Origin: Roseateles aquatilis
GTDB taxonomy: Bacteria; Pseudomonadota; Gammaproteobacteria; Burkholderiales; Burkholderiaceae_C
Length of the DNA: 64,000 bases
Assembly (NCBI RefSeq): GCF_002205645.1
Contig: NZ_NIOF01000001.1
Coordinates: 310,001-374,000, forward strand
Reading direction: 5' to 3'
The notes below the pieces were generated by a model. It ran no database searches, was not told where the DNA came from, and saw nothing but the letters and a program-made list of their open reading frames with translations. A program made the position numbers and the translations under genes. Positions 1-64,000 of this stretch are shown piece by piece; the stretch's first letter is position 1, and every line of letters begins with the position of its first letter.

Positions 1-1098
1 TTCCGCGGCGCGATGCCGGCCGGCCGCATCAACATCGGCGTGCCGTACTACACCCGCGGCTGGAAGGATGTCGTCGGCGGCACGAACGGGCTGTGGGGCC
101 AGGCACCGCAGGCCGACCAGAGCAAGTGCCCCGCCGGCACCGGCGGCGGCACGGTGCAGAAGTGCGGCGCCGGCGCGGTCGGCATCGACAACCTCTGGCA
201 TGACCTCGACGTGTCGGACAAGGAAGTGCCCGCCGGCTCCAACCCGCTGTGGCACACGATGAACCTGGCCTCGGGCCGCCCCGGCAGCTACCTCGCCGCC
301 TACGGCCTGAACCCGGCGACGAACCCGGCCGATCAGCTGGTGGGCAGCTACGTCCGCAACTACGACGCGACGCTGGTGGCGCCGTGGCTGTGGAACGCGC
401 AGAAGAAGGTGTTCCTGAGCATCGAGGACGAGCAGTCCCTGGGCGTGAAGGCGCAGTACGTGGCCGATCGCGGCATCGGCGGCGTGATGTTCTGGGAGCT
501 CGCCGGCGACTACGCCTTCGACACCGCCCGCAACGAGTACTTCATCGGCAACACGCTGACGAACCTGCTCTACACCAAGCTGAAGACGGCGGCGCCCTAC
601 GGCAACCGGCTGACGTCGGCGAGCCTGCCGGCGGAGACGCTGGCGATCTCGTACGCGCTGGACGGCTTCGCGCTGGGCGACAGCAACTACCCGATCACGC
701 CCAAGCTCACGCTGACCAACAACAGCACGATCACGCTGCCCGGCGGCACGGAGTTCCAGTTCGACGTGCCCACCGCGATCCCGTCGACGGTGAGCGACCA
801 GAGCGGCTTCGGGCTGACGGTGATCGGCAACGGCTCCAACCCGGCCGGCAACAACGTCGGCGGCCTGCGCAACGACTTCCACCGCGCCAGCTTCAAGCTG
901 CCCGCCTGGCAAAGCCTGGCCCCCGGCGCCAGCGTGACCGTCACCATCAACTACTACCTGCCGATGCCCATGCCCAGCAACTGGACCGTCACCGTGAACG
1001 GTCGCAGCTATGCGCTGGCGCAGGAGGCGCGCCGCGGCGCGGTGCCCGCCGCCGCTTCGGCCAGGGCGACCCCGGCCGCCACGGCCGCGCGCAAGTGA
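1..1098 (+). CDS. GH18 chitinase, C-terminal part (cut by window edge)
   Basis: The reading frame is open from the first base, so this is the 3' part of a larger gene. The first ~180 residues are the end of a glycoside hydrolase family 18 TIM barrel: INIGVPYYTRGW and the late-barrel strand GVMFWELAGDY match the equivalent parts of the next gene (LNVGIGFYGRGW, GAFFWEFSGDD). The catalytic DxxDxDxE strand lies upstream of the window. After the barrel comes a ~150-residue Ser/Thr/Asn-rich beta-sandwich-like region (LAPGASVTVTINYY), possibly a carbohydrate-binding module, and an Ala-rich tail. It is expected to be secreted and to cleave chitin. It ends 47 bases before the next chitinase on the same strand, so the pair may be co-transcribed. 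The family call is firm; the binding role of the C-terminal domain is inferred. Confidence 0.88.
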   Translation, partial: FRGAMPAGRINIGVPYYTRGWKDVVGGTNGLWGQAPQADQSKCPAGTGGGTVQKCGAGAVGIDNLWHDLDVSDKEVPAGSNPLWHTMNLASGRPGSYLAAYGLNPATNPADQLVGSYVRNYDATLVAPWLWNAQKKVFLSIEDEQSLGVKAQYVADRGIGGVMFWELAGDYAFDTARNEYFIGNTLTNLLYTKLKTAAPYGNRLTSASLPAETLAISYALDGFALGDSNYPITPKLTLTNNSTITLPGGTEFQFDVPTAIPSTVSDQSGFGLTVIGNGSNPAGNNVGGLRNDFHRASFKLPAWQSLAPGASVTVTINYYLPMPMPSNWTVTVNGRSYALAQEARRGAVPAAASARATPAATAARK

Positions 1099-1145
1099 TG
1101 ACCCGGACCTCCCGCCCCCACCAACCCCGAACCAAGGAACTCGAC

Positions 1146-3179
<2,034 letters not shown>

Positions 3180-3267
3180 TCCGGCCGACGTCGATCGGCC
3201 GAGGGGAATCGACCGGATCCCCCGGCCCGGCCTGACGGGCCGGGGCGACCTGGCCGGCCCCCCGCCC

Positions 3268-3308
3268 TCGGGCCCCGCCGCCGATCCTCGGCGCGGGGCC
3301 CGTTTCAT
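3268..3308 (+). terminator. Rho-independent terminator after the chitinase pair
   Basis: The 9-bp arms GGGCCCCGC (3270-3278) and GCGGGGCCC (3293-3301) form a strong hairpin followed by GTTTCATT. It lies about 90 bases after the chitinase stop and before a convergent gene. The T-run is short, so termination efficiency is uncertain. Confidence 0.6.
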
Positions 3309-3368
3309 TGGCGCGCTGCCGTCCTCATGCGTCGGAACAACGATCGACCGCCCTCGGCGCGTGGTCCT

Positions 3369-4490
3369 TCATTGGTGCGATGACAGTTGCGGGAGCCGCG
3401 CGAGCGCCTCCTCGGCGATCTCCAGCGCGCTCGTCAGTCCGGGCGATTCGATGCCCATCAGGTTGAGCAGGCCCGGCACGCCGTGCTGCGCCGGACCGTC
3501 GATGCGGAAGTCCGGCGCGGGCTGATCGGCCGCATGGATCTTCGGACGCACGCCGCTGTACGCGGGTTGCAGCGCGCCGTCGGGCAACGCGGGCCAGTAA
3601 CGGCGCACGTCGGCATAGAAGACGTCCGCGCGCGACGGGTCGACCTCGTAGTCGATCTGATCGGGCCGCGTCACCTCGTCCAGCCATTGGGCGTCGGGAC
3701 CGAAACGCGCCTGCCCGCCGAGGTCCAGCGTCAGATGCACGCCCAGCCACGCGTCCTGCGGCAGCGGATAGACCAGCCGGGAGAACGGCGCCCGCCCCTG
3801 CAGCGAAAAGTAGCAGCCCTTGCTGAATCGCGCGGCCGGCGGCGTCGGCAGGCCCTCGATGTTGGCCGCGAGCAGCGGCGCGCTCAGCCCGGTCGCGTTG
3901 ACGACGACGCGAGCACCGAGTGCCATCTCCGCGGTCTGCACAACATGTCCCACGCCATCGCGACGCACCGCGGTCACCTCGGCGCCGAACGCGATCGCGC
4001 CGCCGTGACGTTCCAGGTCCCCCTGCAACGACAGCATCAGGCCGTGGCTGTCGACGATGCCGGTGGACGGCGACAGCAATGCCGCCTCGCAGCGCAGTTG
4101 CGGTTCGAGCGCCTGCGCTTCGTCGCGCGTCAGCCATCGCAGATCCAGCACGCCGTTGGCCGCGGCCTTGGCCTGCAACGCGCGCAGTCCGGCGATCTGG
4201 TCGGCGGAAGTCGCCACCACCAGCTTCCCGCAGCGCCGATGCGCGACGCCGTGCGACTCGCAATGCGCGTAGAGCAACGCCTTGCCGCGCACGCACAGGC
4301 TCGCCTTCAGCGATCCGGCGGGGTAGTAGAGCCCGGCGTGAATGACCTCGCTGTTGCGCGAGCTGACGCCGGTGCCGATCGCATGCTCGCGCTCCAGCAC
4401 CAGCGTCTCCAGGCCGCGCCGCGCGAGCGCCCGTCCGATCGCGAGGCCGACGACGCCCGCCCCGATCACCACTGCATCGACTTGATCCAT
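3369..4490 (-). CDS. NAD(P)/FAD-dependent oxidoreductase, L-2-hydroxyglutarate oxidase-like
   Basis: This 373-residue protein belongs to the DAO (glycine/2-hydroxyacid oxidase) fold. The N-terminal Rossmann motif for FAD is [20 protein letters not shown], followed by an acidic strand end (VLERE) and the [15 protein letters not shown] block typical of LhgO/YgaF-like L-2-hydroxyglutarate dehydrogenases. The C-terminal part has the family-like YSGVRPKI and [16 protein letters not shown] segments. It probably oxidises a 2-hydroxyacid and passes electrons to quinone; the substrate is inferred from family only. The start chosen is the ATG at 4490, directly before the Rossmann motif. A start 21 codons upstream would add a basic tail with no recognisable function. 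It converges with the chitinases and no operon partner is evident. Confidence 0.85.
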
Positions 4491-4530
4491 CCGGCGATTG
4501 TGCCGAGGCCCCACTGCGACTCGCCACGGA

Positions 4531-4675
4531 GATCCCGTCGCGTGTCGACGCACGGGCGATTGGTCGATCGATTGGCCGGGTGATCAACGATCAACGATCG
4601 ATGCCCTCGCCACCGACCGACCGATCGACCGATCGATCGTTCCAGCGATCAAGCGATCCAGCGATCAAGCGCGCA
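4531..4675. repeat. GATC-rich short-repeat tract
   Basis: Between the oxidoreductase and the Nudix gene, GATC occurs about eleven times in roughly 145 bases. It sits in short overlapping repeats such as CGATCAA, CCGATCGA and three copies of AGCGATC followed by AA or CA. The right edge overlaps the last codons of the Nudix gene. No coding capacity is recognised here. Confidence 0.55.
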
Positions 4676-5513
4676 GGTCGCCGAGCGCCTGCGCATGCTG
4701 AAGCCCGAACGCGCTCACCGCCGCCGCGTCGTGGCTGAACTCGCCACCGGCCAGCCGCTGGGCGAGGCTTTCCAGGTCGAGCGTCAGGAACTCGCTCACC
4801 TCGCCGTCCCCATTGCGCGGCACGAAGCCAGCGGGCAGTTGAAGGCTGAACACATGCAGCACCTCGTCGTGCAGTCCTTCGGGCTCCATGCGCAGGCTTC
4901 GCAGCGAGCCTCGCGACTGCACGGCGGCGCTCACCGACATCGGCACGCCCGCCTCCTCCCTCAACTCGCGGCGGGCGCAAGCAACCAGGTCCTCGTCCGC
5001 CGCCAACCCGCCCGCGGCGAGGTTGTCCAGCCTGCCCGGATCGGTCGCCTTCGTCATCGCCCGCCGTCCGCAGACGAGGCGTGCGCCCGGCAGGAACCCG
5101 TTGACATGCACCGCGCGGCTCATCAAACCGAAGAAGCGGAACGCGGCCCGCTCCAGGCGGAACAGGACGTCGCCGCGCTGATCGCAAGGGTCGCTCGTGG
5201 GGCGCTCGCACGCATAGCGCTCATCGCGCCAGCCGGTGATCACGCCGCGATCCCGTAGCGCCCGCGCCACTTCACCGATGCGATCGGAACGCTCGTCCAC
5301 GGACAGCGAAGCCGCATCCCATCGCAACACGCCGTCGTGCAATTCGAGCTCCGGCCACACGTCCTTCAACACCGCCTGCCGCATCGGATGCAGCCGCCCG
5401 ATGGGGACGTCGCCGAGCCGCAGCGGCAGCAAGCCCTTGGGCAGCGGCTGCCGCGCCTGTTGCAGGCAACGCGGGATCGCCGCGACGAGCGAAGGAGGGA
5501 GCAGGGAAAGCAT
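4665..5513 (-). CDS. Nudix hydrolase with DUF4743-like N-terminal domain
   Basis: This 282-residue protein is predicted to hydrolyse a nucleoside diphosphate linked to another moiety. The N-terminal ~110 residues resemble the DUF4743 extension found on fungal and bacterial Nudix proteins of the thiamine-pyrophosphokinase-related group. The Nudix domain follows (FFGLMSRAVHVNGFLPG). Its Nudix box begins at GGLAADEDL and ends in ARRELREEAGV, with the Glu residues of REXXEE placed for Mg2+ binding. The ATG at 5513 was chosen; another ATG 15 codons upstream (5558) is possible, and neither has a clear ribosome binding site. The substrate cannot be read from the sequence. Confidence 0.82.
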   Translation of the reverse strand: MLSLLPPSLVAAIPRCLQQARQPLPKGLLPLRLGDVPIGRLHPMRQAVLKDVWPELELHDGVLRWDAASLSVDERSDRIGEVARALRDRGVITGWRDERYACERPTSDPCDQRGDVLFRLERAAFRFFGLMSRAVHVNGFLPGARLVCGRRAMTKATDPGRLDNLAAGGLAADEDLVACARRELREEAGVPMSVSAAVQSRGSLRSLRMEPEGLHDEVLHVFSLQLPAGFVPRNGDGEVSEFLTLDLESLAQRLAGGEFSHDAAAVSAFGLQHAQALGDLRA

Positions 5514-5728
5514 CGCGCGATTCTCGATCAATCCCCCGCGGTGGGGTCCTGCAGCCATCGTCGTGCGCTGGTTTTCACTCGAAACGCGTAGTCAAACGAC
5601 AGCCGGAAGTCATTGATAAATCGCATGGTTCAGTTGACCACGGCTATTCGTTGAATTGGCCTTGGCCTAGATTGCCCCCCATGCCACCGAGCCACCCGCA
5701 AGACCTGTCACCGCAGAAAGGAACCCCC

Positions 5729-6106
5729 ATGAAACTTGCATTGCACAAGGCGCTCCGCAAAGTCGGAGCCACGGACGAGGATGCACACGAAGCTGCGGAA
5801 TCCATCGATCACGCCCTGGATCGACGCATCGACGAGAAGCACCGCCACTTCGCCACCAAGAGCGACATCACGGCGGTGCAAGGCGAGATCGTCGGCCTCA
5901 AAGGCGACATCGCCAACGTGAAAGGTGAAGTCGCCAATCTGAAAGGCGACATTGCCAATGTGAAGGGCGAGATTGCCAGCGTGCGAGGCGAAATGGCCCA
6001 CATGAAATCAGAGCTGATCCGGTGGATCGTGGGCGGCCAACTGACTACCGTCGCGCTGATGAGCTCACTGGTCTTCGCGGTGGCGAGGATGCGCGGCGTC
6101 GCATGA
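5729..6106 (+). CDS. Membrane-anchored heptad-repeat coiled-coil protein
   Basis: This 125-residue protein has no assigned function. After a basic and then acidic N-terminus (residues 1-45), the centre consists of six tandem seven-residue units of the form G(E/D)IAxVK at residues 52-93, which should form a long coiled coil. A single hydrophobic segment near the C-terminus (WIVGGQLTTVALMSSLVFAV) probably anchors it in the inner membrane. The layout resembles DUF1640-type coiled-coil membrane proteins. An AAGGA sequence 7 bases upstream supports the ATG at 5729. It is flanked by genes on the other strand and appears monocistronic. Confidence 0.75.
   Translation: MKLALHKALRKVGATDEDAHEAAESIDHALDRRIDEKHRHFATKSDITAVQGEIVGLKGDIANVKGEVANLKGDIANVKGEIASVRGEMAHMKSELIRWIVGGQLTTVALMSSLVFAVARMRGVA
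5882..6007 (+). repeat. Six tandem 21-bp coding repeats
   Basis: Six in-frame 21-bp units (consensus near GGCGACATTGCCAACGTGAAA) encode the heptads GEIVGLK, GDIANVK, GEVANLK, GDIANVK, GEIASVR and GEMAHMK. The units differ mostly at third positions, so they look like an old expansion under selection for the coiled coil rather than a recent slippage product. Confidence 0.85.
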
Positions 6107-6172
6107 CATACATCGCGCGACGAGTCCCACCGAAAGAAGGACACCCGCCGGCAGTGGCGCCGACGGGTCCGC

Positions 6173-6820
6173 TCAGAAGCTCCCCTGCTTCACCGGCGCC
6201 GCCACGTCCTGCTTGCCGATGGTCGCCGCATAGGCGACCCGCAAGCGTGCCGGGCCGGTCGGCGCGGGCGCGGAGGCCCCGGTGATCGCCACGCCGGTCA
6301 GGCGCACCTCGACGAGGGCGTTGTTCGGATCGATGCCCGCGAACAGCACCAGGCCGTTGGGACCGCTGGGCACGGCGGTCGTCACGCCGTCGGGCTTCCA
6401 GGTCTGCTGGCGAAAGTAGTGGGTCAGTTGCAGGCCCGCGGCGGCGATCTTGGCGCGCTCGTCGTTGCTGGGCTGGTCCGGCGAGGACCACATCACGTTG
6501 ACGTGCATCAGCTTGCGCGACGTGGCGCCCAGGATGTAGGACACGCTGGCCGGCCCAGGTCCGGGCTCCAGCGCCGGCAGCGCGACGACGACGACGCGCG
6601 TCTTCTCGACGTCGTTGTCGAACTCCCGCACCGCGTCGGGCCCGACCTTGAAGTCGTGCTGGATGGCGGCCCGCACCTGGTCCGCCGTCATGCCGAAATG
6701 GGCGCTGCGGAAGCCCTTGATCTGGAACGGCGCGGGGGCGGCCCTGGCGGCCGGCGCATCGGCGGCCACGGCGCCCAGGGACAGGGCGAGGAGGCAAAGG
6801 GTTCGCAAGGTCTTGTGCAT
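6173..6820 (-). CDS. Exported protein of unknown function, last gene of the TPS operon
   Basis: This 215-residue protein has a typical signal peptide (MHKTLRTLCLLALSLGAVAA, cleavage probably near AARAA). The mature part begins with a motif resembling those of small periplasmic proteins, FRSAHFGMTADQVRAAI. It also has YILGATSRKLMHVNVMW and a late strand VEVRLTGVAI. The 233-residue protein encoded just upstream has the same two landmarks (YVFGATSRTLVAVHVAW and VEVRLTGMAF), so the two are paralogs. The start at 6820 lies 13 bases after the stop of that paralog, so they are almost certainly co-transcribed with the TpsA gene. A periplasmic or surface role connected to the exoprotein is inferred from context only. 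No family was recognised. Confidence 0.75.
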   Translation of the reverse strand: MHKTLRTLCLLALSLGAVAADAPAARAAPAPFQIKGFRSAHFGMTADQVRAAIQHDFKVGPDAVREFDNDVEKTRVVVVALPALEPGPGPASVSYILGATSRKLMHVNVMWSSPDQPSNDERAKIAAAGLQLTHYFRQQTWKPDGVTTAVPSGPNGLVLFAGIDPNNALVEVRLTGVAITGASAPAPTGPARLRVAYAATIGKQDVAAPVKQGSF

Positions 6821-6833
6821 GGGGTGTCGCTGG

Positions 6834-7535
6834 TCAGAAGGCGCCGCTCGGGATGCGGTAGACATCGGGGCTGTCGATCTTGGCCACGATCGAATAATGA
6901 AGGCTCGCCGGACCCGCGGGCGCGGGCCGGCGGTCCGGGGCGCCGCGGCGCTCGACGTCGAAGGCCATGCCGGTCAGCCGCACCTCGACCGCGGAGCCGG
7001 ACGCATCGCGCCCGGTGAACAAGGTCAGCGCGCCCGGGCCGGTGACCAGGCCGCGGGTGGTCGCCAGCAGCGGCCATTGCCAACCCGACAGATCCGCCAC
7101 CAGGGCCGATCCCGCCTTCAGCAGCTGGGCCCGTTCCTCGTCCGTCGGTTGGCCTTCCAGCCGCCAGGCCACGTGCACCGCGACGAGGGTGCGGCTGGTC
7201 GCGCCGAAGACATAACTGATCGTCGCGGCACCGCCGGCGGGTGGCAGCGCCGGCACGACGAAGGCCATGCCCAGGGTGCGATCGACGGGGTCCACCGCCT
7301 CCTTCAGCGAGGCCAGCGCGGCCGGGTACTCCGCCGCGATCAACGCGCGCGCGGCTTCGGGCGACAGGCCCCAGACGGCTCGGCCGAAGCCGGTCGCGCG
7401 GTAGGGCTCGTTGTGGATCAGCCAACGCGTGGGCTGGCCGGTCAGGGACAGCTCGGGAACCGGCGTCTGGGCCATCGCGGAACTCATGAAAGTGAGCGCC
7501 AGGCCGGCGAGCAGGGTGTGCAGCAGAGGTTTCAT
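6834..7535 (-). CDS. Exported protein of unknown function, translationally coupled to tpsA
   Basis: This 233-residue protein has a clear signal peptide (MKPLLHTLLAGLALTFMSSA, then MAQ before the likely cleavage site). Its ATG overlaps the TpsA stop codon (ATGA at 7532-7535), which implies translational coupling. The mature part has a WGLSPEAARALIAAEYP segment, corresponding to the FGMTADQVRAAI region of its downstream paralog, and the shared motifs YVFGATSRTLV and VEVRLTGMAF. It has no obvious catalytic residues, lipobox or transmembrane anchor after the signal peptide. It could be a periplasmic chaperone, a processing factor or a surface partner of the giant exoprotein. These are hypotheses from operon position alone. 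Confidence 0.78.
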   Translation of the reverse strand: MKPLLHTLLAGLALTFMSSAMAQTPVPELSLTGQPTRWLIHNEPYRATGFGRAVWGLSPEAARALIAAEYPAALASLKEAVDPVDRTLGMAFVVPALPPAGGAATISYVFGATSRTLVAVHVAWRLEGQPTDEERAQLLKAGSALVADLSGWQWPLLATTRGLVTGPGALTLFTGRDASGSAVEVRLTGMAFDVERRGAPDRRPAPAGPASLHYSIVAKIDSPDVYRIPSGAF

Positions 7536-10500
7536 GGCGACTTGATGAAGTTGAGCGCGCCGTCGATGGCCGCCATCCGGACCCCGACGCCCCAGCCCAT
7601 GACCGTCAATTCGTTCATCGTGCGGGACTGGCGCAAGGCATTGCCGCGCAGATAGTCGGCCGCCCCCTGCGGGTCGGTCTTGACCATCTCCAGGAAGGTC
7701 GCCTGCACTTGCGCCTGCTCGCGCTGGGTCGCCGCCGTGCGGTCCACCAGGGCCTTGTAGTTGTTGTAGAAGGTCACGCTGCCCTCCGCGTTCGCATACG
7801 GCGATTCCATCCATTTCGGGTTCGCGGTCATGAAGGCGAACCGCGCCACCGGGTCGTTCTTGAGTTCGGCGGCCCGTTCGGCCAGGCGGTTCGGCGACGG
7901 ATCGACCGAGCCGAAGATCGCGCCCGCCAGCGCGCCGATCGCGGCGTGTGGATCGATCGTGAAGTTGAAGCTCAGGCGCAGGCCGCCGAGGCCGATCGCG
8001 GCGCCCAGGTCCAGGCCCACCGTCAACGCGCCGTTGGAGATGCCGCCGGTCCAGCGGGCCGCGAAGCCGAGCGAGCCCGGCGAGTACAGCGTGGCGCCCC
8101 CCTCGATGGCGCCGACGCTGCCGCTCAGGCCCGCCGATCCGCCCACCGACGCGCCCACCCCGACCTGCTGCTCGCTGGTCAGCGTCAACGCGCCGTCGAC
8201 CAGGCCGTAGCGGTTCTCCGCGCGGGCATAGGCGAAGGTGCCGGTGGTGACGTCGATGGTGCCGGTGCCGGCGCCGCCGAGCGCGCCCGCCAATCCCGCG
8301 TTCGCGTAGATGCCGGCCGACGCGTCGGCCGTGACGGCCACGCCGTTGCGATCCAGCCGCACCAGGGCACCGGCTTCGGCTTGCGCGCCGTAGGTGATGT
8401 GGCCGGGCCCGAACTCCATGCTCACTTCCAGATGCGCATTGGCCTCGGCCTCGATGCGCACGCCGGTGACGCCGAAACGCGCGAGCGCGTCCACCGTCGC
8501 GCCGGCCTGCGCCGACAGGTCCACGCCGCCCACGTTCACGCTGGTGCCGGTGGCGCCCGAGGCCGAGCCGGTCAGTTCGACATTGGTCCGGTTCACGGTC
8601 ACGCCGGCTTCCGCGCCGGTCTCGGTCGTGACGCGTTCGAAGTCCAGTGCGCCGGGTTCCTCGCCGCGCCGCACGGTGACGTCGAGGCCGTTCCCGCCCG
8701 TGGTCGGCGCGGCGGCGACGGGCGGCGGCGCGACGGCAACCGGCAAGGTCGGCGTGGGGGCCACGCCGACCAGGTTCATGCCCAGCCGCGTGTCCGCGAA
8801 GACCTCCAGCGCACCGACGGAATTGATCGCATAGCCGGCGCCCAGGAAGCTGTCCTTGAGCACGCGGTAGTTGCCGGCGTCCTTGCCGAACAGGCCGGTC
8901 ACGCGGAACTCGATGGTGCCGACCTGCAGCTGGGAGAAGTCCGTCACCTCGGCGCCGGTCATCCGGTTGCGCGCCGTCACGACGGCGTACACCTCGGGAC
9001 CGCTCAGCGCGCCGTCGGCGCCCCGCAGCGTCGGCACGCCGGGATTGCCGACCAGCCCCAGGCCAGGGATGAACACCGCGTTGCTGGTGCTGTAGCTGAT
9101 CCAGGCCGGCGTGATCGTCATCAGGCCGGGGATGCTGCCGGTCTCGGCGATCTTGTAGTTCTTCGCCGACGCGCCCGTCAGTCCGGTCACGACCTGCAGG
9201 TAGGCGCCCACCGGCGTCCTGCTGTCCAGCGGTACGACGGCGCCTCCCTTGAAGTCCAGCATCGCCACGCTGCCGCCGACCTGGTCGCCCACCATCAGGT
9301 TGTCGAAGTTCACCTGCCCGTAGTCGATGCCGACCTGCCAGGGATAGCAGCGCACCAGCTCGCAGGCCTTGTAGTTGCCGTACTGCCCGGACGCGTTGTC
9401 CACGGCGTACCGAAGCTCGCGCTGGGCCACCGCCAGTTGACCGCTGGCCACCGTCGCGCCGCCGTCCAGCGCGGCCACGCGGTAGTTGCCGCTCTTCGTG
9501 CCGACCAGCGCATCGGTGGCGACGCTGTAGCCGTAGCTGCCGACGTCCAGGCGGCCGGTGTAACCCAGCGTGCCGTCGGCGCCCAGCGTCAGCCGCGCCG
9601 ACGGCATCTCCGCCGTGCCGCCGGTGCGCAGGCCGATGTCGTCGTTGAACAGCACGCCGCTCAGCTTGCCGAGATTCGCGGTGTTGCCATAGGTGCTGTT
9701 GGTCGCCGAGGGCATCGTCAACGTCAGCAGCTTGGGCGCGATCAACAGTTGGCCGCCGACACTGCCGGCCACGTCGAACACGTAGTTGCTCGATCCGGGT
9801 CCGGAGATGGCCGTCACCCGGTCGGTGTAGCGACCCGCGTCGCTGCGTTCGGTGTAGGTCGCGACGGCGCCGGTGGTGTCGTTCGTCGCCGTGTAGACGG
9901 GGATCACCGTCTGGCCCGGCACGAGGTTGTCGAACACCGGCTGCCCCGCCACGTAGCTGCCATAGACGGTGTTGCGCGTGGGCAGCGACACCACGCTCAG
10001 CGGGCGCGGGCTGACGGTGATGCCGCCGAAGAACGGCGCCACCAGCGGGTCCCTGAGCGGCAGCGCGTAGTTGCCGGCCTTCGACCCGGTGAGGTAGCCG
10101 GTGTACCAGTAGCTGCCCACGTCCAGCAGCGTGCCCGCCGCGTTGATGTTCTGGCTCGGGTCGCGCGGCACGTTGAGCGTCGTGCGGGCCTGACCGATCA
10201 CCGACACGTCGTCGCCGAACAGCACGCCGCCCAGGGTGAGGCCGGGGAGGTAGTTGCCGTAGACCAGGTTCAGCCCGCGCGGGTCCACCTCCACCGACAG
10301 CACCCGCGGCTGGATGGTGACCCTGCCGGCGCGCATCGGGGGCTGGTCGGACGGCCGGTCGGTCAACACGTAGTTGCTCGCAGCGCTGCCGGTGATGCCG
10401 GTGGCTTGCACCTCGTAGATCCCGACCGGCGTGCGACCGTTGAGGTCGATCTTGTCGCTGCGGAACCAGGCCTGCCAGGTGGCCGCCAGCGTGTCGCCGG

Positions 10501-13500
10501 CCACCACACCGCTGACGGTGACGGCGGGCGGGAAGCCCTCGCCGTAGCTCAGCACGCTGTCGGCGATCTGCACCGTCACCGGCTTGGGCACCACCGTCAG
10601 CGGCACCTTGACCAGCCGCGCCACGTAGTTGCCGGCATCCGCGCCGGTCAGGCCGCCGACCAGGCCGATGTCATAGGTGCCCACCGGCGCGCGCGTGTCC
10701 AGGCCCGGCTGAGCGCCCTGGCTGGTGATGAAGGCCGCGCTGACGTTGACCTGCTCGCGCCCACCGCTGCTGGTCATCAGCGGCGTCACCACGGCGGTGG
10801 GCAGCAGGGTCGCGGCGCCGCCGTAATTGACCTGCGGCACGATCTGGCCGGTGAAGATGCTGCGCGCATACAGCGACACGTCCAGCGGCCGCTGCGCGAT
10901 GGTCAGCAAGCCATCGGTGTTGCCGGTGCTGGCGAGCACGTAGTTGGACGCGACCGAGCCGGTCAGCGTGCCGCCGGTCCAGCGGTAGGTGCCGGCGCTG
11001 TAGAAGCCGCCGGTGGACGTCGTCAGGCTGGGCGCGGTCACCGAGAGCCCCACGTCGTCGTTGCCGACGACGCCGTTCAGGGTGGTCCGAGCCGTCAACC
11101 GCAAGTCGCCGCCGCTCTGGTACAGCTCGCCGTAGGTGCGCGTGTCGCCGGTCGCCGCGCGCAGCCACCACGGCGTCAGCGTGTAGGTTAGTTGCTTGGG
11201 ATCGATGCGCAGGCTGCCGAAGACGGAGCCCGCGGACGTGACCTCGTAGTTGGCGGCATCGGTGCCGCTCAGGGTGCCCACCGCCAGCAGGTAGTGCCCC
11301 GCCGCCTGCTGCGCGCCCGGCACCGAACCGCCCGCCAGCACCGTGGCGCCGGCCGCGACGCTGTCGCCGGCCAGCACGCCGCTCAGGCTGCCGGTGGCCA
11401 GCGACGGCGCCGTGCCGTAGGTCGTGACGGTGCTCGCGGCGCTGGTGTCGAAGCTGACGGGCTTGCGGGCGATGGCCAGCACGCCGTCCGCGTTGCCGCC
11501 GCCGGCCAGCACGTAGTTCGGATTGCCGGTCAGCGCGGTGACGGTCTCGGTGTAGAAGCCGGCGGCGGTGCGCGGGCCCAGCGTGACCGAACCCGCGCCG
11601 GAGCGCACGTCCACCACCGCGCCCACCGTGTCGCCAGCCAGCACGTTGCCCAGCGTGGCGGCGCCCGCCACGGCCTGCGTGCCATAGACCGCGCTGACGT
11701 TCGCGACGCTGAACGTGACCGGCCGCGGCGTGATGCTCACCGTGCCCGCGGTGTTGCCGCCGGACGCGAGCACGTAGTTGACCGCATCGACACCGGACAG
11801 CGCCGAGACGCCGGCCGCGTGGCTGCCCACGCCGGGCCGCGAGATCGCCGCGCCCAGGCCGTCGAGCGCGGACACCGTGGGCCGCACGTCGTCGCCGAAA
11901 ACGAGGTTGGACAGCGTGGTGACGTTCGTCAGCGTGTTGCCATAGACGGCCGTGCCGCTGCCCACCTGCCAGTTCACCAGGCGCGGCGCGACGGTCAGCG
12001 TGCCCGCGCTGTTGCCGGTGGCCGCGATCGTGTAATTGCTGGCGTCGATGCTGACCAGCGAGCCCACGCCGAGGGTGTAGGTGCCGGCCGGGGTGCGGTA
12101 GGTGTGGTTCTGCGCGCCGCCGGCATCGAACGCCGTGGGCACGGCGAGGACCAGATCCCCCGGCACGACACCGGACAGCGTGACCGAGGGCAGCACGGCG
12201 GTGTCGCCATAGACGCTGCTGGCCGAGCCCACCTGGAAGGTGAGCGGCTTGGGCGTGACGGTGACGCGGCTGGCCGAGCTGTCGGCGCGATTGATGGTGT
12301 AGTTGCCGGCGTCGGCGCCGGTCAGCGCGGCGACATCGACGCGGTACTGCCCCACCGGATAGGCGTTGCCGCTGCCGACGATGGTCGTGTACTCGACGGT
12401 CACCTGCGGCGTGGCGCCCACCTGGTCGCCGAAGAGCAGGCCGCTGAGCGTCGGCGTGCCCATCGCGGTGCCGTAGACCTGGCTGACGTTGCCGCCGAGG
12501 TAGGTGATGGCCTTGGGCGCGATCGTCAGCACCCCGGCCTGGTTGCCCGAGCCGGCGAGCTGGTAGTTGCCCGCTGCGCCGCCGGTCAGGCCGGTGACGG
12601 TCTCGGTATAGGTACCGGCGCGGGTGGCGGCGGTGAGCGGGCCGCCGGACGACTGGCCGACGACGGCGGTGACCGCGTCGCCGGACAGCACGCCGTCCAG
12701 CGTGGCGGCGCCCAGCGTGGTCAAGGTGCCGTAGGTGCCGGCCGCGTTCGCGACCGACCAGGTCAGCGCCTTCGGGCTGACCGTGAAGACGCCGCTCGTG
12801 TTGCCGACGGTGCCGATCTCGTAGTTGCCGGCCGCCGCGCCCGTCAGCGCGGCCACGCTGGTGACATAGCTCCCGGCGTTCATGCGCGCGTCGCGCGTCG
12901 TCGGCGTGCCGGCCAGGCTGAAGCCGGCGACCGCCGTCACCGCGTCGCCGCCGACCAGTCCGGTCAGATCGATGGCCGGTGCCGCGCCCAGCGTGCCGTA
13001 GGTTTGACCGCCGCCATACACGACGTAGGACAGCGGCTTGCGCGCGATCGTCAGCGTGCCGCTGTCGCCGCCGGCGAAGTCCAGCACGTAGTTGCCGGCC
13101 GCCGCGCCGGACAGGCCGGTCAGCGTGAAGGCCGAGCTGCCCGCGTGCTGCGTGGCGCCGAAACCGAAGCCGCCGCCGTTGGCGGTCATCGCCACGCCGC
13201 CGGTGCCGTCGAGCGTGGCCAGCGGCGTGAGCACGTCGCCGTTGACGAGGTTGGTCAGGCCGACCACCGCGCCGGGCGTGCCATAGACATAGCTGCCGTT
13301 GGACACGGTGGCGGTGACATGGCGCGGCGTGATCGTCAGCGGCGCGGTGCCGTCCCGCATGTCGATGAAGTAGCCGCCCATCAGGCCCGGCACGAAGGAG
13401 GGGTTCGCGCCGGCGGACAGCGTCAGCGTCGCGCTGCCCACGGACGCCGTGGCGCCCGGGCCGGCCACCGTGATCGAGCCCGGATTCAGGATGGCGTCGA

Positions 13501-15700
13501 GCGCCGCGCCCGCGGTGCCCGACGTGACATGCAGTTGCGACGTGCCCAGGCCGGCGGCATTGGGGTTGGCGTCGCCATAGGTGTGGGTGACGGCGGTCGT
13601 GCTGCCCAGCGCCAGGCGCGCGGCGTCGCTGCCGTTCATCAGGCCGAAGCGGGTCAGCGCGCCGGCCTCGACGAACTTGATCGTGCCCTCGCCGAAGAGG
13701 GAAGCGCTGGCCTCGTTGGTCCAGTTCACGCTGCCGCCGCTCAGGGTGACGGGGCTCACCACCTGGATGTTGCCGCTCAGCGTGATGGCGTTGGTGACGG
13801 ACACGTCCGCCGGCAGCAGCCGCGGACCGAAGGCCAGCCCCGTGGCGGTGGGCGAGATCGTCGCGGTCAGCGCATCGCCCTGGAAGCGCGGCAGGCGGAT
13901 CGCGCCGGCGTCGCGATAGGTGTTGCCGGCACCGTCGCCCATCGTCAGCGACAGCCGCCCGTTGTTGTTGATGAATTGCGCGCCGCTCAGGTCCAGCTCC
14001 GCCACGCCCGCGCCGCGGTCGGCATCGATCACGCCGCGCGCCGCGGTGTCGTTGGCCACCAGGGTCCAGTTGCCGTCGGCGGTGGTCAGCACGCCGGTCA
14101 GCGTGATGGAGCGCCCGGCCGACAAATTCATGTCGCCGGCCTTGGCCGCGCCGGGCTGGGTCACCGTCGCGATGCCGGCCGACCAGCGGATGTCCTGGCT
14201 GGCCTGCAGGCTGACGTCGGTGCCGGTGCTCAGCAGCGCGATCAGGTCGGCCGAGCGCAGCCGCGTCTCGGTGCCGGGATTGCTGCCGTAGCCGATGTTG
14301 CCGGCCGGATCGGTGGGCGTGCCGCCGTCGATGACGATGTCCTGCGGGTCGAGCAGCAGGCGCCCGCCCTTGCCCAGCAGCAGCCGGTCGAAGGCGATCG
14401 TCTGCACCTGCGTGGCCGACGAGACCTCCACCGCGCCCGCCGACTTCGCGCCGCGCGCGTCGATCGCGCCGGCCGCGGTGGTGGCGCGGTCGCTCCACAG
14501 GATGGTCGTGCCACCGACGCCGTCGGCGCCGGTGGCGGACACGTCGATGCGGCTGGCGGCGTCGACCTGGGTGGTCCGCGCATTGAGCAGCGGCGTCAGC
14601 GCGCCGAAGCGGTGGGCGAAGACCTGCGCGTCGGCACTGCCCGCCGACTGCGGCTTGCCGCCCTGGAAGGCGCCGCCGATGCGTACCAGGCCCCCGCGTT
14701 CACTGCCGGTGGCGCTGAGCGTCGCGCCGGCCAGCGCGATCTGCTGGCCGCTCACGTCGATGCGGCCGCCCTGGCTCGCGCCCTCGCCGGCCGATACGTC
14801 GAGCGTGCCCGACACCCGCATCCGACCGCCCTCGCCCGCTTCCAGCACGATGGCGCCGTCCCGGCCCGACACGCCGCGGGCCCGGATCTCGCCGGGCACG
14901 TGCACGGCGTCGCGCAGGGCCTCGCGCACGGTGGACGCCTTCAGCATCACCGTACCGCCGTCGGCCTCGATCACGCCGCTGTGCGTCACCAGCGCCTGGC
15001 CATCGGCGGTCGTGGCGTCCGCCGGCAGCACCACCTGCAGGAAGCCGTCGCCCGACAGGTCCAGCGTGGCGACCTGCGCCGAGCCCAGCGCCACCTTGCC
15101 CAGCGGCGCGCGGATCAGCCCTTCGTTGGCCACCGTGCCGCCCAGCAGCGCCACGTGACCGCCCGGGCCGGCGAGGATCTGCCCACGGTTGACCACCGCC
15201 CCGCCCGGGCCTGCGAACACGTCGCGGCCGGCCATGAAGTCCTCGTCCTTCATGCCCAGCGTCGACGCCACGAACCCGGCGCGCACGTCGACCAGGCCGG
15301 TCGGCGTGATCGCGATGCCGTTGCGATTGATCAGGTAGACCGAGCCGTTGGCCTTCAGGCTGCCGGCGATCGTGGACGGCGCGGAGCCGTCGACCACGTT
15401 CAGCGTCGCCGCGCCGGCATTGGGCTGGACGAAGGTGACGCTATTGCCCTGGCCGACGCCGAAGCCCGACCAGTGGATGACGGCGCGCTGGCTGCCCTGC
15501 TTCACCGTCAGGGCATTGGGCGCGGGCGTCGAGATCTGCGCCTGGCCGGCGCTGACCTGGCCGCCGCTGGGCAGGGCCTGGGCATGGATCGCCATCGGCA
15601 CGAGCGGCAGCGTGGCCGCGATCAGCGGCCAGACGACGGTGCGACGCAGCCGGAACGGCAGGTCCAGCACCAGGGAGAGGGTCTTTTGCACGGGCTTCAA
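7532..15700 (-). CDS. Giant two-partner secretion exoprotein (TpsA) with MBG/YDG-type repeats
   Basis: This 2722-residue protein starts with a long basic signal region (residues 1-40, ending MAIHAQA) and a TPS domain of the FhaB/HMW1 type (~42-290). That domain carries LINRNGIAI at ~122-130, a variant of the conserved NPNGI motif. A beta-helix-like section runs to ~780. About 16 repeats of 80-100 residues follow (~785-2300). Each opens with a K/R-P-L-T-Y-type strand and a YG turn and closes with LTGxxAGNYxLxxxGNxxGxLTI, matching MBG/YDG adhesin modules. A Pro/Ala linker (~2305-2330) leads to an unassigned 390-residue C-terminal region. The start is apparently TTG at 15700, in a TTGA overlap with the tpsB stop; a GTG three codons later is an alternative. 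The likely role is a secreted or surface adhesin. Confidence 0.9.
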   Translation of the reverse strand: MKPVQKTLSLVLDLPFRLRRTVVWPLIAATLPLVPMAIHAQALPSGGQVSAGQAQISTPAPNALTVKQGSQRAVIHWSGFGVGQGNSVTFVQPNAGAATLNVVDGSAPSTIAGSLKANGSVYLINRNGIAITPTGLVDVRAGFVASTLGMKDEDFMAGRDVFAGPGGAVVNRGQILAGPGGHVALLGGTVANEGLIRAPLGKVALGSAQVATLDLSGDGFLQVVLPADATTADGQALVTHSGVIEADGGTVMLKASTVREALRDAVHVPGEIRARGVSGRDGAIVLEAGEGGRMRVSGTLDVSAGEGASQGGRIDVSGQQIALAGATLSATGSERGGLVRIGGAFQGGKPQSAGSADAQVFAHRFGALTPLLNARTTQVDAASRIDVSATGADGVGGTTILWSDRATTAAGAIDARGAKSAGAVEVSSATQVQTIAFDRLLLGKGGRLLLDPQDIVIDGGTPTDPAGNIGYGSNPGTETRLRSADLIALLSTGTDVSLQASQDIRWSAGIATVTQPGAAKAGDMNLSAGRSITLTGVLTTADGNWTLVANDTAARGVIDADRGAGVAELDLSGAQFINNNGRLSLTMGDGAGNTYRDAGAIRLPRFQGDALTATISPTATGLAFGPRLLPADVSVTNAITLSGNIQVVSPVTLSGGSVNWTNEASASLFGEGTIKFVEAGALTRFGLMNGSDAARLALGSTTAVTHTYGDANPNAAGLGTSQLHVTSGTAGAALDAILNPGSITVAGPGATASVGSATLTLSAGANPSFVPGLMGGYFIDMRDGTAPLTITPRHVTATVSNGSYVYGTPGAVVGLTNLVNGDVLTPLATLDGTGGVAMTANGGGFGFGATQHAGSSAFTLTGLSGAAAGNYVLDFAGGDSGTLTIARKPLSYVVYGGGQTYGTLGAAPAIDLTGLVGGDAVTAVAGFSLAGTPTTRDARMNAGSYVTSVAALTGAAAGNYEIGTVGNTSGVFTVSPKALTWSVANAAGTYGTLTTLGAATLDGVLSGDAVTAVVGQSSGGPLTAATRAGTYTETVTGLTGGAAGNYQLAGSGNQAGVLTIAPKAITYLGGNVSQVYGTAMGTPTLSGLLFGDQVGATPQVTVEYTTIVGSGNAYPVGQYRVDVAALTGADAGNYTINRADSSASRVTVTPKPLTFQVGSASSVYGDTAVLPSVTLSGVVPGDLVLAVPTAFDAGGAQNHTYRTPAGTYTLGVGSLVSIDASNYTIAATGNSAGTLTVAPRLVNWQVGSGTAVYGNTLTNVTTLSNLVFGDDVRPTVSALDGLGAAISRPGVGSHAAGVSALSGVDAVNYVLASGGNTAGTVSITPRPVTFSVANVSAVYGTQAVAGAATLGNVLAGDTVGAVVDVRSGAGSVTLGPRTAAGFYTETVTALTGNPNYVLAGGGNADGVLAIARKPVSFDTSAASTVTTYGTAPSLATGSLSGVLAGDSVAAGATVLAGGSVPGAQQAAGHYLLAVGTLSGTDAANYEVTSAGSVFGSLRIDPKQLTYTLTPWWLRAATGDTRTYGELYQSGGDLRLTARTTLNGVVGNDDVGLSVTAPSLTTSTGGFYSAGTYRWTGGTLTGSVASNYVLASTGNTDGLLTIAQRPLDVSLYARSIFTGQIVPQVNYGGAATLLPTAVVTPLMTSSGGREQVNVSAAFITSQGAQPGLDTRAPVGTYDIGLVGGLTGADAGNYVARLVKVPLTVVPKPVTVQIADSVLSYGEGFPPAVTVSGVVAGDTLAATWQAWFRSDKIDLNGRTPVGIYEVQATGITGSAASNYVLTDRPSDQPPMRAGRVTIQPRVLSVEVDPRGLNLVYGNYLPGLTLGGVLFGDDVSVIGQARTTLNVPRDPSQNINAAGTLLDVGSYWYTGYLTGSKAGNYALPLRDPLVAPFFGGITVSPRPLSVVSLPTRNTVYGSYVAGQPVFDNLVPGQTVIPVYTATNDTTGAVATYTERSDAGRYTDRVTAISGPGSSNYVFDVAGSVGGQLLIAPKLLTLTMPSATNSTYGNTANLGKLSGVLFNDDIGLRTGGTAEMPSARLTLGADGTLGYTGRLDVGSYGYSVATDALVGTKSGNYRVAALDGGATVASGQLAVAQRELRYAVDNASGQYGNYKACELVRCYPWQVGIDYGQVNFDNLMVGDQVGGSVAMLDFKGGAVVPLDSRTPVGAYLQVVTGLTGASAKNYKIAETGSIPGLMTITPAWISYSTSNAVFIPGLGLVGNPGVPTLRGADGALSGPEVYAVVTARNRMTGAEVTDFSQLQVGTIEFRVTGLFGKDAGNYRVLKDSFLGAGYAINSVGALEVFADTRLGMNLVGVAPTPTLPVAVAPPPVAAAPTTGGNGLDVTVRRGEEPGALDFERVTTETGAEAGVTVNRTNVELTGSASGATGTSVNVGGVDLSAQAGATVDALARFGVTGVRIEAEANAHLEVSMEFGPGHITYGAQAEAGALVRLDRNGVAVTADASAGIYANAGLAGALGGAGTGTIDVTTGTFAYARAENRYGLVDGALTLTSEQQVGVGASVGGSAGLSGSVGAIEGGATLYSPGSLGFAARWTGGISNGALTVGLDLGAAIGLGGLRLSFNFTIDPHAAIGALAGAIFGSVDPSPNRLAERAAELKNDPVARFAFMTANPKWMESPYANAEGSVTFYNNYKALVDRTAATQREQAQVQATFLEMVKTDPQGAADYLRGNALRQSRTMNELTVMGWGVGVRMAAIDGALNFIKSP
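8870..13340 (-). repeat. Array of about 16 MBG/YDG-type repeats inside tpsA
   Basis: I counted sixteen closing motifs of the form (L/I)(T/S)GxxAxNY. Examples are LSGAAAGNY, LTGGAAGNY, LTGADAGNY, LSGVDAVNY, LTGSVASNY and LFGKDAGNY. They are spaced roughly 240-320 bases apart. Most are followed by a G-x-L-x-I strand and a K/R-P linker into the next repeat. The units are well diverged at DNA level, so this is an ancient modular array rather than a recent expansion. Confidence 0.8.
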
Positions 15701-17406
15701 AACTGCACCTGTCCCTTCAAGAACGCGCGGTCTTCATTGACGCCCGCGATGCGCCGGCGTCCGTACTCCACCGACAGGCTGGCGCCGCGCCATTGCGTGC
15801 GCAGTCCCAGGCCGTAGGACGCGGCCAGGCCGCGCGTGGCGGCGCCTTCGATCCGGGTCGTCACGCGCCCACCCGCCGCGAAGGCATAGGGCGACAGACC
15901 CAGCGCCGCGCCGCCGATGTCCCCCCCCATCGGCCGCGAGACCTCCTGGCGCAACGACCAGCCGCCGTCGTCCGAGATCGCGCCGGCCACGAAGGTCGAC
16001 AAGGCGTCCTCGCCGTCCAGGCTGAACAGCTCGGCGCCCGGCATCACGCCCTCCAGGGCCCACTGCGCGCGCGCCACGCCGCGCGCCTGCAGGCCCCAGG
16101 GCAGTGGGCCGCTGTCGAAGCTGGCGGTCATCTCCAGGCGCTTGAAGCTGGACTTGGCGCCCAGGCGCGACATCGGGATGCCCGTCGCCTCGATCTCCAC
16201 CGGGGTGCGGGCGCCCAGTTCGGTGAAGCCTTGCGAGTAGGTGGACGACACGCGCAACCGGCCCGCCTGCAACGGCCGGGTCCAGTCGACCGTCAGTCGC
16301 GCGACGCGCAGCGCGTCGATGTCGAGGACGTAGTTGAAGTCGGGCAGCGAATCGGTCTGCCGGCTCGCGTCCAGCGTGCCGGTGAGGGTCAGTTCTTGCT
16401 GGCGGTCCAGGATCAGCGGATAGATCAGCCGCAGCGTGTATCGCTCCAGCTGGCTGCGCGACAGCGGCGCCAGGGGGGCCGGCGTGGGTTTGGTGTCGGA
16501 GACCGTGAACTCGGGGTTGAGGCTGAGGCCGCTGTCGCCCAGCGGCACGATCACGCCGCCGCCGCCGACACGGCGCCGCGCGTCGGTCTGGAACATGCGC
16601 GCGACGTCGGCCCCGCCGGAGACATAGAAATACAGCTGCTCGCCGCGTTGCCCGAGCTGGTTCAGCCGCACCTGCACCGAGCTCTGCCAGGGCCCGAGCG
16701 CGGCGGACGAGCGGTCATCGGCGGACAACGAGACCACCACCGGCTCATGCTCGCCTTCCAGCACCAGCACCGTGCCGCCGGTGGCCTGGCCCGCGCCCAG
16801 CGCGCTGCGCAGGCTCAGGCCCGGTCCGCGGCCGGCCAGGGTCAGCGCGCGCTCCAGCGCCGCGCTCGTCAGGCGTCGCTGGCCCACCAGCGGGGCGAGC
16901 GTCGCCTGGACCTGCCGGCGCGCCCGCTCGGGCACGGCGGCCAGGTCGATGCGCTCGACGAAGCCGTCGATCAGCGTGAACGTCAGCGTGCCGCCATCCT
17001 TCAGCGATTGCGGCGGCACGACCACGCGCACCAGCGCGTAGCCGGCGGCGCGGTACTGGTTTTCGATCTCGTCGGCGAGCCGGTACAGGTCAGCGACCGA
17101 CCTGCGCTGGCCGCGCAGCGGCGCGATGAGCGCCTGCGTGGTCGCGGTCAGGTCGGGAAAGGCGCCGACCAGGGTGATGTCGCCCACCACCACGAACAGC
17201 GTCTCGGCCTTGCCGGGCACTGCCTGCGGCGCGGGCGCTGGCAAGGCGGCGGGGGGCCGTGGCGGCGTCTCCGGACGCAGGTCGCGCGGCGTCACCTGTG
17301 GGGCTTGCGGGGCCTGCTGGCCCGCGGCAAGCGCCGGCAGCAGACACACGCCCGTGATGAGCAGGCGTTGCGCCAGGACGGAAAGGGAGCCGGGATGGGG
17401 GTTCAA
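15697..17406 (-). CDS. TpsB outer-membrane transporter, ShlB/FhaC/HecB family
   Basis: This 569-residue protein is expected to recognise the TPS domain of the adjacent exoprotein and move it across the outer membrane. A signal peptide (residues ~1-30) is followed by a Pro-rich linker, two POTRA-like domains (~70-215, including QYRAAGYALVRVVVPPQ and FTLIDGFVERIDL) and a C-terminal beta-barrel ending in Phe (AFLKGQVQF). The length agrees with the family. The reading frame begins at TTG (17406), preceded by an A-rich AAGAAAAGAA stretch; no in-frame ATG precedes the signal peptide. Its stop overlaps the tpsA start. It is the first gene of the four-gene operon, and its 5' end faces the response regulator gene. 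Confidence 0.92.
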   Translation of the reverse strand: MNPHPGSLSVLAQRLLITGVCLLPALAAGQQAPQAPQVTPRDLRPETPPRPPAALPAPAPQAVPGKAETLFVVVGDITLVGAFPDLTATTQALIAPLRGQRRSVADLYRLADEIENQYRAAGYALVRVVVPPQSLKDGGTLTFTLIDGFVERIDLAAVPERARRQVQATLAPLVGQRRLTSAALERALTLAGRGPGLSLRSALGAGQATGGTVLVLEGEHEPVVVSLSADDRSSAALGPWQSSVQVRLNQLGQRGEQLYFYVSGGADVARMFQTDARRRVGGGGVIVPLGDSGLSLNPEFTVSDTKPTPAPLAPLSRSQLERYTLRLIYPLILDRQQELTLTGTLDASRQTDSLPDFNYVLDIDALRVARLTVDWTRPLQAGRLRVSSTYSQGFTELGARTPVEIEATGIPMSRLGAKSSFKRLEMTASFDSGPLPWGLQARGVARAQWALEGVMPGAELFSLDGEDALSTFVAGAISDDGGWSLRQEVSRPMGGDIGGAALGLSPYAFAAGGRVTTRIEGAATRGLAASYGLGLRTQWRGASLSVEYGRRRIAGVNEDRAFLKGQVQF

Positions 17407-17547
17407 CGTGGGGTTCTTTTCTTGGGCAGGCGGACGCGGGCGATGGCTTCATCACCGCGGGTCGGATGCTAGGGAGCGGCGCCCGCCTTGTCGGTAGAAC
17501 GAACGCGCTACAAGGGCGACGTGAATTCCGCACACAATCCCCCCGCG

Positions 17548-18273
17548 ATGACCCTGGACGCCCTTGCCCCGCCCCCCGAGCCGCCGCCGCTGCATGTCGT
17601 GATCGTCGAGGACGACCCCGACTTCGGCGAGGCGCTGAGCCGCGTGCTCAGCGAGGCGCCCAACCTGCGCCTGGCCGGCCGGGCCGGCACGCGCGCCGAG
17701 GGACTGGCGCTGCTGGACGGCCCGCCCGCCGACGTGCTGCTGGTGGACCTGGGCCTGCCCGACGGCTCGGGCATCGACGTGATCCGCGCGGCCGTGCGGC
17801 AATGGCCCAGCTGCAGCATCATGGTCAGCACGAACTTCGGCGACGAGATGCACGTGATGCGCTCGATCGAGGCCGGCGCGGCCGGCTACCTGCTCAAGGA
17901 CAGCTCGCCGACGCGCATGATCGACGAGATCCGCAGCCTGGCCAGCGGCGGCAGCCCGATCAGTCCCATCATCGCGCGCCAGATCCTGGCGCGTTTTCGC
18001 GAAACGGTGCCCGCCGAGCCCGCCGCCGGGGCCTCCGCCGACCCGGTCTGCGCCGCCGCCTCGGACCCGGAGGCCTCGCCCCTGTCGATGCGCGAGAAGG
18101 AAGTGCTGGTCTACATCACCAAGGGCTTCACGGTGAACGAGATCGCGCGGCTGATGTCGCTGTCCCACTTCACCGTGCGCAGCTTCGTGCGGCGCATCTA
18201 CAGCAAGCTGAAGGTGACCTCCAAGGCCGAGGCCATCTACGAGGCGCGCACGCAAGGGCTGCTCGCGGAATGA
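17548..18273 (+). CDS. NarL/FixJ-type response regulator
   Basis: This 241-residue two-component regulator has a receiver domain at residues ~15-130, with the acidic pair VEDD, phosphoacceptor Asp67 in LLVDLGLPDGSG, the conserved Thr/Ser position in MVSTNFGD and Lys in YLLKDSS. A LuxR-type helix-turn-helix (~175-235; REKEVLVYITKGFTVNEIA and SHFTVRSFVRRIYSKLKV) binds DNA. The ATG at 17548 is used. Earlier in-frame GTG (17521) and TTG (17488) codons are possible and would overlap the tpsB promoter region. The stop overlaps the kinase start (ATGA). Divergent orientation from the TPS operon suggests it controls that operon. Confidence 0.9.
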   Translation: MTLDALAPPPEPPPLHVVIVEDDPDFGEALSRVLSEAPNLRLAGRAGTRAEGLALLDGPPADVLLVDLGLPDGSGIDVIRAAVRQWPSCSIMVSTNFGDEMHVMRSIEAGAAGYLLKDSSPTRMIDEIRSLASGGSPISPIIARQILARFRETVPAEPAAGASADPVCAAASDPEASPLSMREKEVLVYITKGFTVNEIARLMSLSHFTVRSFVRRIYSKLKVTSKAEAIYEARTQGLLAE

Positions 18274-20231
18274 CATCGGCCGACGCACGACGCCGCGCGT
18301 CGCCGCTGGCCCTCCTGGTGCTGCTCGGATCGATCGGCGTGCTGGCGGCCATGGGCGCGGTGCTGGCCGGCGCGATGGGACTGCACCTGCCCTCCTCCGG
18401 TCTGCACCTGGTCCAGGCCGAGTGGCAGGAAGCCCCGGCACCGGCGTTCACCGCGCCCGCGCCCGCCATCGACAGCCGCGCCCTGCCCGCGACCTGGCAG
18501 CCCGTGTCGCTGCCGCTGGCCCTGCCGGCCGCGCTGCTGCAGCAGGCCAGGGCAGCCGAGACCGCCCCGCCGCAACCGACGGTGCTGGTCACGTGGTTGC
18601 GGGTCGCGGTGCCGCCCGGCGCGCCCGCCAGCGGCCCGCTCGCGCTGTACGGCGCGCGGGTGAAGACCGACGGCACCGTGGCCGTCTACATCGACGGTCG
18701 CCTGGTGCATCGCGCGCAGCAGGACGGCCCGCTGTGGAACAGCACGCGCACGCCGCTGTGGGTAGAGCTCGGGCCGGCGCAGGGCCGGCCACCGGCGCGC
18801 GAGATCCTGTTGCGCCTGGAGCATTCGAGCAAGAGTCGCGTCGCGCTGTCCTCGCTGTGGCTGGGCGACGCCGGGCTGCTGCAAGGGCGGCGCCAGGTGC
18901 GTCAATGGCTGCAGCAATCGCTGCCGGCGGCGCTGGGCGCGGCCTTCATGGTCATCGGCGTGTTCTCGCTGTTCGTGTGGCTGCGCCGCCGGCACGAGAT
19001 CGGTTATCTGCTCTTCTTCAATCTCGCGGCCACGTCGTGGCTGCGCGGGCTGCACTTCCACCTGAGCCTGCCCATCGCCAACGACGGCTTCGCGTGGCTG
19101 ACCGTCAACGCGCTGTTCTGGCTGGTGATGGTGGTGCACTTCTTCCTGCGCCAGTTGCACGGCCGGCCGCTGCGCTGGCTGACGCGCGTGGTCGTCGCGA
19201 CCACGGTGATCATCGGCGTGCTGACGCTGCCGCCGGTCGGCGTGCTGCTCAACACGCCGCGTGTCACGCCGCTGCTCTACGCGGTGGCCGCGCTGATGGG
19301 CGCGACCGTGGGCCTGGTCGGCGGCCTCTGCGCCTGGCGGGAGTCCCGCGAGGGCCGCTCCGTCGCCGTCGGCATCGGCCTGTGCACCTTGCTGGGCATG
19401 ACGGACTGGCTGCTGCAGAACAACTTCGTCAGCCCCGAAGGCTGGTACCTGGGCGTCTACGTCAACGCGGTCGCGCTGAGCGTCTTCGGCAGCCTGATCT
19501 ATCGGCGGTATGTCGACGCCATCGCGGCCGTGGAGCGCGTCAACGCCGGCCTGGAGGAACGTCTCGCGGCGCGCGAGGCCGAGCTGCAGGCCAGCCATCG
19601 CCGCCTGCGCGAAGTGGAGATGCGCCAGACCATCAGCGACGAACGCCAGCGCCTGATGCAGGACATGCACGACGGCCTGGGCTCGTCGCTGATCAGCGCG
19701 ATACGGTCGGTGGAGCGCGGCGGGCTGGGTGACGCGGCCGTGTCGCAGGTGCTCAAGGACTGCCTGGACGACCTGAAGCTCACCATCGATTCGATGGAGC
19801 CCATCGAGGCCGACCTGCTGCTGCTCCTGGCCACGCTGCGCTTCCGGCTGGAGCCGCGCCTGGAAGGCACGGGCGTCACGCTGCTGTGGGAGGTGCGCGA
19901 GCTGCCCGCGCTGCCCTGGCTGGACCCGTCCAGCGGCCTGCACATCCTGCGCATCGTGCAGGAGAGCATCGCCAACATCCTGCGGCACACGCGGGCCACG
20001 CAGATCCGCGTCAGCACCGCCGTCGTCGAGGACGGCGTCAGCGTGAGCATCGAGGACAACGGCCTGGGCTTCGATGCCGACGCGGCGCTGGCGCAGCCGT
20101 CGTCCGGCCGCGGGCTGCAGAACCAGCAGCGCCGCGCGCAGGCGGTGCGGGGCCGCGTGGACTGGCGGTCCGGCGCCACGGGGACGGTCTTCACGCTGTG
20201 GTTGCCGCGCGAGCACCCGCCGCATCCTTGA
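18270..20231 (+). CDS. Sensor histidine kinase, 7TMR-DISM type with HisKA_3 domain
   Basis: This 653-residue membrane kinase is probably the partner of the response regulator whose stop codon overlaps its start. An N-terminal membrane helix (~11-38) leads to a periplasmic region (~45-205) resembling a 7TMR-DISM extracellular beta-jellyroll. About seven transmembrane helices follow (~215-420), then a coiled coil (~425-455). The HisKA_3 dimerisation domain has the H-box ERQRLMQDMHDGLGSSL, with His467 as the phosphorylation site. The HATPase domain carries the N-box ESIANILRHTRAT and the G motifs DNGLGF and GRGLQNQQRRA. DISM kinases often sense carbohydrates or envelope ligands; the actual ligand is not visible here. 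Confidence 0.9.
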   Translation: MTSADARRRASPLALLVLLGSIGVLAAMGAVLAGAMGLHLPSSGLHLVQAEWQEAPAPAFTAPAPAIDSRALPATWQPVSLPLALPAALLQQARAAETAPPQPTVLVTWLRVAVPPGAPASGPLALYGARVKTDGTVAVYIDGRLVHRAQQDGPLWNSTRTPLWVELGPAQGRPPAREILLRLEHSSKSRVALSSLWLGDAGLLQGRRQVRQWLQQSLPAALGAAFMVIGVFSLFVWLRRRHEIGYLLFFNLAATSWLRGLHFHLSLPIANDGFAWLTVNALFWLVMVVHFFLRQLHGRPLRWLTRVVVATTVIIGVLTLPPVGVLLNTPRVTPLLYAVAALMGATVGLVGGLCAWRESREGRSVAVGIGLCTLLGMTDWLLQNNFVSPEGWYLGVYVNAVALSVFGSLIYRRYVDAIAAVERVNAGLEERLAAREAELQASHRRLREVEMRQTISDERQRLMQDMHDGLGSSLISAIRSVERGGLGDAAVSQVLKDCLDDLKLTIDSMEPIEADLLLLLATLRFRLEPRLEGTGVTLLWEVRELPALPWLDPSSGLHILRIVQESIANILRHTRATQIRVSTAVVEDGVSVSIEDNGLGFDADAALAQPSSGRGLQNQQRRAQAVRGRVDWRSGATGTVFTLWLPREHPPHP

Positions 20232-20251
20232 CGCGCCAGGCGCGCCGAAAG

Positions 20252-20283
20252 CAAAAACGGCACCACGCTTTCGCATGGTGCCG
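20252..20283 (-). terminator. Terminator of the tRNA-Val transcript
   Basis: Read on the minus strand, CGGCACCATGC pairs with GCGTGGTGCCG (one G-T pair) around a GAAA tetraloop and is followed by TTTTT. It lies ten bases past the 3' end of the last tRNA gene. Confidence 0.85.
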
Positions 20284-20292
20284 TCTGGCTTT

Positions 20293-20367
20293 TGGTGGGC
20301 GGTGCAGGGTTCGAACCTGCGACCCCTGCCGTGTGAAGGCAGTGCTCTACCGCTGAGCTAACCGCCC
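20293..20367 (-). tRNA. tRNA-Val (anticodon CAC), downstream copy
   Basis: The cloverleaf has acceptor arms GGGCGGT and ACCGCCC, D-arm GCTCAGCGGTAGAGC, anticodon stem CTGCC/GGCAG enclosing loop TTCACAC (anticodon CAC) and T-arm with GGTTCGAACC. The 3' CCA is encoded. The 75 bases are identical to the second copy 53 bases away. It reads GUG codons. Confidence 0.96.
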
Positions 20368-20420
20368 GGTATGGGGACCGGGTTTTCTTCCGACTTTTCC
20401 TGGGGCCTCGACAAGAGACT

Positions 20421-20495
20421 TGGTGGGCGGTGCAGGGTTCGAACCTGCGACCCCTGCCGTGTGAAGGCAGTGCTCTACCGCTGAGCTAACCGCCC
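20421..20495 (-). tRNA. tRNA-Val (anticodon CAC), promoter-proximal copy
   Basis: The sequence and fold are identical to the neighbouring copy, including anticodon CAC in loop TTCACAC and an encoded CCA. A promoter lies about 60 bases upstream and both copies share one terminator, so they probably form a single transcript. Confidence 0.96.
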
Positions 20496-20555
20496 GGTCT
20501 TGTCGTCCTGAACGCTGCTTTTCAGCGGCATCCGGACTACCCGGGAAAGTCGAAG

Positions 20556-20585
20556 ATTATGCCATGAGAATTTGACGCGATTCAA
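20556..20585 (-). promoter_or_regulatory. Sigma-70 type promoter of the tRNA-Val genes
   Basis: On the minus strand, TTGAAT (20585-20580) and CATAAT (20561-20556) are separated by 18 bases. They sit between the dnaQ stop and the first tRNA. The -10 is followed by CTTCG, as in several other promoters of this window. Confidence 0.6.
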
Positions 20586-20609
20586 GAACTGTTTATCGTC
20601 AGCTCGTCG

Positions 20610-21347
20610 TCACGCCGCGGCGGCCGTTTCCGCGGCCGCGGGAACCTGCCAGATGCGCTTGCCGCCGCTGGCCTTGTCCAGGTCGGCCAGCGCCTTGTCG
20701 TGCGCGGCCAGCTCTTGCGCGGTCGGCAGGATCACCGGCAGGTCGAACGCGCTGAAGTCGATGGCGGCGACTTCCGCGTCTCCGCCCTGCCCCGGCGACT
20801 GCGTCGCGCTGTCGTCGATGACCAGCGAATCCTGGCCGCGCGTCAGGCGGATGTAGACCTCCGCCAGCAACTCCGCGTCCTTGACCGCGCCGTGCAGTCC
20901 GCGGTTGCTGTTGTCGACTTCCAGGCGGCGGCACAACGCGTCCAGCGAGTTGGCCTTGCCCGGGAACATGTCCCGCGCCATCAGCAGCGTGTCGCGCACG
21001 CTGTCGACGCATTCATGCAGCGGCGCGCGGCGGCAGCGCTTGAGCTCGGCGTTGATGAAGCCGACGTCGAACGCCGCGTTGTGGATCACCAGTTCGGCGC
21101 CGCGCATGAACTCCAGCAGCTCGTCGACGACCTCGGCGAACTTGGGCTTGTCCGACAGGAACTCGCTGCTCAGGCCGTGGACGCGGAAGGCCTCTTCCGG
21201 CATGTCGCGCTCGGGGTTCAGATAGAAGTGCAGATGGCGGCCCGTCAACTGGCGGTTCACCATCTCCACGCAGCCGATGTCGACGACGCGGTCGCCGGAC
21301 TCCGGATTCAGGCCGGTGGTTTCGGTATCGAAGAAGATCTGTCTCAT
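20610..21347 (-). CDS. dnaQ: DNA polymerase III epsilon subunit (3'-5' proofreading exonuclease)
   Basis: This 245-residue DEDDh exonuclease removes misincorporated bases in the replicative polymerase core. The motifs are in order: ExoI DTETTGLNP at the N-terminus, ExoII HNAAFDVGFINAEL near residue 100 and ExoIII HGAVKDAELLAEVY near residue 155 with the His-x5-Asp pair. A C-terminal tail (~195-245) would bind the alpha subunit. The ATG at 21347 is placed directly before the RQIFFDTET strand, as in homologs; a longer frame has no similarity upstream. It lies 29 bases after lgt on the same strand and probably shares its transcript. Confidence 0.96.
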   Translation of the reverse strand: MRQIFFDTETTGLNPESGDRVVDIGCVEMVNRQLTGRHLHFYLNPERDMPEEAFRVHGLSSEFLSDKPKFAEVVDELLEFMRGAELVIHNAAFDVGFINAELKRCRRAPLHECVDSVRDTLLMARDMFPGKANSLDALCRRLEVDNSNRGLHGAVKDAELLAEVYIRLTRGQDSLVIDDSATQSPGQGGDAEVAAIDFSAFDLPVILPTAQELAAHDKALADLDKASGGKRIWQVPAAAETAAAA

Positions 21348-21376
21348 GGGTCGGGCTCGGATCGAAGGGCGCGGCG

Positions 21377-22192
21377 TCAGGCCGCGGCAAGGCGCGCGGC
21401 GCGGCGGTAGGCCCAGGCCATCATGAGCGCGCCGCCGACGATCATCGGCACGCTCAGCCACTGGCCCTGGCTCCAGCCCAGCGCGCGCAGGCCGAGGAAA
21501 TCATCGGGCTCGCGGAAGTACTCGGCAACGAAACGCGTCACGCCGTAGCCCAGCAGGAACAGCCCCGACACCGCCGCCATCGGCCGCGGCTTGCGCGCGA
21601 ACAGCCACAGCACGATGAACAGCAGCAGGCCCTCGCCGAGGAACTGATACAGCTGCGACGGATGGCGCGGGATGCCGCCGTCATGCGCCTGCGGGAAGAT
21701 CATGGCCCACGGCAGGCTCGGGTCCGCCGGGCGGCCCCACAGCTCGCCGTTGATGAAGTTGCCCAGCCGGCCGGTGGCCAGCCCGGTGGGCACGCAGGGC
21801 GCGACGATGTCGCCGACCTCCAGGAACTTGAAGCCGCGGCGCCACGCGAAGATCGCCATCGCGACGATCACGCCGAGCAGCCCGCCGTGGAAGGACATGC
21901 CGCCGTGCCAGACCTGCAGGATCTCCAGCGGGTTCTTGAGGAAGTCACCCGGCTTGTAGAAGAACACGTAGCCGAGCCGGCCGCCCAGCACCACGCCCAG
22001 CACGCCGTAGAACAGCAGGTCGTCGATGTCGCGGCGCACCCAGCCGCGCGCCGCGTTCCACGGGCGCGAGACCACGCGGTTGCCCAGCCACAGGAACAGG
22101 CCGAACGCCGCCAGGTACATGAGGCCGTACCAGTGGATCGGCCACTCCCAGATGTGGAAGGCCACCGGGTCGAACTTGGGATGCACCAACAT
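21377..22192 (-). CDS. lgt: Prolipoprotein diacylglyceryl transferase
   Basis: This 271-residue inner-membrane enzyme transfers diacylglycerol from phosphatidylglycerol to the lipobox Cys of prolipoproteins. Several hydrophobic helices are visible. The family signature [15 protein letters not shown] lies near residue 140, preceded by the [12 protein letters not shown] segment that carries the catalytic His. The [10 protein letters not shown] region is also conserved. The ATG at 22192 gives the usual [10 protein letters not shown]-terminus and length; the 26 codons upstream are non-homologous. It is co-oriented with dnaQ downstream and the TPR gene upstream. Lipoproteins that need it include MltD at 50.7 kb. 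Confidence 0.96.
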
Positions 22193-22294
22193 GAGAGAGA
22201 TCGTCCTGGCGGGAAATGGGAATCGCGCGGCGCGCTCGCCGATCGGGTCGATCGGCCGGCGGCGCCGCAAAGGCGCGAATCATAAATCGGGCGC

Positions 22295-23353
22295 TCAGCC
22301 CGACGCGCCGAGCGAGGCCAGCCGCTTGCGGCAGTCGTCGATGTCCGCGGCGCTGCCGCGCCGGTTGTCGATGCAACGTTGCAGCACCGTGCGCGCCTGC
22401 GCCACGTCGCCCTTGGCCTGCAGCGCGCTTCCCAGGCGGCGTTCCAGCCCGAGCTGCTCCACCCCGGTCAGGCCGCGGGCGCGCTCGAAGGCCGCGACCG
22501 CGCGGTCGTACTGCCCCAGCGCGTCGTAGGCGCGGCCCAGGCCGTAGGCGCCCATCGCCTGGGTCGGCTGGCTCTTGAGCAGTTCCTCGAACCAGGGCAC
22601 GGCGCGTTCACGTTGGTCGCTGTACATCAATTGCCGGCCGTAGTCGCTCCACAGCAGGCGCAACTCCAGCAGCAGTTCCGGACGCTGCGTGCGCACCGCG
22701 CGCAACTCCTTCTCCATGCCACCCCAGTCCTTCTTCGAGGCGGCGACGCGGGCGCGCATCAGGCGCAGCTGGTTCTGGTCCTGCACGCCCTGCTCCAGCG
22801 CGCGGGCCTTGGACTCGCCGCCACCGATGAAGCTGGGCAGCGCGAGGTAGTACTGCTGCAACGCGCTGCGCGGCTCGGGCGCCTCGGGCAGCAGCGTCAT
22901 CGCGCGCTGGGCCAGCTCGCTGACGCGGCCCAACGAGCCCAATGCCTTGAGCTTGCTGCCGCCGCGCGCCTGCATCACCAGGGCCAGCGCCAGCGCGTAA
23001 TGGCAGGCGCCCTCGTCGGGCGTGCGCTGCACGCATTGCTCCAAGCGCTGCATGTTCTGGCGCAGCGGCGCCGGGTCGGCCAGATCGAGCTGCGACAGCG
23101 CCAGCGCGGCGACCGCCTGCGCGTCCTCCGGACTGGCCTTGAGGCGCTGGCCCGCCAGTTGCTCCAGGTCGTCGGCGCGGCCGGCGTCGAGCAGCGATTG
23201 CAGTTCCGCGTCCTTGAACACGGCGGCCCGCGCCGGCGCGGCCAGTGTGGCGCCCACCAGCAGCGTGGCGCCGATCGCCATCACGGCCGCCCAGGCTCGT
23301 CGACGGGCCGGGCCCGATGCAGTCATCGTGTGTGTCACCGTACTTCCTTTCAT
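22295..23353 (-). CDS. Exported TPR-repeat protein
   Basis: This protein of about 352 residues has a signal peptide whose hydrophobic core is AAVMAIGATLLVGATLAAPARA. Helical tetratricopeptide-like repeats follow throughout the mature part. The clearest unit (MGAYGLGRAYDALGQYDRAVAAFERARGL is split by helix pairs) lies near residue 285. It probably acts as a periplasmic scaffold; no partner can be named. Start selection is uncertain. An AAAGGAAG Shine-Dalgarno-like sequence overlaps the first codons and fits a GTG at 23338 or an ATG at 23326 better than the ATG at 23353 used here. It lies 102 bases upstream of lgt. Confidence 0.78.
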   Translation of the reverse strand: MKGSTVTHTMTASGPARRRAWAAVMAIGATLLVGATLAAPARAAVFKDAELQSLLDAGRADDLEQLAGQRLKASPEDAQAVAALALSQLDLADPAPLRQNMQRLEQCVQRTPDEGACHYALALALVMQARGGSKLKALGSLGRVSELAQRAMTLLPEAPEPRSALQQYYLALPSFIGGGESKARALEQGVQDQNQLRLMRARVAASKKDWGGMEKELRAVRTQRPELLLELRLLWSDYGRQLMYSDQRERAVPWFEELLKSQPTQAMGAYGLGRAYDALGQYDRAVAAFERARGLTGVEQLGLERRLGSALQAKGDVAQARTVLQRCIDNRRGSAADIDDCRKRLASLGASG

Positions 23354-23479
23354 CGATGCGCTTGCCGCCGATCCTCGCAGAACTCGATGGCCCTTGCTGG
23401 CACGGCGTGCGCCCTTCATTGGCGATTCACTCGCGGTTCACCTGGCATTGACTGGATATTCATCACCGACGCTCGGCGA

Positions 23480-24373
23480 TCATCCCTTGACCTGCTCCCG
23501 CACATGCGCGACGAAGCGCCGCACCACCGGCGACGCGTCGGCGCGCCAGATCAGGCTGGTGTCGCACGAGGGCACCTGCGCCCGAGGCCAGGGCCGATAA
23601 CGCACCCCAGGGCGCTGCAACGCGCAGACCGACGCCGGCACCCACGCCACACCCATGCCGCCCGAGACCAGGTTGACGATGGTCTGCATCTGGATCGCCT
23701 CCTGCACGATGTGCGGCGTCGCGCCGTGCGCGCGGTAGAACCCGAGCAGCGCGTCGAACAGCGACGGCGCGATCTCGCGCGGGAAGACCACCAGCGGCTG
23801 TCGCAACACCTCCGCCAGCGACACGCGCGTGCCCTGCCCCAGCGCCCAGTCCTCGGCATGCGCCAGCACCAGCGGCTCGCGCGCCACGATCAGGCGCTCG
23901 AAGCCGGCGGGCTCCGCGCCCGGCGCATGGATGACGAACCCGGCATCGAGCACGCCGGTGTCGAAACCGTGCAGCTGCACGTCCAGCGTGGCCTCCTTCA
24001 ACGCGAGCTGCACCTCCGGCAACGCCTCGCGGAACAGCCGCAGCCAGCGCGGCATGTCGCCGTAACCGACCGTCGACACGAAACCCAGGCTCAGCCGGCC
24101 GGCCTCGCCGCTGGCGGCGGCGCGCACCCGCGCGGGCACCTGGTCGGCCTGCTCGACCAGCCGCGCGCCCGCCTCCACCAGCGCCTGCCCGGCCGCCGTC
24201 AGCGCCACCGCGCGCTTGCCGCGCTCCAGCAGCGTCACGCCGAGCTGCGCCTCCAGCTTCTGCACCGCCAGGCTCAGCGGCGGCTGCGTCATGTGCAGCC
24301 GCTCGGCGGCGCGGCCAAAGTGCAGTTCCTCGGCCAGGACGAGGAATTGACGCAGGGGTCGGAGCTCGATCAT
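23480..24373 (-). CDS. LysR-family transcriptional regulator
   Basis: This 297-residue regulator has an N-terminal winged helix-turn-helix (residues ~1-60; [20 protein letters not shown] and [17 protein letters not shown]). A linker helix and a periplasmic-binding-protein-like effector domain (~90-295) follow, starting at [14 protein letters not shown]. The ATG at 24373 gives the standard [10 protein letters not shown] start. It is divergent from ilvD across about 100 bases containing an AT-rich core. By analogy with other LysR arrangements it may regulate itself and ilvD. The effector is unknown; a branched-chain intermediate is possible but not shown. Confidence 0.92.
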
Positions 24374-24474
24374 CGATACATGCCACGAATCAAAACGACT
24401 CAAACTATATATTGGACCCGAGAATCCTCGAGACGCATACTGCGGCCTCCAAGCAGCCTGCCAGGACGCGAGCC
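24374..24474. promoter_or_regulatory. Divergent LysR/ilvD control region
   Basis: The 101-base gap between divergent starts contains AAACTATATATTGG (24402-24415). Its TATATT (24408-24413) could be the ilvD -10, and the complementary TATAGT could serve the LysR gene. A partly symmetrical GAGAATCCTCGAGA lies at 24420-24433. This is the expected place for a LysR operator, though no defined T-N11-A box was proven. Confidence 0.45.
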
Positions 24475-26172
24475 ATGACCGACCCCCGAGACACCGCCGC
24501 CAATCGTCGTTCCAAGAACATCACCGAAGGCGTCGCCCGCGCGCCCAACCGCTCCATGTATTACGGCATGGGCTATCAGGAGAGCGACTTCGGCAAGCCG
24601 ATGATCGGCGTGGCCAACGGCCATTCGACGATCACGCCCTGCAACTCCGGCCTGCAGAAGCTGGCCGACGCGGCGGTGATCGGCCTGAAGGCGGCCGGCG
24701 CCAACGCGCAGCTGTTCGGCACGCCGACGATCTCCGACGGCATGGCCATGGGCACCGAGGGCATGAAGTACTCGCTGGCCTCGCGCGAGGTGATCTCGGA
24801 CTGCGTCGAGACCTGCGTCGGCGGCCAGTGGCTGGACGGCGTGATGGTCATTGGCGGCTGCGACAAGAACATGCCCGGCGGCATGATGGGCATCCTGCGC
24901 GCCAACGTGCCGGCGATCTATATCTACGGCGGCACCATCAAGCCCGGCCACTACAAGGGCCAGGACCTGAACATCGTCAGCGTCTTCGAGGCCGTCGGCC
25001 AGTTCAGCGCCGGCAAGATGAGCGAAGAGGATTTCTGCCAGATCGAGAAACGCGCCATCCCCGGCAGCGGCTCCTGCGGCGGCATGTACACCGCCAACAC
25101 GATGAGCTCGGCCTTCGAGGCGCTGGGCATGTCGCTGCCCTACTCGTCCAGCATGTCCAACGTCGAGGACGAGGTGGTCGAGAACGTCAAGAAGGCGTCC
25201 GCGCTGCTGGTGCAGGCCGTCAAGGCCGACCTGAAGCCGCGCGACATCGTCACCCGCGAGTCCATCGAGAACGCCGTGGCGGTGATCATGGCCACCGGCG
25301 GCTCGACCAACGCCGTGCTGCACTTCCTGGCCATCGCCCATGCCGGCGAGGTGGACTGGACCATCGACGACTTCGAGCGCATGCGCAAGAAGATCCCGGT
25401 GCTGTGCGACCTCAAGCCCAGCGGCCGCTTCCTGGCGGTGGACCTGCACAAGGCCGGCGGCGTGCCTGCGGTCATGAAGGAGCTGCTCAAGGCCGGCCTG
25501 CTGCATGGCGACTGCATGACCATCACCGGCAAGACCGTCGCCCAGAATCTGGCCGAGGTGCCCGACCTGTCGCCCGGGCAGGAGGTCATCCGCCCGGCCA
25601 CCGCGCCGATCTACGAGCACGGCCACCTGGCCATCCTCAAGGGCAACCTGTCGCCCGAGGGCTGCGTGGCCAAGATCACCGGCCTGAAGAATCCGGTCAT
25701 GACCGGCCCGGCGCGGGTCTTCGACGACGAGCAGTCGGCGCTGGCCGCGATCATGGCTGGCCAGATCGTCGCCGGTGACGTGATGGTGCTGCGTTACCTG
25801 GGGCCCAAGGGCGGCCCGGGCATGCCGGAGATGCTGGCGCCGACCGGCGCGCTCATCGGCCAGGGCCTGGGCGAGAGCGTCGGCCTGATCACCGACGGCC
25901 GCTTCTCGGGCGGCACGTGGGGCATGGTCGTCGGCCACGTCGCGCCGGAAGCCTACGAAGGCGGCGCCATCGCACTGGTCCAGGAGGGCGACCGCATCAC
26001 CATCGACGCCCATCAGCTGAAGTTGCAACTGCTGGTCGACGACGCCGAACTGGCGCGCCGCAAGGCGGCCTGGCGGCAGCCCGCGCCGCGCTACACGCGG
26101 GGCGTGCTGGCGAAGTTCGCGAAGTCCGCCTCCAGCGCCAGCTCGGGCGCGGTGCTGGATAAGTTCGAGTGA
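24475..26172 (+). CDS. ilvD: Dihydroxy-acid dehydratase
   Basis: This 565-residue enzyme dehydrates 2,3-dihydroxy-isovalerate and 2,3-dihydroxy-3-methylvalerate to the 2-oxoacid precursors of valine and isoleucine. Conserved segments include [28 protein letters not shown] and [13 protein letters not shown]. These carry the cysteines for the Fe-S cluster, and the conserved C-terminal [11 protein letters not shown] supports the call. The length matches the shorter IlvD type of proteobacteria and actinobacteria. The ATG at 24475 has a weak AGGACG upstream; the frame extends a further 21 codons without homology. It is transcribed away from the LysR gene. Confidence 0.96.
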
Positions 26173-26199
26173 ACGTCGGGACGGGCCACGGCGGCGGCC

Positions 26200-26448
26200 T
26201 CAGCGCCGCTTGCCCGGCTTGTCGCCCTGTCCGAGCGCGTTGAGCGATTTTTGGCGGCGCGCTTCCTTGCGCTCGTCCATGCGGTCCATCGCCCGGCGCT
26301 TGGTGTAGCCGGACTTGTCCGCGAACTCCCACCACACGACCGCCAGCGCCAGGGGCGACAGCACCCACCACCAGCTCAGGCCGGCGATCGGGCCGACTTC
26401 CGCCAGCTTGAGCAAGATCAACAAGACGCCGATCACCAGAAACCACAT
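26200..26448 (-). CDS. Small Trp-rich membrane protein, TIGR04438-like
   Basis: This 82-residue protein has two closely spaced hydrophobic segments: MWFLVIGVLLILLKLAEVGP and SWWWVLSPLALAVVWWEFAD. A strongly basic tail (KRRAMDRMDERKEARRQKS) follows. The tryptophan-rich second helix and the basic tail match a small inner-membrane family common in Burkholderiales (TIGR04438). No function is known. It is convergent with ilvD and divergent from the cytochrome c gene. Confidence 0.82.
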   Translation of the reverse strand: MWFLVIGVLLILLKLAEVGPIAGLSWWWVLSPLALAVVWWEFADKSGYTKRRAMDRMDERKEARRQKSLNALGQGDKPGKRR

Positions 26449-26492
26449 CGCTGTTCTCCTCGTGCCGCACGTCTTCGGGCAGCTCCCAACAC

Positions 26493-26498
26493 TACAAT
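26493..26498 (+). promoter_or_regulatory. Putative -10 element of the cytochrome c gene
   Basis: TACAAT followed by CGCGCG lies about 100 bases before the cytochrome start. It matches the TAnAATCnnCG pattern seen before several other genes here. No convincing -35 was found. Confidence 0.4.
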
Positions 26499-26598
26499 CG
26501 CGCGAGCCCGGACACTCCCAGCCGATCCATCGCCGCCTCGCGCGGCGTCATGGGTTCAGGGCGTTCCGAATCATCTCGGCAGGATCTGAAAGGATGCC

Positions 26599-26910
26599 AT
26601 GAAAAACGCCTTGCTCGCCTGTGCGGCCCTCGCCGCCGCCTTGTCCGCGCCCAGCGCCTTCGCCAACCAGGAGCTGGCGCAGAAGAAGAACTGCATGGCC
26701 TGCCACGCGGTCAGCAACAAGCTGGTCGGCCCCGCCTACAAGGATGTCGCGGCGAAGTACGCCAAGGACAAGGACGCGGTGAAGAAGCTGTCCGACAAGA
26801 TCATCAACGGCAGCTCCGGCGTCTGGGGTCCGGTGCCGATGCCGGCCAACACGCAGGTCAGCCCGGCGGAAGCCGAGCAGCTCGCGAAGTGGGTGCTGTC
26901 GGTAAAGTGA
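26599..26910 (+). CDS. Small periplasmic class I cytochrome c (c551/c552 type)
   Basis: This 103-residue protein has a signal peptide of about 22 residues (MKNALLACAALAAALSAPSA, then FA before the cleavage site). The mature part of ~81 residues matches c551-type cytochromes. It has one haem-binding CMACH motif near the N-terminus of the mature chain, NKLVGPAYKDVAAKY, and a Met ligand in VPMPANTQV. It should shuttle electrons in the periplasm between respiratory complexes. AAAGGA nine bases upstream supports the ATG. A hairpin terminator follows, so it is probably monocistronic. Confidence 0.93.
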   Translation: MKNALLACAALAAALSAPSAFANQELAQKKNCMACHAVSNKLVGPAYKDVAAKYAKDKDAVKKLSDKIINGSSGVWGPVPMPANTQVSPAEAEQLAKWVLSVK

Positions 26911-26962
26911 CCGACCGGGGTCTCGACGGCTGAATCGCCGCCCCTTCCCCACCCTTTCGATC

Positions 26963-26990
26963 GGGGCCCTTGCCGGGCCCTGTTTCGTTT
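26963..26990 (+). terminator. Rho-independent terminator after cytochrome c
   Basis: GGGCCC (26964-26969), a five-base loop and GGGCCC (26975-26980) are followed by TGTTTCGTTT. The stem is short but fully GC. Confidence 0.6.
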
Positions 26991-27073
26991 CCGGGCCTGG
27001 TTTCGTCGCATGGGCCCCGCGTCATTTCCGGGCCTGCCAACCCTCGACGGCCCATCACGCCATCACGTCGTCG

Positions 27074-27601
27074 TCACGCCATCACCTGCGCCAGCTCGTT
27101 GCGTTTGCGGTCGTCCAGGTGCCGGCACTCCCGCACCAGGTTGACGGCCTTGGCCGCGGCCGAGATGTCCATCACCCGCTGGTCGATCTTGTAGGTGCCG
27201 CGCGACTGCATCCAGATCAGCACGTCGATCAGATGCCAGACCGACGAGGAGTTGCCCTCGTGCATCGGCGACGGGAAGGTGGTCGGGTGCGTCAGCATCA
27301 GCTTGCGCATGTTCTGGCGCGACACCTTCACCACGTCCGCCACGTCGGTCAGGCCGACCATGTCCGGCCCCGCCTCGATCAGGCGCGCGCCGGGCAGGGC
27401 CTTGCGCACGTCCTTCAGCGCCTTCAGCAGCGCCGCGTCGGCGCGGTCGGCGCGGCGGGAGAACGTCAGCATCAGCCGCCCCCGCAGCCCCGCGGTGATG
27501 CACGCATCGGTGCAGCCGGCCGCACCCAGGCGGGGTATCAGCGACTCTTCCTCGCAGTCCTGGACGGACATCTGGTACTTGAGCGTGAAGACAAATTCCA
27601 C
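27074..27601 (-). CDS. Putative helix-turn-helix DNA-binding protein
   Basis: This 175-residue protein has no firm family. The N-terminal ~90 residues are a small alpha/beta region (VEFVFTLKYQ and GRLMLTFSRRADRADAALL). The C-terminal part contains GLTDVADVVKVSRQNMRKLM followed by a wing-like segment, which reads as a helix-turn-helix similar to MerR or excisionase types. A strong ribosome binding site, AGGAG six bases before the GTG at 27601, decides the start; upstream codons in this frame are Arg/Pro-rich noise. It lies downstream of acs on the same strand, but a terminator separates them. Its regulatory role is inferred. Confidence 0.7.
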   Translation of the reverse strand: MEFVFTLKYQMSVQDCEEESLIPRLGAAGCTDACITAGLRGRLMLTFSRRADRADAALLKALKDVRKALPGARLIEAGPDMVGLTDVADVVKVSRQNMRKLMLTHPTTFPSPMHEGNSSSVWHLIDVLIWMQSRGTYKIDQRVMDISAAAKAVNLVRECRHLDDRKRNELAQVMA

Positions 27602-27824
27602 AAGCGACTCCTGGTGTGATGGACGAAGCGCCGCCCCGCCCACCGGCGCGGCCGGCCGTCGGGGCCGCCGCGCCACGCGGTGCCGGGCAGCGCGTCATTC
27701 TTCGTCCATGCGAGTCGAGGTTCCACTGCCCGAGCAAGTGTCGTTACCGGCGTTTCTGCCTCACCCGAGTCAGCGCGATCCGTGGTTGCTGGGGTCCTGG
27801 CAGGTTGTCAACTTGCGCTGACGC

Positions 27825-27851
27825 AAGAAAAAGCCCCGCGCAGGCGGGGCT
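27825..27851 (-). terminator. Rho-independent terminator of acs
   Basis: On the minus strand, AGCCCCGC (27851-27844) pairs with GCGGGGCT (27839-27832) around a four-base loop and is followed by TTTTTC. It lies 28 bases past the acs stop codon. Confidence 0.9.
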
Positions 27852-27878
27852 CGGAGGAGCACGGGCGAGGGAACCGCG

Positions 27879-29849
27879 TCAGTACGCCTGCCCCAGTTGC
27901 TCGAGGATGGCCGGGTTCTCCAGCGTCGACGTGTCCTGAGTGACGGCCTCGCCCTTGGCCACCGAGCGCAGCAGGCGGCGCATGATCTTGCCGCTGCGGG
28001 TCTTGGGCAGGTTGTCGCCGAAGCGGATGTCCTTGGGCTTGGCGATCGGGCCGATCTCCTTGGCCACCCAGTCGCGCAGCTGCTTGGCGATCGCCTTGGC
28101 CTCGTCGCCGCTGGGGCGCGGGCGCTTGAGCACGACGAAGGCGCAGATCGCCTCGCCGGTCGTGTCGTCGGGGCGGCCGACCACGGCGGCCTCGGCGACC
28201 AGCTCGGTGCAGCTCACCAGCGCGGACTCGATCTCCATCGTGCCCATGCGGTGGCCCGACACGTTCAGCACGTCGTCGATGCGACCGGTGATGGTGAAGT
28301 AGCCGGTCTGCGCGTCGCGGATCGCGCCGTCACCGGCCAGGTAGTAGCCCTTGAGCTCGGGCGGGTAGTAGCTCTTCTTGAAGCGCTCCGGATCGCCGTA
28401 GATGGTGCGGATCATCGACGGCCACGGCTTCTTGACGACCAGGATGCCGCCCTGCCCGTTCGGCACGTCGTTGCCGGTCTCGTCGACGATCGCCGCGGTG
28501 ATGCCGGGGAACGGCAGCGTGCAGGAGCCGGGCACCAGCGGCGTCGCGCCGGGCAGCGGGGTGATCATGTGGCCGCCGGTTTCCGTCTGCCAGAAGGTGT
28601 CGACGATCGGGCAGCGGCCGCCACCGACGTGCTGGTGGTACCACTCCCAGGCCGCCGGGTTGATCGGCTCGCCGACCGATCCGAGGATGCGCAGCGAGCT
28701 CAGGTCGTAGTTGCGCGGATGGACCGCCGCGTTGGTTTCGGCCGCCTTGATCAGCGAGCGGATCGCCGTCGGCGCCGTGTAGAAGATCGTGACCTGGTGC
28801 TTCTGGATCATCTGCCAGAAGCGGCCGGCGTCCGGATAGGTCGGGATGCTCTCGAAGACGACCTCGGTGCCGCCCAGCGCCAGCGGGCCGTAGGTGATGT
28901 AGGTGTGGCCGGTCACCCAGCCGATGTCGGCCGTGCACCAGAAGATGTCGGAGTCCTTCAGGTCGAAGGTCCACTTCGTCGTCAGCGCCGCGTGCAGCAG
29001 GTAGCCGCCGGTGCTGTGCTGCACGCCCTTGGGCTTGCCGGTGGAGCCGGAGGTGTAGAGCAGGAACAGCGGGTGCTCGGCCTCGACCCATTCGGGCTCG
29101 CAGGTCGGTGCCTGGCCGGCGACGGCGTCGTGCAGCCATTCGTCGCGGCCCTCGACCCAGCCGATCGCGCCGCCGGTGCGCTTGTAGACGATCACGCCGC
29201 GGATGGTCGGGCAGCTGTTGTCGGCGAGCGCCTCGTCGACGATGGACTTCAGCGCCAGCGACTTGCCGCCGCGCTGCTGCTCGTCGGCGGTCAGGATCAG
29301 CACCGCGCCGGCGTCCTGCACGCGGTCGCGCAGCGATTGCGCCGAGAAGCCGCCGAACACCACCGAGTGCGTCGCGCCGATGCGCGCGCAGGCCTGCATC
29401 GCGACCACGCCCTCGACCGACATCGGCATGTAGATGACGACGCGATCGCCCTTCTTCACGCCGCGCGCCTTCAGCGCGTTGGCCAGTTGCACGGTCCTGG
29501 CCAGCAGGTCGGCGTAGGTGACGCGGGTGACGCTGCCGTCGTCGGCCTCGAAGATCACCGCGACGCGGTCACCGCGGCCGGCCTCGACGTGACGGTCCAG
29601 GCAGTTGTAGGAGACGTTGAGCCGGCCGTCCTCGAACCACTTGAAGAACGGCGCGTCGCTGTCGTTCAGCACTTGCGTGAAGGGCTGCTTCCAGCTCAGC
29701 AACTCGCGCGCGAGGCGGGCCCAGTAGCCCTCGTAGTCGGACTCCGCTTCCTTGCACAGCGCGTCGTAGGCGGCCATGCCGGACACGTGCGCGCCCTGGA
29801 CGGCGGATTGCGGGGGGGTGTAGATCTTGTCGCTGATCTTGTCGCTCAT
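27879..29849 (-). CDS. acs: Acetyl-CoA synthetase (AMP-forming)
   Basis: This 656-residue cytoplasmic enzyme activates acetate to acetyl-CoA through acetyl-AMP. The length and all core motifs fit Acs. They include the P-loop-like [11 protein letters not shown], the adenylate-binding [13 protein letters not shown], the hinge region with YLAGDGA and [15 protein letters not shown], and the C-terminal [13 protein letters not shown], whose Lys is the usual site of inhibitory acetylation. The N-terminus carries a small in-frame duplication (SDKISDKI). GGAGA upstream of the ATG fits a ribosome binding site. It is divergent from the YqhA-type gene across a 237-base gap that should hold its promoter. 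Confidence 0.97.
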
Positions 29850-30032
29850 GGCCTGTGTCTCCGTTGCGGACGGGGTATCTCGTTCGAGGATCGCGCAGAA
29901 AGGGTGCGCCGCGACTGTGCGGTTTCACACTGACGATCGCCTTACTCTTGTAGAAGCGCCACTCGGCGCACGCCATCCCACGGCCAGCCGGGGACCCGGC
30001 GCGACGCCAAGCTCGCGTCGCCATGCTCTCAC

Positions 30033-30038
30033 TAAAAT
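30033..30038 (+). promoter_or_regulatory. Putative -10 element of the YqhA-type gene
   Basis: TAAAAT followed by CGCCCG lies about 50 bases before the start codon. It matches the TAnAATCnnCG pattern seen elsewhere in the window. No clear -35 was found. Confidence 0.42.
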
Positions 30039-30086
30039 CGCCCGATTCGGCGGTTCCCGCCGGTTACGACGCAAAGGAAAGACTCG

Positions 30087-30695
30087 ATGTCCGCACGCCC
30101 TCCCCGCAAGCTCTCGCCGCTGGCCGCGGTGATCTTCGGCAGCCGCTGGCTGCAACTGCCGCTGTACCTGGGGCTGATCGTGGCGCAGGCCGTCTACGTC
30201 TACCAGTTCTGGTCGGAGCTGATCCACCTGGTCGAGGCCGCCTTCGGCAACCAGGAGGCGCTGCAACTGCTGATCAAGAGCGTGGGCTACAAGGCCGAGG
30301 CGCTGGGCGACGGCGGCGGCGCCATCAAGCTCAACGAGACCATCATCATGCTGGCCGTGCTGGCGCTGATCGACGTGGTCATGATCTCCAACCTGCTGAT
30401 CATGGTGATCGTGGGCGGCTACGAGACCTTCGTCTCGCGGCTCAACCTGGAGGACCATCCCGACCAGCCCGAGTGGCTGGACCACGTCAACGCGTCGGTG
30501 CTGAAGGTCAAGCTGGCGACGGCGATCATCGGGATCTCGTCCATCCACCTGCTCAAGACCTTCATCAACGTGAACAACCTGGAGGCCCACACGGCGATGT
30601 GGCAGACCATCATCCACGTGGCCTTCCTGTTCTCCGCGCTGGCCATCGCCTACACGGACCGCCTGCTGTCCCACGACCAGCCGGCCAAGCACTGA
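30087..30695 (+). CDS. YqhA/UPF0114 family inner-membrane protein
   Basis: This 202-residue protein has four predicted transmembrane segments, around residues 24-45, 85-110, 140-160 and 175-195. Family-like segments include [36 protein letters not shown] and [15 protein letters not shown]. The TIGR00645/UPF0114 family has no established function. AAAGGAAAG upstream of the ATG is a good ribosome binding site. It is divergent from acs and is followed by a strong terminator, so it is probably monocistronic. Confidence 0.9.
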
Positions 30696-30719
30696 CCGGC
30701 GCGCCAACAACAACGACAA

Positions 30720-30741
30720 CGGGGCCTCGGCCCCGTTTTTT
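30720..30741 (+). terminator. Rho-independent terminator after the YqhA-type gene
   Basis: CGGGGCC, a TC loop and GGCCCCG are followed by six T residues. It lies 25 bases past the stop and separates this gene from convergent nhaA. Confidence 0.92.
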
Positions 30742-30767
30742 CGTGGGTCGCGCCGGTCGCGCCGGCG

Positions 30768-31958
30768 TCAGTTCACCCGGCGCCGCATCAGGATCAGCGT
30801 GCCCACGACGCCCGACAGCAGCGAGCCGCCGATCACGCCGAGCTTCACGCGCGTCTCGTAGTCCGGCCCCTGCCCCGCGAAGGCCAGTCCGCCGATGAAC
30901 AGGCTCATCGTGAAACCGATGCCGCACAGCACGCAGACGCCGAAGAACTGCACCCAGTCGGCGCCGCCCGGCCTGGCCGCCAGGCCGAACCGGATCATCA
31001 GCCAGGAACTGCCGAACACACCGATCGCCTTGCCCAGCAGCAGGCCCAGCGCGATGCCCAACGACACCGGGTGCAGCAGGTCGCCCGGATTCAGGCCCAG
31101 CAGCGACACGCCGGCGTTGGAGAACGCGAACATCGGCAGGATCAGGAAGGCGACCCACGGATGCAGGCCGTGCTCCAGGTCCTCGGCCGGCGAATGGCCG
31201 CGGCCGTCGGTCGAGGGGATGAACAGCGCCGTCGCGACGCCCGCCAGCGTCGCATGGACGCCGGACTTCAGCACGCACAGCCACAGCACCAGGCCGACGA
31301 CGATGTAGACGTCGACCCGCGTCACCTTCGCGCGGTTCAACGCGAACAGCACCAGCAGGCAGGCCGCCGCGGCACCCAGCATCGTCAGCGACAGCTGGCT
31401 GGTGTAGAAGATCGCGATCACGACGATGGCGCCGAGGTCGTCGATGATCGCCACCGCCGTCAGGAAGACCTTCAGCGACGCCGGCACGCGGCTGCCCAGC
31501 AGCATCACGATGCCGATGGCGAAGGCGATGTCGGTGGCGGCGGGGATCGCCCAGCCGTGCAGCCCGATCGGATCCCCCCAGTTGATCGCCGCGTAGATCA
31601 GCGCGGGCGCCAGCATGCCGCCCAGCGCCGCCACCATCGGCAGCACCGCCTGCGAGCGCTGCGCGAGCTCGCCGCTGACGAACTCGCGCTTGATCTCCAG
31701 CCCGACGAGGAAGAAGAACACCGCCATCCACAGGTCGTTGACCCACACCAGCAGCGGCTTGGCCAGCACCAACCAGTCACCGCCGATGCGGACCTCGCCC
31801 GGGACGCGCGTGAAGGCGGCGTAGACCTCGCGCCATGGGGAGTTGGACAGGATCAGCGCGGCCACGGCCGCGATCGCAAGCACGATGCCGCCGGCTGATT
31901 CGCTGGCGAAGAAACGCTTCAATCCTGGGGTCAAGGCAAGGGCCTCCTGAGTCGACAT
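30768..31958 (-). CDS. nhaA: Na+/H+ antiporter NhaA
   Basis: This 396-residue inner-membrane protein exchanges Na+ for H+ to control pH and sodium. It has about twelve hydrophobic helices and the NhaA signatures NSPWREVYAAF, VNDLWMAVFFFLVGLEIKRE and AIPAATDIAFAIGIVMLLG. The last corresponds to the region carrying the ion-binding aspartates (Asp163/164 of E. coli), continued by AIIDDLGAIVVIA. The start at 31958 gives the standard length. No Shine-Dalgarno is visible before the ATG, where a run of C residues lies instead. It is divergent from fumarase. Confidence 0.96.
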   Translation of the reverse strand: MSTQEALALTPGLKRFFASESAGGIVLAIAAVAALILSNSPWREVYAAFTRVPGEVRIGGDWLVLAKPLLVWVNDLWMAVFFFLVGLEIKREFVSGELAQRSQAVLPMVAALGGMLAPALIYAAINWGDPIGLHGWAIPAATDIAFAIGIVMLLGSRVPASLKVFLTAVAIIDDLGAIVVIAIFYTSQLSLTMLGAAAACLLVLFALNRAKVTRVDVYIVVGLVLWLCVLKSGVHATLAGVATALFIPSTDGRGHSPAEDLEHGLHPWVAFLILPMFAFSNAGVSLLGLNPGDLLHPVSLGIALGLLLGKAIGVFGSSWLMIRFGLAARPGGADWVQFFGVCVLCGIGFTMSLFIGGLAFAGQGPDYETRVKLGVIGGSLLSGVVGTLILMRRRVN

Positions 31959-32108
31959 GGGGGGGAAGCGACGAGCCTACCGCATCCTGACGGCGTCCAT
32001 GGCGGACATCGACCGCCATCGACGGCCCCGGACCGCGCCGCCGCGGGCCGCCCGTGCGCTGCCCGGCCGCCGGCCCCGCGGCGGCCCAGGGGATTTGAAC
32101 AACTGGCG

Positions 32109-32114
32109 GATAAT
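32109..32114 (+). promoter_or_regulatory. Putative -10 element of the fumarase gene
   Basis: GATAAT followed by CCGCC lies 38 bases before the fumarase ATG. The same GGATAATCCGC string precedes the PurM-like gene. A -35 at the correct distance is not evident; TTGAAC at 32095 is too close. Confidence 0.38.
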
Positions 32115-32152
32115 CCGCCCCGTCCCACGAGCCCCCACGCACGAGTACGCCC

Positions 32153-33694
32153 ATGACCACCACGATCCGCTACGCCGACCTTGTCGAGAGCGTTGCCGCC
32201 GCGCTGCAGTACATCAGCTACTACCACCCGGCCGACTACATCCAGCATCTGGCGCGCGCCTACGAGCGCGAGCAGAGCGCCGCCGCGAAGGACGCGATCG
32301 CGCAGATCCTGACCAACTCGAAGATGTGCGCCGAGGGCCGCCGACCGATCTGCCAGGACACCGGCATCGTCAACGTCTTCCTCAAGATCGGCATGGACGT
32401 GCGCTGGGCCGACTTCCCGGGCTCCATCCAGGACGCCGTCAACGAAGGCGTGCGCCGCGCCTACAACCATCCGGACAACAAGCTGCGCGCCTCGGTGCTG
32501 TCCGATCCGATCTTCGAGCGCAAGAACACCAAGGACAACACGCCCGCGGTGATCTTCATGGAAGTGGTGCCCGGCGCGACGGTCGACGTGATCGTCGCCG
32601 CCAAGGGCGGCGGCTCCGAGAACAAGAGCAAGGTCTACATGCTCAACCCCAGCGAGTCCATCGTCGACTGGGTGCTCAAGACGGTGCCGACCATGGGCGC
32701 GGGCTGGTGCCCGCCGGGCATGCTGGGCATCGGTGTCGGCGGCACGGCCGAGAAGGCCGCGCTGCTGGCCAAGGAAGCCCTGATGGACGACATCGACATG
32801 TACGAGCTGCTCGAGCGCGGCCCGCAGAACAAGCTCGAGGAACTGCGCGTCGAGCTGTACGAGAAGGTCAACGCGCTGGGTATCGGCGCGCAGGGCCTGG
32901 GCGGCCTGACCACCGTGCTGGACGTCAAGATCAAGACCTATCCGACGCACGCGGCCTCCAAGCCGATCGCGATGATCCCCAACTGCGCGGCCACGCGCCA
33001 CGCGCACTTCGTGCTCGACGGCTCGGGCCCCAGCTACCTGGAGCCGCCCAGCCTGGACCTGTGGCCCGACGTCCAGTGGGCACCGGACTACAACAAGAGC
33101 AAGCGCGTCGACCTGAACACGCTGACCAAGGCCGAGGTCGCCAGTTGGAAGCCGGGCGACACGCTGCTGCTCAACGGCAAGATGCTGACCGGCCGCGATG
33201 CCGCGCACAAGCGCATCCAGGACATGCTGGCCAAGGGCGAGCCGTTGCCGGTGGACTTCACCAACCGCGTCATCTATTACGTCGGCCCGGTCGATCCGGT
33301 GCGGGACGAAGTGGTCGGCCCGGCCGGCCCGACGACCGCCACGCGCATGGACAAGTTCACCGACATGATGCTGGAGCAGACCGGCCTGATCGCGATGATC
33401 GGCAAGGCCGAGCGCGGCCCGGTCGCGATCGAGTCGATCCGCAACCACAAGTCGGCCTACCTGATGGCCGTCGGCGGCTCCGCCTACCTGGTGTCCAAGG
33501 CGATCAAGGCGGCCAAGGTCGTCGGCTTCGAGGACCTGGGCATGGAAGCGATCTACGAGTTCGACGTCGTCGACATGCCGGTCACGGTGGCCGTCGACGC
33601 CGGCGGCACCAGCGCCCACATCACCGGCCCGGCCGAGTGGCAGCAGCGCATCGCCTCCGGCAAGCCGGTCAAGATCCCCGTCGCGGCGGGCTGA
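32153..33694 (+). CDS. Fumarate hydratase, class I (Fe-S dependent)
   Basis: This 513-residue single-chain enzyme interconverts fumarate and malate in the TCA cycle. The N-terminal part is the TtdA/alpha-like Fe-S domain (residues ~1-290) with CQDTGIVNVF, a cluster-binding Cys, and GIGVGGTAEKAALLAKEAL. The C-terminal part is the beta-like domain (~320-513) with YYVGPVDPVRDEVVGPAGPTT, RMDKFTDMML and GKAERGPVAIESI. The fused order and length fit the FumA/FumB-type family of Burkholderiales. It reads away from nhaA and stops four bases before convergent fliD, so the two genes have abutting 3' ends with no terminator between them. Confidence 0.95.
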   Translation: MTTTIRYADLVESVAAALQYISYYHPADYIQHLARAYEREQSAAAKDAIAQILTNSKMCAEGRRPICQDTGIVNVFLKIGMDVRWADFPGSIQDAVNEGVRRAYNHPDNKLRASVLSDPIFERKNTKDNTPAVIFMEVVPGATVDVIVAAKGGGSENKSKVYMLNPSESIVDWVLKTVPTMGAGWCPPGMLGIGVGGTAEKAALLAKEALMDDIDMYELLERGPQNKLEELRVELYEKVNALGIGAQGLGGLTTVLDVKIKTYPTHAASKPIAMIPNCAATRHAHFVLDGSGPSYLEPPSLDLWPDVQWAPDYNKSKRVDLNTLTKAEVASWKPGDTLLLNGKMLTGRDAAHKRIQDMLAKGEPLPVDFTNRVIYYVGPVDPVRDEVVGPAGPTTATRMDKFTDMMLEQTGLIAMIGKAERGPVAIESIRNHKSAYLMAVGGSAYLVSKAIKAAKVVGFEDLGMEAIYEFDVVDMPVTVAVDAGGTSAHITGPAEWQQRIASGKPVKIPVAAG

Positions 33695-33698
33695 CGCG

Positions 33699-35120
33699 TC
33701 AGCCGCCGTACATCTTCGACAGCTTGTCGACGATGCCGGCGGTCTGGCCGAAACCGGACATCGTCTTGTCCAGCGCCGTGTACTGCCGGCGCAAGCGCTT
33801 CTCGTAGTTGGCCACGCGATCCTCCATCGCGTCGGCCCGCTTGCCGTTGGACTTCAGGTTGTCCTGCAGGCCCTTGGTCCGCGTCGTCAGCGTGCCGTCC
33901 ATGCCCAGGATCTGATCGGTGAGCGTGCGCAGCTTCACGGCCACGCCGCTGTTCTCCGCGTTGTCCTTGTCGACGCCCATGAACAGCTGCTTCATGTCGG
34001 CGCGTTGTGTCAGCGCCTTGGTGAACTTGCTGTCGTTGACGGTGATGGAGCCGTTCACGCCCATGCTCAGGCCGATGTCGGACAGGTGGCCCAGCGCGCC
34101 GGCCAGCGTGGTGCCCGCGGCGATCGCGCCGCGCAGCCGGTTCTGGATGCCGACGGCGGCGCTGTCGCCTTGCAGCGTCGCGGCGGCCTTGTTGTCGGCG
34201 TCGTACTTGGTGTTCTCGCGCAGCAGGCTGACCGCGGCGTTGTAGGCGGTGACGAAGTCGGTCACCACCTTCTTCAGCGCGTCCTTGTCCTGGCTGGCCG
34301 TGACGGTGGCGACGCCGGTCTTCATCAGCGTCATCGTCACGCCGTCCACCGCCGAATCGATGGTGTTGGTCGCCGACGAGATCGACAGCCCGTTCACCGT
34401 CAGCAGCGCGTTGGCCGCCTTCAGGTCTTCGCTCATGCGCGAGGTCTGGCCGGCGACGCCGAAGGACAGATCCGCCAGCGAGGGCTGGCCGTCCGCGGGC
34501 GGCGACGACGGCGCGGCGGTGAGGCGGAAGCCGTTCTCCGCGCCGGTCTCGCGCGAGCGGATCACCAGCCGCGAGCCGTTCACGTCGTTGACCAGCGAGG
34601 CGATCACGCCGCTGCCGGAGCCGTTGATCTTGTCGCGGATGTCGGCCAGCGAGTCGCGCGGCGGCTCGATGGTGATCGACTTGGGCGAGCTGCCGGCCTT
34701 GCCGGTGAAGGTGGACTTGTCGGCGTTCCACTCGCCCAGCTCCAGCGTCAGCGTGCCGCCGCCGAGCTTGTCGTCCTTCTTGAACATCGGGCTGGACAGG
34801 CTTTGCGCCGCCGCCAGCCGCGTCACGTTCATTGCATAGCTGCCCTCGGCCGCGCCGGCGCCGCCGGTGGCCGAGACGATGGTCGCGTCCGACGAGGACG
34901 CCGCCACGCTCTGCCAGGTCTCCGGCTTGGTCAGCTTGGCCGCCGCGTCGCGCAAGGCGCCGAGCGTGGACTGGATCTTCCCGAAGGCCGAGATCTTGGT
35001 CTTGATTTTGTCGCTCGAGGCGTTCAGGTCGTCGATCGGCTTGCGCTCGACCGACACCAGCTTCTGGACGATCGCCTCCACGTTGAGGTTGCTGCCCAGT
35101 CCTGTCGAAGTGATGCCCAT
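33699..35120 (-). CDS. fliD: Flagellar hook-associated protein 2 (filament cap)
   Basis: This 473-residue protein caps the flagellar filament and guides flagellin assembly. The N-terminal domain (residues ~1-105; ITSTGLGSNLNVEAIVQKLV) matches FliD_N. The C-terminal FliD_C domain includes ALTVNGL-like strands, FVTAYNAAVSLLRENTKY, LRGAIAAGT and a coiled-coil end (NYEKRLRRQYTALDKTMSGF). The start at 35120 has GGGAG upstream; the additional 19 codons in frame are not homologous. No fliC, flaG or fliS is next to it, which is unusual because fliD commonly sits in a fliC-flaG-fliD-fliS cluster. Its 3' end abuts the fumarase gene. Confidence 0.94.
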   Translation of the reverse strand: MGITSTGLGSNLNVEAIVQKLVSVERKPIDDLNASSDKIKTKISAFGKIQSTLGALRDAAAKLTKPETWQSVAASSSDATIVSATGGAGAAEGSYAMNVTRLAAAQSLSSPMFKKDDKLGGGTLTLELGEWNADKSTFTGKAGSSPKSITIEPPRDSLADIRDKINGSGSGVIASLVNDVNGSRLVIRSRETGAENGFRLTAAPSSPPADGQPSLADLSFGVAGQTSRMSEDLKAANALLTVNGLSISSATNTIDSAVDGVTMTLMKTGVATVTASQDKDALKKVVTDFVTAYNAAVSLLRENTKYDADNKAAATLQGDSAAVGIQNRLRGAIAAGTTLAGALGHLSDIGLSMGVNGSITVNDSKFTKALTQRADMKQLFMGVDKDNAENSGVAVKLRTLTDQILGMDGTLTTRTKGLQDNLKSNGKRADAMEDRVANYEKRLRRQYTALDKTMSGFGQTAGIVDKLSKMYGG

Positions 35121-35504
35121 CGCTTTCTCCCTGCTGTCCGACGCGCCCTCGGCGGGGCCCCTGCCCCTGGCCGGCATGTGTCACATCTCACAGGCGAAGG
35201 TTAAGGAACATTGCTGCGTCGTGAACTGATCAGATAGGCACGAAACACGACCCTGTTTGGTGCTTCGGCATCCCCGCGCACCCAACGTCGCCTCCGGCAT
35301 CGCCGCCGTGGACGAGCACCGAGCCTCCCTAGTTCAAGGGTTTCCCCCGGGCGCGGCCGCCATCCATCCTCCCCGCCAGCGTTTCGCCTCGCGTACGGCG
35401 CACTTCATCGCAGCGCGGGAACCGGGGCCGGACCCCGCTTCCAGAATCCGCCGCGTGCCGATGTCAGGCATGTTTTTCGGGCATGGGATTCGGGAGTCAG
35501 AGCG
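35121..35504. other. Intergenic region between divergent fliD and dihaem cytochrome c
   Basis: This 384-base gap should contain the promoters of both genes. I found no sigma-28 consensus (TAAA-N15-GCCGATAA) for fliD and no RNA fold. A short frame (35257-35508) has Pro/Arg-rich composition and runs into the cytochrome start, so I do not call it a gene. Confidence 0.4.
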
Positions 35505-36404
35505 ATGAAACATTGGATACGGCGCGGCCTGTTCGGCCTCGCCACGCTGGCATTCCTGGCCGGCGCGGGGGCGTTGGCGGCGGTGCAGATGGCCGACACG
35601 AAGATGAACCGCCGCATCGAGGTCGCCGGGCGCGACCTGCACATTCCGCAGGACGCGAAGAGCCTGGAACGCGGCCGCTACCTGTATGCGACGCGCGGCT
35701 GCGTGGACTGCCACGGCGCCAACGGCGCGGGGCGCCGTTTCATCGACGCCGACGGCATGCGCGTGGCCGGTCCCAACCTCACGGCCGGTCCTGGCAGCGT
35801 GACACTGGGCTATACGCCGTCGGACTGGGACCGCACGCTGCGCCACGGCGTCAAGCCCGACGGCCGGCCGCTGCTGATCATGCCCAGCCAGGACTACAAC
35901 CGCCTCACCGACGAGGACGTCGGCGCGCTGGTCGCCTACGTGCAATCGATGCCGCAGGCCAGCGGCGGCCCGGCGGAGATGCAGTTGCCGCTGCCGGTGC
36001 GCGTCCTGTACGGCCTGGGGCAGATCCCGGACGCGGCCTCGCGCATCAACCACGACCTGCCGCCCGAGCCGCCGGTGCCCGCCGGCCAGACGGTCGCGCA
36101 CGGCCGCTACCTCGCGGCGATGTGCATCGGCTGCCATGGGGAGAAGCTGCAGGGCGGGCGCATTGCCGGCGCGCCGCCGTCCTGGCCGTCCGCGGCGGAT
36201 CTGGACGACCCGCTCGGCGTGATGGCCTCGCGTTACGGCGATGCCGCGGCCTTCGCCGCGATGATGCGCAGCGGCAAGCGGCCGGATGGCTCGGGCATCG
36301 CCGTGATGCCGTTCGAATCGCTGCGCGAGCTCAGCGACGACGACATCGCCGCCCTGCATCGCTACATCCGCCTGCGCGGCACGCAGGTGGCGTCGGGCGA
36401 CTGA
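35505..36404 (+). CDS. Membrane-anchored dihaem cytochrome c
   Basis: This 299-residue protein has an N-terminal hydrophobic helix (LFGLATLAFLAGAGALAAV) that may be an uncleaved anchor or signal peptide. Two cytochrome c domains follow, each with one haem motif: CVDCH near residue 67 and CIGCH near residue 209. Possible axial Met residues lie in LLIMPSQDY and IAVMPFESL. This layout resembles the cytochrome c subunits of alcohol or aldehyde dehydrogenases and related electron acceptors. No dehydrogenase gene is adjacent, so the electron donor is unknown. It is convergent with the MscS gene. Confidence 0.88.
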   Translation: MKHWIRRGLFGLATLAFLAGAGALAAVQMADTKMNRRIEVAGRDLHIPQDAKSLERGRYLYATRGCVDCHGANGAGRRFIDADGMRVAGPNLTAGPGSVTLGYTPSDWDRTLRHGVKPDGRPLLIMPSQDYNRLTDEDVGALVAYVQSMPQASGGPAEMQLPLPVRVLYGLGQIPDAASRINHDLPPEPPVPAGQTVAHGRYLAAMCIGCHGEKLQGGRIAGAPPSWPSAADLDDPLGVMASRYGDAAAFAAMMRSGKRPDGSGIAVMPFESLRELSDDDIAALHRYIRLRGTQVASGD

Positions 36405-36437
36405 ACCACCCCGCCGCCGGCGGGCCGATCGGCGCGA

Positions 36438-37727
36438 TCAGCCCGCGGAGGGCGCCGCGGACGATGCCGGCGCCGCGGATGCCGCGACCGCCTCCGGCGC
36501 CGCGTGCACCACGCGCTGCGGGAACGGGATGTCGATGTTCAGGCGGTTCAGCAGACGCAGGATGGTCAGGTTAACCTCGGAGCGCACGCCGCCCTGGCCG
36601 TTGTGGGGATCGGAGATCCAGAAGCCGATGGTGAGCTCCAGCCCGTCCGCGGCGAAGTTGCTCAGCGTCACCGACGGCCCCGGCTCGGACAGCACACGCG
36701 GCACGCGGCGGACCTCCTCGACCAGTTGCGGGAACAGCGCGTCCACGTCGGTGCCATAGGCCACCTGCACCACCGTCGACACCCACACCTGCGGATCGGC
36801 CAGCGACAGGTTCTCCACGCGCGTCGTGATCAGCGACTCGTTGGGCACGATCGCCTCGCGGCCGTTGAGCGCGCGGATCACCGTGTAGCGCGTCTTGATG
36901 TCGCTGATCTTGCCCTCGAAGTTGTCGACCTTGACCATGTCGCCGATGCGCAGCGAGCGCTCGGCCAGGATCATGAAGCCGGAGACGTAGTTCGCCGCGA
37001 TCTTCTGCAGGCCGAAGCCCAGGCCCACGCCGACCGCGCCGCCCAGCCAGGACAGCGCGCTCAGGTTCAGGCCCACCATGTTCAGCGCCACCATGGCGCC
37101 GACGACCAACAAGGCGGTACGCGTCAGGTTGACCGCGATCTTGCGCATCGACAGGTCGACCGACTGGCCGCGCAGCAGGCGCGATTCCGCCACCGACGAC
37201 AGCCACAACACGAAGATCATCACGCCGCCGACCTGCAACGCGCCCACCAGCACGTCCAGCACCGTGGGCGTGATCTGGCCCTTCTTGGCCAGGAAGGTCA
37301 GTTGGTAGTGGTCGAGCTCGTCCAGCACCACCGGCAGCACGCCGACGATCCACAGGATCGAGCCGATCCAGGCGACCCACGACACGCTGCGCTCCAGCAG
37401 CCGGATGCCGCGGGAGTCCGGCATCGCCGCCCGCAGCACGCGCGCCACCAGCCGGATCACGACCAGCGACAGCAGCACCGGGATGACGACCCGGAACAGC
37501 GCCACAGGCTCGCCCAGCAGCGGCATCAGGCGCCGGGCGCCCAGCGCCAGCAGCAGCGCGATGACCGGGAACAGCACGCCGTCGAAGACGCGCCGCCCGA
37601 GCAGCACCGACTGGCGTTCCGGCGACGGCGTGACGTGCTTGCCGATGCCGCGCACGATCAGCCACGACAGCGCCAGGCAGGCGATCACCAGCCCGACCTC
37701 GATCAGCGCGGTCGGGCGGCTCAGCAT
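36438..37727 (-). CDS. MscS-family mechanosensitive ion channel
   Basis: This protein of about 429 residues should open under membrane tension and release osmolytes. Several N-terminal transmembrane helices (residues ~5-230) precede the conserved pore helix and beta domain of MscS: LSWLGGAVGVGLGFGLQKIA, NYVSGFMILAERSLRIGDMV and the segment around NESLITTRVENLSL. A soluble alpha/beta vestibule (~320-405) and an Ala-rich tail end the protein. The ATG at 37727 was chosen; an in-frame TTG at 37784 would add 19 residues. No clear ribosome binding site helps. It lies downstream of the deacetylase-like gene on the same strand, 202 bases away. Confidence 0.9.
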   Translation of the reverse strand: MLSRPTALIEVGLVIACLALSWLIVRGIGKHVTPSPERQSVLLGRRVFDGVLFPVIALLLALGARRLMPLLGEPVALFRVVIPVLLSLVVIRLVARVLRAAMPDSRGIRLLERSVSWVAWIGSILWIVGVLPVVLDELDHYQLTFLAKKGQITPTVLDVLVGALQVGGVMIFVLWLSSVAESRLLRGQSVDLSMRKIAVNLTRTALLVVGAMVALNMVGLNLSALSWLGGAVGVGLGFGLQKIAANYVSGFMILAERSLRIGDMVKVDNFEGKISDIKTRYTVIRALNGREAIVPNESLITTRVENLSLADPQVWVSTVVQVAYGTDVDALFPQLVEEVRRVPRVLSEPGPSVTLSNFAADGLELTIGFWISDPHNGQGGVRSEVNLTILRLLNRLNIDIPFPQRVVHAAPEAVAASAAPASSAAPSAG

Positions 37728-37929
37728 GGTGAGCAGCGATTCGAGCTCGTTCAGGCTCAGGGAGTGGTTCAGGGATTGGCTCAAGAGGGCAACCGGGAAG
37801 CTGGTGAAACCGTTGATCGGAGGACGCCGGACGCGCGGGACGGCGCGGCGGGCGGGTTGATGTCGGGAGGCCGTGTCGGCGGGAGGCGGTCCGCGGGTCG
37901 GGGCGTCGGTCGGATGTCGGCGGGCGGGG

Positions 37930-38883
37930 TCAGATCCCGGCCAGCGTGCGCAGGTGCACGCCGACGCTGCGCGCCAGCGCGCCCAGGTCGTAGCCGCCCT
38001 CCAGGCAGGACACGATGCGACCCTTGGCGTGGCGCCGGGCCACATCCATGATGCGCAGCGTGATCCATTCGTAGTCCGCCTCGACCAGACCGAGCTGGGC
38101 GAGGTCGTCGTCGCGATGGGCGTCGAAGCCGGCGGAGACGAAGATCATCTGCGGCCGGAAGCGCTCCAGCGCCGGCATCCAGATCGCCTCGATCATCTCG
38201 CGCACCTCGGCGCCGCGGGTGTACGGCGGCACCGGCACGTTGAGCATGTTGTCGCCCTTCGGATCGCCGCCGCTGTACGGATAGAGCGGGTCCTGGAAGA
38301 TGCCGACCATGAGCACGCGGTCGTCGCCGGCCAGGATGTCCTCGGTGCCGTTGCCGTGATGGACGTCGAAGTCCACCACCGCCACCCGGTCCAGGCCGCG
38401 CACGTCCAGCGCATGCCGCGCGGCCACGGCCACGTTGTTGAAGAAGCAGAAGCCCATCGCCTGGTCGCGCGTGGCGTGATGACCGGGCGGCCGGACGGCG
38501 CAGAAGGCGTTTTCGGCGCGGCCGTCCAGCACCAGGTCGGTGGCCTGCACCGCCGCGCCCGCCGCGCGCAGCGCCGCGCCCCAGGTGTGGGCGTTGGCCC
38601 AGGTGTCGGGGTCCAGCGCCTTCATCGGCTGGGGCACGCCCTCGCGCGCCTGCTGCTCCAGCCCTTCCAGCTCGGCCTTCAGCTCGGCGACATAGAGGGG
38701 GGAGTGGGCACGCTCCAGCGACTTCAGCGCGACGCGATCGGCCTCATGCCGATCGAGCGCGGCGTCGATGCCGTGGGAGATCAGCCAGTCGTCGATCGCG
38801 GCCAGCCGCTGCGGGCATTCCGGGTGACCGGCGCCCATGTCGTGACGAAGGCAATCGGGGTGGCTGATGAAGGCGGTGGACAT
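37930..38883 (-). CDS. Histone deacetylase / acetylpolyamine amidohydrolase family protein
   Basis: This 317-residue Zn2+-dependent hydrolase removes acetyl groups from an amide substrate. The family motifs are present in order: FISHPDCLRHDMGAGHPECP at the N-terminus, AVRPPGHHATRDQAMGFCFF with the tandem His, VDFDVHHGNGTEDIL with the Zn-binding Asp/His, FVSAGFDAHRDDDLA with the second Asp, and EGGYDL at the C-terminus. Bacterial members act on acetylpolyamines, acetoin-related targets or acetylated proteins such as Acs; which applies here is unknown. The ATG at 38883 gives the standard start. It is divergent from moxR with a 58-base gap. Confidence 0.93.
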   Translation of the reverse strand: MSTAFISHPDCLRHDMGAGHPECPQRLAAIDDWLISHGIDAALDRHEADRVALKSLERAHSPLYVAELKAELEGLEQQAREGVPQPMKALDPDTWANAHTWGAALRAAGAAVQATDLVLDGRAENAFCAVRPPGHHATRDQAMGFCFFNNVAVAARHALDVRGLDRVAVVDFDVHHGNGTEDILAGDDRVLMVGIFQDPLYPYSGGDPKGDNMLNVPVPPYTRGAEVREMIEAIWMPALERFRPQMIFVSAGFDAHRDDDLAQLGLVEADYEWITLRIMDVARRHAKGRIVSCLEGGYDLGALARSVGVHLRTLAGI

Positions 38884-38941
38884 GGTCGGGGCATGCGCTT
38901 GGCGTCGTCGAACCAGAGGGATTTTGCGATATGGTGCGGCG

Positions 38942-39895
<954 letters not shown>

Positions 39896-39926
39896 TGTTG
39901 TCGGTCACCGCCGACCGGAGCGCGTC

Positions 39927-40946
39927 GTGCCGCTGCCCTCGCTGAAACCGCCCCGCGTGCGCTGGCCCTGGCAGCGCCGCTGGGAGGCCTGGTGGCAGGC
40001 GCGCCATCCCGCCAGCGACACCACCGCGCTGACGCAGCGCAACCTCTACATCCTGCCCAGCCGGCCCGGCGCCGCCTTTTGCGCGACCTTGCTGGTGCTG
40101 CTGCTGGCCTCGATCAACGACCAGTTGAGCCTGGGCTACCTGCTGACCTTCCTGCTCGGCGGCGCGGGGCTGGCCTCGATGCATGCGACGCACGCCAACC
40201 TGCGCGGACTCAAGCTGGACCTCAAGACGCCGCCGCCGGCCTACGCGGGACAGCCGTTGATGCTGGACATCCGTCTGCACAACCCGGGCGCGGCGCGTTT
40301 CGGGGTCGGCCTGCGCCTGCCCGGCGGCGCCGCGAAGGACACCGGCTACGCCGACGTCCCGGCGCAAGGGCACGCCCAGCTCCATCTGCAGGTCAGCCTG
40401 CCCACGCGCGGCCGGCACGCGCTGCCGCGGCTGCGCGTCGAGTCGCACTTCCCCTTCGGCCTGTTCACCACCTGGAGCTACTGGCGTCCGGCGGCGCAGG
40501 CCTGGATCTACCCGGCGCCCGAGCTCGACGCGCCGCCCGCCGCGGGCGCCGAGGAGGCCTTGCCGCAAGGTCAGGGCCAGCCCGGCCTGGGCGACGACCC
40601 CGGGCTGCGGCCCTACCGCCACGGGGACTCGCCCCGCCAGATCCTGTGGAAGAAGTCGGCGCTGGCGCTGGCCCAGCCGTCGTCGCCCAGCGGGGCCGCC
40701 GCCGCGCTGCTGGTGCGCGAACGCCTGGGCAGCCGCGCCAGCGAGCAATGGCTGGACCTGGCGGCCACGCGCGGCCTGCCGTTCGAGCAACGCCTGTCAC
40801 GGCTCGCAGCCTGGGTCCAGCGGGCCGAGGAAGCGGGACTGCCCTACGGCCTGCGGCTGCGCGGCGTGGCGCTGGCGCCGGACCTCGGCCCCGATCACTT
40901 CCGCGCCTGCATGGAAGCGCTGACGCTGGCGGAGGCGCAGCCATGA
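39927..40946 (+). CDS. DUF58 domain-containing protein
   Basis: This 339-residue protein has two N-terminal hydrophobic helices (residues ~45-85; GAAFCATLLVLLLASINDQ and LGYLLTFLLGGAGLASMHA). A beta-rich middle region and the DUF58 signature around LRPYRHGDSPRQILWKKSAL follow near residue 230. The start is GTG at 39927 with GGAG about seven bases upstream; no ATG fits. Its stop overlaps the start of the transglutaminase gene (ATGA at 40943-40946). DUF58 proteins are regular partners of MoxR ATPases; the molecular role is unknown. Confidence 0.9.
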   Translation: MPLPSLKPPRVRWPWQRRWEAWWQARHPASDTTALTQRNLYILPSRPGAAFCATLLVLLLASINDQLSLGYLLTFLLGGAGLASMHATHANLRGLKLDLKTPPPAYAGQPLMLDIRLHNPGAARFGVGLRLPGGAAKDTGYADVPAQGHAQLHLQVSLPTRGRHALPRLRVESHFPFGLFTTWSYWRPAAQAWIYPAPELDAPPAAGAEEALPQGQGQPGLGDDPGLRPYRHGDSPRQILWKKSALALAQPSSPSGAAAALLVRERLGSRASEQWLDLAATRGLPFEQRLSRLAAWVQRAEEAGLPYGLRLRGVALAPDLGPDHFRACMEALTLAEAQP

Positions 40947-43009
40947 GCACCCCGCCCGCCACCACCACCACCACCATCACGGCCACCGCCGGCCGGCGCA
41001 GCCCGTTGCCGCGCGAGGCGCGCGACACGCTGTTCCTGCTGGCGATCATCACGGCGACGCTGCTGCCGCACGCCGGCCATCTGCCGTGGTGGTGCGCCGT
41101 CGTCACGGCCGCGGTGCTGGGCTGGCGCGCGCGCCTGGCCTGGCGCAGCGAGGCGTTGCCGGGGCGTTGGAGCCTGCTGGTGGTGCTGGCGCTGGTGGTC
41201 GGCCTGACCTTCGCGACCCACAAGACGCTGCTGGGCCGCGAGGCCGGCATCACGATGCTGGCGATGCTGATGGCCCTGAAGACGCTGGAACTGCGCGCGC
41301 GGCGCGACGCCTTCGTCGTGTTCTTCCTCGGCTTCTTCTTGGTGCTGACGCAGTTCCTGTTCTCGCAGTCGCCGCTGATCGCGGTCTGGACGTTGCTGTG
41401 CGTGTGGGCGCTGCTCTCGGCGCTGGTGCTGGCGCAGATGCCGCAGGGCGTGCCCAGCCTGAAGCTGGCCGCGCGCATCGCGGCCCGCAACACGCTGATC
41501 GGCGTGCCGGTGATGATCGCGCTGTTCGTGCTGTTCCCTCGCCTGCCCCCGCTGTGGGGCCTGCCCAAGGACGCGGGCGCGCGCACCGGCCTGTCGGACA
41601 CGATGAGCTTCGGCGCCTTCGCCGACGTGGTCAACGACGACACGATCGCGATGCGCGTGCGCTTCGACGGCGCGCCGCCGGCGCAGCCGCTGCTGTACTT
41701 CCGCGCGCAGGTGTTGACGCGTTTCGACGGCAAGACCTGGACCGGACCGCGCGTGACCTGGAGCCCGCGCGAGGACGAACGTCGGCTGACCGGCCCGGTG
41801 CTGCGCTACGAGGCGACGATGGAGCCGCTGCGGGTGACCGTGGTGCCGCTGCTGGAGGTCAACCCGGCGGCGCCCGGCACGCGCATGGCGGTGGGCCGCC
41901 AGACGGCGACGGCGGGCGCGCAGGGCCAATGGCAGGTGCCGCAACCGATCACCGAGCGCGTGCGGCTGCGTCAGGAGGCCTGGCCCCAGGCGCGATGGGG
42001 CACCAACGCGAGCCGCTCCGACCGCAACGAATCGCTGACGCTGCCGGCGGCGCTGAACCCGCGCGCGCTGGCGCTGGGGCAGTCCTTGCGCGAGCGTTTC
42101 GCCACGCTGGACGACGACGCGCGCGCCGAGGCCGTCAACCGCGAGCTGCTGACCCGCATCCGTCGCGACGGCTTCAGCTACACGCTGGCGCCGGGCATCT
42201 ACGGCGAGACCACGCCCAACACCATCGACGAGTTCTGGTTCGACCGCAAGCTCGGCTTCTGCGAGCACTTCGCGTCGGCCTACGTCGTGCTGATGCGCGC
42301 GGCGGGCGTGCCGGCGCGGGTGGTGACCGGATTCCAGGGCGCGGATCCCGCGCTGCAGGACGGCGAACTGGTGATCCGCATGAGCCAGGCGCATGCCTGG
42401 GCCGAGTACTGGACCGCCGCCGACGGCTGGCGCCGGGCCGACCCGACCGCGGCCGTGGCGCCGGAGCGCATCCAGGGCCAGCCGCTGCGCCCGCCGCCGG
42501 GCGTCATCGCCGGCGCGCTGGATCAACTGCGTCCCGGACTGCTGCTGGAGCTGCGCAACGCCTGGGAGTCGCTGAACAACCGCTGGCAGCAGAACATCCT
42601 GAACTTCTCGGCGGGCGAGCAGATGAGCCTGCTCAAGCGGCTCGGCTTCGACGATCCGGACTGGACCGCGCTGGCGCAGGTCGCCGGCCTGCTGATGGCG
42701 CTGACGGCGGCGGCCGGCGCCGGCGTGGCCGCCTGGCAGCGGCGGCCGCATGATCCATGGTCGCGCCAGCGCGCCCGCGTGCGGCGCGAGCTCGACCGCC
42801 TGGGCCTGGCCACCCGCGACGACGAGACGCCGCGCCGCTGGGCCGAACGGCTCGCCGCCCGGCATGGCGACGCGGCGGCGGCGCTGGTCGCGTCGCTGTT
42901 GCAATTGGAAGCGCAGCGCTACCGCCAGGACCAGCCCGCCGGCACGTCACAATGGCAACGGCGATTCGCGACGCTGTGCGCCGAGTTGCGGGAGCGTGCG
43001 GCGCGATGA
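40943..43009 (+). CDS. tgpA: TgpA-type membrane transglutaminase-like protein
   Basis: This 688-residue protein has a Thr-rich N-terminus and about six transmembrane helices (residues ~27-200). A DUF3488-like region and a periplasmic transglutaminase-core domain follow (~390-510). The catalytic triad is intact: Cys440 in GFCEHFASAY, His484 in SQAHAWAEYW and Asp500 in RRADPTAAV. One more helix near residue 580 precedes a cytoplasmic C-terminal DUF4129-like tail. In Pseudomonas, TgpA is essential for normal growth and is thought to act on the cell envelope. It is translationally coupled to the DUF58 gene and followed by a short overlapping frame leading to mltB. Confidence 0.93.
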   Translation: MSTPPATTTTTITATAGRRSPLPREARDTLFLLAIITATLLPHAGHLPWWCAVVTAAVLGWRARLAWRSEALPGRWSLLVVLALVVGLTFATHKTLLGREAGITMLAMLMALKTLELRARRDAFVVFFLGFFLVLTQFLFSQSPLIAVWTLLCVWALLSALVLAQMPQGVPSLKLAARIAARNTLIGVPVMIALFVLFPRLPPLWGLPKDAGARTGLSDTMSFGAFADVVNDDTIAMRVRFDGAPPAQPLLYFRAQVLTRFDGKTWTGPRVTWSPREDERRLTGPVLRYEATMEPLRVTVVPLLEVNPAAPGTRMAVGRQTATAGAQGQWQVPQPITERVRLRQEAWPQARWGTNASRSDRNESLTLPAALNPRALALGQSLRERFATLDDDARAEAVNRELLTRIRRDGFSYTLAPGIYGETTPNTIDEFWFDRKLGFCEHFASAYVVLMRAAGVPARVVTGFQGADPALQDGELVIRMSQAHAWAEYWTAADGWRRADPTAAVAPERIQGQPLRPPPGVIAGALDQLRPGLLLELRNAWESLNNRWQQNILNFSAGEQMSLLKRLGFDDPDWTALAQVAGLLMALTAAAGAGVAAWQRRPHDPWSRQRARVRRELDRLGLATRDDETPRRWAERLAARHGDAAAALVASLLQLEAQRYRQDQPAGTSQWQRRFATLCAELRERAAR

Positions 43010-43134
43010 GCGACGTCCCCGCGCCGACCGGTGGCCGACCCGATCGCTCCATGCCCCACCTCGCGCGCGCGGTCCCGCCCGGACCCGCGCCCCACCCTGG
43101 ATCCGCCGCCCGACCGGCGCCCTTGCCCGCATGA
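43006..43134 (+). CDS. Possible 42-residue relay ORF between tgpA and mltB
   Basis: An ATG overlapping the tgpA stop (ATGA, 43006-43009) opens a 42-codon frame. Its TGA overlaps the mltB start (ATGA, 43131-43134). GGGAG lies 11 bases upstream of this ATG. The product would be Pro/Ala/Arg-rich (MSDVPAPTGGRPDRS) with no fold or export signal. It may matter mainly as a ribosome-delivery relay that couples tgpA translation to mltB. The overlaps at both ends are exact, but in high-GC DNA they could be coincidence. Confidence 0.35.
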   Translation: MSDVPAPTGGRPDRSMPHLARAVPPGPAPHPGSAARPAPLPA

Positions 43135-44339
43135 CCGCAGTCCGCCGACTTTCTCCTCGCCGCGTCTTCCTCCGCTCCCTGCTCCAGGCCTCGCTGGCCG
43201 CGTCGCCGCTGATGCTGGCCGCGTTGCCGGCGGCGGCGGAGACCGCCTCGAAGCCCGCCGCCAAGCCCGCTCCCAAGTCCAAACCCAAGGCCGCCGCCAA
43301 AGCCCGGGCCGCCCGCAAGCCGGCGGTGCAGCCGCCCTTCGGCGAGCGCGCCGACGTGATGGCCTTCGCCGACGCGCAGGCCGAGTCGCTCGGCTACCGG
43401 CGCGAGGAACTGCGCGCGCTGCTGGCGCTGGCCCGGCCGCAGCCGACGGTGCAGCGGCTGATCCTGCCGGGGCCGCCCGGACAGGCGAAGGACTGGGGCG
43501 CGTACCGCCAGCGCTTCATCGAGCCACAGCGGCTGCAGGCCGGCCTGGCGTTCTGGGCGCAGCACGAGGCGGCCCTGTCGCGCGCCGAGGCGACCTACGG
43601 CGTGCCCGCCGAGGTGATCGCGTCCATCATCGGCGTGGAGACCTTCTACGGTCGCATCATGGGCGGCTTCCGCGCGCTGGACGCGCTGGCCACGCTGACC
43701 TTCGACTACCCGTCACCGCTGCCGCCGGGCGCGCGCGACCGCAGCCCCTTCTTCCGCGAGGAACTGCGCCAGTTCCTGATCCTGGCGCGTGAGAACGGCC
43801 TGGATCCGCTGTCGCTGAAGGGCTCGTACGCGGGCGCGATGGGCTGGGGCCAGTTCATGCCCGGCAGTTGGCGCCGTTACGCGATCGACTTCGACGGCGA
43901 CGGTCACATCGACCTGATCGACAGCCCGGTCGACGCGATCGGCTCGGTGGCCAACTTCCTGCGCGAGCACGGCTGGCAGCGCGGCATGCCGACGCACTAC
44001 GAGGTCCAGGTGCCCAACGACACGGCCGCGCGCGCGCAGCTGCTGATCAGCGACGTGTTGCCGCAGCTGGACGCGCGGCAGTTCGAATCGGTCGGCGCCC
44101 AGCTCTCGCCACAAGGCCGCGCGCACAACGGCCCGCTCGCGCTGATCGAGCTTCAGATGGGCGGCGCCGCGCCGATCTATGTCGCCGGCACGCAGAATTT
44201 CTACACCGTCACCCGCTACAACCAGAGCAGCTATTACGCGATGGCGGTGATCGAGTTCGCCAGCACGTTGGCAAGCTGGCGCCGGGCCACCGGCGCGCCG
44301 GTGGCGACACCGGCGTCGGGGCCGGCCAGCGGGCAGTGA
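43131..44339 (+). CDS. mltB: Lytic murein transglycosylase B, MltB type
   Basis: This 402-residue enzyme cleaves the MurNAc-GlcNAc bond of peptidoglycan, forming anhydro ends. The N-terminus has an SPRRVFLR motif close to the Tat consensus, then a hydrophobic segment ending in AAAET. A Lys/Ala/Pro linker (~45-65) precedes the catalytic domain. The catalytic Glu is Glu170 in IIGVETFYGR, followed by YAGAMGWGQFMPGSW and FDGDGHIDL, all MltB-family blocks. It lacks a lipobox, so it should be soluble in the periplasm rather than a lipoprotein. It follows tgpA at a distance of about 120 bases, bridged by a short frame. Both genes act on the envelope. Confidence 0.93.
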   Translation: MTAVRRLSPRRVFLRSLLQASLAASPLMLAALPAAAETASKPAAKPAPKSKPKAAAKARAARKPAVQPPFGERADVMAFADAQAESLGYRREELRALLALARPQPTVQRLILPGPPGQAKDWGAYRQRFIEPQRLQAGLAFWAQHEAALSRAEATYGVPAEVIASIIGVETFYGRIMGGFRALDALATLTFDYPSPLPPGARDRSPFFREELRQFLILARENGLDPLSLKGSYAGAMGWGQFMPGSWRRYAIDFDGDGHIDLIDSPVDAIGSVANFLREHGWQRGMPTHYEVQVPNDTAARAQLLISDVLPQLDARQFESVGAQLSPQGRAHNGPLALIELQMGGAAPIYVAGTQNFYTVTRYNQSSYYAMAVIEFASTLASWRRATGAPVATPASGPASGQ

Positions 44340-44352
44340 GGCGGCGCGCCGG

Positions 44353-44568
44353 TCAGCGCTTGGGCGGCTGGGGTTTGACGTCGTCGTCCTTGCCCGGCAC
44401 CGGGCGGCCGCCCTGGCGTCCGGGATGTCCGGAGTGGCTGCGATCGACGTCACCGGGCGACTCGGGACCGGTCTGACCGGTTTCCCCGACCCGGTGATCC
44501 GTGTCGTCATGCTCGAGCCCACCCAGCAGGCCGGGCGGGAAATCCTGGCGGGTGCGTGAGGTGTTCAT
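44353..44568 (-). CDS. Small hydrophilic protein of unknown function
   Basis: This 71-residue protein is rich in Gly, Asp, Pro and Arg (HDDTDHRVGETGQTGPESPG and similar) and is probably disordered. No hydrophobic helix or motif is recognised. A good Shine-Dalgarno (AGGAG seven bases before the ATG at 44568) argues that it is translated. It is convergent with mltB with a 13-base gap and lies downstream of the TPR-like membrane gene. Confidence 0.55.
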   Translation of the reverse strand: MNTSRTRQDFPPGLLGGLEHDDTDHRVGETGQTGPESPGDVDRSHSGHPGRQGGRPVPGKDDDVKPQPPKR

Positions 44569-44646
44569 GCGGGTCTCCTGGAGCAGGTGATCCGCACGGG
44601 CAAGGCGGATGCCGGCCACGGCGCCGGCCCCGCCCGGCCCTCGGCT

Positions 44647-45390
44647 TCAGCCCTTGCGCGCCGCGCGCAACCGGCGCATCACCGGCTCGTTGAGCTGCTT
44701 CGCCAGTTGATTCCACCTGGCGCTGACCTTGTCGATGCGGGCCAGCAGCGGCTGCGCGGTCGCGCTGTCTCCGCGGCCGAGCGCCCAGATCGCGTACTCC
44801 GCCCAGACCTCGACGCTGCCGAAGCGCTCGGACGCGGCTTCGAACTCCGCGCGCGCCTCCACGTCCCGGTCCAGGCCCGCCAGCGCGCGAGCGGTCAGCA
44901 GCGCCACCGGCTCGGCGCGGAAGTCGGGCTTCTCGGCGCGGATCGACGCCAGGTGTTCCAGCGCCTGGGCCGGCTGGCCGCTGAGCAGGCATGCGTGCGC
45001 GGCCCCGAGACGGATCTCCAGGTCCTTCGCGAACGGCCCGCGCAGGCAGGACTGGTACTGGCGCGCCGCCTCGGCGGCATCCCCGGCGGCCAGCAGCGCC
45101 GCGGCCAGTCGCATCTGGTTCTGCGCGGTGGGGGTGTCGTCGAACGCGGTCCGCGCCTCGCGCAGCTCGCGTCCCGGATCCATCGCACGCCCGGCGGCGC
45201 GGACCGCCCGGACGGCACCGCGCTCGATGCGCGAGTGCGGCAGGATGATCACGAACAGGTAGACCAGACTGCCCAGCAGCGGAAACGAAAACAGGATGAT
45301 CAGCCAGTACAGCTGCTGGCCATGGCGCACGACGTGAACGGCGCAGAACAGCGCCAACAGGATGTGCAGACCCAGTCCGACGAATGGCAT
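44647..45390 (-). CDS. Membrane protein with PLDc_N-like helices and TPR-like region
   Basis: This 247-residue protein begins with two transmembrane helices (residues ~5-24 and 29-50; YWLIILFSFPLLGSLVYLFV) that resemble the PLDc_N membrane segment. A soluble alpha-helical region with TPR-like repeats follows (MRLAAALLAAGDAAEAARQY, ACLLSGQPAQALEHL and similar) and ends in a basic tail. It resembles a tetratricopeptide protein anchored in the inner membrane; no specific role is known. GGGAGGAAAAGG just before the ATG at 45390 is a strong ribosome binding site, so the longer frame upstream is rejected. Confidence 0.78.
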   Translation of the reverse strand: MPFVGLGLHILLALFCAVHVVRHGQQLYWLIILFSFPLLGSLVYLFVIILPHSRIERGAVRAVRAAGRAMDPGRELREARTAFDDTPTAQNQMRLAAALLAAGDAAEAARQYQSCLRGPFAKDLEIRLGAAHACLLSGQPAQALEHLASIRAEKPDFRAEPVALLTARALAGLDRDVEARAEFEAASERFGSVEVWAEYAIWALGRGDSATAQPLLARIDKVSARWNQLAKQLNEPVMRRLRAARKG

Positions 45391-45519
45391 CGCCTTTTCC
45401 TCCCTCGATCGATAGCTTTGTTGACTTCTTCGCGAGCGCGGATTTTGCTCGATGGCAAGACCTGGCACATCCGGGCCGCTCCGGGCGGCGTTCGGGCCAT
45501 GAGCGGCGACCGCACGCCG

Positions 45520-45549
45520 GAAACGAAGAAGGCGCCTCGCGGCGCCTTC
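45520..45549 (-). terminator. Rho-independent terminator of the 100-residue hypothetical gene
   Basis: On the minus strand, GAAGGCGCC and GGCGCCTTC pair around a four-base loop and are followed by TTCGTTT. It lies about 65 bases beyond the stop of the gene at 45614. Confidence 0.7.
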
Positions 45550-45613
45550 GATCATGAGTTCGGGGGAAGGTCAGGGACGGTTCGAGGCGTGTTGGACGTC
45601 GACCGTCGACGGA

Positions 45614-45916
45614 TCAATGGACCAGGCCGATCCACTCGCCACGACGCTGGTAGGCGTCGAACAGTTCCTGGGCGACGGCCTGCAGGCGTTCGTCGCCCCG
45701 GGCGTGAGCCTGGGACAGGCGCTCCAGCGCGTAGAGACGGTCGTAGAGCATGCGGGTCGGTTGCAGGGTCAGGCCGTGCTCGCCCATCAGGTCCTGCAGC
45801 ACCAGCAGGTCGTCCATGCTGGCGGAGCCGGCCACCGTCAGGCCGAGATCCGGCACCAGTCCCCAGGGAGCCTGGGCGGTTTCGGGCATCAGGTGCGGGG
45901 GGATGGTGGTCAGCAT
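45614..45916 (-). CDS. Hypothetical protein, 100 residues
   Basis: This short, mostly helical protein has segments ASMDDLLVLQDLMGEHGLTL and YDRLYALERLSQAHARGDER. It has no membrane helix, signal peptide or known motif. Composition and codon use look coding, and a terminator follows at 45520-45549, so the gene is probably real. It stands alone between the PLDc_N-like gene and the dCMP deaminase on the same strand. Confidence 0.6.
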   Translation of the reverse strand: MLTTIPPHLMPETAQAPWGLVPDLGLTVAGSASMDDLLVLQDLMGEHGLTLQPTRMLYDRLYALERLSQAHARGDERLQAVAQELFDAYQRRGEWIGLVH

Positions 45917-46053
45917 GGCGGTCTCGGCGGATTCATGTCGGCGTGGGAAGGATCATGAACCGGCCGGCCGGGAACTTGAGCGGGAAAAGCGCCGGTTTTC
46001 CCGGCCAGTTCCGGCGATCGACGCGGTCGCGACGCCGTCGCGTCAAGGCCGCC

Positions 46054-46575
46054 TCAGGGACGGGGCTTGGCGATGAAGGTCGACAACTCGTTGCACCAGA
46101 CGGCGGCGCGCAGTTCCAGCTCGTTGAGCGGCTGGACGTCGATGCGGGCGTCCAGCAGCATCTTCGCGGAGGCCTGGTTGAGGCCGATCTGATGGTCCTT
46201 CTTCTCCAGGTAGACGACGCGCTGGATGCCGACCTGGATGATGGACTGGACGCAGCGCGGGCACGGGTACTGCGTCGTGTAGATGGTGCTGCCGGTGAGC
46301 GGAAGCACCACGCAATTGAGGATCGCGTTGACCTCGGCGTGGACGATGTAGCTGTGGCGCGAGTTGGCGGGGTCGTTGTCGTCGTCGGACCAGTAGGCCG
46401 GGTCGTTGTCGTCGCAGCCGCGCGGCAGGCCGTTGTAGCCCACCCCGACGATCTTGTAGTCCGCGCTGGCGATGCAGGCGCCGTTGCGCTTGCGGCTGTC
46501 CTTGGATCGGGCGCTGGCCAGCAGGGCCACGCCCATGAACATCGAATGCCAGTCGATCAGCGGTTGGTTGTCCAT
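46054..46575 (-). CDS. dCMP deaminase / cytidine-deoxycytidylate deaminase family protein
   Basis: This 173-residue zinc enzyme is expected to convert dCMP to dUMP for thymidylate synthesis. Zinc and catalytic motifs are intact: HAEVNAILN (His ligand and catalytic Glu) and PCPRC (Cys ligands). The N-terminal FMGVALLASARSKD and VGVGYNGLPRGCDDND blocks match dCMP deaminases of the ComEB/DCTD type. The start is an ATG with GGGGAGAG-type purines downstream rather than upstream, so the ribosome binding site is weak. It has no operon partner; the acquired-looking AbiE pair begins 255 bases beyond its 5' end. Confidence 0.9.
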   Translation of the reverse strand: MDNQPLIDWHSMFMGVALLASARSKDSRKRNGACIASADYKIVGVGYNGLPRGCDDNDPAYWSDDDNDPANSRHSYIVHAEVNAILNCVVLPLTGSTIYTTQYPCPRCVQSIIQVGIQRVVYLEKKDHQIGLNQASAKMLLDARIDVQPLNELELRAAVWCNELSTFIAKPRP

Positions 46576-46830
46576 GGGGAGAGCGGAGACGGAGAGCGTC
46601 CGGGGACGAAGGCGGAGAAGTGTAGTGGAGGCGGGCGCGGGGGCGCTGGCTCATGCGCTCCAGGATGACTGCCGCACGCTGATTCAGTCAGTCAGCCACA
46701 GGGATGTTGGGAAGGCGCGCGTGCATCGCCAAGCAATGAGTCATAGGCCGGGAACCCGCGCGCCGGTACGGTGACATGGCGCCCGACACCGCCTTCGCGG
46801 ATGTTGCATTTCCTATGTACTTATTGACTC

Positions 46831-47487
46831 ATGCATAGCTTTCACAACACACTGGACTGGATGACACCCCGTCCGAAACGACCACCGTCGTTCCATGAGC
46901 AGGCCGTTCTCGAGCTGGCGGAGCGACGATCACTGTTCCGCGCCCGAGACGTGCTCGACGCGGGGATTCCGTCCATGACCTTGAGCCGACTGGTCCAGGC
47001 CGGCCGCCTGCAGCGCATCAGCCATGGGGTGTATGCGCCGCGGGAGCGGGACGTCTCGGAGCATGTCTCGTTGGCGGAGGTGTGCATGCGTGCTCCGCGG
47101 GCGGTGGTCTGCCTGCTTTCCGCACTTCGATTCCATGACATCGGAACGCAGGAACCTGGCGACGTCTGGATCGCGCTACCGCCGAACGTGGCCGTCCCCC
47201 GCATCACCTCGCCCGCGGTGCGCGTGACCCGCATGTCGGGCGAATCGTTCTCGGAGGGCATCACCGAGCACGTCGTGGACGGCGTTCGCGTGCCTGTCTT
47301 CGACATCGCCAAGACGATTGCGGACTGCTTCAAGTTTCGCAACAAGATCGGCCTGGACGTCGGGCTGGAGGCCATCCGCGACGGGTGGTCCCGGCAGGCA
47401 TTTCTCGCCGACGACCTGTGGCACTACGCGACGCTTGACCGCGTGACGAATGTGATGCGTCCCTACATGGAAAGTCTGATCACATGA
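46831..47487 (+). CDS. AbiEi-type antitoxin (type IV toxin-antitoxin)
   Basis: This 218-residue protein matches the AbiEi antitoxin layout. It has an N-terminal winged helix-turn-helix (residues ~25-75; FRARDVLDAGIPSMTLSRLV and GRLQRISHGVYAP) and a C-terminal AbiEi_4-like domain with VCLLSALRFHDIG and DIAKTIADCFKFRNKIGLDV. The antitoxin probably represses its own operon and counteracts the toxin. Its stop overlaps the toxin start (ATGA at 47484-47487). No Shine-Dalgarno is seen before the ATG at 46831; an in-frame ATG at 46861 is an alternative. The gene pair has more A/T-ending codons than its neighbours, which suggests horizontal gain. Confidence 0.88.
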   Translation: MHSFHNTLDWMTPRPKRPPSFHEQAVLELAERRSLFRARDVLDAGIPSMTLSRLVQAGRLQRISHGVYAPRERDVSEHVSLAEVCMRAPRAVVCLLSALRFHDIGTQEPGDVWIALPPNVAVPRITSPAVRVTRMSGESFSEGITEHVVDGVRVPVFDIAKTIADCFKFRNKIGLDVGLEAIRDGWSRQAFLADDLWHYATLDRVTNVMRPYMESLIT

Positions 47488-48326
47488 GCCGCAACATCGC
47501 CGCTTCGGTGCGCGATCGGCTTTTGAATCTGGCTCAGCGCAACGATCTCAACTACTCGCGCGTCATGACCCGCTTCGGGCTCGAGCGTCTTCTCTATCGA
47601 ATCTCCGCGTCGCCCTACGCGTCGCTCTTCCTCTTGAAGGGGGCCTTGCTCTTCTCGCACTGGTACCACGATCGTGGTCGGCCGACACGCGATGCAGACT
47701 TCCTCGCTCTCAATCCAAACGACGTGTGCCAACTCGTGGCGATGTTCCAGGAGGTCTGCGCCATTCCCGGCGATGACGGCGTCTTCTTCGACCCCACGTC
47801 CGTGCAGGGTCGCGATCTTGGGATCGCCGAGAAAGGCGTTGTCCGCATCACATTGGTCGGCGATCTGAATCGCGCGCGGCTGACCATCCAGATCGACATC
47901 GGCTACGGCGACCCCGTTTCACCAGGGCCTGAGAGCATCGCGTTTCCAACGCTCCTTGAAGACCTTCCGGCGCCCCGCTTGCTGGCGTATCCGAAGGCCA
48001 CGGTGGTTGCCGAGAAGCTCCATGCCATCTGGTCGCTCGGCATGTCCAACACGCGTCTGAAGGACTACTACGACCTCGACATGCTGCTTCACGACGGCGA
48101 CGTAGACCCAGCACAACTGAAGGAGGCGATTCGACTGACCTTCGAGAAAAGACGCACGCTGCGCCGACCAGGCGTGCCCGTTGGATTGTCTGGGCGCTAT
48201 GCCAGCGATTCCGCGAAACGCTCACTATGGGCAGGCTTCCTGAAGAAAAATGGTCTCGCGGACTCGGCCCTCGACGATGTTGTCAAGCGGTTGGCAACCG
48301 CGCTTCAACGCCTTCAAGTCATCTGA
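47484..48326 (+). CDS. AbiEii-type nucleotidyltransferase toxin
   Basis: This 280-residue protein belongs to the AbiEii/DUF1814 nucleotidyltransferases. Motif I is FLLKGALLF. Motif II is the metal-binding GRPTRDADFLAL with the paired Asp residues. Further conserved blocks are IQIDIGYGDPV and PKATVVAEKLHAIWSLG, followed by RLKDYYDLDMLL. All catalytic positions I can recognise are intact, so the toxin is probably active. In AbiE systems the toxin causes reversible growth arrest and can give phage abortive infection; related enzymes modify tRNA 3' ends. It is translationally coupled to its antitoxin, and its less GC-rich codon use marks the pair as foreign. Confidence 0.9.
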   Translation: MSRNIAASVRDRLLNLAQRNDLNYSRVMTRFGLERLLYRISASPYASLFLLKGALLFSHWYHDRGRPTRDADFLALNPNDVCQLVAMFQEVCAIPGDDGVFFDPTSVQGRDLGIAEKGVVRITLVGDLNRARLTIQIDIGYGDPVSPGPESIAFPTLLEDLPAPRLLAYPKATVVAEKLHAIWSLGMSNTRLKDYYDLDMLLHDGDVDPAQLKEAIRLTFEKRRTLRRPGVPVGLSGRYASDSAKRSLWAGFLKKNGLADSALDDVVKRLATALQRLQVI

Positions 48327-48419
48327 GCCAAGCCTCGTCACGCGCCACTTCGGCGCGCGACGTCATCTTGACCCGCTCGCGCCAGACGGCCTCCCAGCCT
48401 TCGCGCTCGCGTACCCGCC

Positions 48420-48908
48420 TCACTTCGCCGCCATCACCCCCTTGTTCGCCAACGCATCCGCGCGCTCATTGCCCGGATCGCCGGCGTGGCCCTTGACCCA
48501 GCGCCAGTCGACCGTGTGCAGCTTGCGCAGCGCGTCCAGCCGCTGCCAGAGGTCGGCGTTCTTCACCGGTTTGCCGTCCGCCGTTTTCCAGCCGCGGCGC
48601 TGCCAGCCGCTGATCCACTCGGTCATGCCCTTGCGGACGTACTCGCTGTCCGTGTAGATCACGATGTTGCAGCTGCGCTTGAGCGAGGTCAGCGCCTCGA
48701 TCACGGCCGTCAGCTCCATGCGGTTGTTGGTCGTGTTGCGCTCGCCGCCGAAGAGCTCTTTCTCGTGCCCGCCGCTGCTCAGCCAGGCGCCCCACCCGCC
48801 CGGGCCCGGATTGCCCTTGCAGGCGCCGTCCGTGTAGATGACGACGCCAGGCTTGGCGATCTTGGGGGCGGCGGCGGTGGCGGATGCAGGAGCGGTGGAA
48901 TCGGTCAT
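48420..48908 (-). CDS. rnhA: Ribonuclease HI
   Basis: This 162-residue enzyme degrades the RNA strand of RNA-DNA hybrids. A low-complexity N-terminal tail (residues 1-20) precedes the RNase H fold. All active-site residues are present: Asp27 ([11 protein letters not shown]), Glu65 ([13 protein letters not shown]), Asp87 (IYTDSEYV), His141 (WVKGHAGD) and Asp151 (NERADALAN). They match E. coli Asp10, Glu48, Asp70, His124 and Asp134 with a constant offset of 17. The stop of the methyltransferase lies 40 bases upstream on the same strand, so the two are probably co-transcribed. Confidence 0.97.
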
Positions 48909-48948
48909 GAAGGGAACGAAGAAGGAATCTGTCGTCGGGCGCCGGTGT

Positions 48949-49911
48949 TCAGTCCTGCGCCCGATCGCGGCCGGAGCCGACGCGGTGGTGATGATGGTGA
49001 TGTACGGCGGCCACGGCCGGGGCGGTTTTCGCGACGCGCTTCTTGCCGCGCGCCAGTCCGATCAGCCGCATGCCGTGCACGCGCTTGACCGCGATGACGC
49101 CATACAGCGCGCCGAGCACCGTCCACCACTTGCCGCCCGGCTTCTCGATCCACTGCCAGCGCGTCAACCAGGACTCGCTCAGCAGCGGGGGCCGATAGCA
49201 GCCGAACTGCGCGCGCTCGACCTCGAAGGACAGCAGCCTCAGCCAGTCGCGCAGGCGCCAGTAGCCGATGTACTCGCCCTCCTCCGGCAGATAGAGCCGC
49301 GGCGGACGGCCCAGCATCCGGCCGTTGACGCGGGCCAGATTCCGCCTCACCGCCCACAGGCTGGCCGGGTTCAGACCGAGGATCACGACTCGCCCTTCTG
49401 GACGCAGCACCCGCTCGACCTCGCGCAGGCAGCGGTGCGGATCGGACGCGAGTTCCAGCGTGTGCGGCAACAACACGAGATCCAGGCTGTTGGACTCGAA
49501 CGGCAACGCCTCGAACTCGCAATAGACCGCGGCGCGGCCGGCCCCGTTCATCTCGACGCCGGGCTGGGCCTGCGGCTCGGGCTGGTATTCGAGCGGATGC
49601 ACGGCGGGTCCGCGCGAGGGTGGTCCCGCCATCGGTTCGCGATGCGACGGCGCGTGGACATGGTTCAGCGCGAGCCATCGGTTCGTCATGCGATTGGTCC
49701 GCAGGCCATGCAATTGCGGCAAGCCCAGCTGCAGCGCGTGGTAGCCGAACCAATCGATCACGGCGGCGTCGATGAAGCGCTGTTCCCAAGCCAGCAGATA
49801 GCGGCCGGCGGGCGTGCGCAGCCACTCGGCGAGCTCGGCCGCGGCAGTGCCGTTCGCGGGGGGCGCCTCTACAATCGGCGCCACTTCGTCGTCCTGGCCC
49901 GGTGTCTTCAT
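48949..49911 (-). CDS. SAM-dependent methyltransferase, YafS-like, with natural His6 tract
   Basis: This 320-residue class I methyltransferase is of the type usually found between gloB and rnhA (YafS of E. coli). The SAM-fold core includes [20 protein letters not shown] and the later [21 protein letters not shown]. The early glycine loop is not a canonical GxGxG. The C-terminal tail is basic and contains six consecutive His residues (bases 48985-49002) just before the end. The substrate is unknown. Its 5' end faces gloB with only 26 bases between start codons, so their promoters must overlap. The family assignment is good; the function is not known. Confidence 0.85.
49870..49875 (+). promoter_or_regulatory. 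Putative -10 element of gloB
   Basis: TACAAT followed by CGGCG lies inside the first codons of the divergent methyltransferase, 62 bases before the gloB ATG. It fits the TAnAATCnnCG pattern seen elsewhere in the window. The -35 is unclear. Confidence 0.38.
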
Positions 49912-49937
49912 CGGTGGGACCTGATCGCCTTGCGTGC

Positions 49938-50723
49938 ATGAACCTCGTCGCCGTCCCCGCCTTCACAGACAACTACATCTGGCTGCTGCATGACGGCAAG
50001 GAGGCGCTCGTCGTGGATCCAGGCGATGCGACGCCGGTGCGTGAGGCACTGCGCTCGTTGGGCCTGGACCTGCGAGGCATTCTAGTGACCCACCACCACA
50101 ACGATCACGTCGGCGGCCTGCGCGACCTGATGCCGTTGCTGGGAAAAGGCGCAACGATCTGGGGGCCGGCCAACGAGTCCATGCCGGTGTCGGTTGAACC
50201 TTTGCGCGAAGGCGACCGCGTCGAGTTGCTCGGCCAGGTGTTCGACGTGCTGGACGTCCCCGGCCACACCGCCGGTCACATCGCTTTCGTGCTGAAGCAA
50301 CCGACGGACGGCTCCTCGCCCATCGCTTTCTGCGGCGACACGCTGTTCTCGGCCGGCTGCGGCCGCCTGTTCGAGGGCACGCCGGCGCAGATGCACGACT
50401 CGCTGTCCAAGCTGGCCGCGCTCCCCGGGGATACCCGGGTGTGCTGCGCGCACGAGTACACCTTGTCGAATCTGCGATTTGCTCGCACAGTCGAGCCCCA
50501 GAACGAGGCGGTCGCGCGCCACGAGGCCTGGTGTCTGGCCCAGCGCGAACGGCACCTGCCCACCCTGCCCTCCACCGTTGCCGTGGAGCTCCAGATCAAC
50601 CCCTTCCTGCGCTGCGACGTCCCCGACGTCCGCGAGGCCGCCCAGCGGCACGACTCGCGCGTCACGGCGCAGCCGGCCTCGGTCCTGGCCGGCTTGCGCC
50701 AGTGGAAGAACGATTTCCGTTGA
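49938..50723 (+). CDS. gloB: Hydroxyacylglutathione hydrolase (glyoxalase II)
   Basis: This 261-residue metallo-beta-lactamase-fold enzyme hydrolyses S-lactoylglutathione to lactate and glutathione, the second step of methylglyoxal detoxification. The metal-binding motif is THHHNDHVGG near residue 57. Further ligands lie in VPGHTAGHIAF, FCGDTLFSAGCGR and CAHEYTLSNLRFA. The C-terminal HAGH domain (residues ~175-261) ends in RQWKNDFR, typical of GloB. The ATG at 49938 gives MNLVAVPAFTDNYIW, the standard start. It is followed eight bases later by mltD, as in other proteobacteria. Confidence 0.96.
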   Translation: MNLVAVPAFTDNYIWLLHDGKEALVVDPGDATPVREALRSLGLDLRGILVTHHHNDHVGGLRDLMPLLGKGATIWGPANESMPVSVEPLREGDRVELLGQVFDVLDVPGHTAGHIAFVLKQPTDGSSPIAFCGDTLFSAGCGRLFEGTPAQMHDSLSKLAALPGDTRVCCAHEYTLSNLRFARTVEPQNEAVARHEAWCLAQRERHLPTLPSTVAVELQINPFLRCDVPDVREAAQRHDSRVTAQPASVLAGLRQWKNDFR

Positions 50724-50730
50724 GAGTCCG

Positions 50731-52467
50731 ATGCATCGACACCCGTCCCCCGCCGCTCCCGCCCAAGCCCATTCCGCCTCCTCCGACTCCGAACGTCCGG
50801 CCTCCAAACGTCCGGCCCTGTCCCTGATCGCCGCGCTGCTGCCGCTGGTGCTGGCCGCCTGCGCGACGAAAACCGCGCCGCTGGCGAGCAACGACGAGGC
50901 GCGGGCCGCCGCCCAGCAGACGGTGAAGGCGGTCGAGGCCGCCGCGTCGGCGGTGGCGCCGTCGAAGACGCAGGTCGCGGCCGCGAGCGGCGCGCCGGTC
51001 GCCAAGCTGGACGTGCTGCTCGAGGACAACCTGAATCCCGGCGAGAAGGTCGACCTCGACGCGCCGCAGGCCCACGTCGACCTGTGGGCCCGCATGCGCG
51101 CCGGCATGGCGATGCCCGACCTGGACAACGACCTCGTGCGCAAGGCCGAGGACTGGTACAGCACCCGGCCCGACTACGTCGCCCGCATGACCGGCCGCGG
51201 CAGCCTCTACCTCTATCACGTGGTCGAGGAAGTCGAGAAGCGCAACATGCCGATGGAGCTGGCGCTGCTGCCCTTCGTCGAGAGCGCCTTCCGCAACGAC
51301 GCGCAGTCCACCGCCAAAGCGGTCGGCATGTGGCAGTTCATGCCGGCCACCGGCCGCGACTTCGACCTCAAGCAGAACCTCTTCCGCGACGACCGCCGCG
51401 ACGTGCTGGCCTCCACCAAGGCCGCGCTGGACTACCTGCAGCGCCTGAGCAAGATGTTCAATGGCGACTGGCAACTGGCGCTGGCCGCCTACAACTGGGG
51501 CCCGGGCAACGTCGGCAAGGCGGTGGCGCGCAACCAGAAGGCCGGCCTGCCGATCGACTACGACAACCTGCGCATCCCCGACGAGACCCGCTACTACCTG
51601 CCCAAGCTGCAGGCGGTGAAGAACATCCTGATGCGCCCGCAGGCCTACGGCCTGGCGCTGCCGGCGGTGGCGAACCATCCGTACTTCCTGTCGGTCAACA
51701 TCGACCGCGACATGGACGTCGCCCGCGCCGCGCAACTGGCCGAGCTGGACGAGGACACCTTCCGCCAGTTCAATCCGTCGATGAACAAGCCGGTGATCCT
51801 GGCCGCCAGCAGCGGCCAGATCCTGCTGCCCTACGACAACGCCAGCACCTTCGTCGCCAACCTGGAGCGCCATCGCGGGCCGCTGGCCTCGTGGACCGCG
51901 TGGGTGGTGCCCAAGACGATGAAACCCGGCGATGCCGCCAAGCAGGTCGGCATGAGCGAGACCGGCCTGCGCGAGATCAACCGCATCCCCGCCCGCATGC
52001 TGGTGACGAAGGGATCGACGCTGCTGGTGCCGCGCAGCGCGTCGCGCGACCAGGACGTGTCGGAACACCTGGCCGACCATGCCAGCATCGCCTTCGCGCC
52101 GGACGTGCCGCCGATGCGCCGCGTCACGCTCAAGGCGGGCAAGGGCGACACGGTGGCGAGCGTCGCGCGCCGCTACCGGCTGGGCACGACCCAGCTGGCG
52201 CAGTGGAACAAGGTCAGCACCAAGGCCACCTTCAAGCCGGGCCAGCAGGTGATCGCGTATGTGCGCGAAGGTCAGACCCTGGCGGCCGTGGAACCGGCCG
52301 GCAAGTCGACCCCGGCTTCCGCGAAATCGGCCAAGAACGCCAAGGTCACGCGGGTGGCGTCCAGCAGCACCAACAAGGCCGTCAAGAACGCGCCCAAGAC
52401 GCGCAGCGCCAAGGTCGCGACCGGTGGTGGCGGCAACACCGTGGCGACGAAGACGGCGCTGCGCTGA
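50731..52467 (+). CDS. mltD: Membrane-bound lytic murein transglycosylase D, LysM lipoprotein
   Basis: This 578-residue enzyme cleaves peptidoglycan glycan strands from the outer membrane. A 29-residue polar N-terminus precedes a lipoprotein signal with lipobox LVLAAC (Cys44), a substrate of Lgt. The SLT domain (~140-290) has catalytic Glu184 in LLPFVESAFRNDA, then AVGMWQFMPATGRDF and LALAAYNWGPGNV. LysM-like segments follow at ~450-485 and ~520-565 (KGDTVASVARRYRLGTTQLAQWN). The tail is Lys/Ala/Thr-rich. It starts eight bases after gloB and ends before a strong terminator. The gloB-mltD order is conserved in many proteobacteria. Confidence 0.95.
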   Translation: MHRHPSPAAPAQAHSASSDSERPASKRPALSLIAALLPLVLAACATKTAPLASNDEARAAAQQTVKAVEAAASAVAPSKTQVAAASGAPVAKLDVLLEDNLNPGEKVDLDAPQAHVDLWARMRAGMAMPDLDNDLVRKAEDWYSTRPDYVARMTGRGSLYLYHVVEEVEKRNMPMELALLPFVESAFRNDAQSTAKAVGMWQFMPATGRDFDLKQNLFRDDRRDVLASTKAALDYLQRLSKMFNGDWQLALAAYNWGPGNVGKAVARNQKAGLPIDYDNLRIPDETRYYLPKLQAVKNILMRPQAYGLALPAVANHPYFLSVNIDRDMDVARAAQLAELDEDTFRQFNPSMNKPVILAASSGQILLPYDNASTFVANLERHRGPLASWTAWVVPKTMKPGDAAKQVGMSETGLREINRIPARMLVTKGSTLLVPRSASRDQDVSEHLADHASIAFAPDVPPMRRVTLKAGKGDTVASVARRYRLGTTQLAQWNKVSTKATFKPGQQVIAYVREGQTLAAVEPAGKSTPASAKSAKNAKVTRVASSSTNKAVKNAPKTRSAKVATGGGGNTVATKTALR

Positions 52468-52491
52468 CGCGCGACCAGCATCCAAGGACGA

Positions 52492-52518
52492 CGGGCGCTC
52501 GATGGAGCGCCCGTTTTT
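52492..52518 (+). terminator. Rho-independent terminator after mltD
   Basis: CGGGCGCTC and GAGCGCCCG form a nine-base-pair stem with GATG in the loop, followed by TTTTT. It lies 25 bases past the mltD stop. Confidence 0.93.
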
Positions 52519-52654
52519 CGTTCGACATCTTCACGTGGTGCCTTCACGCGGCGTCGTCGCCAGGCGTCGGCGCCAGAAGCTTCGCCTGACGTTTCGCCAC
52601 GCGTTGTCGTTCGATGCGCCAGCACGCCCCCCGGAGGCCGGAGGCGCCTCGACA

Positions 52655-53044
52655 TCAGACGAAGAACAGCCCGATCGACAACGCCACGCCGACCGCCCAC
52701 ACCAGGCTGCGCAGGCTGGGCAGGTCGGCCAGGTACAGCGCGATGAAGACCAGGCGCGAGGCGATGAAGGCCATCGCCAGCAGGTCGATGCGCGACTGGT
52801 CGTGATGCATCTGCTGCGCCGCCAGCACGCCGGCGATGAACAGCGGCAGCGCCTCGAAACCGTTGGCCTGCGCCGCATTGGCGCGTGCCTGCCAGCCGGT
52901 CTGACGGCCCAGCCAGGCCCGCGGGTCGTGGTTGTCGAAGCCGCCCTCGCGGCGACGCTTGCCGAAGCCCCTGGACTTGGCCAGCGCGGCGGACAGCACC
53001 GGCAGCAGGCAGGCGACGATCAGGCAGTAGTTGGCGAGGGTCAT
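52655..53044 (-). CDS. MAPEG-family membrane protein
   Basis: This 129-residue protein has four predicted transmembrane helices and the MAPEG block ANAAQANGFEALPLFIAGVL. This family covers microsomal glutathione S-transferase-like eicosanoid and detoxification proteins; bacterial members of this short type are usually uncharacterised. The cytoplasmic loop is basic (FGKRRREGGFDNHDPRAWLG). It reads in the same direction as recR upstream, with a 54-base gap, so it may share the recR transcript. Confidence 0.87.
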   Translation of the reverse strand: MTLANYCLIVACLLPVLSAALAKSRGFGKRRREGGFDNHDPRAWLGRQTGWQARANAAQANGFEALPLFIAGVLAAQQMHHDQSRIDLLAMAFIASRLVFIALYLADLPSLRSLVWAVGVALSIGLFFV

Positions 53045-53098
53045 GGCAAGGAGCGGCGGAGCGCTTGAACGGGGGAACGTGAAGGCATGGGCGACGGA

Positions 53099-53686
53099 TC
53101 AGGTCGCGCGGCGATCGACCAGCGCATGCGCGATCGTGCCGAGGTCGACGTACTCCAGCTCGCTGCCGACCGGCACGCCGCGCGCCAGGCGCGTGCTGCG
53201 CAGGCCGCGCGCGCGCAGCGCCTCGGCCAGCACATGCGCGGTGGCCTCGCCCTCGGCGGTGAAGCTGGTGGCGAGGATGACTTCTTCCACCTGACCGTCG
53301 ACCGCGCGAGCGAGCAGTTGGTCGACACCGATCTCGCGCGTGGAGACGCCGTCCAGCGGGCTGATCCGGCCTTGCAAGACGAAGTAGTAGCCGTGGTACG
53401 AGGCGGTGCGTTCCATCGCCGCCTGGTCGGCCGGCGATTCGACGACGCACAGCAGCCGCGCGTCGCGATGCCGGTCCTGGCAGATCGGGCAGACCGGCGC
53501 CTCGCTGAAGGTGTGGCAGCGCTCGCAGTGGCCGATGTTGCGCGCCGCGTCCTGCAGCGCGCGGGCCAACGTGTCGGCGCCGGCGCGGTCGTGCTGCAGC
53601 AGGTGATACGCCATGCGCTGGGCCGACTTCTGGCCCACGCCGGGCAGGCGCCGCAAGGCCTCGATCAATTGCTCGAGCGCGGTCAC
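53099..53686 (-). CDS. recR: Recombination mediator RecR
   Basis: This 195-residue protein works with RecO, RecF and YbaB-linked functions to load RecA at DNA gaps. Its N-terminal helix-hairpin-helix is [20 protein letters not shown]. The four-Cys zinc motif is [16 protein letters not shown] (residues ~57-72). The Toprim domain has [17 protein letters not shown] and the C-terminal Walker-like [17 protein letters not shown]. It lies ten bases after ybaB on the same strand, which in turn follows dnaX. The dnaX-ybaB-recR order is a classic bacterial operon. Confidence 0.97.
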
Positions 53687-53696
53687 CGGGGTCCGA

Positions 53697-54023
53697 TCAG
53701 AACGGGAACTTCATGCCCGGGGGCATCGGCATGCCGGCGGTCAGCTTGGACATCTTTTCCTGGCTGACTTCCTCGGCGCGGCGCACGCCGTCGTTGAACG
53801 CGGCGGCGACCAGGTCTTCCAGCATGTCCTTGTCGTCGGCCAGCAGGCTGGGGTCGATGACGACGCGCTTGACGTCGTGCTTGCAGGTCATCGTGACCTT
53901 CACCAGGCCGGCGCCGGACTGGCCCTCGACCTCGATGTTGCCCAGCTCGTCCTGCGCGCGCTTCAGGTTGTCCTGCATCGCCTGGGCCTGCTTCATCAGA
54001 CCTGCGAGTTGACCCTTCATCAT
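53697..54023 (-). CDS. YbaB/EbfC nucleoid-associated protein
   Basis: This 108-residue DNA-binding protein forms dimers that coat DNA. The family core is clear: [20 protein letters not shown], then [20 protein letters not shown] and [18 protein letters not shown]. It has a Met/Pro-rich C-terminus ([12 protein letters not shown]). Two adjacent ATG codons (54023 and 54020) can start it; AAGGA nine bases upstream favours the first. It lies between dnaX and recR on the same strand in the usual operon order. Confidence 0.95.
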
Positions 54024-54138
54024 GATGGTGATTCCTTGTTCAGAGATTCGAGGACCGTCGACCCGGGTCGACGGTTCCGGGGGATGCCGGGCGGGCACCG
54101 ATGCGATGGGCGGATTGTCGCCGAGGACGCCGCCGGCT

Positions 54139-56397
54139 TCAGCGCGGCTTGATCGATCCCGGCAGGATGCGCGCCGTCTTGAACTGGGCCAGCAGGCGCT
54201 GGACCTCGGGATCTTCAAGAATGATCGACTCGGCCTGGCGCTGGCGCGCGCGCACCGTCATCGTCTCCCGCAGCGCGGGGGAGTCCGAGGCGCGCCCCGC
54301 CTCCAGGTCCAGCCGCACCGGCTTGCCCACCAGCGCCGCCACCGCCGCCTGCAGCTTCTCCTGCAGGCCGGCCTGGCGCAACGATTCGCGCTCGACGCGG
54401 AAGCGCCAGCGCTGCGGCTCGGCGCTTTCGTCGATCTCCAGGCACTCGGCCTGCAGCGCGAGCTCGCGGGTCAGCGCGGTCAGACCCAGTTGCGGCACGG
54501 TCGCATGCCAGCGCTCGCCCAGCGGCGTCAGGACCAGCTCGACCTCCTCGGCCGCAGTCGAGACATAGATGCCGTCCCCGCCCTGGTCCGGCATCGGATC
54601 GTCGGCATCAGGCAGCGACTGTCCGACGGCCGCGTCCTCGTCGGACGGCGGCGGCGCGTCCAGCCAAGGCGGCGGGCCGTCGTCGTCATGCGGCGGGGAC
54701 AGGTCTTCCGGCTCGTCCGAGTCGGCGACCGCGGTGGGCGGCGGAGCGGCGCGCGGGCGCAGGCGTTCGCTGAAGCGGGTCGCGGGAGCGCCACCTTGCG
54801 CGGCGCGTAGCGGACCCGAAGGTCCCGACGGGCGAGGCGCTGCCGGCGGAGCCGCCGCGAGCTCGGGTTCGGGCGTCGGCGCGGACGCCGGGGCGGCGGC
54901 CGGAGCAGGAGTCTGGGCAGGCGTCCGAGCCGCGACGGGCGCCGGGCCGGGCTCGACGGCAGGCGGCGGCTCCGGGCGTTCGTCCACGGCCGAAGACGGC
55001 GCGTCGGTCGCCGCGGTCAGCGCGGCGGGCGCAGGATCGGGCGCCGCTGCTGGCGCGGCCGCGGGCTCGGGTTCAGGTTCTGGCGCGGTGGCCTCCGCGA
55101 CGCGCGGCACGGCAGGCGCGGGTTGGACCGGCACGGGCGCAGGCGCGGCGCTTTGCGGCGCCGGAGCCGGAGCCGCCTGAGGGCGCGCGACCGGCGTCGT
55201 CATCGACGTCGGAGCCGCGGCAGACGCAGAGGCGGCGGACGTCGCCGGCGCGGCGCGCGCGGCGCCCTCGGGCGCGGTCGGCTGTCGGGCCCCCTGCCCG
55301 TTCGGACGGAACGCCATCATGCGCAGCAGGGCCATCGTCAAGCCCGCGTATTCGTCGGGCGCCAGCGGCAGCTCCTGCCGGCCGTGCAGCGCCATGCTGT
55401 ACATCAGCTGGATCTCGTCGCCGGGCAACTGGCTGGCGAGCGGCAGCAGCTCGGCCAGATCGGGATCGGTGGCGTCGAGCGCGCCGGGCGCCGCCTGCGC
55501 GACGGCCAGGTGCTGCAGCGCGACCGCCAAGTCCTCCAGCGTGCCGCCGGCCGACAATCCCATGTCGCGCAGCCGGTCGGACGCACCGACCAGCGCCGCG
55601 CCGTCACCCGCGATCAGCGCATGGAGGATGGCCTGGACATGACCGCGGTCGACGCTGCCGAGCATCTGCCGCACGCCGGCTTCCTTGAGCTCGCCGGAGC
55701 CAAAGGCGATCGCCTGGTCGGTCAGCGACAGCGCATCGCGCATCGAGCCGCGCGCGGCGCGCGCCAGCAGGCGCAACGCGCCGGCCTCGTTGGGCACGTG
55801 CTCGTTCTGCAGCACGCGCGTCAGGTGTTCCAACACGGTCTGCGGCGCCATCGGCCGCAAGTTGAACTGCAGGCAGCGCGACAGCACGGTGACCGGCACC
55901 TTCTGCGGATCGGTCGTCGCCAGGACGAACTTCAGGTACTCGGGCGGCTCCTCGAGCGTCTTCAGCATCGCGTTGAACGCGGTGTTGGACAGCATGTGCA
56001 CTTCGTCGATCATGTAGACCTTGAAGCGCCCGACCACCGGCTTGTAGACCGACTGGTCCAGCAGCTGCGAGATTTCCTCGACGCCGCGGTTGGAGGCGGC
56101 GTCCAGTTCGACGTAGTCGACGAAACGGCCCGCGTCGATGTCGCGGCAGGCGTCGCACACGCCGCAGGGATGGGCGGTGATGCCGCCGGTGCCGTCGGGC
56201 CCGACGCAATTCAGCGACTTGGCCAGGATGCGCGAGACCGAGGTCTTGCCCACGCCGCGCGTGCCGGTGAACAGGTAGGCGTGATGCAGACGCTGCTGCG
56301 TCAGCGCATTGGCCAGGGCCTGCACCACATGCTCCTGACCCATCAGCTCCTCGAACGTGCGGGAGCGGTACTTGCGTGCGAGGACCTGGTAACTCAT
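54139..56397 (-). CDS. dnaX: DNA polymerase III subunits tau/gamma (clamp-loader ATPase)
   Basis: This 752-residue protein is the ATPase of the clamp loader. The N-terminal AAA+ domain has Walker [10 protein letters not shown], a four-Cys zinc module around CGVCDAC, Walker B IDEVHMLS, sensor 1 [12 protein letters not shown] and the SRC arginine finger motif LSRCLQFN. Domain III ends near residue 365. A long Ala/Pro-rich linker (~370-590) leads to the C-terminal tau domain (~600-752) that contacts DnaB and alpha. No A-rich slippery heptamer is seen, so a gamma form, if made, would need another mechanism. It is divergent from the PurM-like gene. Confidence 0.97.
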
Positions 56398-56490
56398 GGC
56401 GCGGCATTCTACGGGGCGGCTCTCCCCCAGCGGACGGGGGGCGGGAGATGCGGCGTCCGGGTTTGTCAGGAGAGGCTGATGGCGCTGAAG

Positions 56491-56496
56491 GATAAT
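56491..56496 (+). promoter_or_regulatory. Putative -10 element of the PurM-like gene
   Basis: GATAAT followed by CCGCG ends only eight bases before the ATG at 56505. A transcript started from it would be almost leaderless. TTGTCA at 56463 is too far upstream (22 bases) for a good -35. Confidence 0.38.
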
Positions 56497-56504
56497 CCGC
56501 GCCC

Positions 56505-57635
56505 ATGAGCACCCATGCCCCGCACGATCCCTCCTCCGGAACGCTGAGCTATGAACAGGCCGGCGTCAATTACGACCTGATCGACCCCCTGAAGATCAGC
56601 GCACAACGCGCGGCGGCCGCGACGGCCGGCCACCTGAGCGCGCACGGCTTCACCGAGGTCAAGGCGTCGCGCGGCGAATCCGCGTACGTCGTGGACGTGG
56701 GCCCGTTCTACATCGCCTCCATCGTCGAGTGCCTCGGATCGAAGGCGCTGGTCGCCGACGAGATGGCCACGCTGACCGGCAAGAGCTATTACGACGGCAT
56801 CGCGCAGGACACGATCGCGATGGCCGTCAACGACCTGATCACCGTCGGCGCCACGCCGCTGGTGGTGCAGGCCTACTGGGCCGCGGGCGGTTCGGACTGG
56901 TTCGGCGACGCGCAGCGCGCGCAGGCGCTGGTGGCGGGCTGGAAGAAGGCCTGCGACGTCTGCCAGGTCGCCTGGGGCGGCGGCGAGACGCCGGCGCTGG
57001 CCGGCATCGTCGAGTCGGGTCGCATCGACCTGGCCGCGTCCTGCACCGGCCTGATCAATCCGAAGGAGCGCCTGTCGGTGGGCGACAAGCTCGGCGCCGG
57101 CGATGCCATCGTGCTACTGGCCTCGTCCGGCATTCACGCCAACGGCCTGAGCCTCGCGCGCAAGCTGACCGAGCGCTTGCCCGACGGCTACCTGACCGAA
57201 GTCGAACCCGGCCTGAGCTACGGCGACGCGCTGCTGGCGCCGACGACGCTGTACTCGCCAGTGACCGAGGCCCTGTACAAGGCCGGCATCACGCCGCATT
57301 ACTGCGCCAACATCACCGGCCACGGCTGGCGCAAGCTGCTGCGCCACCCCGGCCAATTCACCTACCGCATCCACACGGTGCCGCCGGTGACCCCGGTGCT
57401 GAAGTTCATGCAGCAGCATGCGCAGCAGGATGACCGCGAGGCCTATTCGACGCTGAACATGGGGGCCGGTTTCGCCATCTTCGTGAAGGCGGATCAGGCG
57501 GCGAAGGTCGTCGAGATCGCCCAGTCCTGCGGCATCGCCGCCTGGGATGCCGGCCGCGTCGAGGACGGCGACAAGCAACTGCTGATCGAGCCGCTGAACA
57601 TCCGCTTCGGGGACGACGATCTGCAGCTGCGCTGA
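56505..57635 (+). CDS. Divergent PurM-like (AIR synthase-related) protein
   Basis: This 376-residue protein has the PurM-superfamily order: N-terminal LSYEQAGVNYDLIDPLK, ATP-binding-type domain with AMAVNDLITVGATPLVVQAYW, GGGETPALAGIV, ASSGIHANGLSLARKL, LLAPTTLYSPVTEAL and NITGHGWRKLLR. Unlike housekeeping PurM, the GTDGVGTK-type loop reads ECLGSKALVADEMA, and the chain is about 30 residues longer. It may still be phosphoribosylformylglycinamidine cyclo-ligase, or a paralog using another ATP-dependent substrate. No other purine gene is adjacent. It is divergent from dnaX and followed by a strong inverted repeat. Confidence 0.8.
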   Translation: MSTHAPHDPSSGTLSYEQAGVNYDLIDPLKISAQRAAAATAGHLSAHGFTEVKASRGESAYVVDVGPFYIASIVECLGSKALVADEMATLTGKSYYDGIAQDTIAMAVNDLITVGATPLVVQAYWAAGGSDWFGDAQRAQALVAGWKKACDVCQVAWGGGETPALAGIVESGRIDLAASCTGLINPKERLSVGDKLGAGDAIVLLASSGIHANGLSLARKLTERLPDGYLTEVEPGLSYGDALLAPTTLYSPVTEALYKAGITPHYCANITGHGWRKLLRHPGQFTYRIHTVPPVTPVLKFMQQHAQQDDREAYSTLNMGAGFAIFVKADQAAKVVEIAQSCGIAAWDAGRVEDGDKQLLIEPLNIRFGDDDLQLR

Positions 57636-57650
57636 TCGGGGTCAGGTCTG

Positions 57651-57690
57651 AAGGGAACGAGGGGCGCCGAGGCGCCCCTCGTTCCCTTAT
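57651..57690 (+). terminator. Perfect 18-bp inverted repeat, terminator of the PurM-like gene
   Basis: AAGGGAACGAGGGGCGCC (57651-57668) is followed, after GA, by its exact reverse complement (57671-57688) and then TAT. It lies 15 bases after the stop. The long stem and its AAGG/CCTT ends could also act on the other strand. Confidence 0.8.
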
Positions 57691-58083
57691 CTGCTGCGGA
57701 CCCAGACTGCAAAGCCGCACTGCGCCGGCACTTGTCGCCTCGATATCTGAGCGCTGCCCGCCCGTCCACGATTTCAGCCAGATCGCGGGCCAGCAGGAAA
57801 ACGGCGGAGTAGGCACGGGACACCGCGCCACGTCCACTCGCCTCCCCGGGGCGAGAGCGCAGATGGTCCGCCACTTCGAACGCTTTGCTTCAACATGAGG
57901 GCTGCCTTTCCATCACCGACACCTTGTCGATGGAAGGCTCCCATTCTCGAAATCCGCGCGCTGCCCGTCATGACTCAAAACTGTGGGCGATGGGGGATGC
58001 GAAGAGGGCCCTCCTTCGGATGAGAAGCGCCCCCGCGTTCCCCTGATTGACATCCCACGGCGGGGTGACGAAGCTTCCCGCTC
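57691..58083. other. Intergenic region without a recognised gene
   Basis: These ~390 bases contain only Arg/Ser/Pro-rich frames on the minus strand, with no start signal or homology. TTGACA at 58047 could be a -35 for the SirB-like gene, but no -10 is found at the right distance. The reason for this long gap is unclear. Confidence 0.4.
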
Positions 58084-58464
58084 ATGGATTGGTTCTACAG
58101 CCCGATGGTGAAGATGCACACGCTGCTGGCGTGGTGCAGCGTGGGCTTGTTCGTGGTGCGCGGGCTGGCGCATCAATTCGGCGCGGCGTGGATCATGGAC
58201 GAACGGCTGCGGACGATCGTCTTCAGCAGCCATGTGCTGATCGTCGTGTCCGGCATCAGCCTGTGGGGCGCCCTGCACCACGACCCGCGCTACGAGCCCT
58301 GGATGACGGCCAAGTTCATCGCGCTGGGCTTCTACTTCGCGACCGGTCACTGGGCGGTCGGCCGGGGGGAGTTTCGCGTGATCGGCTACCTGCTGGCGCT
58401 GCTCGCGCTGGGCTACGTGGCGGCGGTGTCGGTGACGCGGCAGGTGCTGCTGGGGCTGGCCTGA
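58084..58464 (+). CDS. SirB2-like inner-membrane protein
   Basis: This 126-residue protein has four predicted helices and matches the SirB family: KMHTLLAWCSVGLFVVRGLA, LRTIVFSSHVLIVVSGISLW, TAKFIALGFYFATGHWAVG and VIGYLLALLALGYVAAVSV. The conserved His residues near the first and second helices are present. SirB was named in Salmonella for an effect on invasion-gene expression; its biochemical role is unknown, and in betaproteobacteria it is a generic membrane protein. No Shine-Dalgarno lies before the ATG. Confidence 0.85.
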   Translation: MDWFYSPMVKMHTLLAWCSVGLFVVRGLAHQFGAAWIMDERLRTIVFSSHVLIVVSGISLWGALHHDPRYEPWMTAKFIALGFYFATGHWAVGRGEFRVIGYLLALLALGYVAAVSVTRQVLLGLA

Positions 58465-58604
58465 CCGCAGGCCGCGCGGATCGCACCGTCAGCTCGCGCG
58501 CCGCGGGCCCCGCGAATGCGTGACGATACGACTCGGCATCTCGTCGGGGGCGCGATAGCCGAGCGAAACGGCCACCGCGAGCACGAGCGCGCGATGGCGC
58601 ACGG

Positions 58605-59024
58605 TCAGCCGACGAGCTTCCACCCTGCTTGCCACAGCTGGCGCACGGCGTCGGCGTAAAGGGTGCGTCGCAGATCCGCTGGGCGATCGCCAGCGCGGCC
58701 TTCCACCGCCGCGCTGAGCCACTGCGGGCCGATGTCTCGGGAAAGACGGGCCTGACCGTGGCGATCGGCGCGCAGCAGCGCCAGGCGCCAGGCCGTGCTC
58801 AGGCGATGGGAGCGGGCATCGTCGGCCAGCGCGCCGATCCAGTCGTCCGACTGGAGACGATGGGCGGCCTTGAGCAGGTCGCGGTCGGAAGGGAAGCGGG
58901 AGAACTCGGCGACCGGCTCACCCCAGGGGTCGCGCAGGACACGGACGGGTTGGGTCGGGCAGGCCGCGCGCACGAGGCGGCGGCGGGTCAGCAGCGAATC
59001 GAACTGAGCCAGACGAGCAGACAT
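58605..59024 (-). CDS. Hypothetical protein, 139 residues
   Basis: This Arg/Leu-rich soluble protein has ARLAQFDSLLTRRRLVRAAC at the start, FSRFPSDRDLLKAAHRLQSD in the middle and ADAVRQLWQAGWKLVG at the end. It has no membrane helix, metal site or known domain. GGAG seven bases before the ATG at 59024 supports translation. It has no operon partner; the SRP RNA gene lies 280 bases beyond its 5' end on the other strand. Confidence 0.55.
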   Translation of the reverse strand: MSARLAQFDSLLTRRRLVRAACPTQPVRVLRDPWGEPVAEFSRFPSDRDLLKAAHRLQSDDWIGALADDARSHRLSTAWRLALLRADRHGQARLSRDIGPQWLSAAVEGRAGDRPADLRRTLYADAVRQLWQAGWKLVG

Positions 59025-59290
59025 GAAAAAACTCCGAGAGCCCACGGACATCACCGGCGTTTGCCGGCCCGGGGCATCATCGGAGCCGCAACGCTTTAGC
59101 CGTACTTGTTGACCGCCCGCAAGTAGTTGGTAAATCGGCGGTGGACCTCTCGGCAGCGCCGTGAGGTCCGGGGCGGATTAGAGCACAGGGCCCTCGACCG
59201 GGTCCACGGTCCGGCGGCGCGGATCGCACGAACGTCCTCGCCGCGTCGGGCGTCTCCCATCCGTGGTCCGGGGCCCCTCGAAAGCTCGGC

Positions 59291-59296
59291 TAGAAT
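59291..59296 (+). promoter_or_regulatory. -10 element of the SRP RNA gene
   Basis: TAGAAT followed by CCACCG ends eight bases before the proposed 5' end of the RNA, the right spacing for transcription start. The -35 is GC-rich and poorly conserved. Confidence 0.55.
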
Positions 59297-59304
59297 CCAC
59301 CGCT

Positions 59305-59399
59305 GACGGGCCTCCTCGCATGGAAGCACGGCCAACTGGGTCAGGTGGGGAACCAAGCAGCCCTAACTGTTGTGACCAGTGCCGAGGGTAAGGCTCGTC
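59305..59399 (+). ncRNA. ffs: 4.5S signal recognition particle RNA
   Basis: This ~95-base RNA pairs with Ffh to direct inner-membrane proteins to the translocon. The ends close as GACGGGCC with GGCTCGTC (one G-T pair), then CCTCG with CGAGG and GCAC with GTGC. The apical domain has the conserved GGTCAGGT and AAGCAGCC sides of the asymmetric loop and a GGAA tetraloop. The two pairs next to the tetraloop are GG/CC here rather than the CC/GG of E. coli, a compensated change. A -10 element and a terminator flank it, so it is a separate transcription unit. Confidence 0.9.
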
Positions 59400-59416
59400 A
59401 ACCCTCATTCAGAATG

Positions 59417-59440
59417 AAACCGCCTCCGTGGCGGTTTTTT
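59417..59440 (+). terminator. Rho-independent terminator of ffs
   Basis: AAACCGCC and GGCGGTTT form the stem around a five-base loop, followed by a T-run ending at 59440. It lies 18 bases past the end of the SRP RNA. Confidence 0.93.
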
Positions 59441-59906
59441 CGTTTCTGGCGCCATGAGCTTGTGTTGAACGCGTTCGAGTTCCCAGATCTCGTGTTTTAT
59501 TGAATCGACACTGGCGAATCGCGCAAGTCGACAAACAGCGCCCGGAACCGCGCCCATCGATCATCCGATTGCATGGCAGCCTGAATGGTCGACAGGCTAG
59601 GCCCAACCTCTCCGCGGCGATGAGCCCTCTGTCGGAGCGCCCGGTCCAGGCTGTGCCGCACCCCTTGCCTTGGCCATCCAACGACTGATTCCAGTGGGTA
59701 TACCCACCATTTCCTGTGTGGCCTCGACGCCGAAATCTCGGCCTTCCAGATTTCATTGACCGATTCGTACCGATGGTCATGTGAACCATGAATCAATGCG
59801 GCAGGTGCCTGAAAACACCGACCGGCACCCACCACCTTCTTCACGAAACCAGCGGAAGGTATTCGTGTCTTGGTTGCAATGAGCTTGCATTGAATTGGAG
59901 TTGTTC
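59441..59906. other. Intergenic region of lower GC, no confident gene
   Basis: This 466-base stretch is visibly less GC-rich than its surroundings. The longest frame (59497-59844, minus strand) would begin at GTG without a clear ribosome binding site. Its product contains WKAEISASRPHRKWWVYPLE but matches nothing I recognise. It could be a degraded gene. Nothing else is supported here. Confidence 0.4.
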
Positions 59907-60440
59907 ATGACCGTCATGACCGCCGAGTTTTTTGAATCCCTGGAAACGACGTCGGTGGGAGCCTCTCCCATCCGTCCGAACCCGTCCCCATCGCCCGGCT
60001 TCGCCGGCTCGCCACCGGAACCGCCCGGGCCCGAGATGACCGAGGTGGAGCACGACTTGCTGAACCACCGACCGCTGCGCCGCATGTCCGCGGACCAGTT
60101 CGAGGAGTTCCTGTACCGCGCTCGCATGTATCCGACCTTCAGCCGCTTCGCGCCGGGCAACGCCGAGTTCTTCGCGCCGCGACGCGACGTCTCGGTCGCC
60201 ATGGCGCTGGCCACGCTGCGCAAGCGGATCGAGCACGCGGTGGCGATCGCGGAGATGGTCGCCCGCCTGGAACGCGCCCATGTCGACGACGACTCCCGGC
60301 TCGACGACGACGACGAAGCCGTCATCGCCGTCTCCGGCATCCGCGATGACCTGCGCGAGGCGCTGGGCATGCTGGGCGTCGTCGAGCAGGCGCTGCGGGA
60401 CGGCCGCGCCGCCCTGAAGATCCTGACGCGGGTCGGGTGA
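59907..60440 (+). CDS. Hypothetical protein, 177 residues
   Basis: This soluble protein has a Pro-rich N-terminal segment (residues ~15-45; PNPSPSPGFAGSPPEPPGPE). A mainly helical, acidic remainder follows, with VSVAMALATLRKRIEHAVAI and DDLREALGMLGVVEQAL around an Asp-rich loop (DDDSRLDDDDEA). No domain is recognised. GGAG six bases before the ATG at 59907 decides the start over an in-frame TTG four codons earlier. It ends 75 bases before the AraC-type gene on the same strand. The cell compartment cannot be inferred. Confidence 0.65.
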   Translation: MTVMTAEFFESLETTSVGASPIRPNPSPSPGFAGSPPEPPGPEMTEVEHDLLNHRPLRRMSADQFEEFLYRARMYPTFSRFAPGNAEFFAPRRDVSVAMALATLRKRIEHAVAIAEMVARLERAHVDDDSRLDDDDEAVIAVSGIRDDLREALGMLGVVEQALRDGRAALKILTRVG

Positions 60441-60514
60441 TCCGCGCCGCCATGGCGCCAGGGCCGGCAGGTTCAGGGCACACTGCGCCCGACACGTCGT
60501 CAGCCCTGAGCGCC

Positions 60515-61348
60515 ATGAAAACCCCGCCCTTCACCCTGCTGCCCTGCCGCCTGCCCGGCATCGAGGCCGTGCGGGCGGACACCAGCCGCGCCTTCGGCCG
60601 CCACGTCCACGATCAGTTCGGCATCGGCCTGATCGACCGCGGCGCGCAGAAGTCGGCCAGCGGTCGGGGGCTGGTGGAGGCGATGGCCGGCGATCTCATC
60701 ACCGTCAACCCCGGCGAGGTCCACGACGGCACGCCCATCGGCGACGGCGGACGGTCGTGGCGCATGCTTTATCTGGACCCAGACGTCGTGGTCGATCTCG
60801 TCGCCGACATGACCGGGGACGCGAGCACCCGATCGCTCGCTGGACCAGGCGTCGGCACCGCCGAATTCACGCAGCCCACGCTTCACGATCCGCGGCGAGC
60901 TCGCGCGTACAGGGCGCTCTTCGCCGCGCTGACGGCAAGCGCTCCCTGCCGCGACTCGCTGCTGGCCGAGCAGGCGCTGCTGAGCTTGCTCGCCGGCCTG
61001 TTGCGGTCTGAAGCGGAGGAGCCTCGAGCGATCCCGGCTGGCATCGCCTCGGCGAGAACGATGATCGACGACGATCCCGCAGCGGCGTTGCGCCTGCACG
61101 ACCTCGCCCAAGAAGCGCGGCTGAGCCGCTACCAATTCCTGCGCGGCTTCACGCGGGCCACCGGCCTGACGCCCCATGCCTACCTCGTGCAGCGCCGACT
61201 GCACCGGGCTCGACGGCTGATCGGCCAGGGTCTGCCACTCGCCGAAGTAGCGGTGTCGAGTGGGTTCTGCGACCAGAGCCATCTCACTCGGCACTTCGTC
61301 CGCAGCTTCGGCCTGTCGCCAGCGCTTTACGCCAAGGCGGCGCGCTGA
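60515..61348 (+). CDS. AraC-family transcriptional regulator
   Basis: This 277-residue regulator has an N-terminal cupin-like arm (residues ~1-110; FGRHVHDQFGIGLIDRGAQ and GDLITVNPGEVHDG) that should bind a small ligand. The C-terminal AraC DNA-binding domain (~185-277) has two helix-turn-helix units: LHDLAQEARLSRYQFLRGF and LAEVAVSSGFCDQSHLTRHF. It ends in the family motif FGLSPALYAK. A LysE-type exporter follows on the same strand, and AraC-LysE neighbours are common, so it may control that exporter. The ATG at 60515 starts just before the cupin. Confidence 0.92.
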   Translation: MKTPPFTLLPCRLPGIEAVRADTSRAFGRHVHDQFGIGLIDRGAQKSASGRGLVEAMAGDLITVNPGEVHDGTPIGDGGRSWRMLYLDPDVVVDLVADMTGDASTRSLAGPGVGTAEFTQPTLHDPRRARAYRALFAALTASAPCRDSLLAEQALLSLLAGLLRSEAEEPRAIPAGIASARTMIDDDPAAALRLHDLAQEARLSRYQFLRGFTRATGLTPHAYLVQRRLHRARRLIGQGLPLAEVAVSSGFCDQSHLTRHFVRSFGLSPALYAKAAR

Positions 61349-61367
61349 CGACCTGGCCACCGCGGCG

Positions 61368-61440
61368 CCTCAGCCTCAGCCTCAGCCTCACAGGCACACG
61401 CACACGCACACGCACACGCACACGCACAGGCACAGGCAGC
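61368..61440. repeat. Compound hexanucleotide microsatellite
   Basis: Between the AraC and LysE genes, about four units of CTCAGC (61368-61390) are followed by five units of CACACG (61395-61427) and CAGGCA-type remnants. The tract lies outside any recognised gene. The exact unit repeats indicate recent slippage. Confidence 0.9.
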
Positions 61441-61590
61441 CGCGTCCATTGAGTCTCAGCCTCGCGCCTCGGTTCCGGTATCCGGCTTGGGCCCGACGTT
61501 GAACGTTGACGCTGCAATTTCGTCCAAGACACCCCTTCAGCGCGGACGGAGGATGGCAGCCTTCTCCATCGTCATCGCCGAGGTCCGATC

Positions 61591-62211
61591 TTGTCGTTCG
61601 CCAGCACCGAGTTCCTGCTCACCTCCTTCATCGTTGTCGCGTCGCCGGGCACCGGCGCGCTGGTCACGCTGGCGGCTGGCCTGTCGCGTGGCGCGCGGGC
61701 CTCGCTGGTCGCGGCGTTGGGCTGCACGCTGGGCATCGTCCCGCACATGCTCGCGGCGATCACCGGGCTAGCCGCGTTGCTGCACGCCAGCGCGATGGCC
61801 TTCGACGTCATCAAGTACGCCGGCGTCGCCTACCTGCTTTACATGGCATGGATGGCCCTGAAGGAACACGGGCCTCTGGCGATCGAACCCGAAGGCCCGA
61901 CGCGCTCCAATGGGGAGGTCATCCGGCATGCGGTCCTGGTGAACGTGCTCAATCCGAAACTGTCCATCTTCTTCTTCGCCTTCCTGCCGCAGTTCATCGG
62001 CACCGACGACGCCGCGCCGACACGCCGGATGCTCGAACTCTCCGGCGTCTTCATGGCGATGACCTTCCTCGTGTTCGCGGTCTACGGCGTCTTCGCGGCC
62101 TCGGTGCGCGACCGCGTGCTGCGCCGCCCCGCGGTGCTGCAGTGGATGCGACGCGGCTTCGCGGCGGCCTTCGTCGGGCTCGGCGTCAAGCTGGCGCTGG
62201 TACAGCGCTGA
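61591..62211 (+). CDS. LysE/RhtB-family exporter
   Basis: This 206-residue inner-membrane protein has about six hydrophobic helices. The LysE/RhtB signature is at the N-terminus (FIVVASPGTGALVTLAAGLS, where family members usually have PGP). LGCTLGIVPHMLAA follows, then HAVLVNVLNPKLSIFFFAFL with the conserved NPK. Members export amino acids such as homoserine, threonine or lysine; the substrate here is unknown. The start appears to be TTG at 61591, with GAGG about eight bases upstream. It is downstream of an AraC regulator in the same direction, separated by a microsatellite. Confidence 0.88.
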   Translation: MSFASTEFLLTSFIVVASPGTGALVTLAAGLSRGARASLVAALGCTLGIVPHMLAAITGLAALLHASAMAFDVIKYAGVAYLLYMAWMALKEHGPLAIEPEGPTRSNGEVIRHAVLVNVLNPKLSIFFFAFLPQFIGTDDAAPTRRMLELSGVFMAMTFLVFAVYGVFAASVRDRVLRRPAVLQWMRRGFAAAFVGLGVKLALVQR

Positions 62212-62369
62212 CGGCGCGCCGACACGCATCGACACCGCGCTGACCCCGATTCGGCGCGGCGGCAAGGGCGGCCTCCTCATGTGCTTCTACCAAAGCCTTC
62301 CTTGAATCCACCGCCGCCGCTGGGCACTCTCGCAGGCTGACTTCCACCCTCTCAGCCTTCGAGTCCGCC

Positions 62370-64000
62370 TTGAACCCCTCCAGCACGCCCCGCCTCGCGC
62401 CCACCGCCCTCCTCCGTCTCAGCCCGCTCGCGATCGCGGCCTGGGCCACGCTGTCCACGGCGTCCGGCCAGAGCCTCGCGCAGTCCGCGACGCAGCAAGC
62501 GTCGAGCGAACTCTCCCAGGTCGTCGTCACCGGCACCCGCCGCGGCGACCGCACGCTCGCGGAGTCCGAATCGCCGGTCGATGTGCTCAGCGGCAAGGAC
62601 CTGCAACGCACCGGCGCGGGCGACCTCGCCAGCGCGCTCGGGCAGTTGCTACCCTCGCTCAACTTCCCGCGGCCGTCGCTGACGGACGCCTCCGACGCGG
62701 TGCGCCCGGCGCAGTTGCGCGGCCTCTCGCCCGACCAGACACTGGTGCTGGTGGACGGCAAGCGGCGCCACACCTCGGCCGTCGTCAATGTCAACGGCAC
62801 GCAGGGTCGCGGCTCCGCGCCAGTGGACCTGAACGCGATCCCGCTGGCGGCGATCGACCACATCGAAGTGCTGCGCGACGGCGCCGCCGCGCAGTACGGC
62901 TCGGACGCGATCGCCGGTGTCATCAACATCGTGCTGCGCAAGGGCGCGGCCGGGGGCAACGTCAACCTGGAGGCCGGCCAGACCGATGCTGGCGACGGTG
63001 GCCGCGGCGCGGCGTCGGCCAGCCTGGGCCTGGCACTGGGTGGTGACGGCTGGGCGCGGCTGGCCTTCGAGACCCGCCATCAGCAGCGCACCAACCGGGC
63101 CGGGGTCGATACCCGCGACGCGGCCACCGAGCCGCGCCGCGGTCTCGTCAACAACCGCCTCGGCGATCCCGACAGCACCCAGCAGTCGGCCGTCGTCAAC
63201 GCCGAGCTCGGCCTGACCGACAGCGCCCGGCTCTACGCCTTTGCCACCTTCAGCCATCGGAACACCACCTCGGCGGCGTTCTGGCGCACGCAGGCGACGG
63301 CCACGGCCAACAACGTCGCCACCCTGTACCCGCAAGGTTTCCTGCCGCTGGAGGAAAGCACCACCACCGACCTCGGCGCCGTGCTCGGCGTGCGGGGGCG
63401 CTGGGCCGACTGGAACTGGGACTTCAGCCTCGACCATGGCCGCAACCGCTTCGACATCGACGTGGCCAACACCGCCAACTACTCGCTGGGCGCGGCCAGC
63501 CCGACGCGCTTCGATGCGGGGCGCCTCACCAACCAGCAGACGGTGCTGAACGCCGACCTGTCGCGCGAGGTCGACGCCGGCCTCTTCGCGCCGCTGACGC
63601 TGTCGCTCGGCGCCGAATTCCGCCGTGAGCGCTACGGCATCGACGCTGGCGAGCCCGCCTCGTACCAGAGCGGCGGCGCCTCGGGCTTCCCCGGCTTCCA
63701 GCCCTCCAACGCCGGCAGCCACGGCCGCCACAACAGCGCCGTGTATGCCGGCGTCGAGGCGCAGTTCTCGAAAGACTTCAGCGCCTCGGCCGCGCTGCGC
63801 GGCGAGCACTACAGCGACTTCGGCGGCGCGACGTCCGCGAAGCTGTCCGCGCGCTACGCCGTGGTGCCCGCCGTGGCGCTGCGCGGCACGCTCGCCACCG
63901 GCTTCCGCGCGCCGTCGCTGGCGCAGCAGTACTTCGCGACGACATCGACCAACCTGATCAACGGCGCGCTGGTCGATGCCGGCACCTTCCCGGTGGAGTC
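62370..64000 (+). CDS. TonB-dependent outer-membrane receptor (5' part, cut by window edge)
   Basis: The frame stays open to the end of the window (543 codons seen). A signal peptide (residues ~1-38, ending SGQSLAQ) precedes the TonB-box region QVVVTGTRRGD. The plug domain (~60-190) has PVDVLSGKDLQRTG, LRGLSPDQTLVLVDGKRRH and IDHIEVLRDGAAAQYGSDA with GVINIVL. Beta-barrel strands follow, including GFRAPSLAQQYF. This is the iron-siderophore/vitamin/carbohydrate receptor fold; the ligand is not evident. The start appears to be TTG at 62370, since no in-frame ATG precedes the signal peptide. No FecI/FecR pair is seen upstream, and it follows the LysE gene by 158 bases. Confidence 0.93.
   Translation, partial: MNPSSTPRLAPTALLRLSPLAIAAWATLSTASGQSLAQSATQQASSELSQVVVTGTRRGDRTLAESESPVDVLSGKDLQRTGAGDLASALGQLLPSLNFPRPSLTDASDAVRPAQLRGLSPDQTLVLVDGKRRHTSAVVNVNGTQGRGSAPVDLNAIPLAAIDHIEVLRDGAAAQYGSDAIAGVINIVLRKGAAGGNVNLEAGQTDAGDGGRGAASASLGLALGGDGWARLAFETRHQQRTNRAGVDTRDAATEPRRGLVNNRLGDPDSTQQSAVVNAELGLTDSARLYAFATFSHRNTTSAAFWRTQATATANNVATLYPQGFLPLEESTTTDLGAVLGVRGRWADWNWDFSLDHGRNRFDIDVANTANYSLGAASPTRFDAGRLTNQQTVLNADLSREVDAGLFAPLTLSLGAEFRRERYGIDAGEPASYQSGGASGFPGFQPSNAGSHGRHNSAVYAGVEAQFSKDFSASAALRGEHYSDFGGATSAKLSARYAVVPAVALRGTLATGFRAPSLAQQYFATTSTNLINGALVDAGTFPVE

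What the first reader, a model, noticed from the sequence alone, without database searches (positions are those of the whole stretch)
6173..17406. Four-gene two-partner secretion operon with two coupled exported paralogs
The minus strand carries tpsB, a 2722-residue tpsA and two small signal-peptide proteins, linked by TTGA and ATGA overlaps and a 13-base gap. Most TPS operons contain only tpsB and tpsA. The tight coupling of two related exported proteins to the exoprotein suggests a dedicated accessory role (processing, periplasmic holding, surface retention or protection). I recognise no family for either. A divergent two-component system completes a self-contained locus. This is the strongest candidate for an undescribed system here.
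Basis: partly seen in the sequence, partly recalled or inferred. Interest (0 to 1): 0.72.

Follow-up and report, generated by a model that had tools for sequence, protein, structure and literature searches.

The report
Secretion operon with accessory protein pair
A bacterial operon that exports one giant surface protein also encodes two related small exported proteins of an unnamed family that often sits beside such secretion genes in other bacteria, so it may be a dedicated helper of this secretion route.

Summary
Observation confirmed. On the minus strand tpsB, a 2722-residue tpsA and two small signal-peptide genes are joined by TTGA and ATGA overlaps and a 13-base gap. The small proteins are paralogs (36%) without usable Pfam or NCBIfam match. 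The unit is conserved: in the genus, tpsB orthologs and small genes occur in the same 4 of 16 genomes; Duganella, Telluria and Massilia also have two genes, while three same-genus relatives carry both domains in one ORF. Homologs lie within 500 bp of tpsA, an LktA-type exoprotein or tpsB in 52 of 80 similarity-selected loci. But the family is wider: in an evenly drawn alphaproteobacterial sample only 5 of 18 places have TPS genes in the flanks. The two-component system is adjacent in 4 of 7 operons. AlphaFold gives a confident (alpha-beta4)x2 fold without clear solved match. Most likely a soluble periplasmic factor that binds TpsA or TpsB during secretion: a new accessory family in a known kind of system, function inferred.

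The parts
15697..17406 (-). tpsB: outer-membrane transporter with POTRA_2 (aa 87-148) and ShlB/FhaC barrel (aa 213-536), signal-peptide-like N-terminus
7532..15700 (-). tpsA: 2722-aa exoprotein; TPS domain aa 40-289; 16 matches to its own MBG-like repeat, aa 795-2280; only two Cys (aa 2113, 2118); Gly-rich region and helical C-terminal end
6834..7535 (-). small gene 1 (domain 1): signal peptide + one domain; ends in SPDVYRIPSGAF
6173..6820 (-). small gene 2 (domain 2): signal peptide + same domain; ends in VKQGSF; AlphaFold model of the mature part, mean pLDDT 95.3
6143..6168 (-). terminator-like hairpin (11 pairs, 8 GC, T-rich tail) right after small gene 2
17488..18273 (+). LuxR-type response regulator, divergent; not a constant part (two-component system adjacent in 4 of 7 operons)
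18276..20231 (+). histidine kinase, probable partner of the response regulator

Best explanation
The locus is a two-partner (type Vb) secretion operon for a giant fibre-like exoprotein (TPS domain plus 16 MBG-like repeats) that carries a built-in accessory factor in two copies. SHOWN: gene order, paralogy, signal-peptide-like N-termini, conservation, one-ORF state in relatives, confident predicted fold of the domain. INFERRED: both small proteins leave the cytoplasm by Sec, stay soluble in the periplasm, and bind unfolded or partly folded TpsA and/or the POTRA face of TpsB, keeping the exoprotein from aggregation and proteolysis and feeding it to TpsB. The two domains probably work as a pair: two subunits here, a covalent tandem in three relatives. 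The conserved C-terminal tail (PD[IV]...GxF at the stop codon), modelled with lower confidence than the rest, is a candidate docking peptide in the members that have it.
For: Overlapping or nearly touching genes and a hairpin after the last. Within the genus, the small genes and the orthologous tpsB (60-62% identity to the window's) are present together in 4 of 16 and absent together in 12 of 16. Own genome: five TPS-domain places, one of them this tpsA, but only this one pair of small genes. Conserved unit in 7 operons. In 80 similarity-selected named loci, tpsA, LktA-type exoprotein or tpsB lies within 500 bp in 52 and within 100 bp in 48. In seven of them the flank shows tpsB but no exoprotein; in five (L057, L061, L080, L081, L104) the small gene directly follows tpsB, so it can track the transporter rather than one cargo. 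In Bradyrhizobium and Rhodobacterales it precedes a different exoprotein type (NF012204 in 4 of 4 scanned). Of 54 ORFs, 51 have a signal-peptide-like hydrophobic stretch and 3 a lipobox by a simple rule. The invariant residues look structural, with no catalytic-looking set. The tail is conserved: final F in 45 of 46 aligned rows that reach it, G in 45 of 47, D in 46 of 47 (the other 7-8 of 54 rows have no tail or were cut short), while model confidence there is 69-87.
Against: No direct evidence of location or binding. In an evenly drawn alphaproteobacterial sample only 5 of 18 places had TPS genes in the flanks; others sit by SapC (3), a VgrG, a CHAT-TPR protein, a CHASE2 cyclase or unrelated genes, so the domain is not TPS-only. 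In 27 of 80 named loci no TPS, LktA-type or TpsB gene was found in the flank. The C-terminal tail is missing in the fused proteins and in the second gene of Telluria and Massilia, so it is not needed there. Known TPS systems work without such a protein (recalled). No clear fold relative, chaperone or other.
Confidence: 0.45

Rival explanations
1. Surface retention: the small proteins hold the C-terminal part of TpsA in the periplasm, or travel out with it and cap or decorate the fibre. TpsA has exactly two cysteines, a CxxxxC pair about 600 residues before its C-terminus, which could arrest export and leave the last part in the periplasm where the small proteins would bind.
For: CxxxxC invariant in 7 of 7 TpsA, the only cysteines in proteins of about 2750 residues that are 41-47% identical between groups. 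PMC8151025 (passages) states that in some TpsA a C-terminal disulfide stays periplasmic and is needed for anchoring.
Against: Other TpsA proteins next to small genes lack that arrangement: L030 and L031 have no cysteine in the part examined, L045 has its only pair at the very end. Loci with tpsB but no exoprotein in the flank do not point to a TpsA-specific anchor.
Confidence: 0.2
2. Regulatory ligand: the small proteins are periplasmic modulators of a sensor kinase, reporting free TpsA or envelope state to the adjacent two-component system.
For: A kinase ortholog (66-67% identity) lies divergent to tpsB in G004, Telluria and Massilia as in the window: 4 of 7 operons. A different kinase with a conserved sensor domain lies in the flank of 22 of the 80 named loci, next to both TpsA-type (L050, L051) and LktA-type exoproteins.
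Against: Unlinked in Duganella, no close ortholog in G005 and G010; 55 of 80 named loci showed no homolog of these kinases or this regulator in the flank.
Confidence: 0.13
3. A general exported binding domain that was recruited to many surface systems (TPS, SapC, T6SS, CHAT or CHASE2 loci) and acts on the cell envelope or outside it, not on secretion of TpsA.
For: Mixed neighbourhoods in the evenly drawn sample: 5 of 18 TPS, 3 of 18 SapC, the rest scattered.
Against: Repeated close TPS linkage in several lineages, with overlaps of 1-4 bases to the exoprotein gene in the window, in L043 and in several Rhodobacterales loci, and ATGA in L014 if its first of three nearby ATGs is the start; joint presence with tpsB in the genus.
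Confidence: 0.15
4. Immunity or self-protection against a toxic TpsA, as CdiI protects against CdiA.
For: A small gene starting on the stop codon of tpsA resembles the cdiA-cdiI layout (recalled; order cdiBAI in PMC5422565 passages).
Against: The TpsA C-terminus is not hypervariable: identity to the six relatives in 100-residue blocks from aa 2301 is 0.27-0.48, against 0.24-0.53 over aa 801-2300, and it aligns to the end in 7 of 7. Homologs lie upstream of tpsA (L050, L053), with tpsB alone, or beside unrelated exoproteins. No PADLOC match for the pair or the TpsA end; the fused relative gives one weak partial hit (RmrT, E=0.0014).
Confidence: 0.05

Closest known systems
Two-partner secretion (type Vb): FHA/FhaC, HMW1A/B
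   Same: TPS-domain exoprotein plus POTRA-ShlB transporter in one operon
   Different: adds two exported paralogous proteins without enzyme family match; MBG-like repeats; CxxxxC far from the C-terminus
BcpO of Burkholderia CDI systems (PMC5422565, passages read)
   Same: accessory gene in a TPS operon, in some species a predicted periplasmic lipoprotein, needed for BcpA function
   Different: ours have no lipobox in the window copies and no toxin/immunity layout; homology to BcpO was not tested (no BcpO sequence used)
HMW1C/EtpC glycosyltransferases and CdiC (PMC5422565 section 9 and PMC8151025 passages read)
   Same: further gene in the operon with tpsB and tpsA
   Different: glycosyltransferases act in the cytoplasm; ours carry signal peptides and match no enzyme family
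Par27 and DegP acting on FHA (PMC8151025 passages)
   Same: periplasmic factors that bind a TpsA in transit: the way we think ours works
   Different: not part of the TPS operon (recalled) and general in role; ours is operon-borne and matches no Pfam family
[not shown]
   Same: antiparallel sheet with helices; BLIP also has two tandem alpha/beta halves (recalled)

Membership tests
Two-partner secretion (type Vb) system | TpsA with N-terminal TPS secretion domain | tested here: met
   PF05860, 103.5 bits vs cut-off 33.5, aa 40-289
Two-partner secretion (type Vb) system | TpsB with POTRA and ShlB/FhaC barrel in the same operon | tested here: met
   PF08479 and PF03865 over cut-off; TTGA overlap with tpsA
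Two-partner secretion (type Vb) system | TpsA is actually secreted through TpsB | not testable with these tools
   needs an experiment
CDI (CdiBAI) | variable C-terminal toxin with a matching small immunity gene | tested here: not met
   C-terminus conserved to the end in 7 of 7 TpsA; homologs of the small genes also upstream of tpsA or with tpsB alone
HMW1C/CdiC enzyme-type accessory gene | glycosyltransferase or acyltransferase domain | tested here: not met
   no Pfam or NCBIfam hit at E up to 1 for either small protein
MBG_2/YDG repeat exoprotein | MBG-type repeats | tested here: inconclusive
   no Pfam hit on the window TpsA at E up to 1; its 15-repeat profile aligns in register to MBG_2-type repeats of L045/L050 (hhalign probability 67.5%, P=5e-5, single comparison); TpsA of L045, L049 and L050 have clear MBG_2
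BLIP-like fold | significant structural match | tested here: inconclusive
   [not shown]

The most novel reading that the evidence does not exclude
The small proteins are a dedicated, operon-borne periplasmic factor of two-partner secretion, of a kind not listed in the two reviews looked at: an (alpha-beta4)x2 binding domain that works as a heterodimer (or a fused tandem) to hold giant repeat exoproteins and deliver them to TpsB, in most single-domain members through a conserved C-terminal docking tail, and that has been recruited to several exoprotein classes in Burkholderiales, Alphaproteobacteria and Nitrospinota.
Probability: 0.3. Interest if true: 0.75.

Novelty: new variant of a known kind. 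Interest (0 to 1): 0.5.

Why it matters
Type Vb secretion is textbook two-component. A 2021 review (PMC8151025, passages read) says it is mostly unknown whether the periplasmic chaperone network is needed to keep TpsA proteins secretion-competent. A conserved, operon-borne exported protein family tied to TpsB and to several kinds of TpsA gives that question a concrete, testable gene in environmental bacteria. The natural one-ORF form of both domains in relatives gives a ready test of whether they act as a pair.

Tried and rejected

Limits: the order, class and phylum scans scored at most 8 candidates in many genomes, so counts there are lower bounds. Flanks were about 9-10 kb or to the contig end, and several contigs are short, so 'no TPS gene in the flank' does not mean none in the genome. 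Neighbour calls rest on home-made HMMs, and SapC, ClpV and repeat ORFs named 'by eye' were not all tested. In Telluria and Massilia only kinase and tpsB were placed, not the response regulator.

Full report
1. What is there. The minus strand carries tpsB (15697-17406), tpsA (7532-15700), small gene 1 (6834-7535) and small gene 2 (6173-6820), joined by a TTGA overlap, an ATGA overlap and a 13-base gap. A terminator-like hairpin of 11 pairs lies at 6168-6143 directly after small gene 2, so the transcript may end there; the scan found no more such sites than shuffles do, but this is the only stem of more than 5 pairs. TpsB has POTRA_2 and ShlB; TpsA has the TPS domain. The small proteins are 36% identical over 181 residues (E=1e-32) and match no Pfam or NCBIfam model at E up to 1. 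The divergent genes are a LuxR-type response regulator and a histidine kinase.

2. The unit is conserved. In the genus, the small-protein profile hits 4 of 16 genomes, own included, and the orthologous TpsB (60-62% identity) is in the same four; the other 12 have no small gene, and 6 of them have only TpsB hits of at most 32% identity. The window's own genome has five TPS-domain places but only one pair of small genes. TpsA is 41-47% identical between groups over its length.

3. Two genes or one. In L014, L015 and L016 the two domains are one ORF of 445-463 residues with one signal peptide; in the window, Duganella, Telluria and Massilia they are two genes. In the tree, all seven first domains form one clade (100/100), and all seven second domains with two sequences of one MAG form another (95/92), so one duplication precedes the split; the three one-ORF proteins group together in both halves; the window's first domain groups with Oxalobacteraceae rather than with its own genus, weakly (94/62). 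Homologs elsewhere typically end in PD[IV]xx[IL]xxGxF at the stop codon; 83 of 101 ORFs end in GxF. Small protein 1 keeps that tail, and the linker of L016 still shows DRPDPYP at that place. The likely reading is duplication into two genes, then fusion in one lineage; the opposite order is not excluded.

4. Wider family. Evenly drawn scans, own genome included, gave few hits: order 2 of 399 (the other weak), class 3 of 369 (one weak with stops inside), phylum 6 of 398. Of the six strong places outside the genus, five lie within 71 bp of a TPS or LktA-type exoprotein (L029-L033) and one at a contig end without one (L027). A named scan gave 80 loci. Of these, 53 have tpsA, an LktA-type exoprotein or tpsB in the flank, 52 within 500 bp and 48 within 100 bp: tpsA in 12, LktA-type in 34, tpsB in 17. 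LktA-type was confirmed by NF012204 in the four scanned for it. In seven loci tpsB is there without an exoprotein in the flank (L057, L058, L061, L062, L080, L081, L104). Of the 27 without any, seven Azospirillum-type loci have a neighbour that looks like SapC plus a giant repeat ORF (SapC and, in one, a filamentous haemagglutinin gene are annotated so in two Azospirillum plasmid records; SapC confirmed by Pfam in one), and L115 follows a haemagglutinin-repeat protein.

5. Evidence against exclusivity. In an evenly drawn sample of the class of G1053 (Alphaproteobacteria, by its match to Tardiphaga L051), 13 of 385 genomes had the family at E<=1e-6, in 18 places. Flanks of 17 were fetched, the 18th being L029. 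TPS genes were found in 5 of 18 (L029, L143, L144 close; L145, L147 within 8 kb), SapC next to 3 (L149, L151, L153), and the rest near a VgrG, a CHAT-TPR protein, a CHASE2 cyclase, ParB/efflux genes or nothing telling. Some of these contigs are under 10 kb. So the family is a wider exported domain with TPS operons as its clearest recurring context, not a TPS-only gene.

6. Two-component system. It is adjacent in the window and G004 (both genes) and, as kinase divergent to tpsB 940-990 bp away with room for the regulator, in Telluria and Massilia: 4 of 7. Duganella has kinase orthologs on other contigs; G005 and G010 have matches of at most 40%. Another kinase with a conserved sensor domain lies in the flank of 22 of 80 named loci, mostly Bradyrhizobium.

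8. TpsA. A profile of the window's repeats matches 16 times in each of 7 TpsA, and aligns to MBG_2-type repeats; TpsA of L045, L049 and L050 have clear MBG_2. The only two cysteines, CxxxxC, are invariant in 7 of 7.

9. Reading. Best-supported function: a dedicated periplasmic partner of TpsA/TpsB during secretion. Shown are export signal, operon membership, conservation, pairing of domains and predicted fold; binding and effect are inferred. Known additions to TPS systems listed in PMC5422565 section 9 (read) are the CDI genes I, O and C, HMW1C, HxuC and unlinked proteases; PMC8151025 (passages) calls the need for periplasmic factors for TpsA mostly unknown. Six searches of the paper library showed nothing on this family in the rows listed.

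Noticed in passing
window 7532-15700 (TpsA aa 2113 and 2118): Only two cysteines in the whole TpsA, a CxxxxC pair invariant in 7 of 7 relatives, about 600 residues before the C-terminus; possible export-arrest or anchor loop.
   Followed up: partly
window 7535-8698 (TpsA C-terminal 388 aa): A Gly-rich region predicted, at low confidence, as several strands of 17-24 residues, followed by a better-predicted helical end; no Pfam match in the window protein.
   Followed up: partly
(L034 itself has a TpsB-like ORF instead.)
   Followed up: partly
L148 (also L097, L113 by eye): A homolog of the small protein lies next to type VI secretion genes (VgrG by Pfam in L148; ClpV-like ORFs by eye).
   Followed up: no
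L150, L154: Homologs lie directly beside a CHAT-TPR protein and a CHASE2 adenylate/guanylate cyclase.
   Followed up: no
L039, L040: A MAG labelled Firmicutes (ZCTH02-B6) carries small proteins that group with the Burkholderiales second-domain clade, one with tpsB and tpsA; perhaps a binning error or mislabelled genome.
   Followed up: no
window 5651-6106: ORF with a 21-base (7-residue) tandem repeat, about 5 copies, next to the operon end.
   Followed up: no
window 20293-20367 and 20421-20495: Two tRNA-Val (CAC) genes in tandem on the minus strand, beyond the histidine kinase.
   Followed up: no
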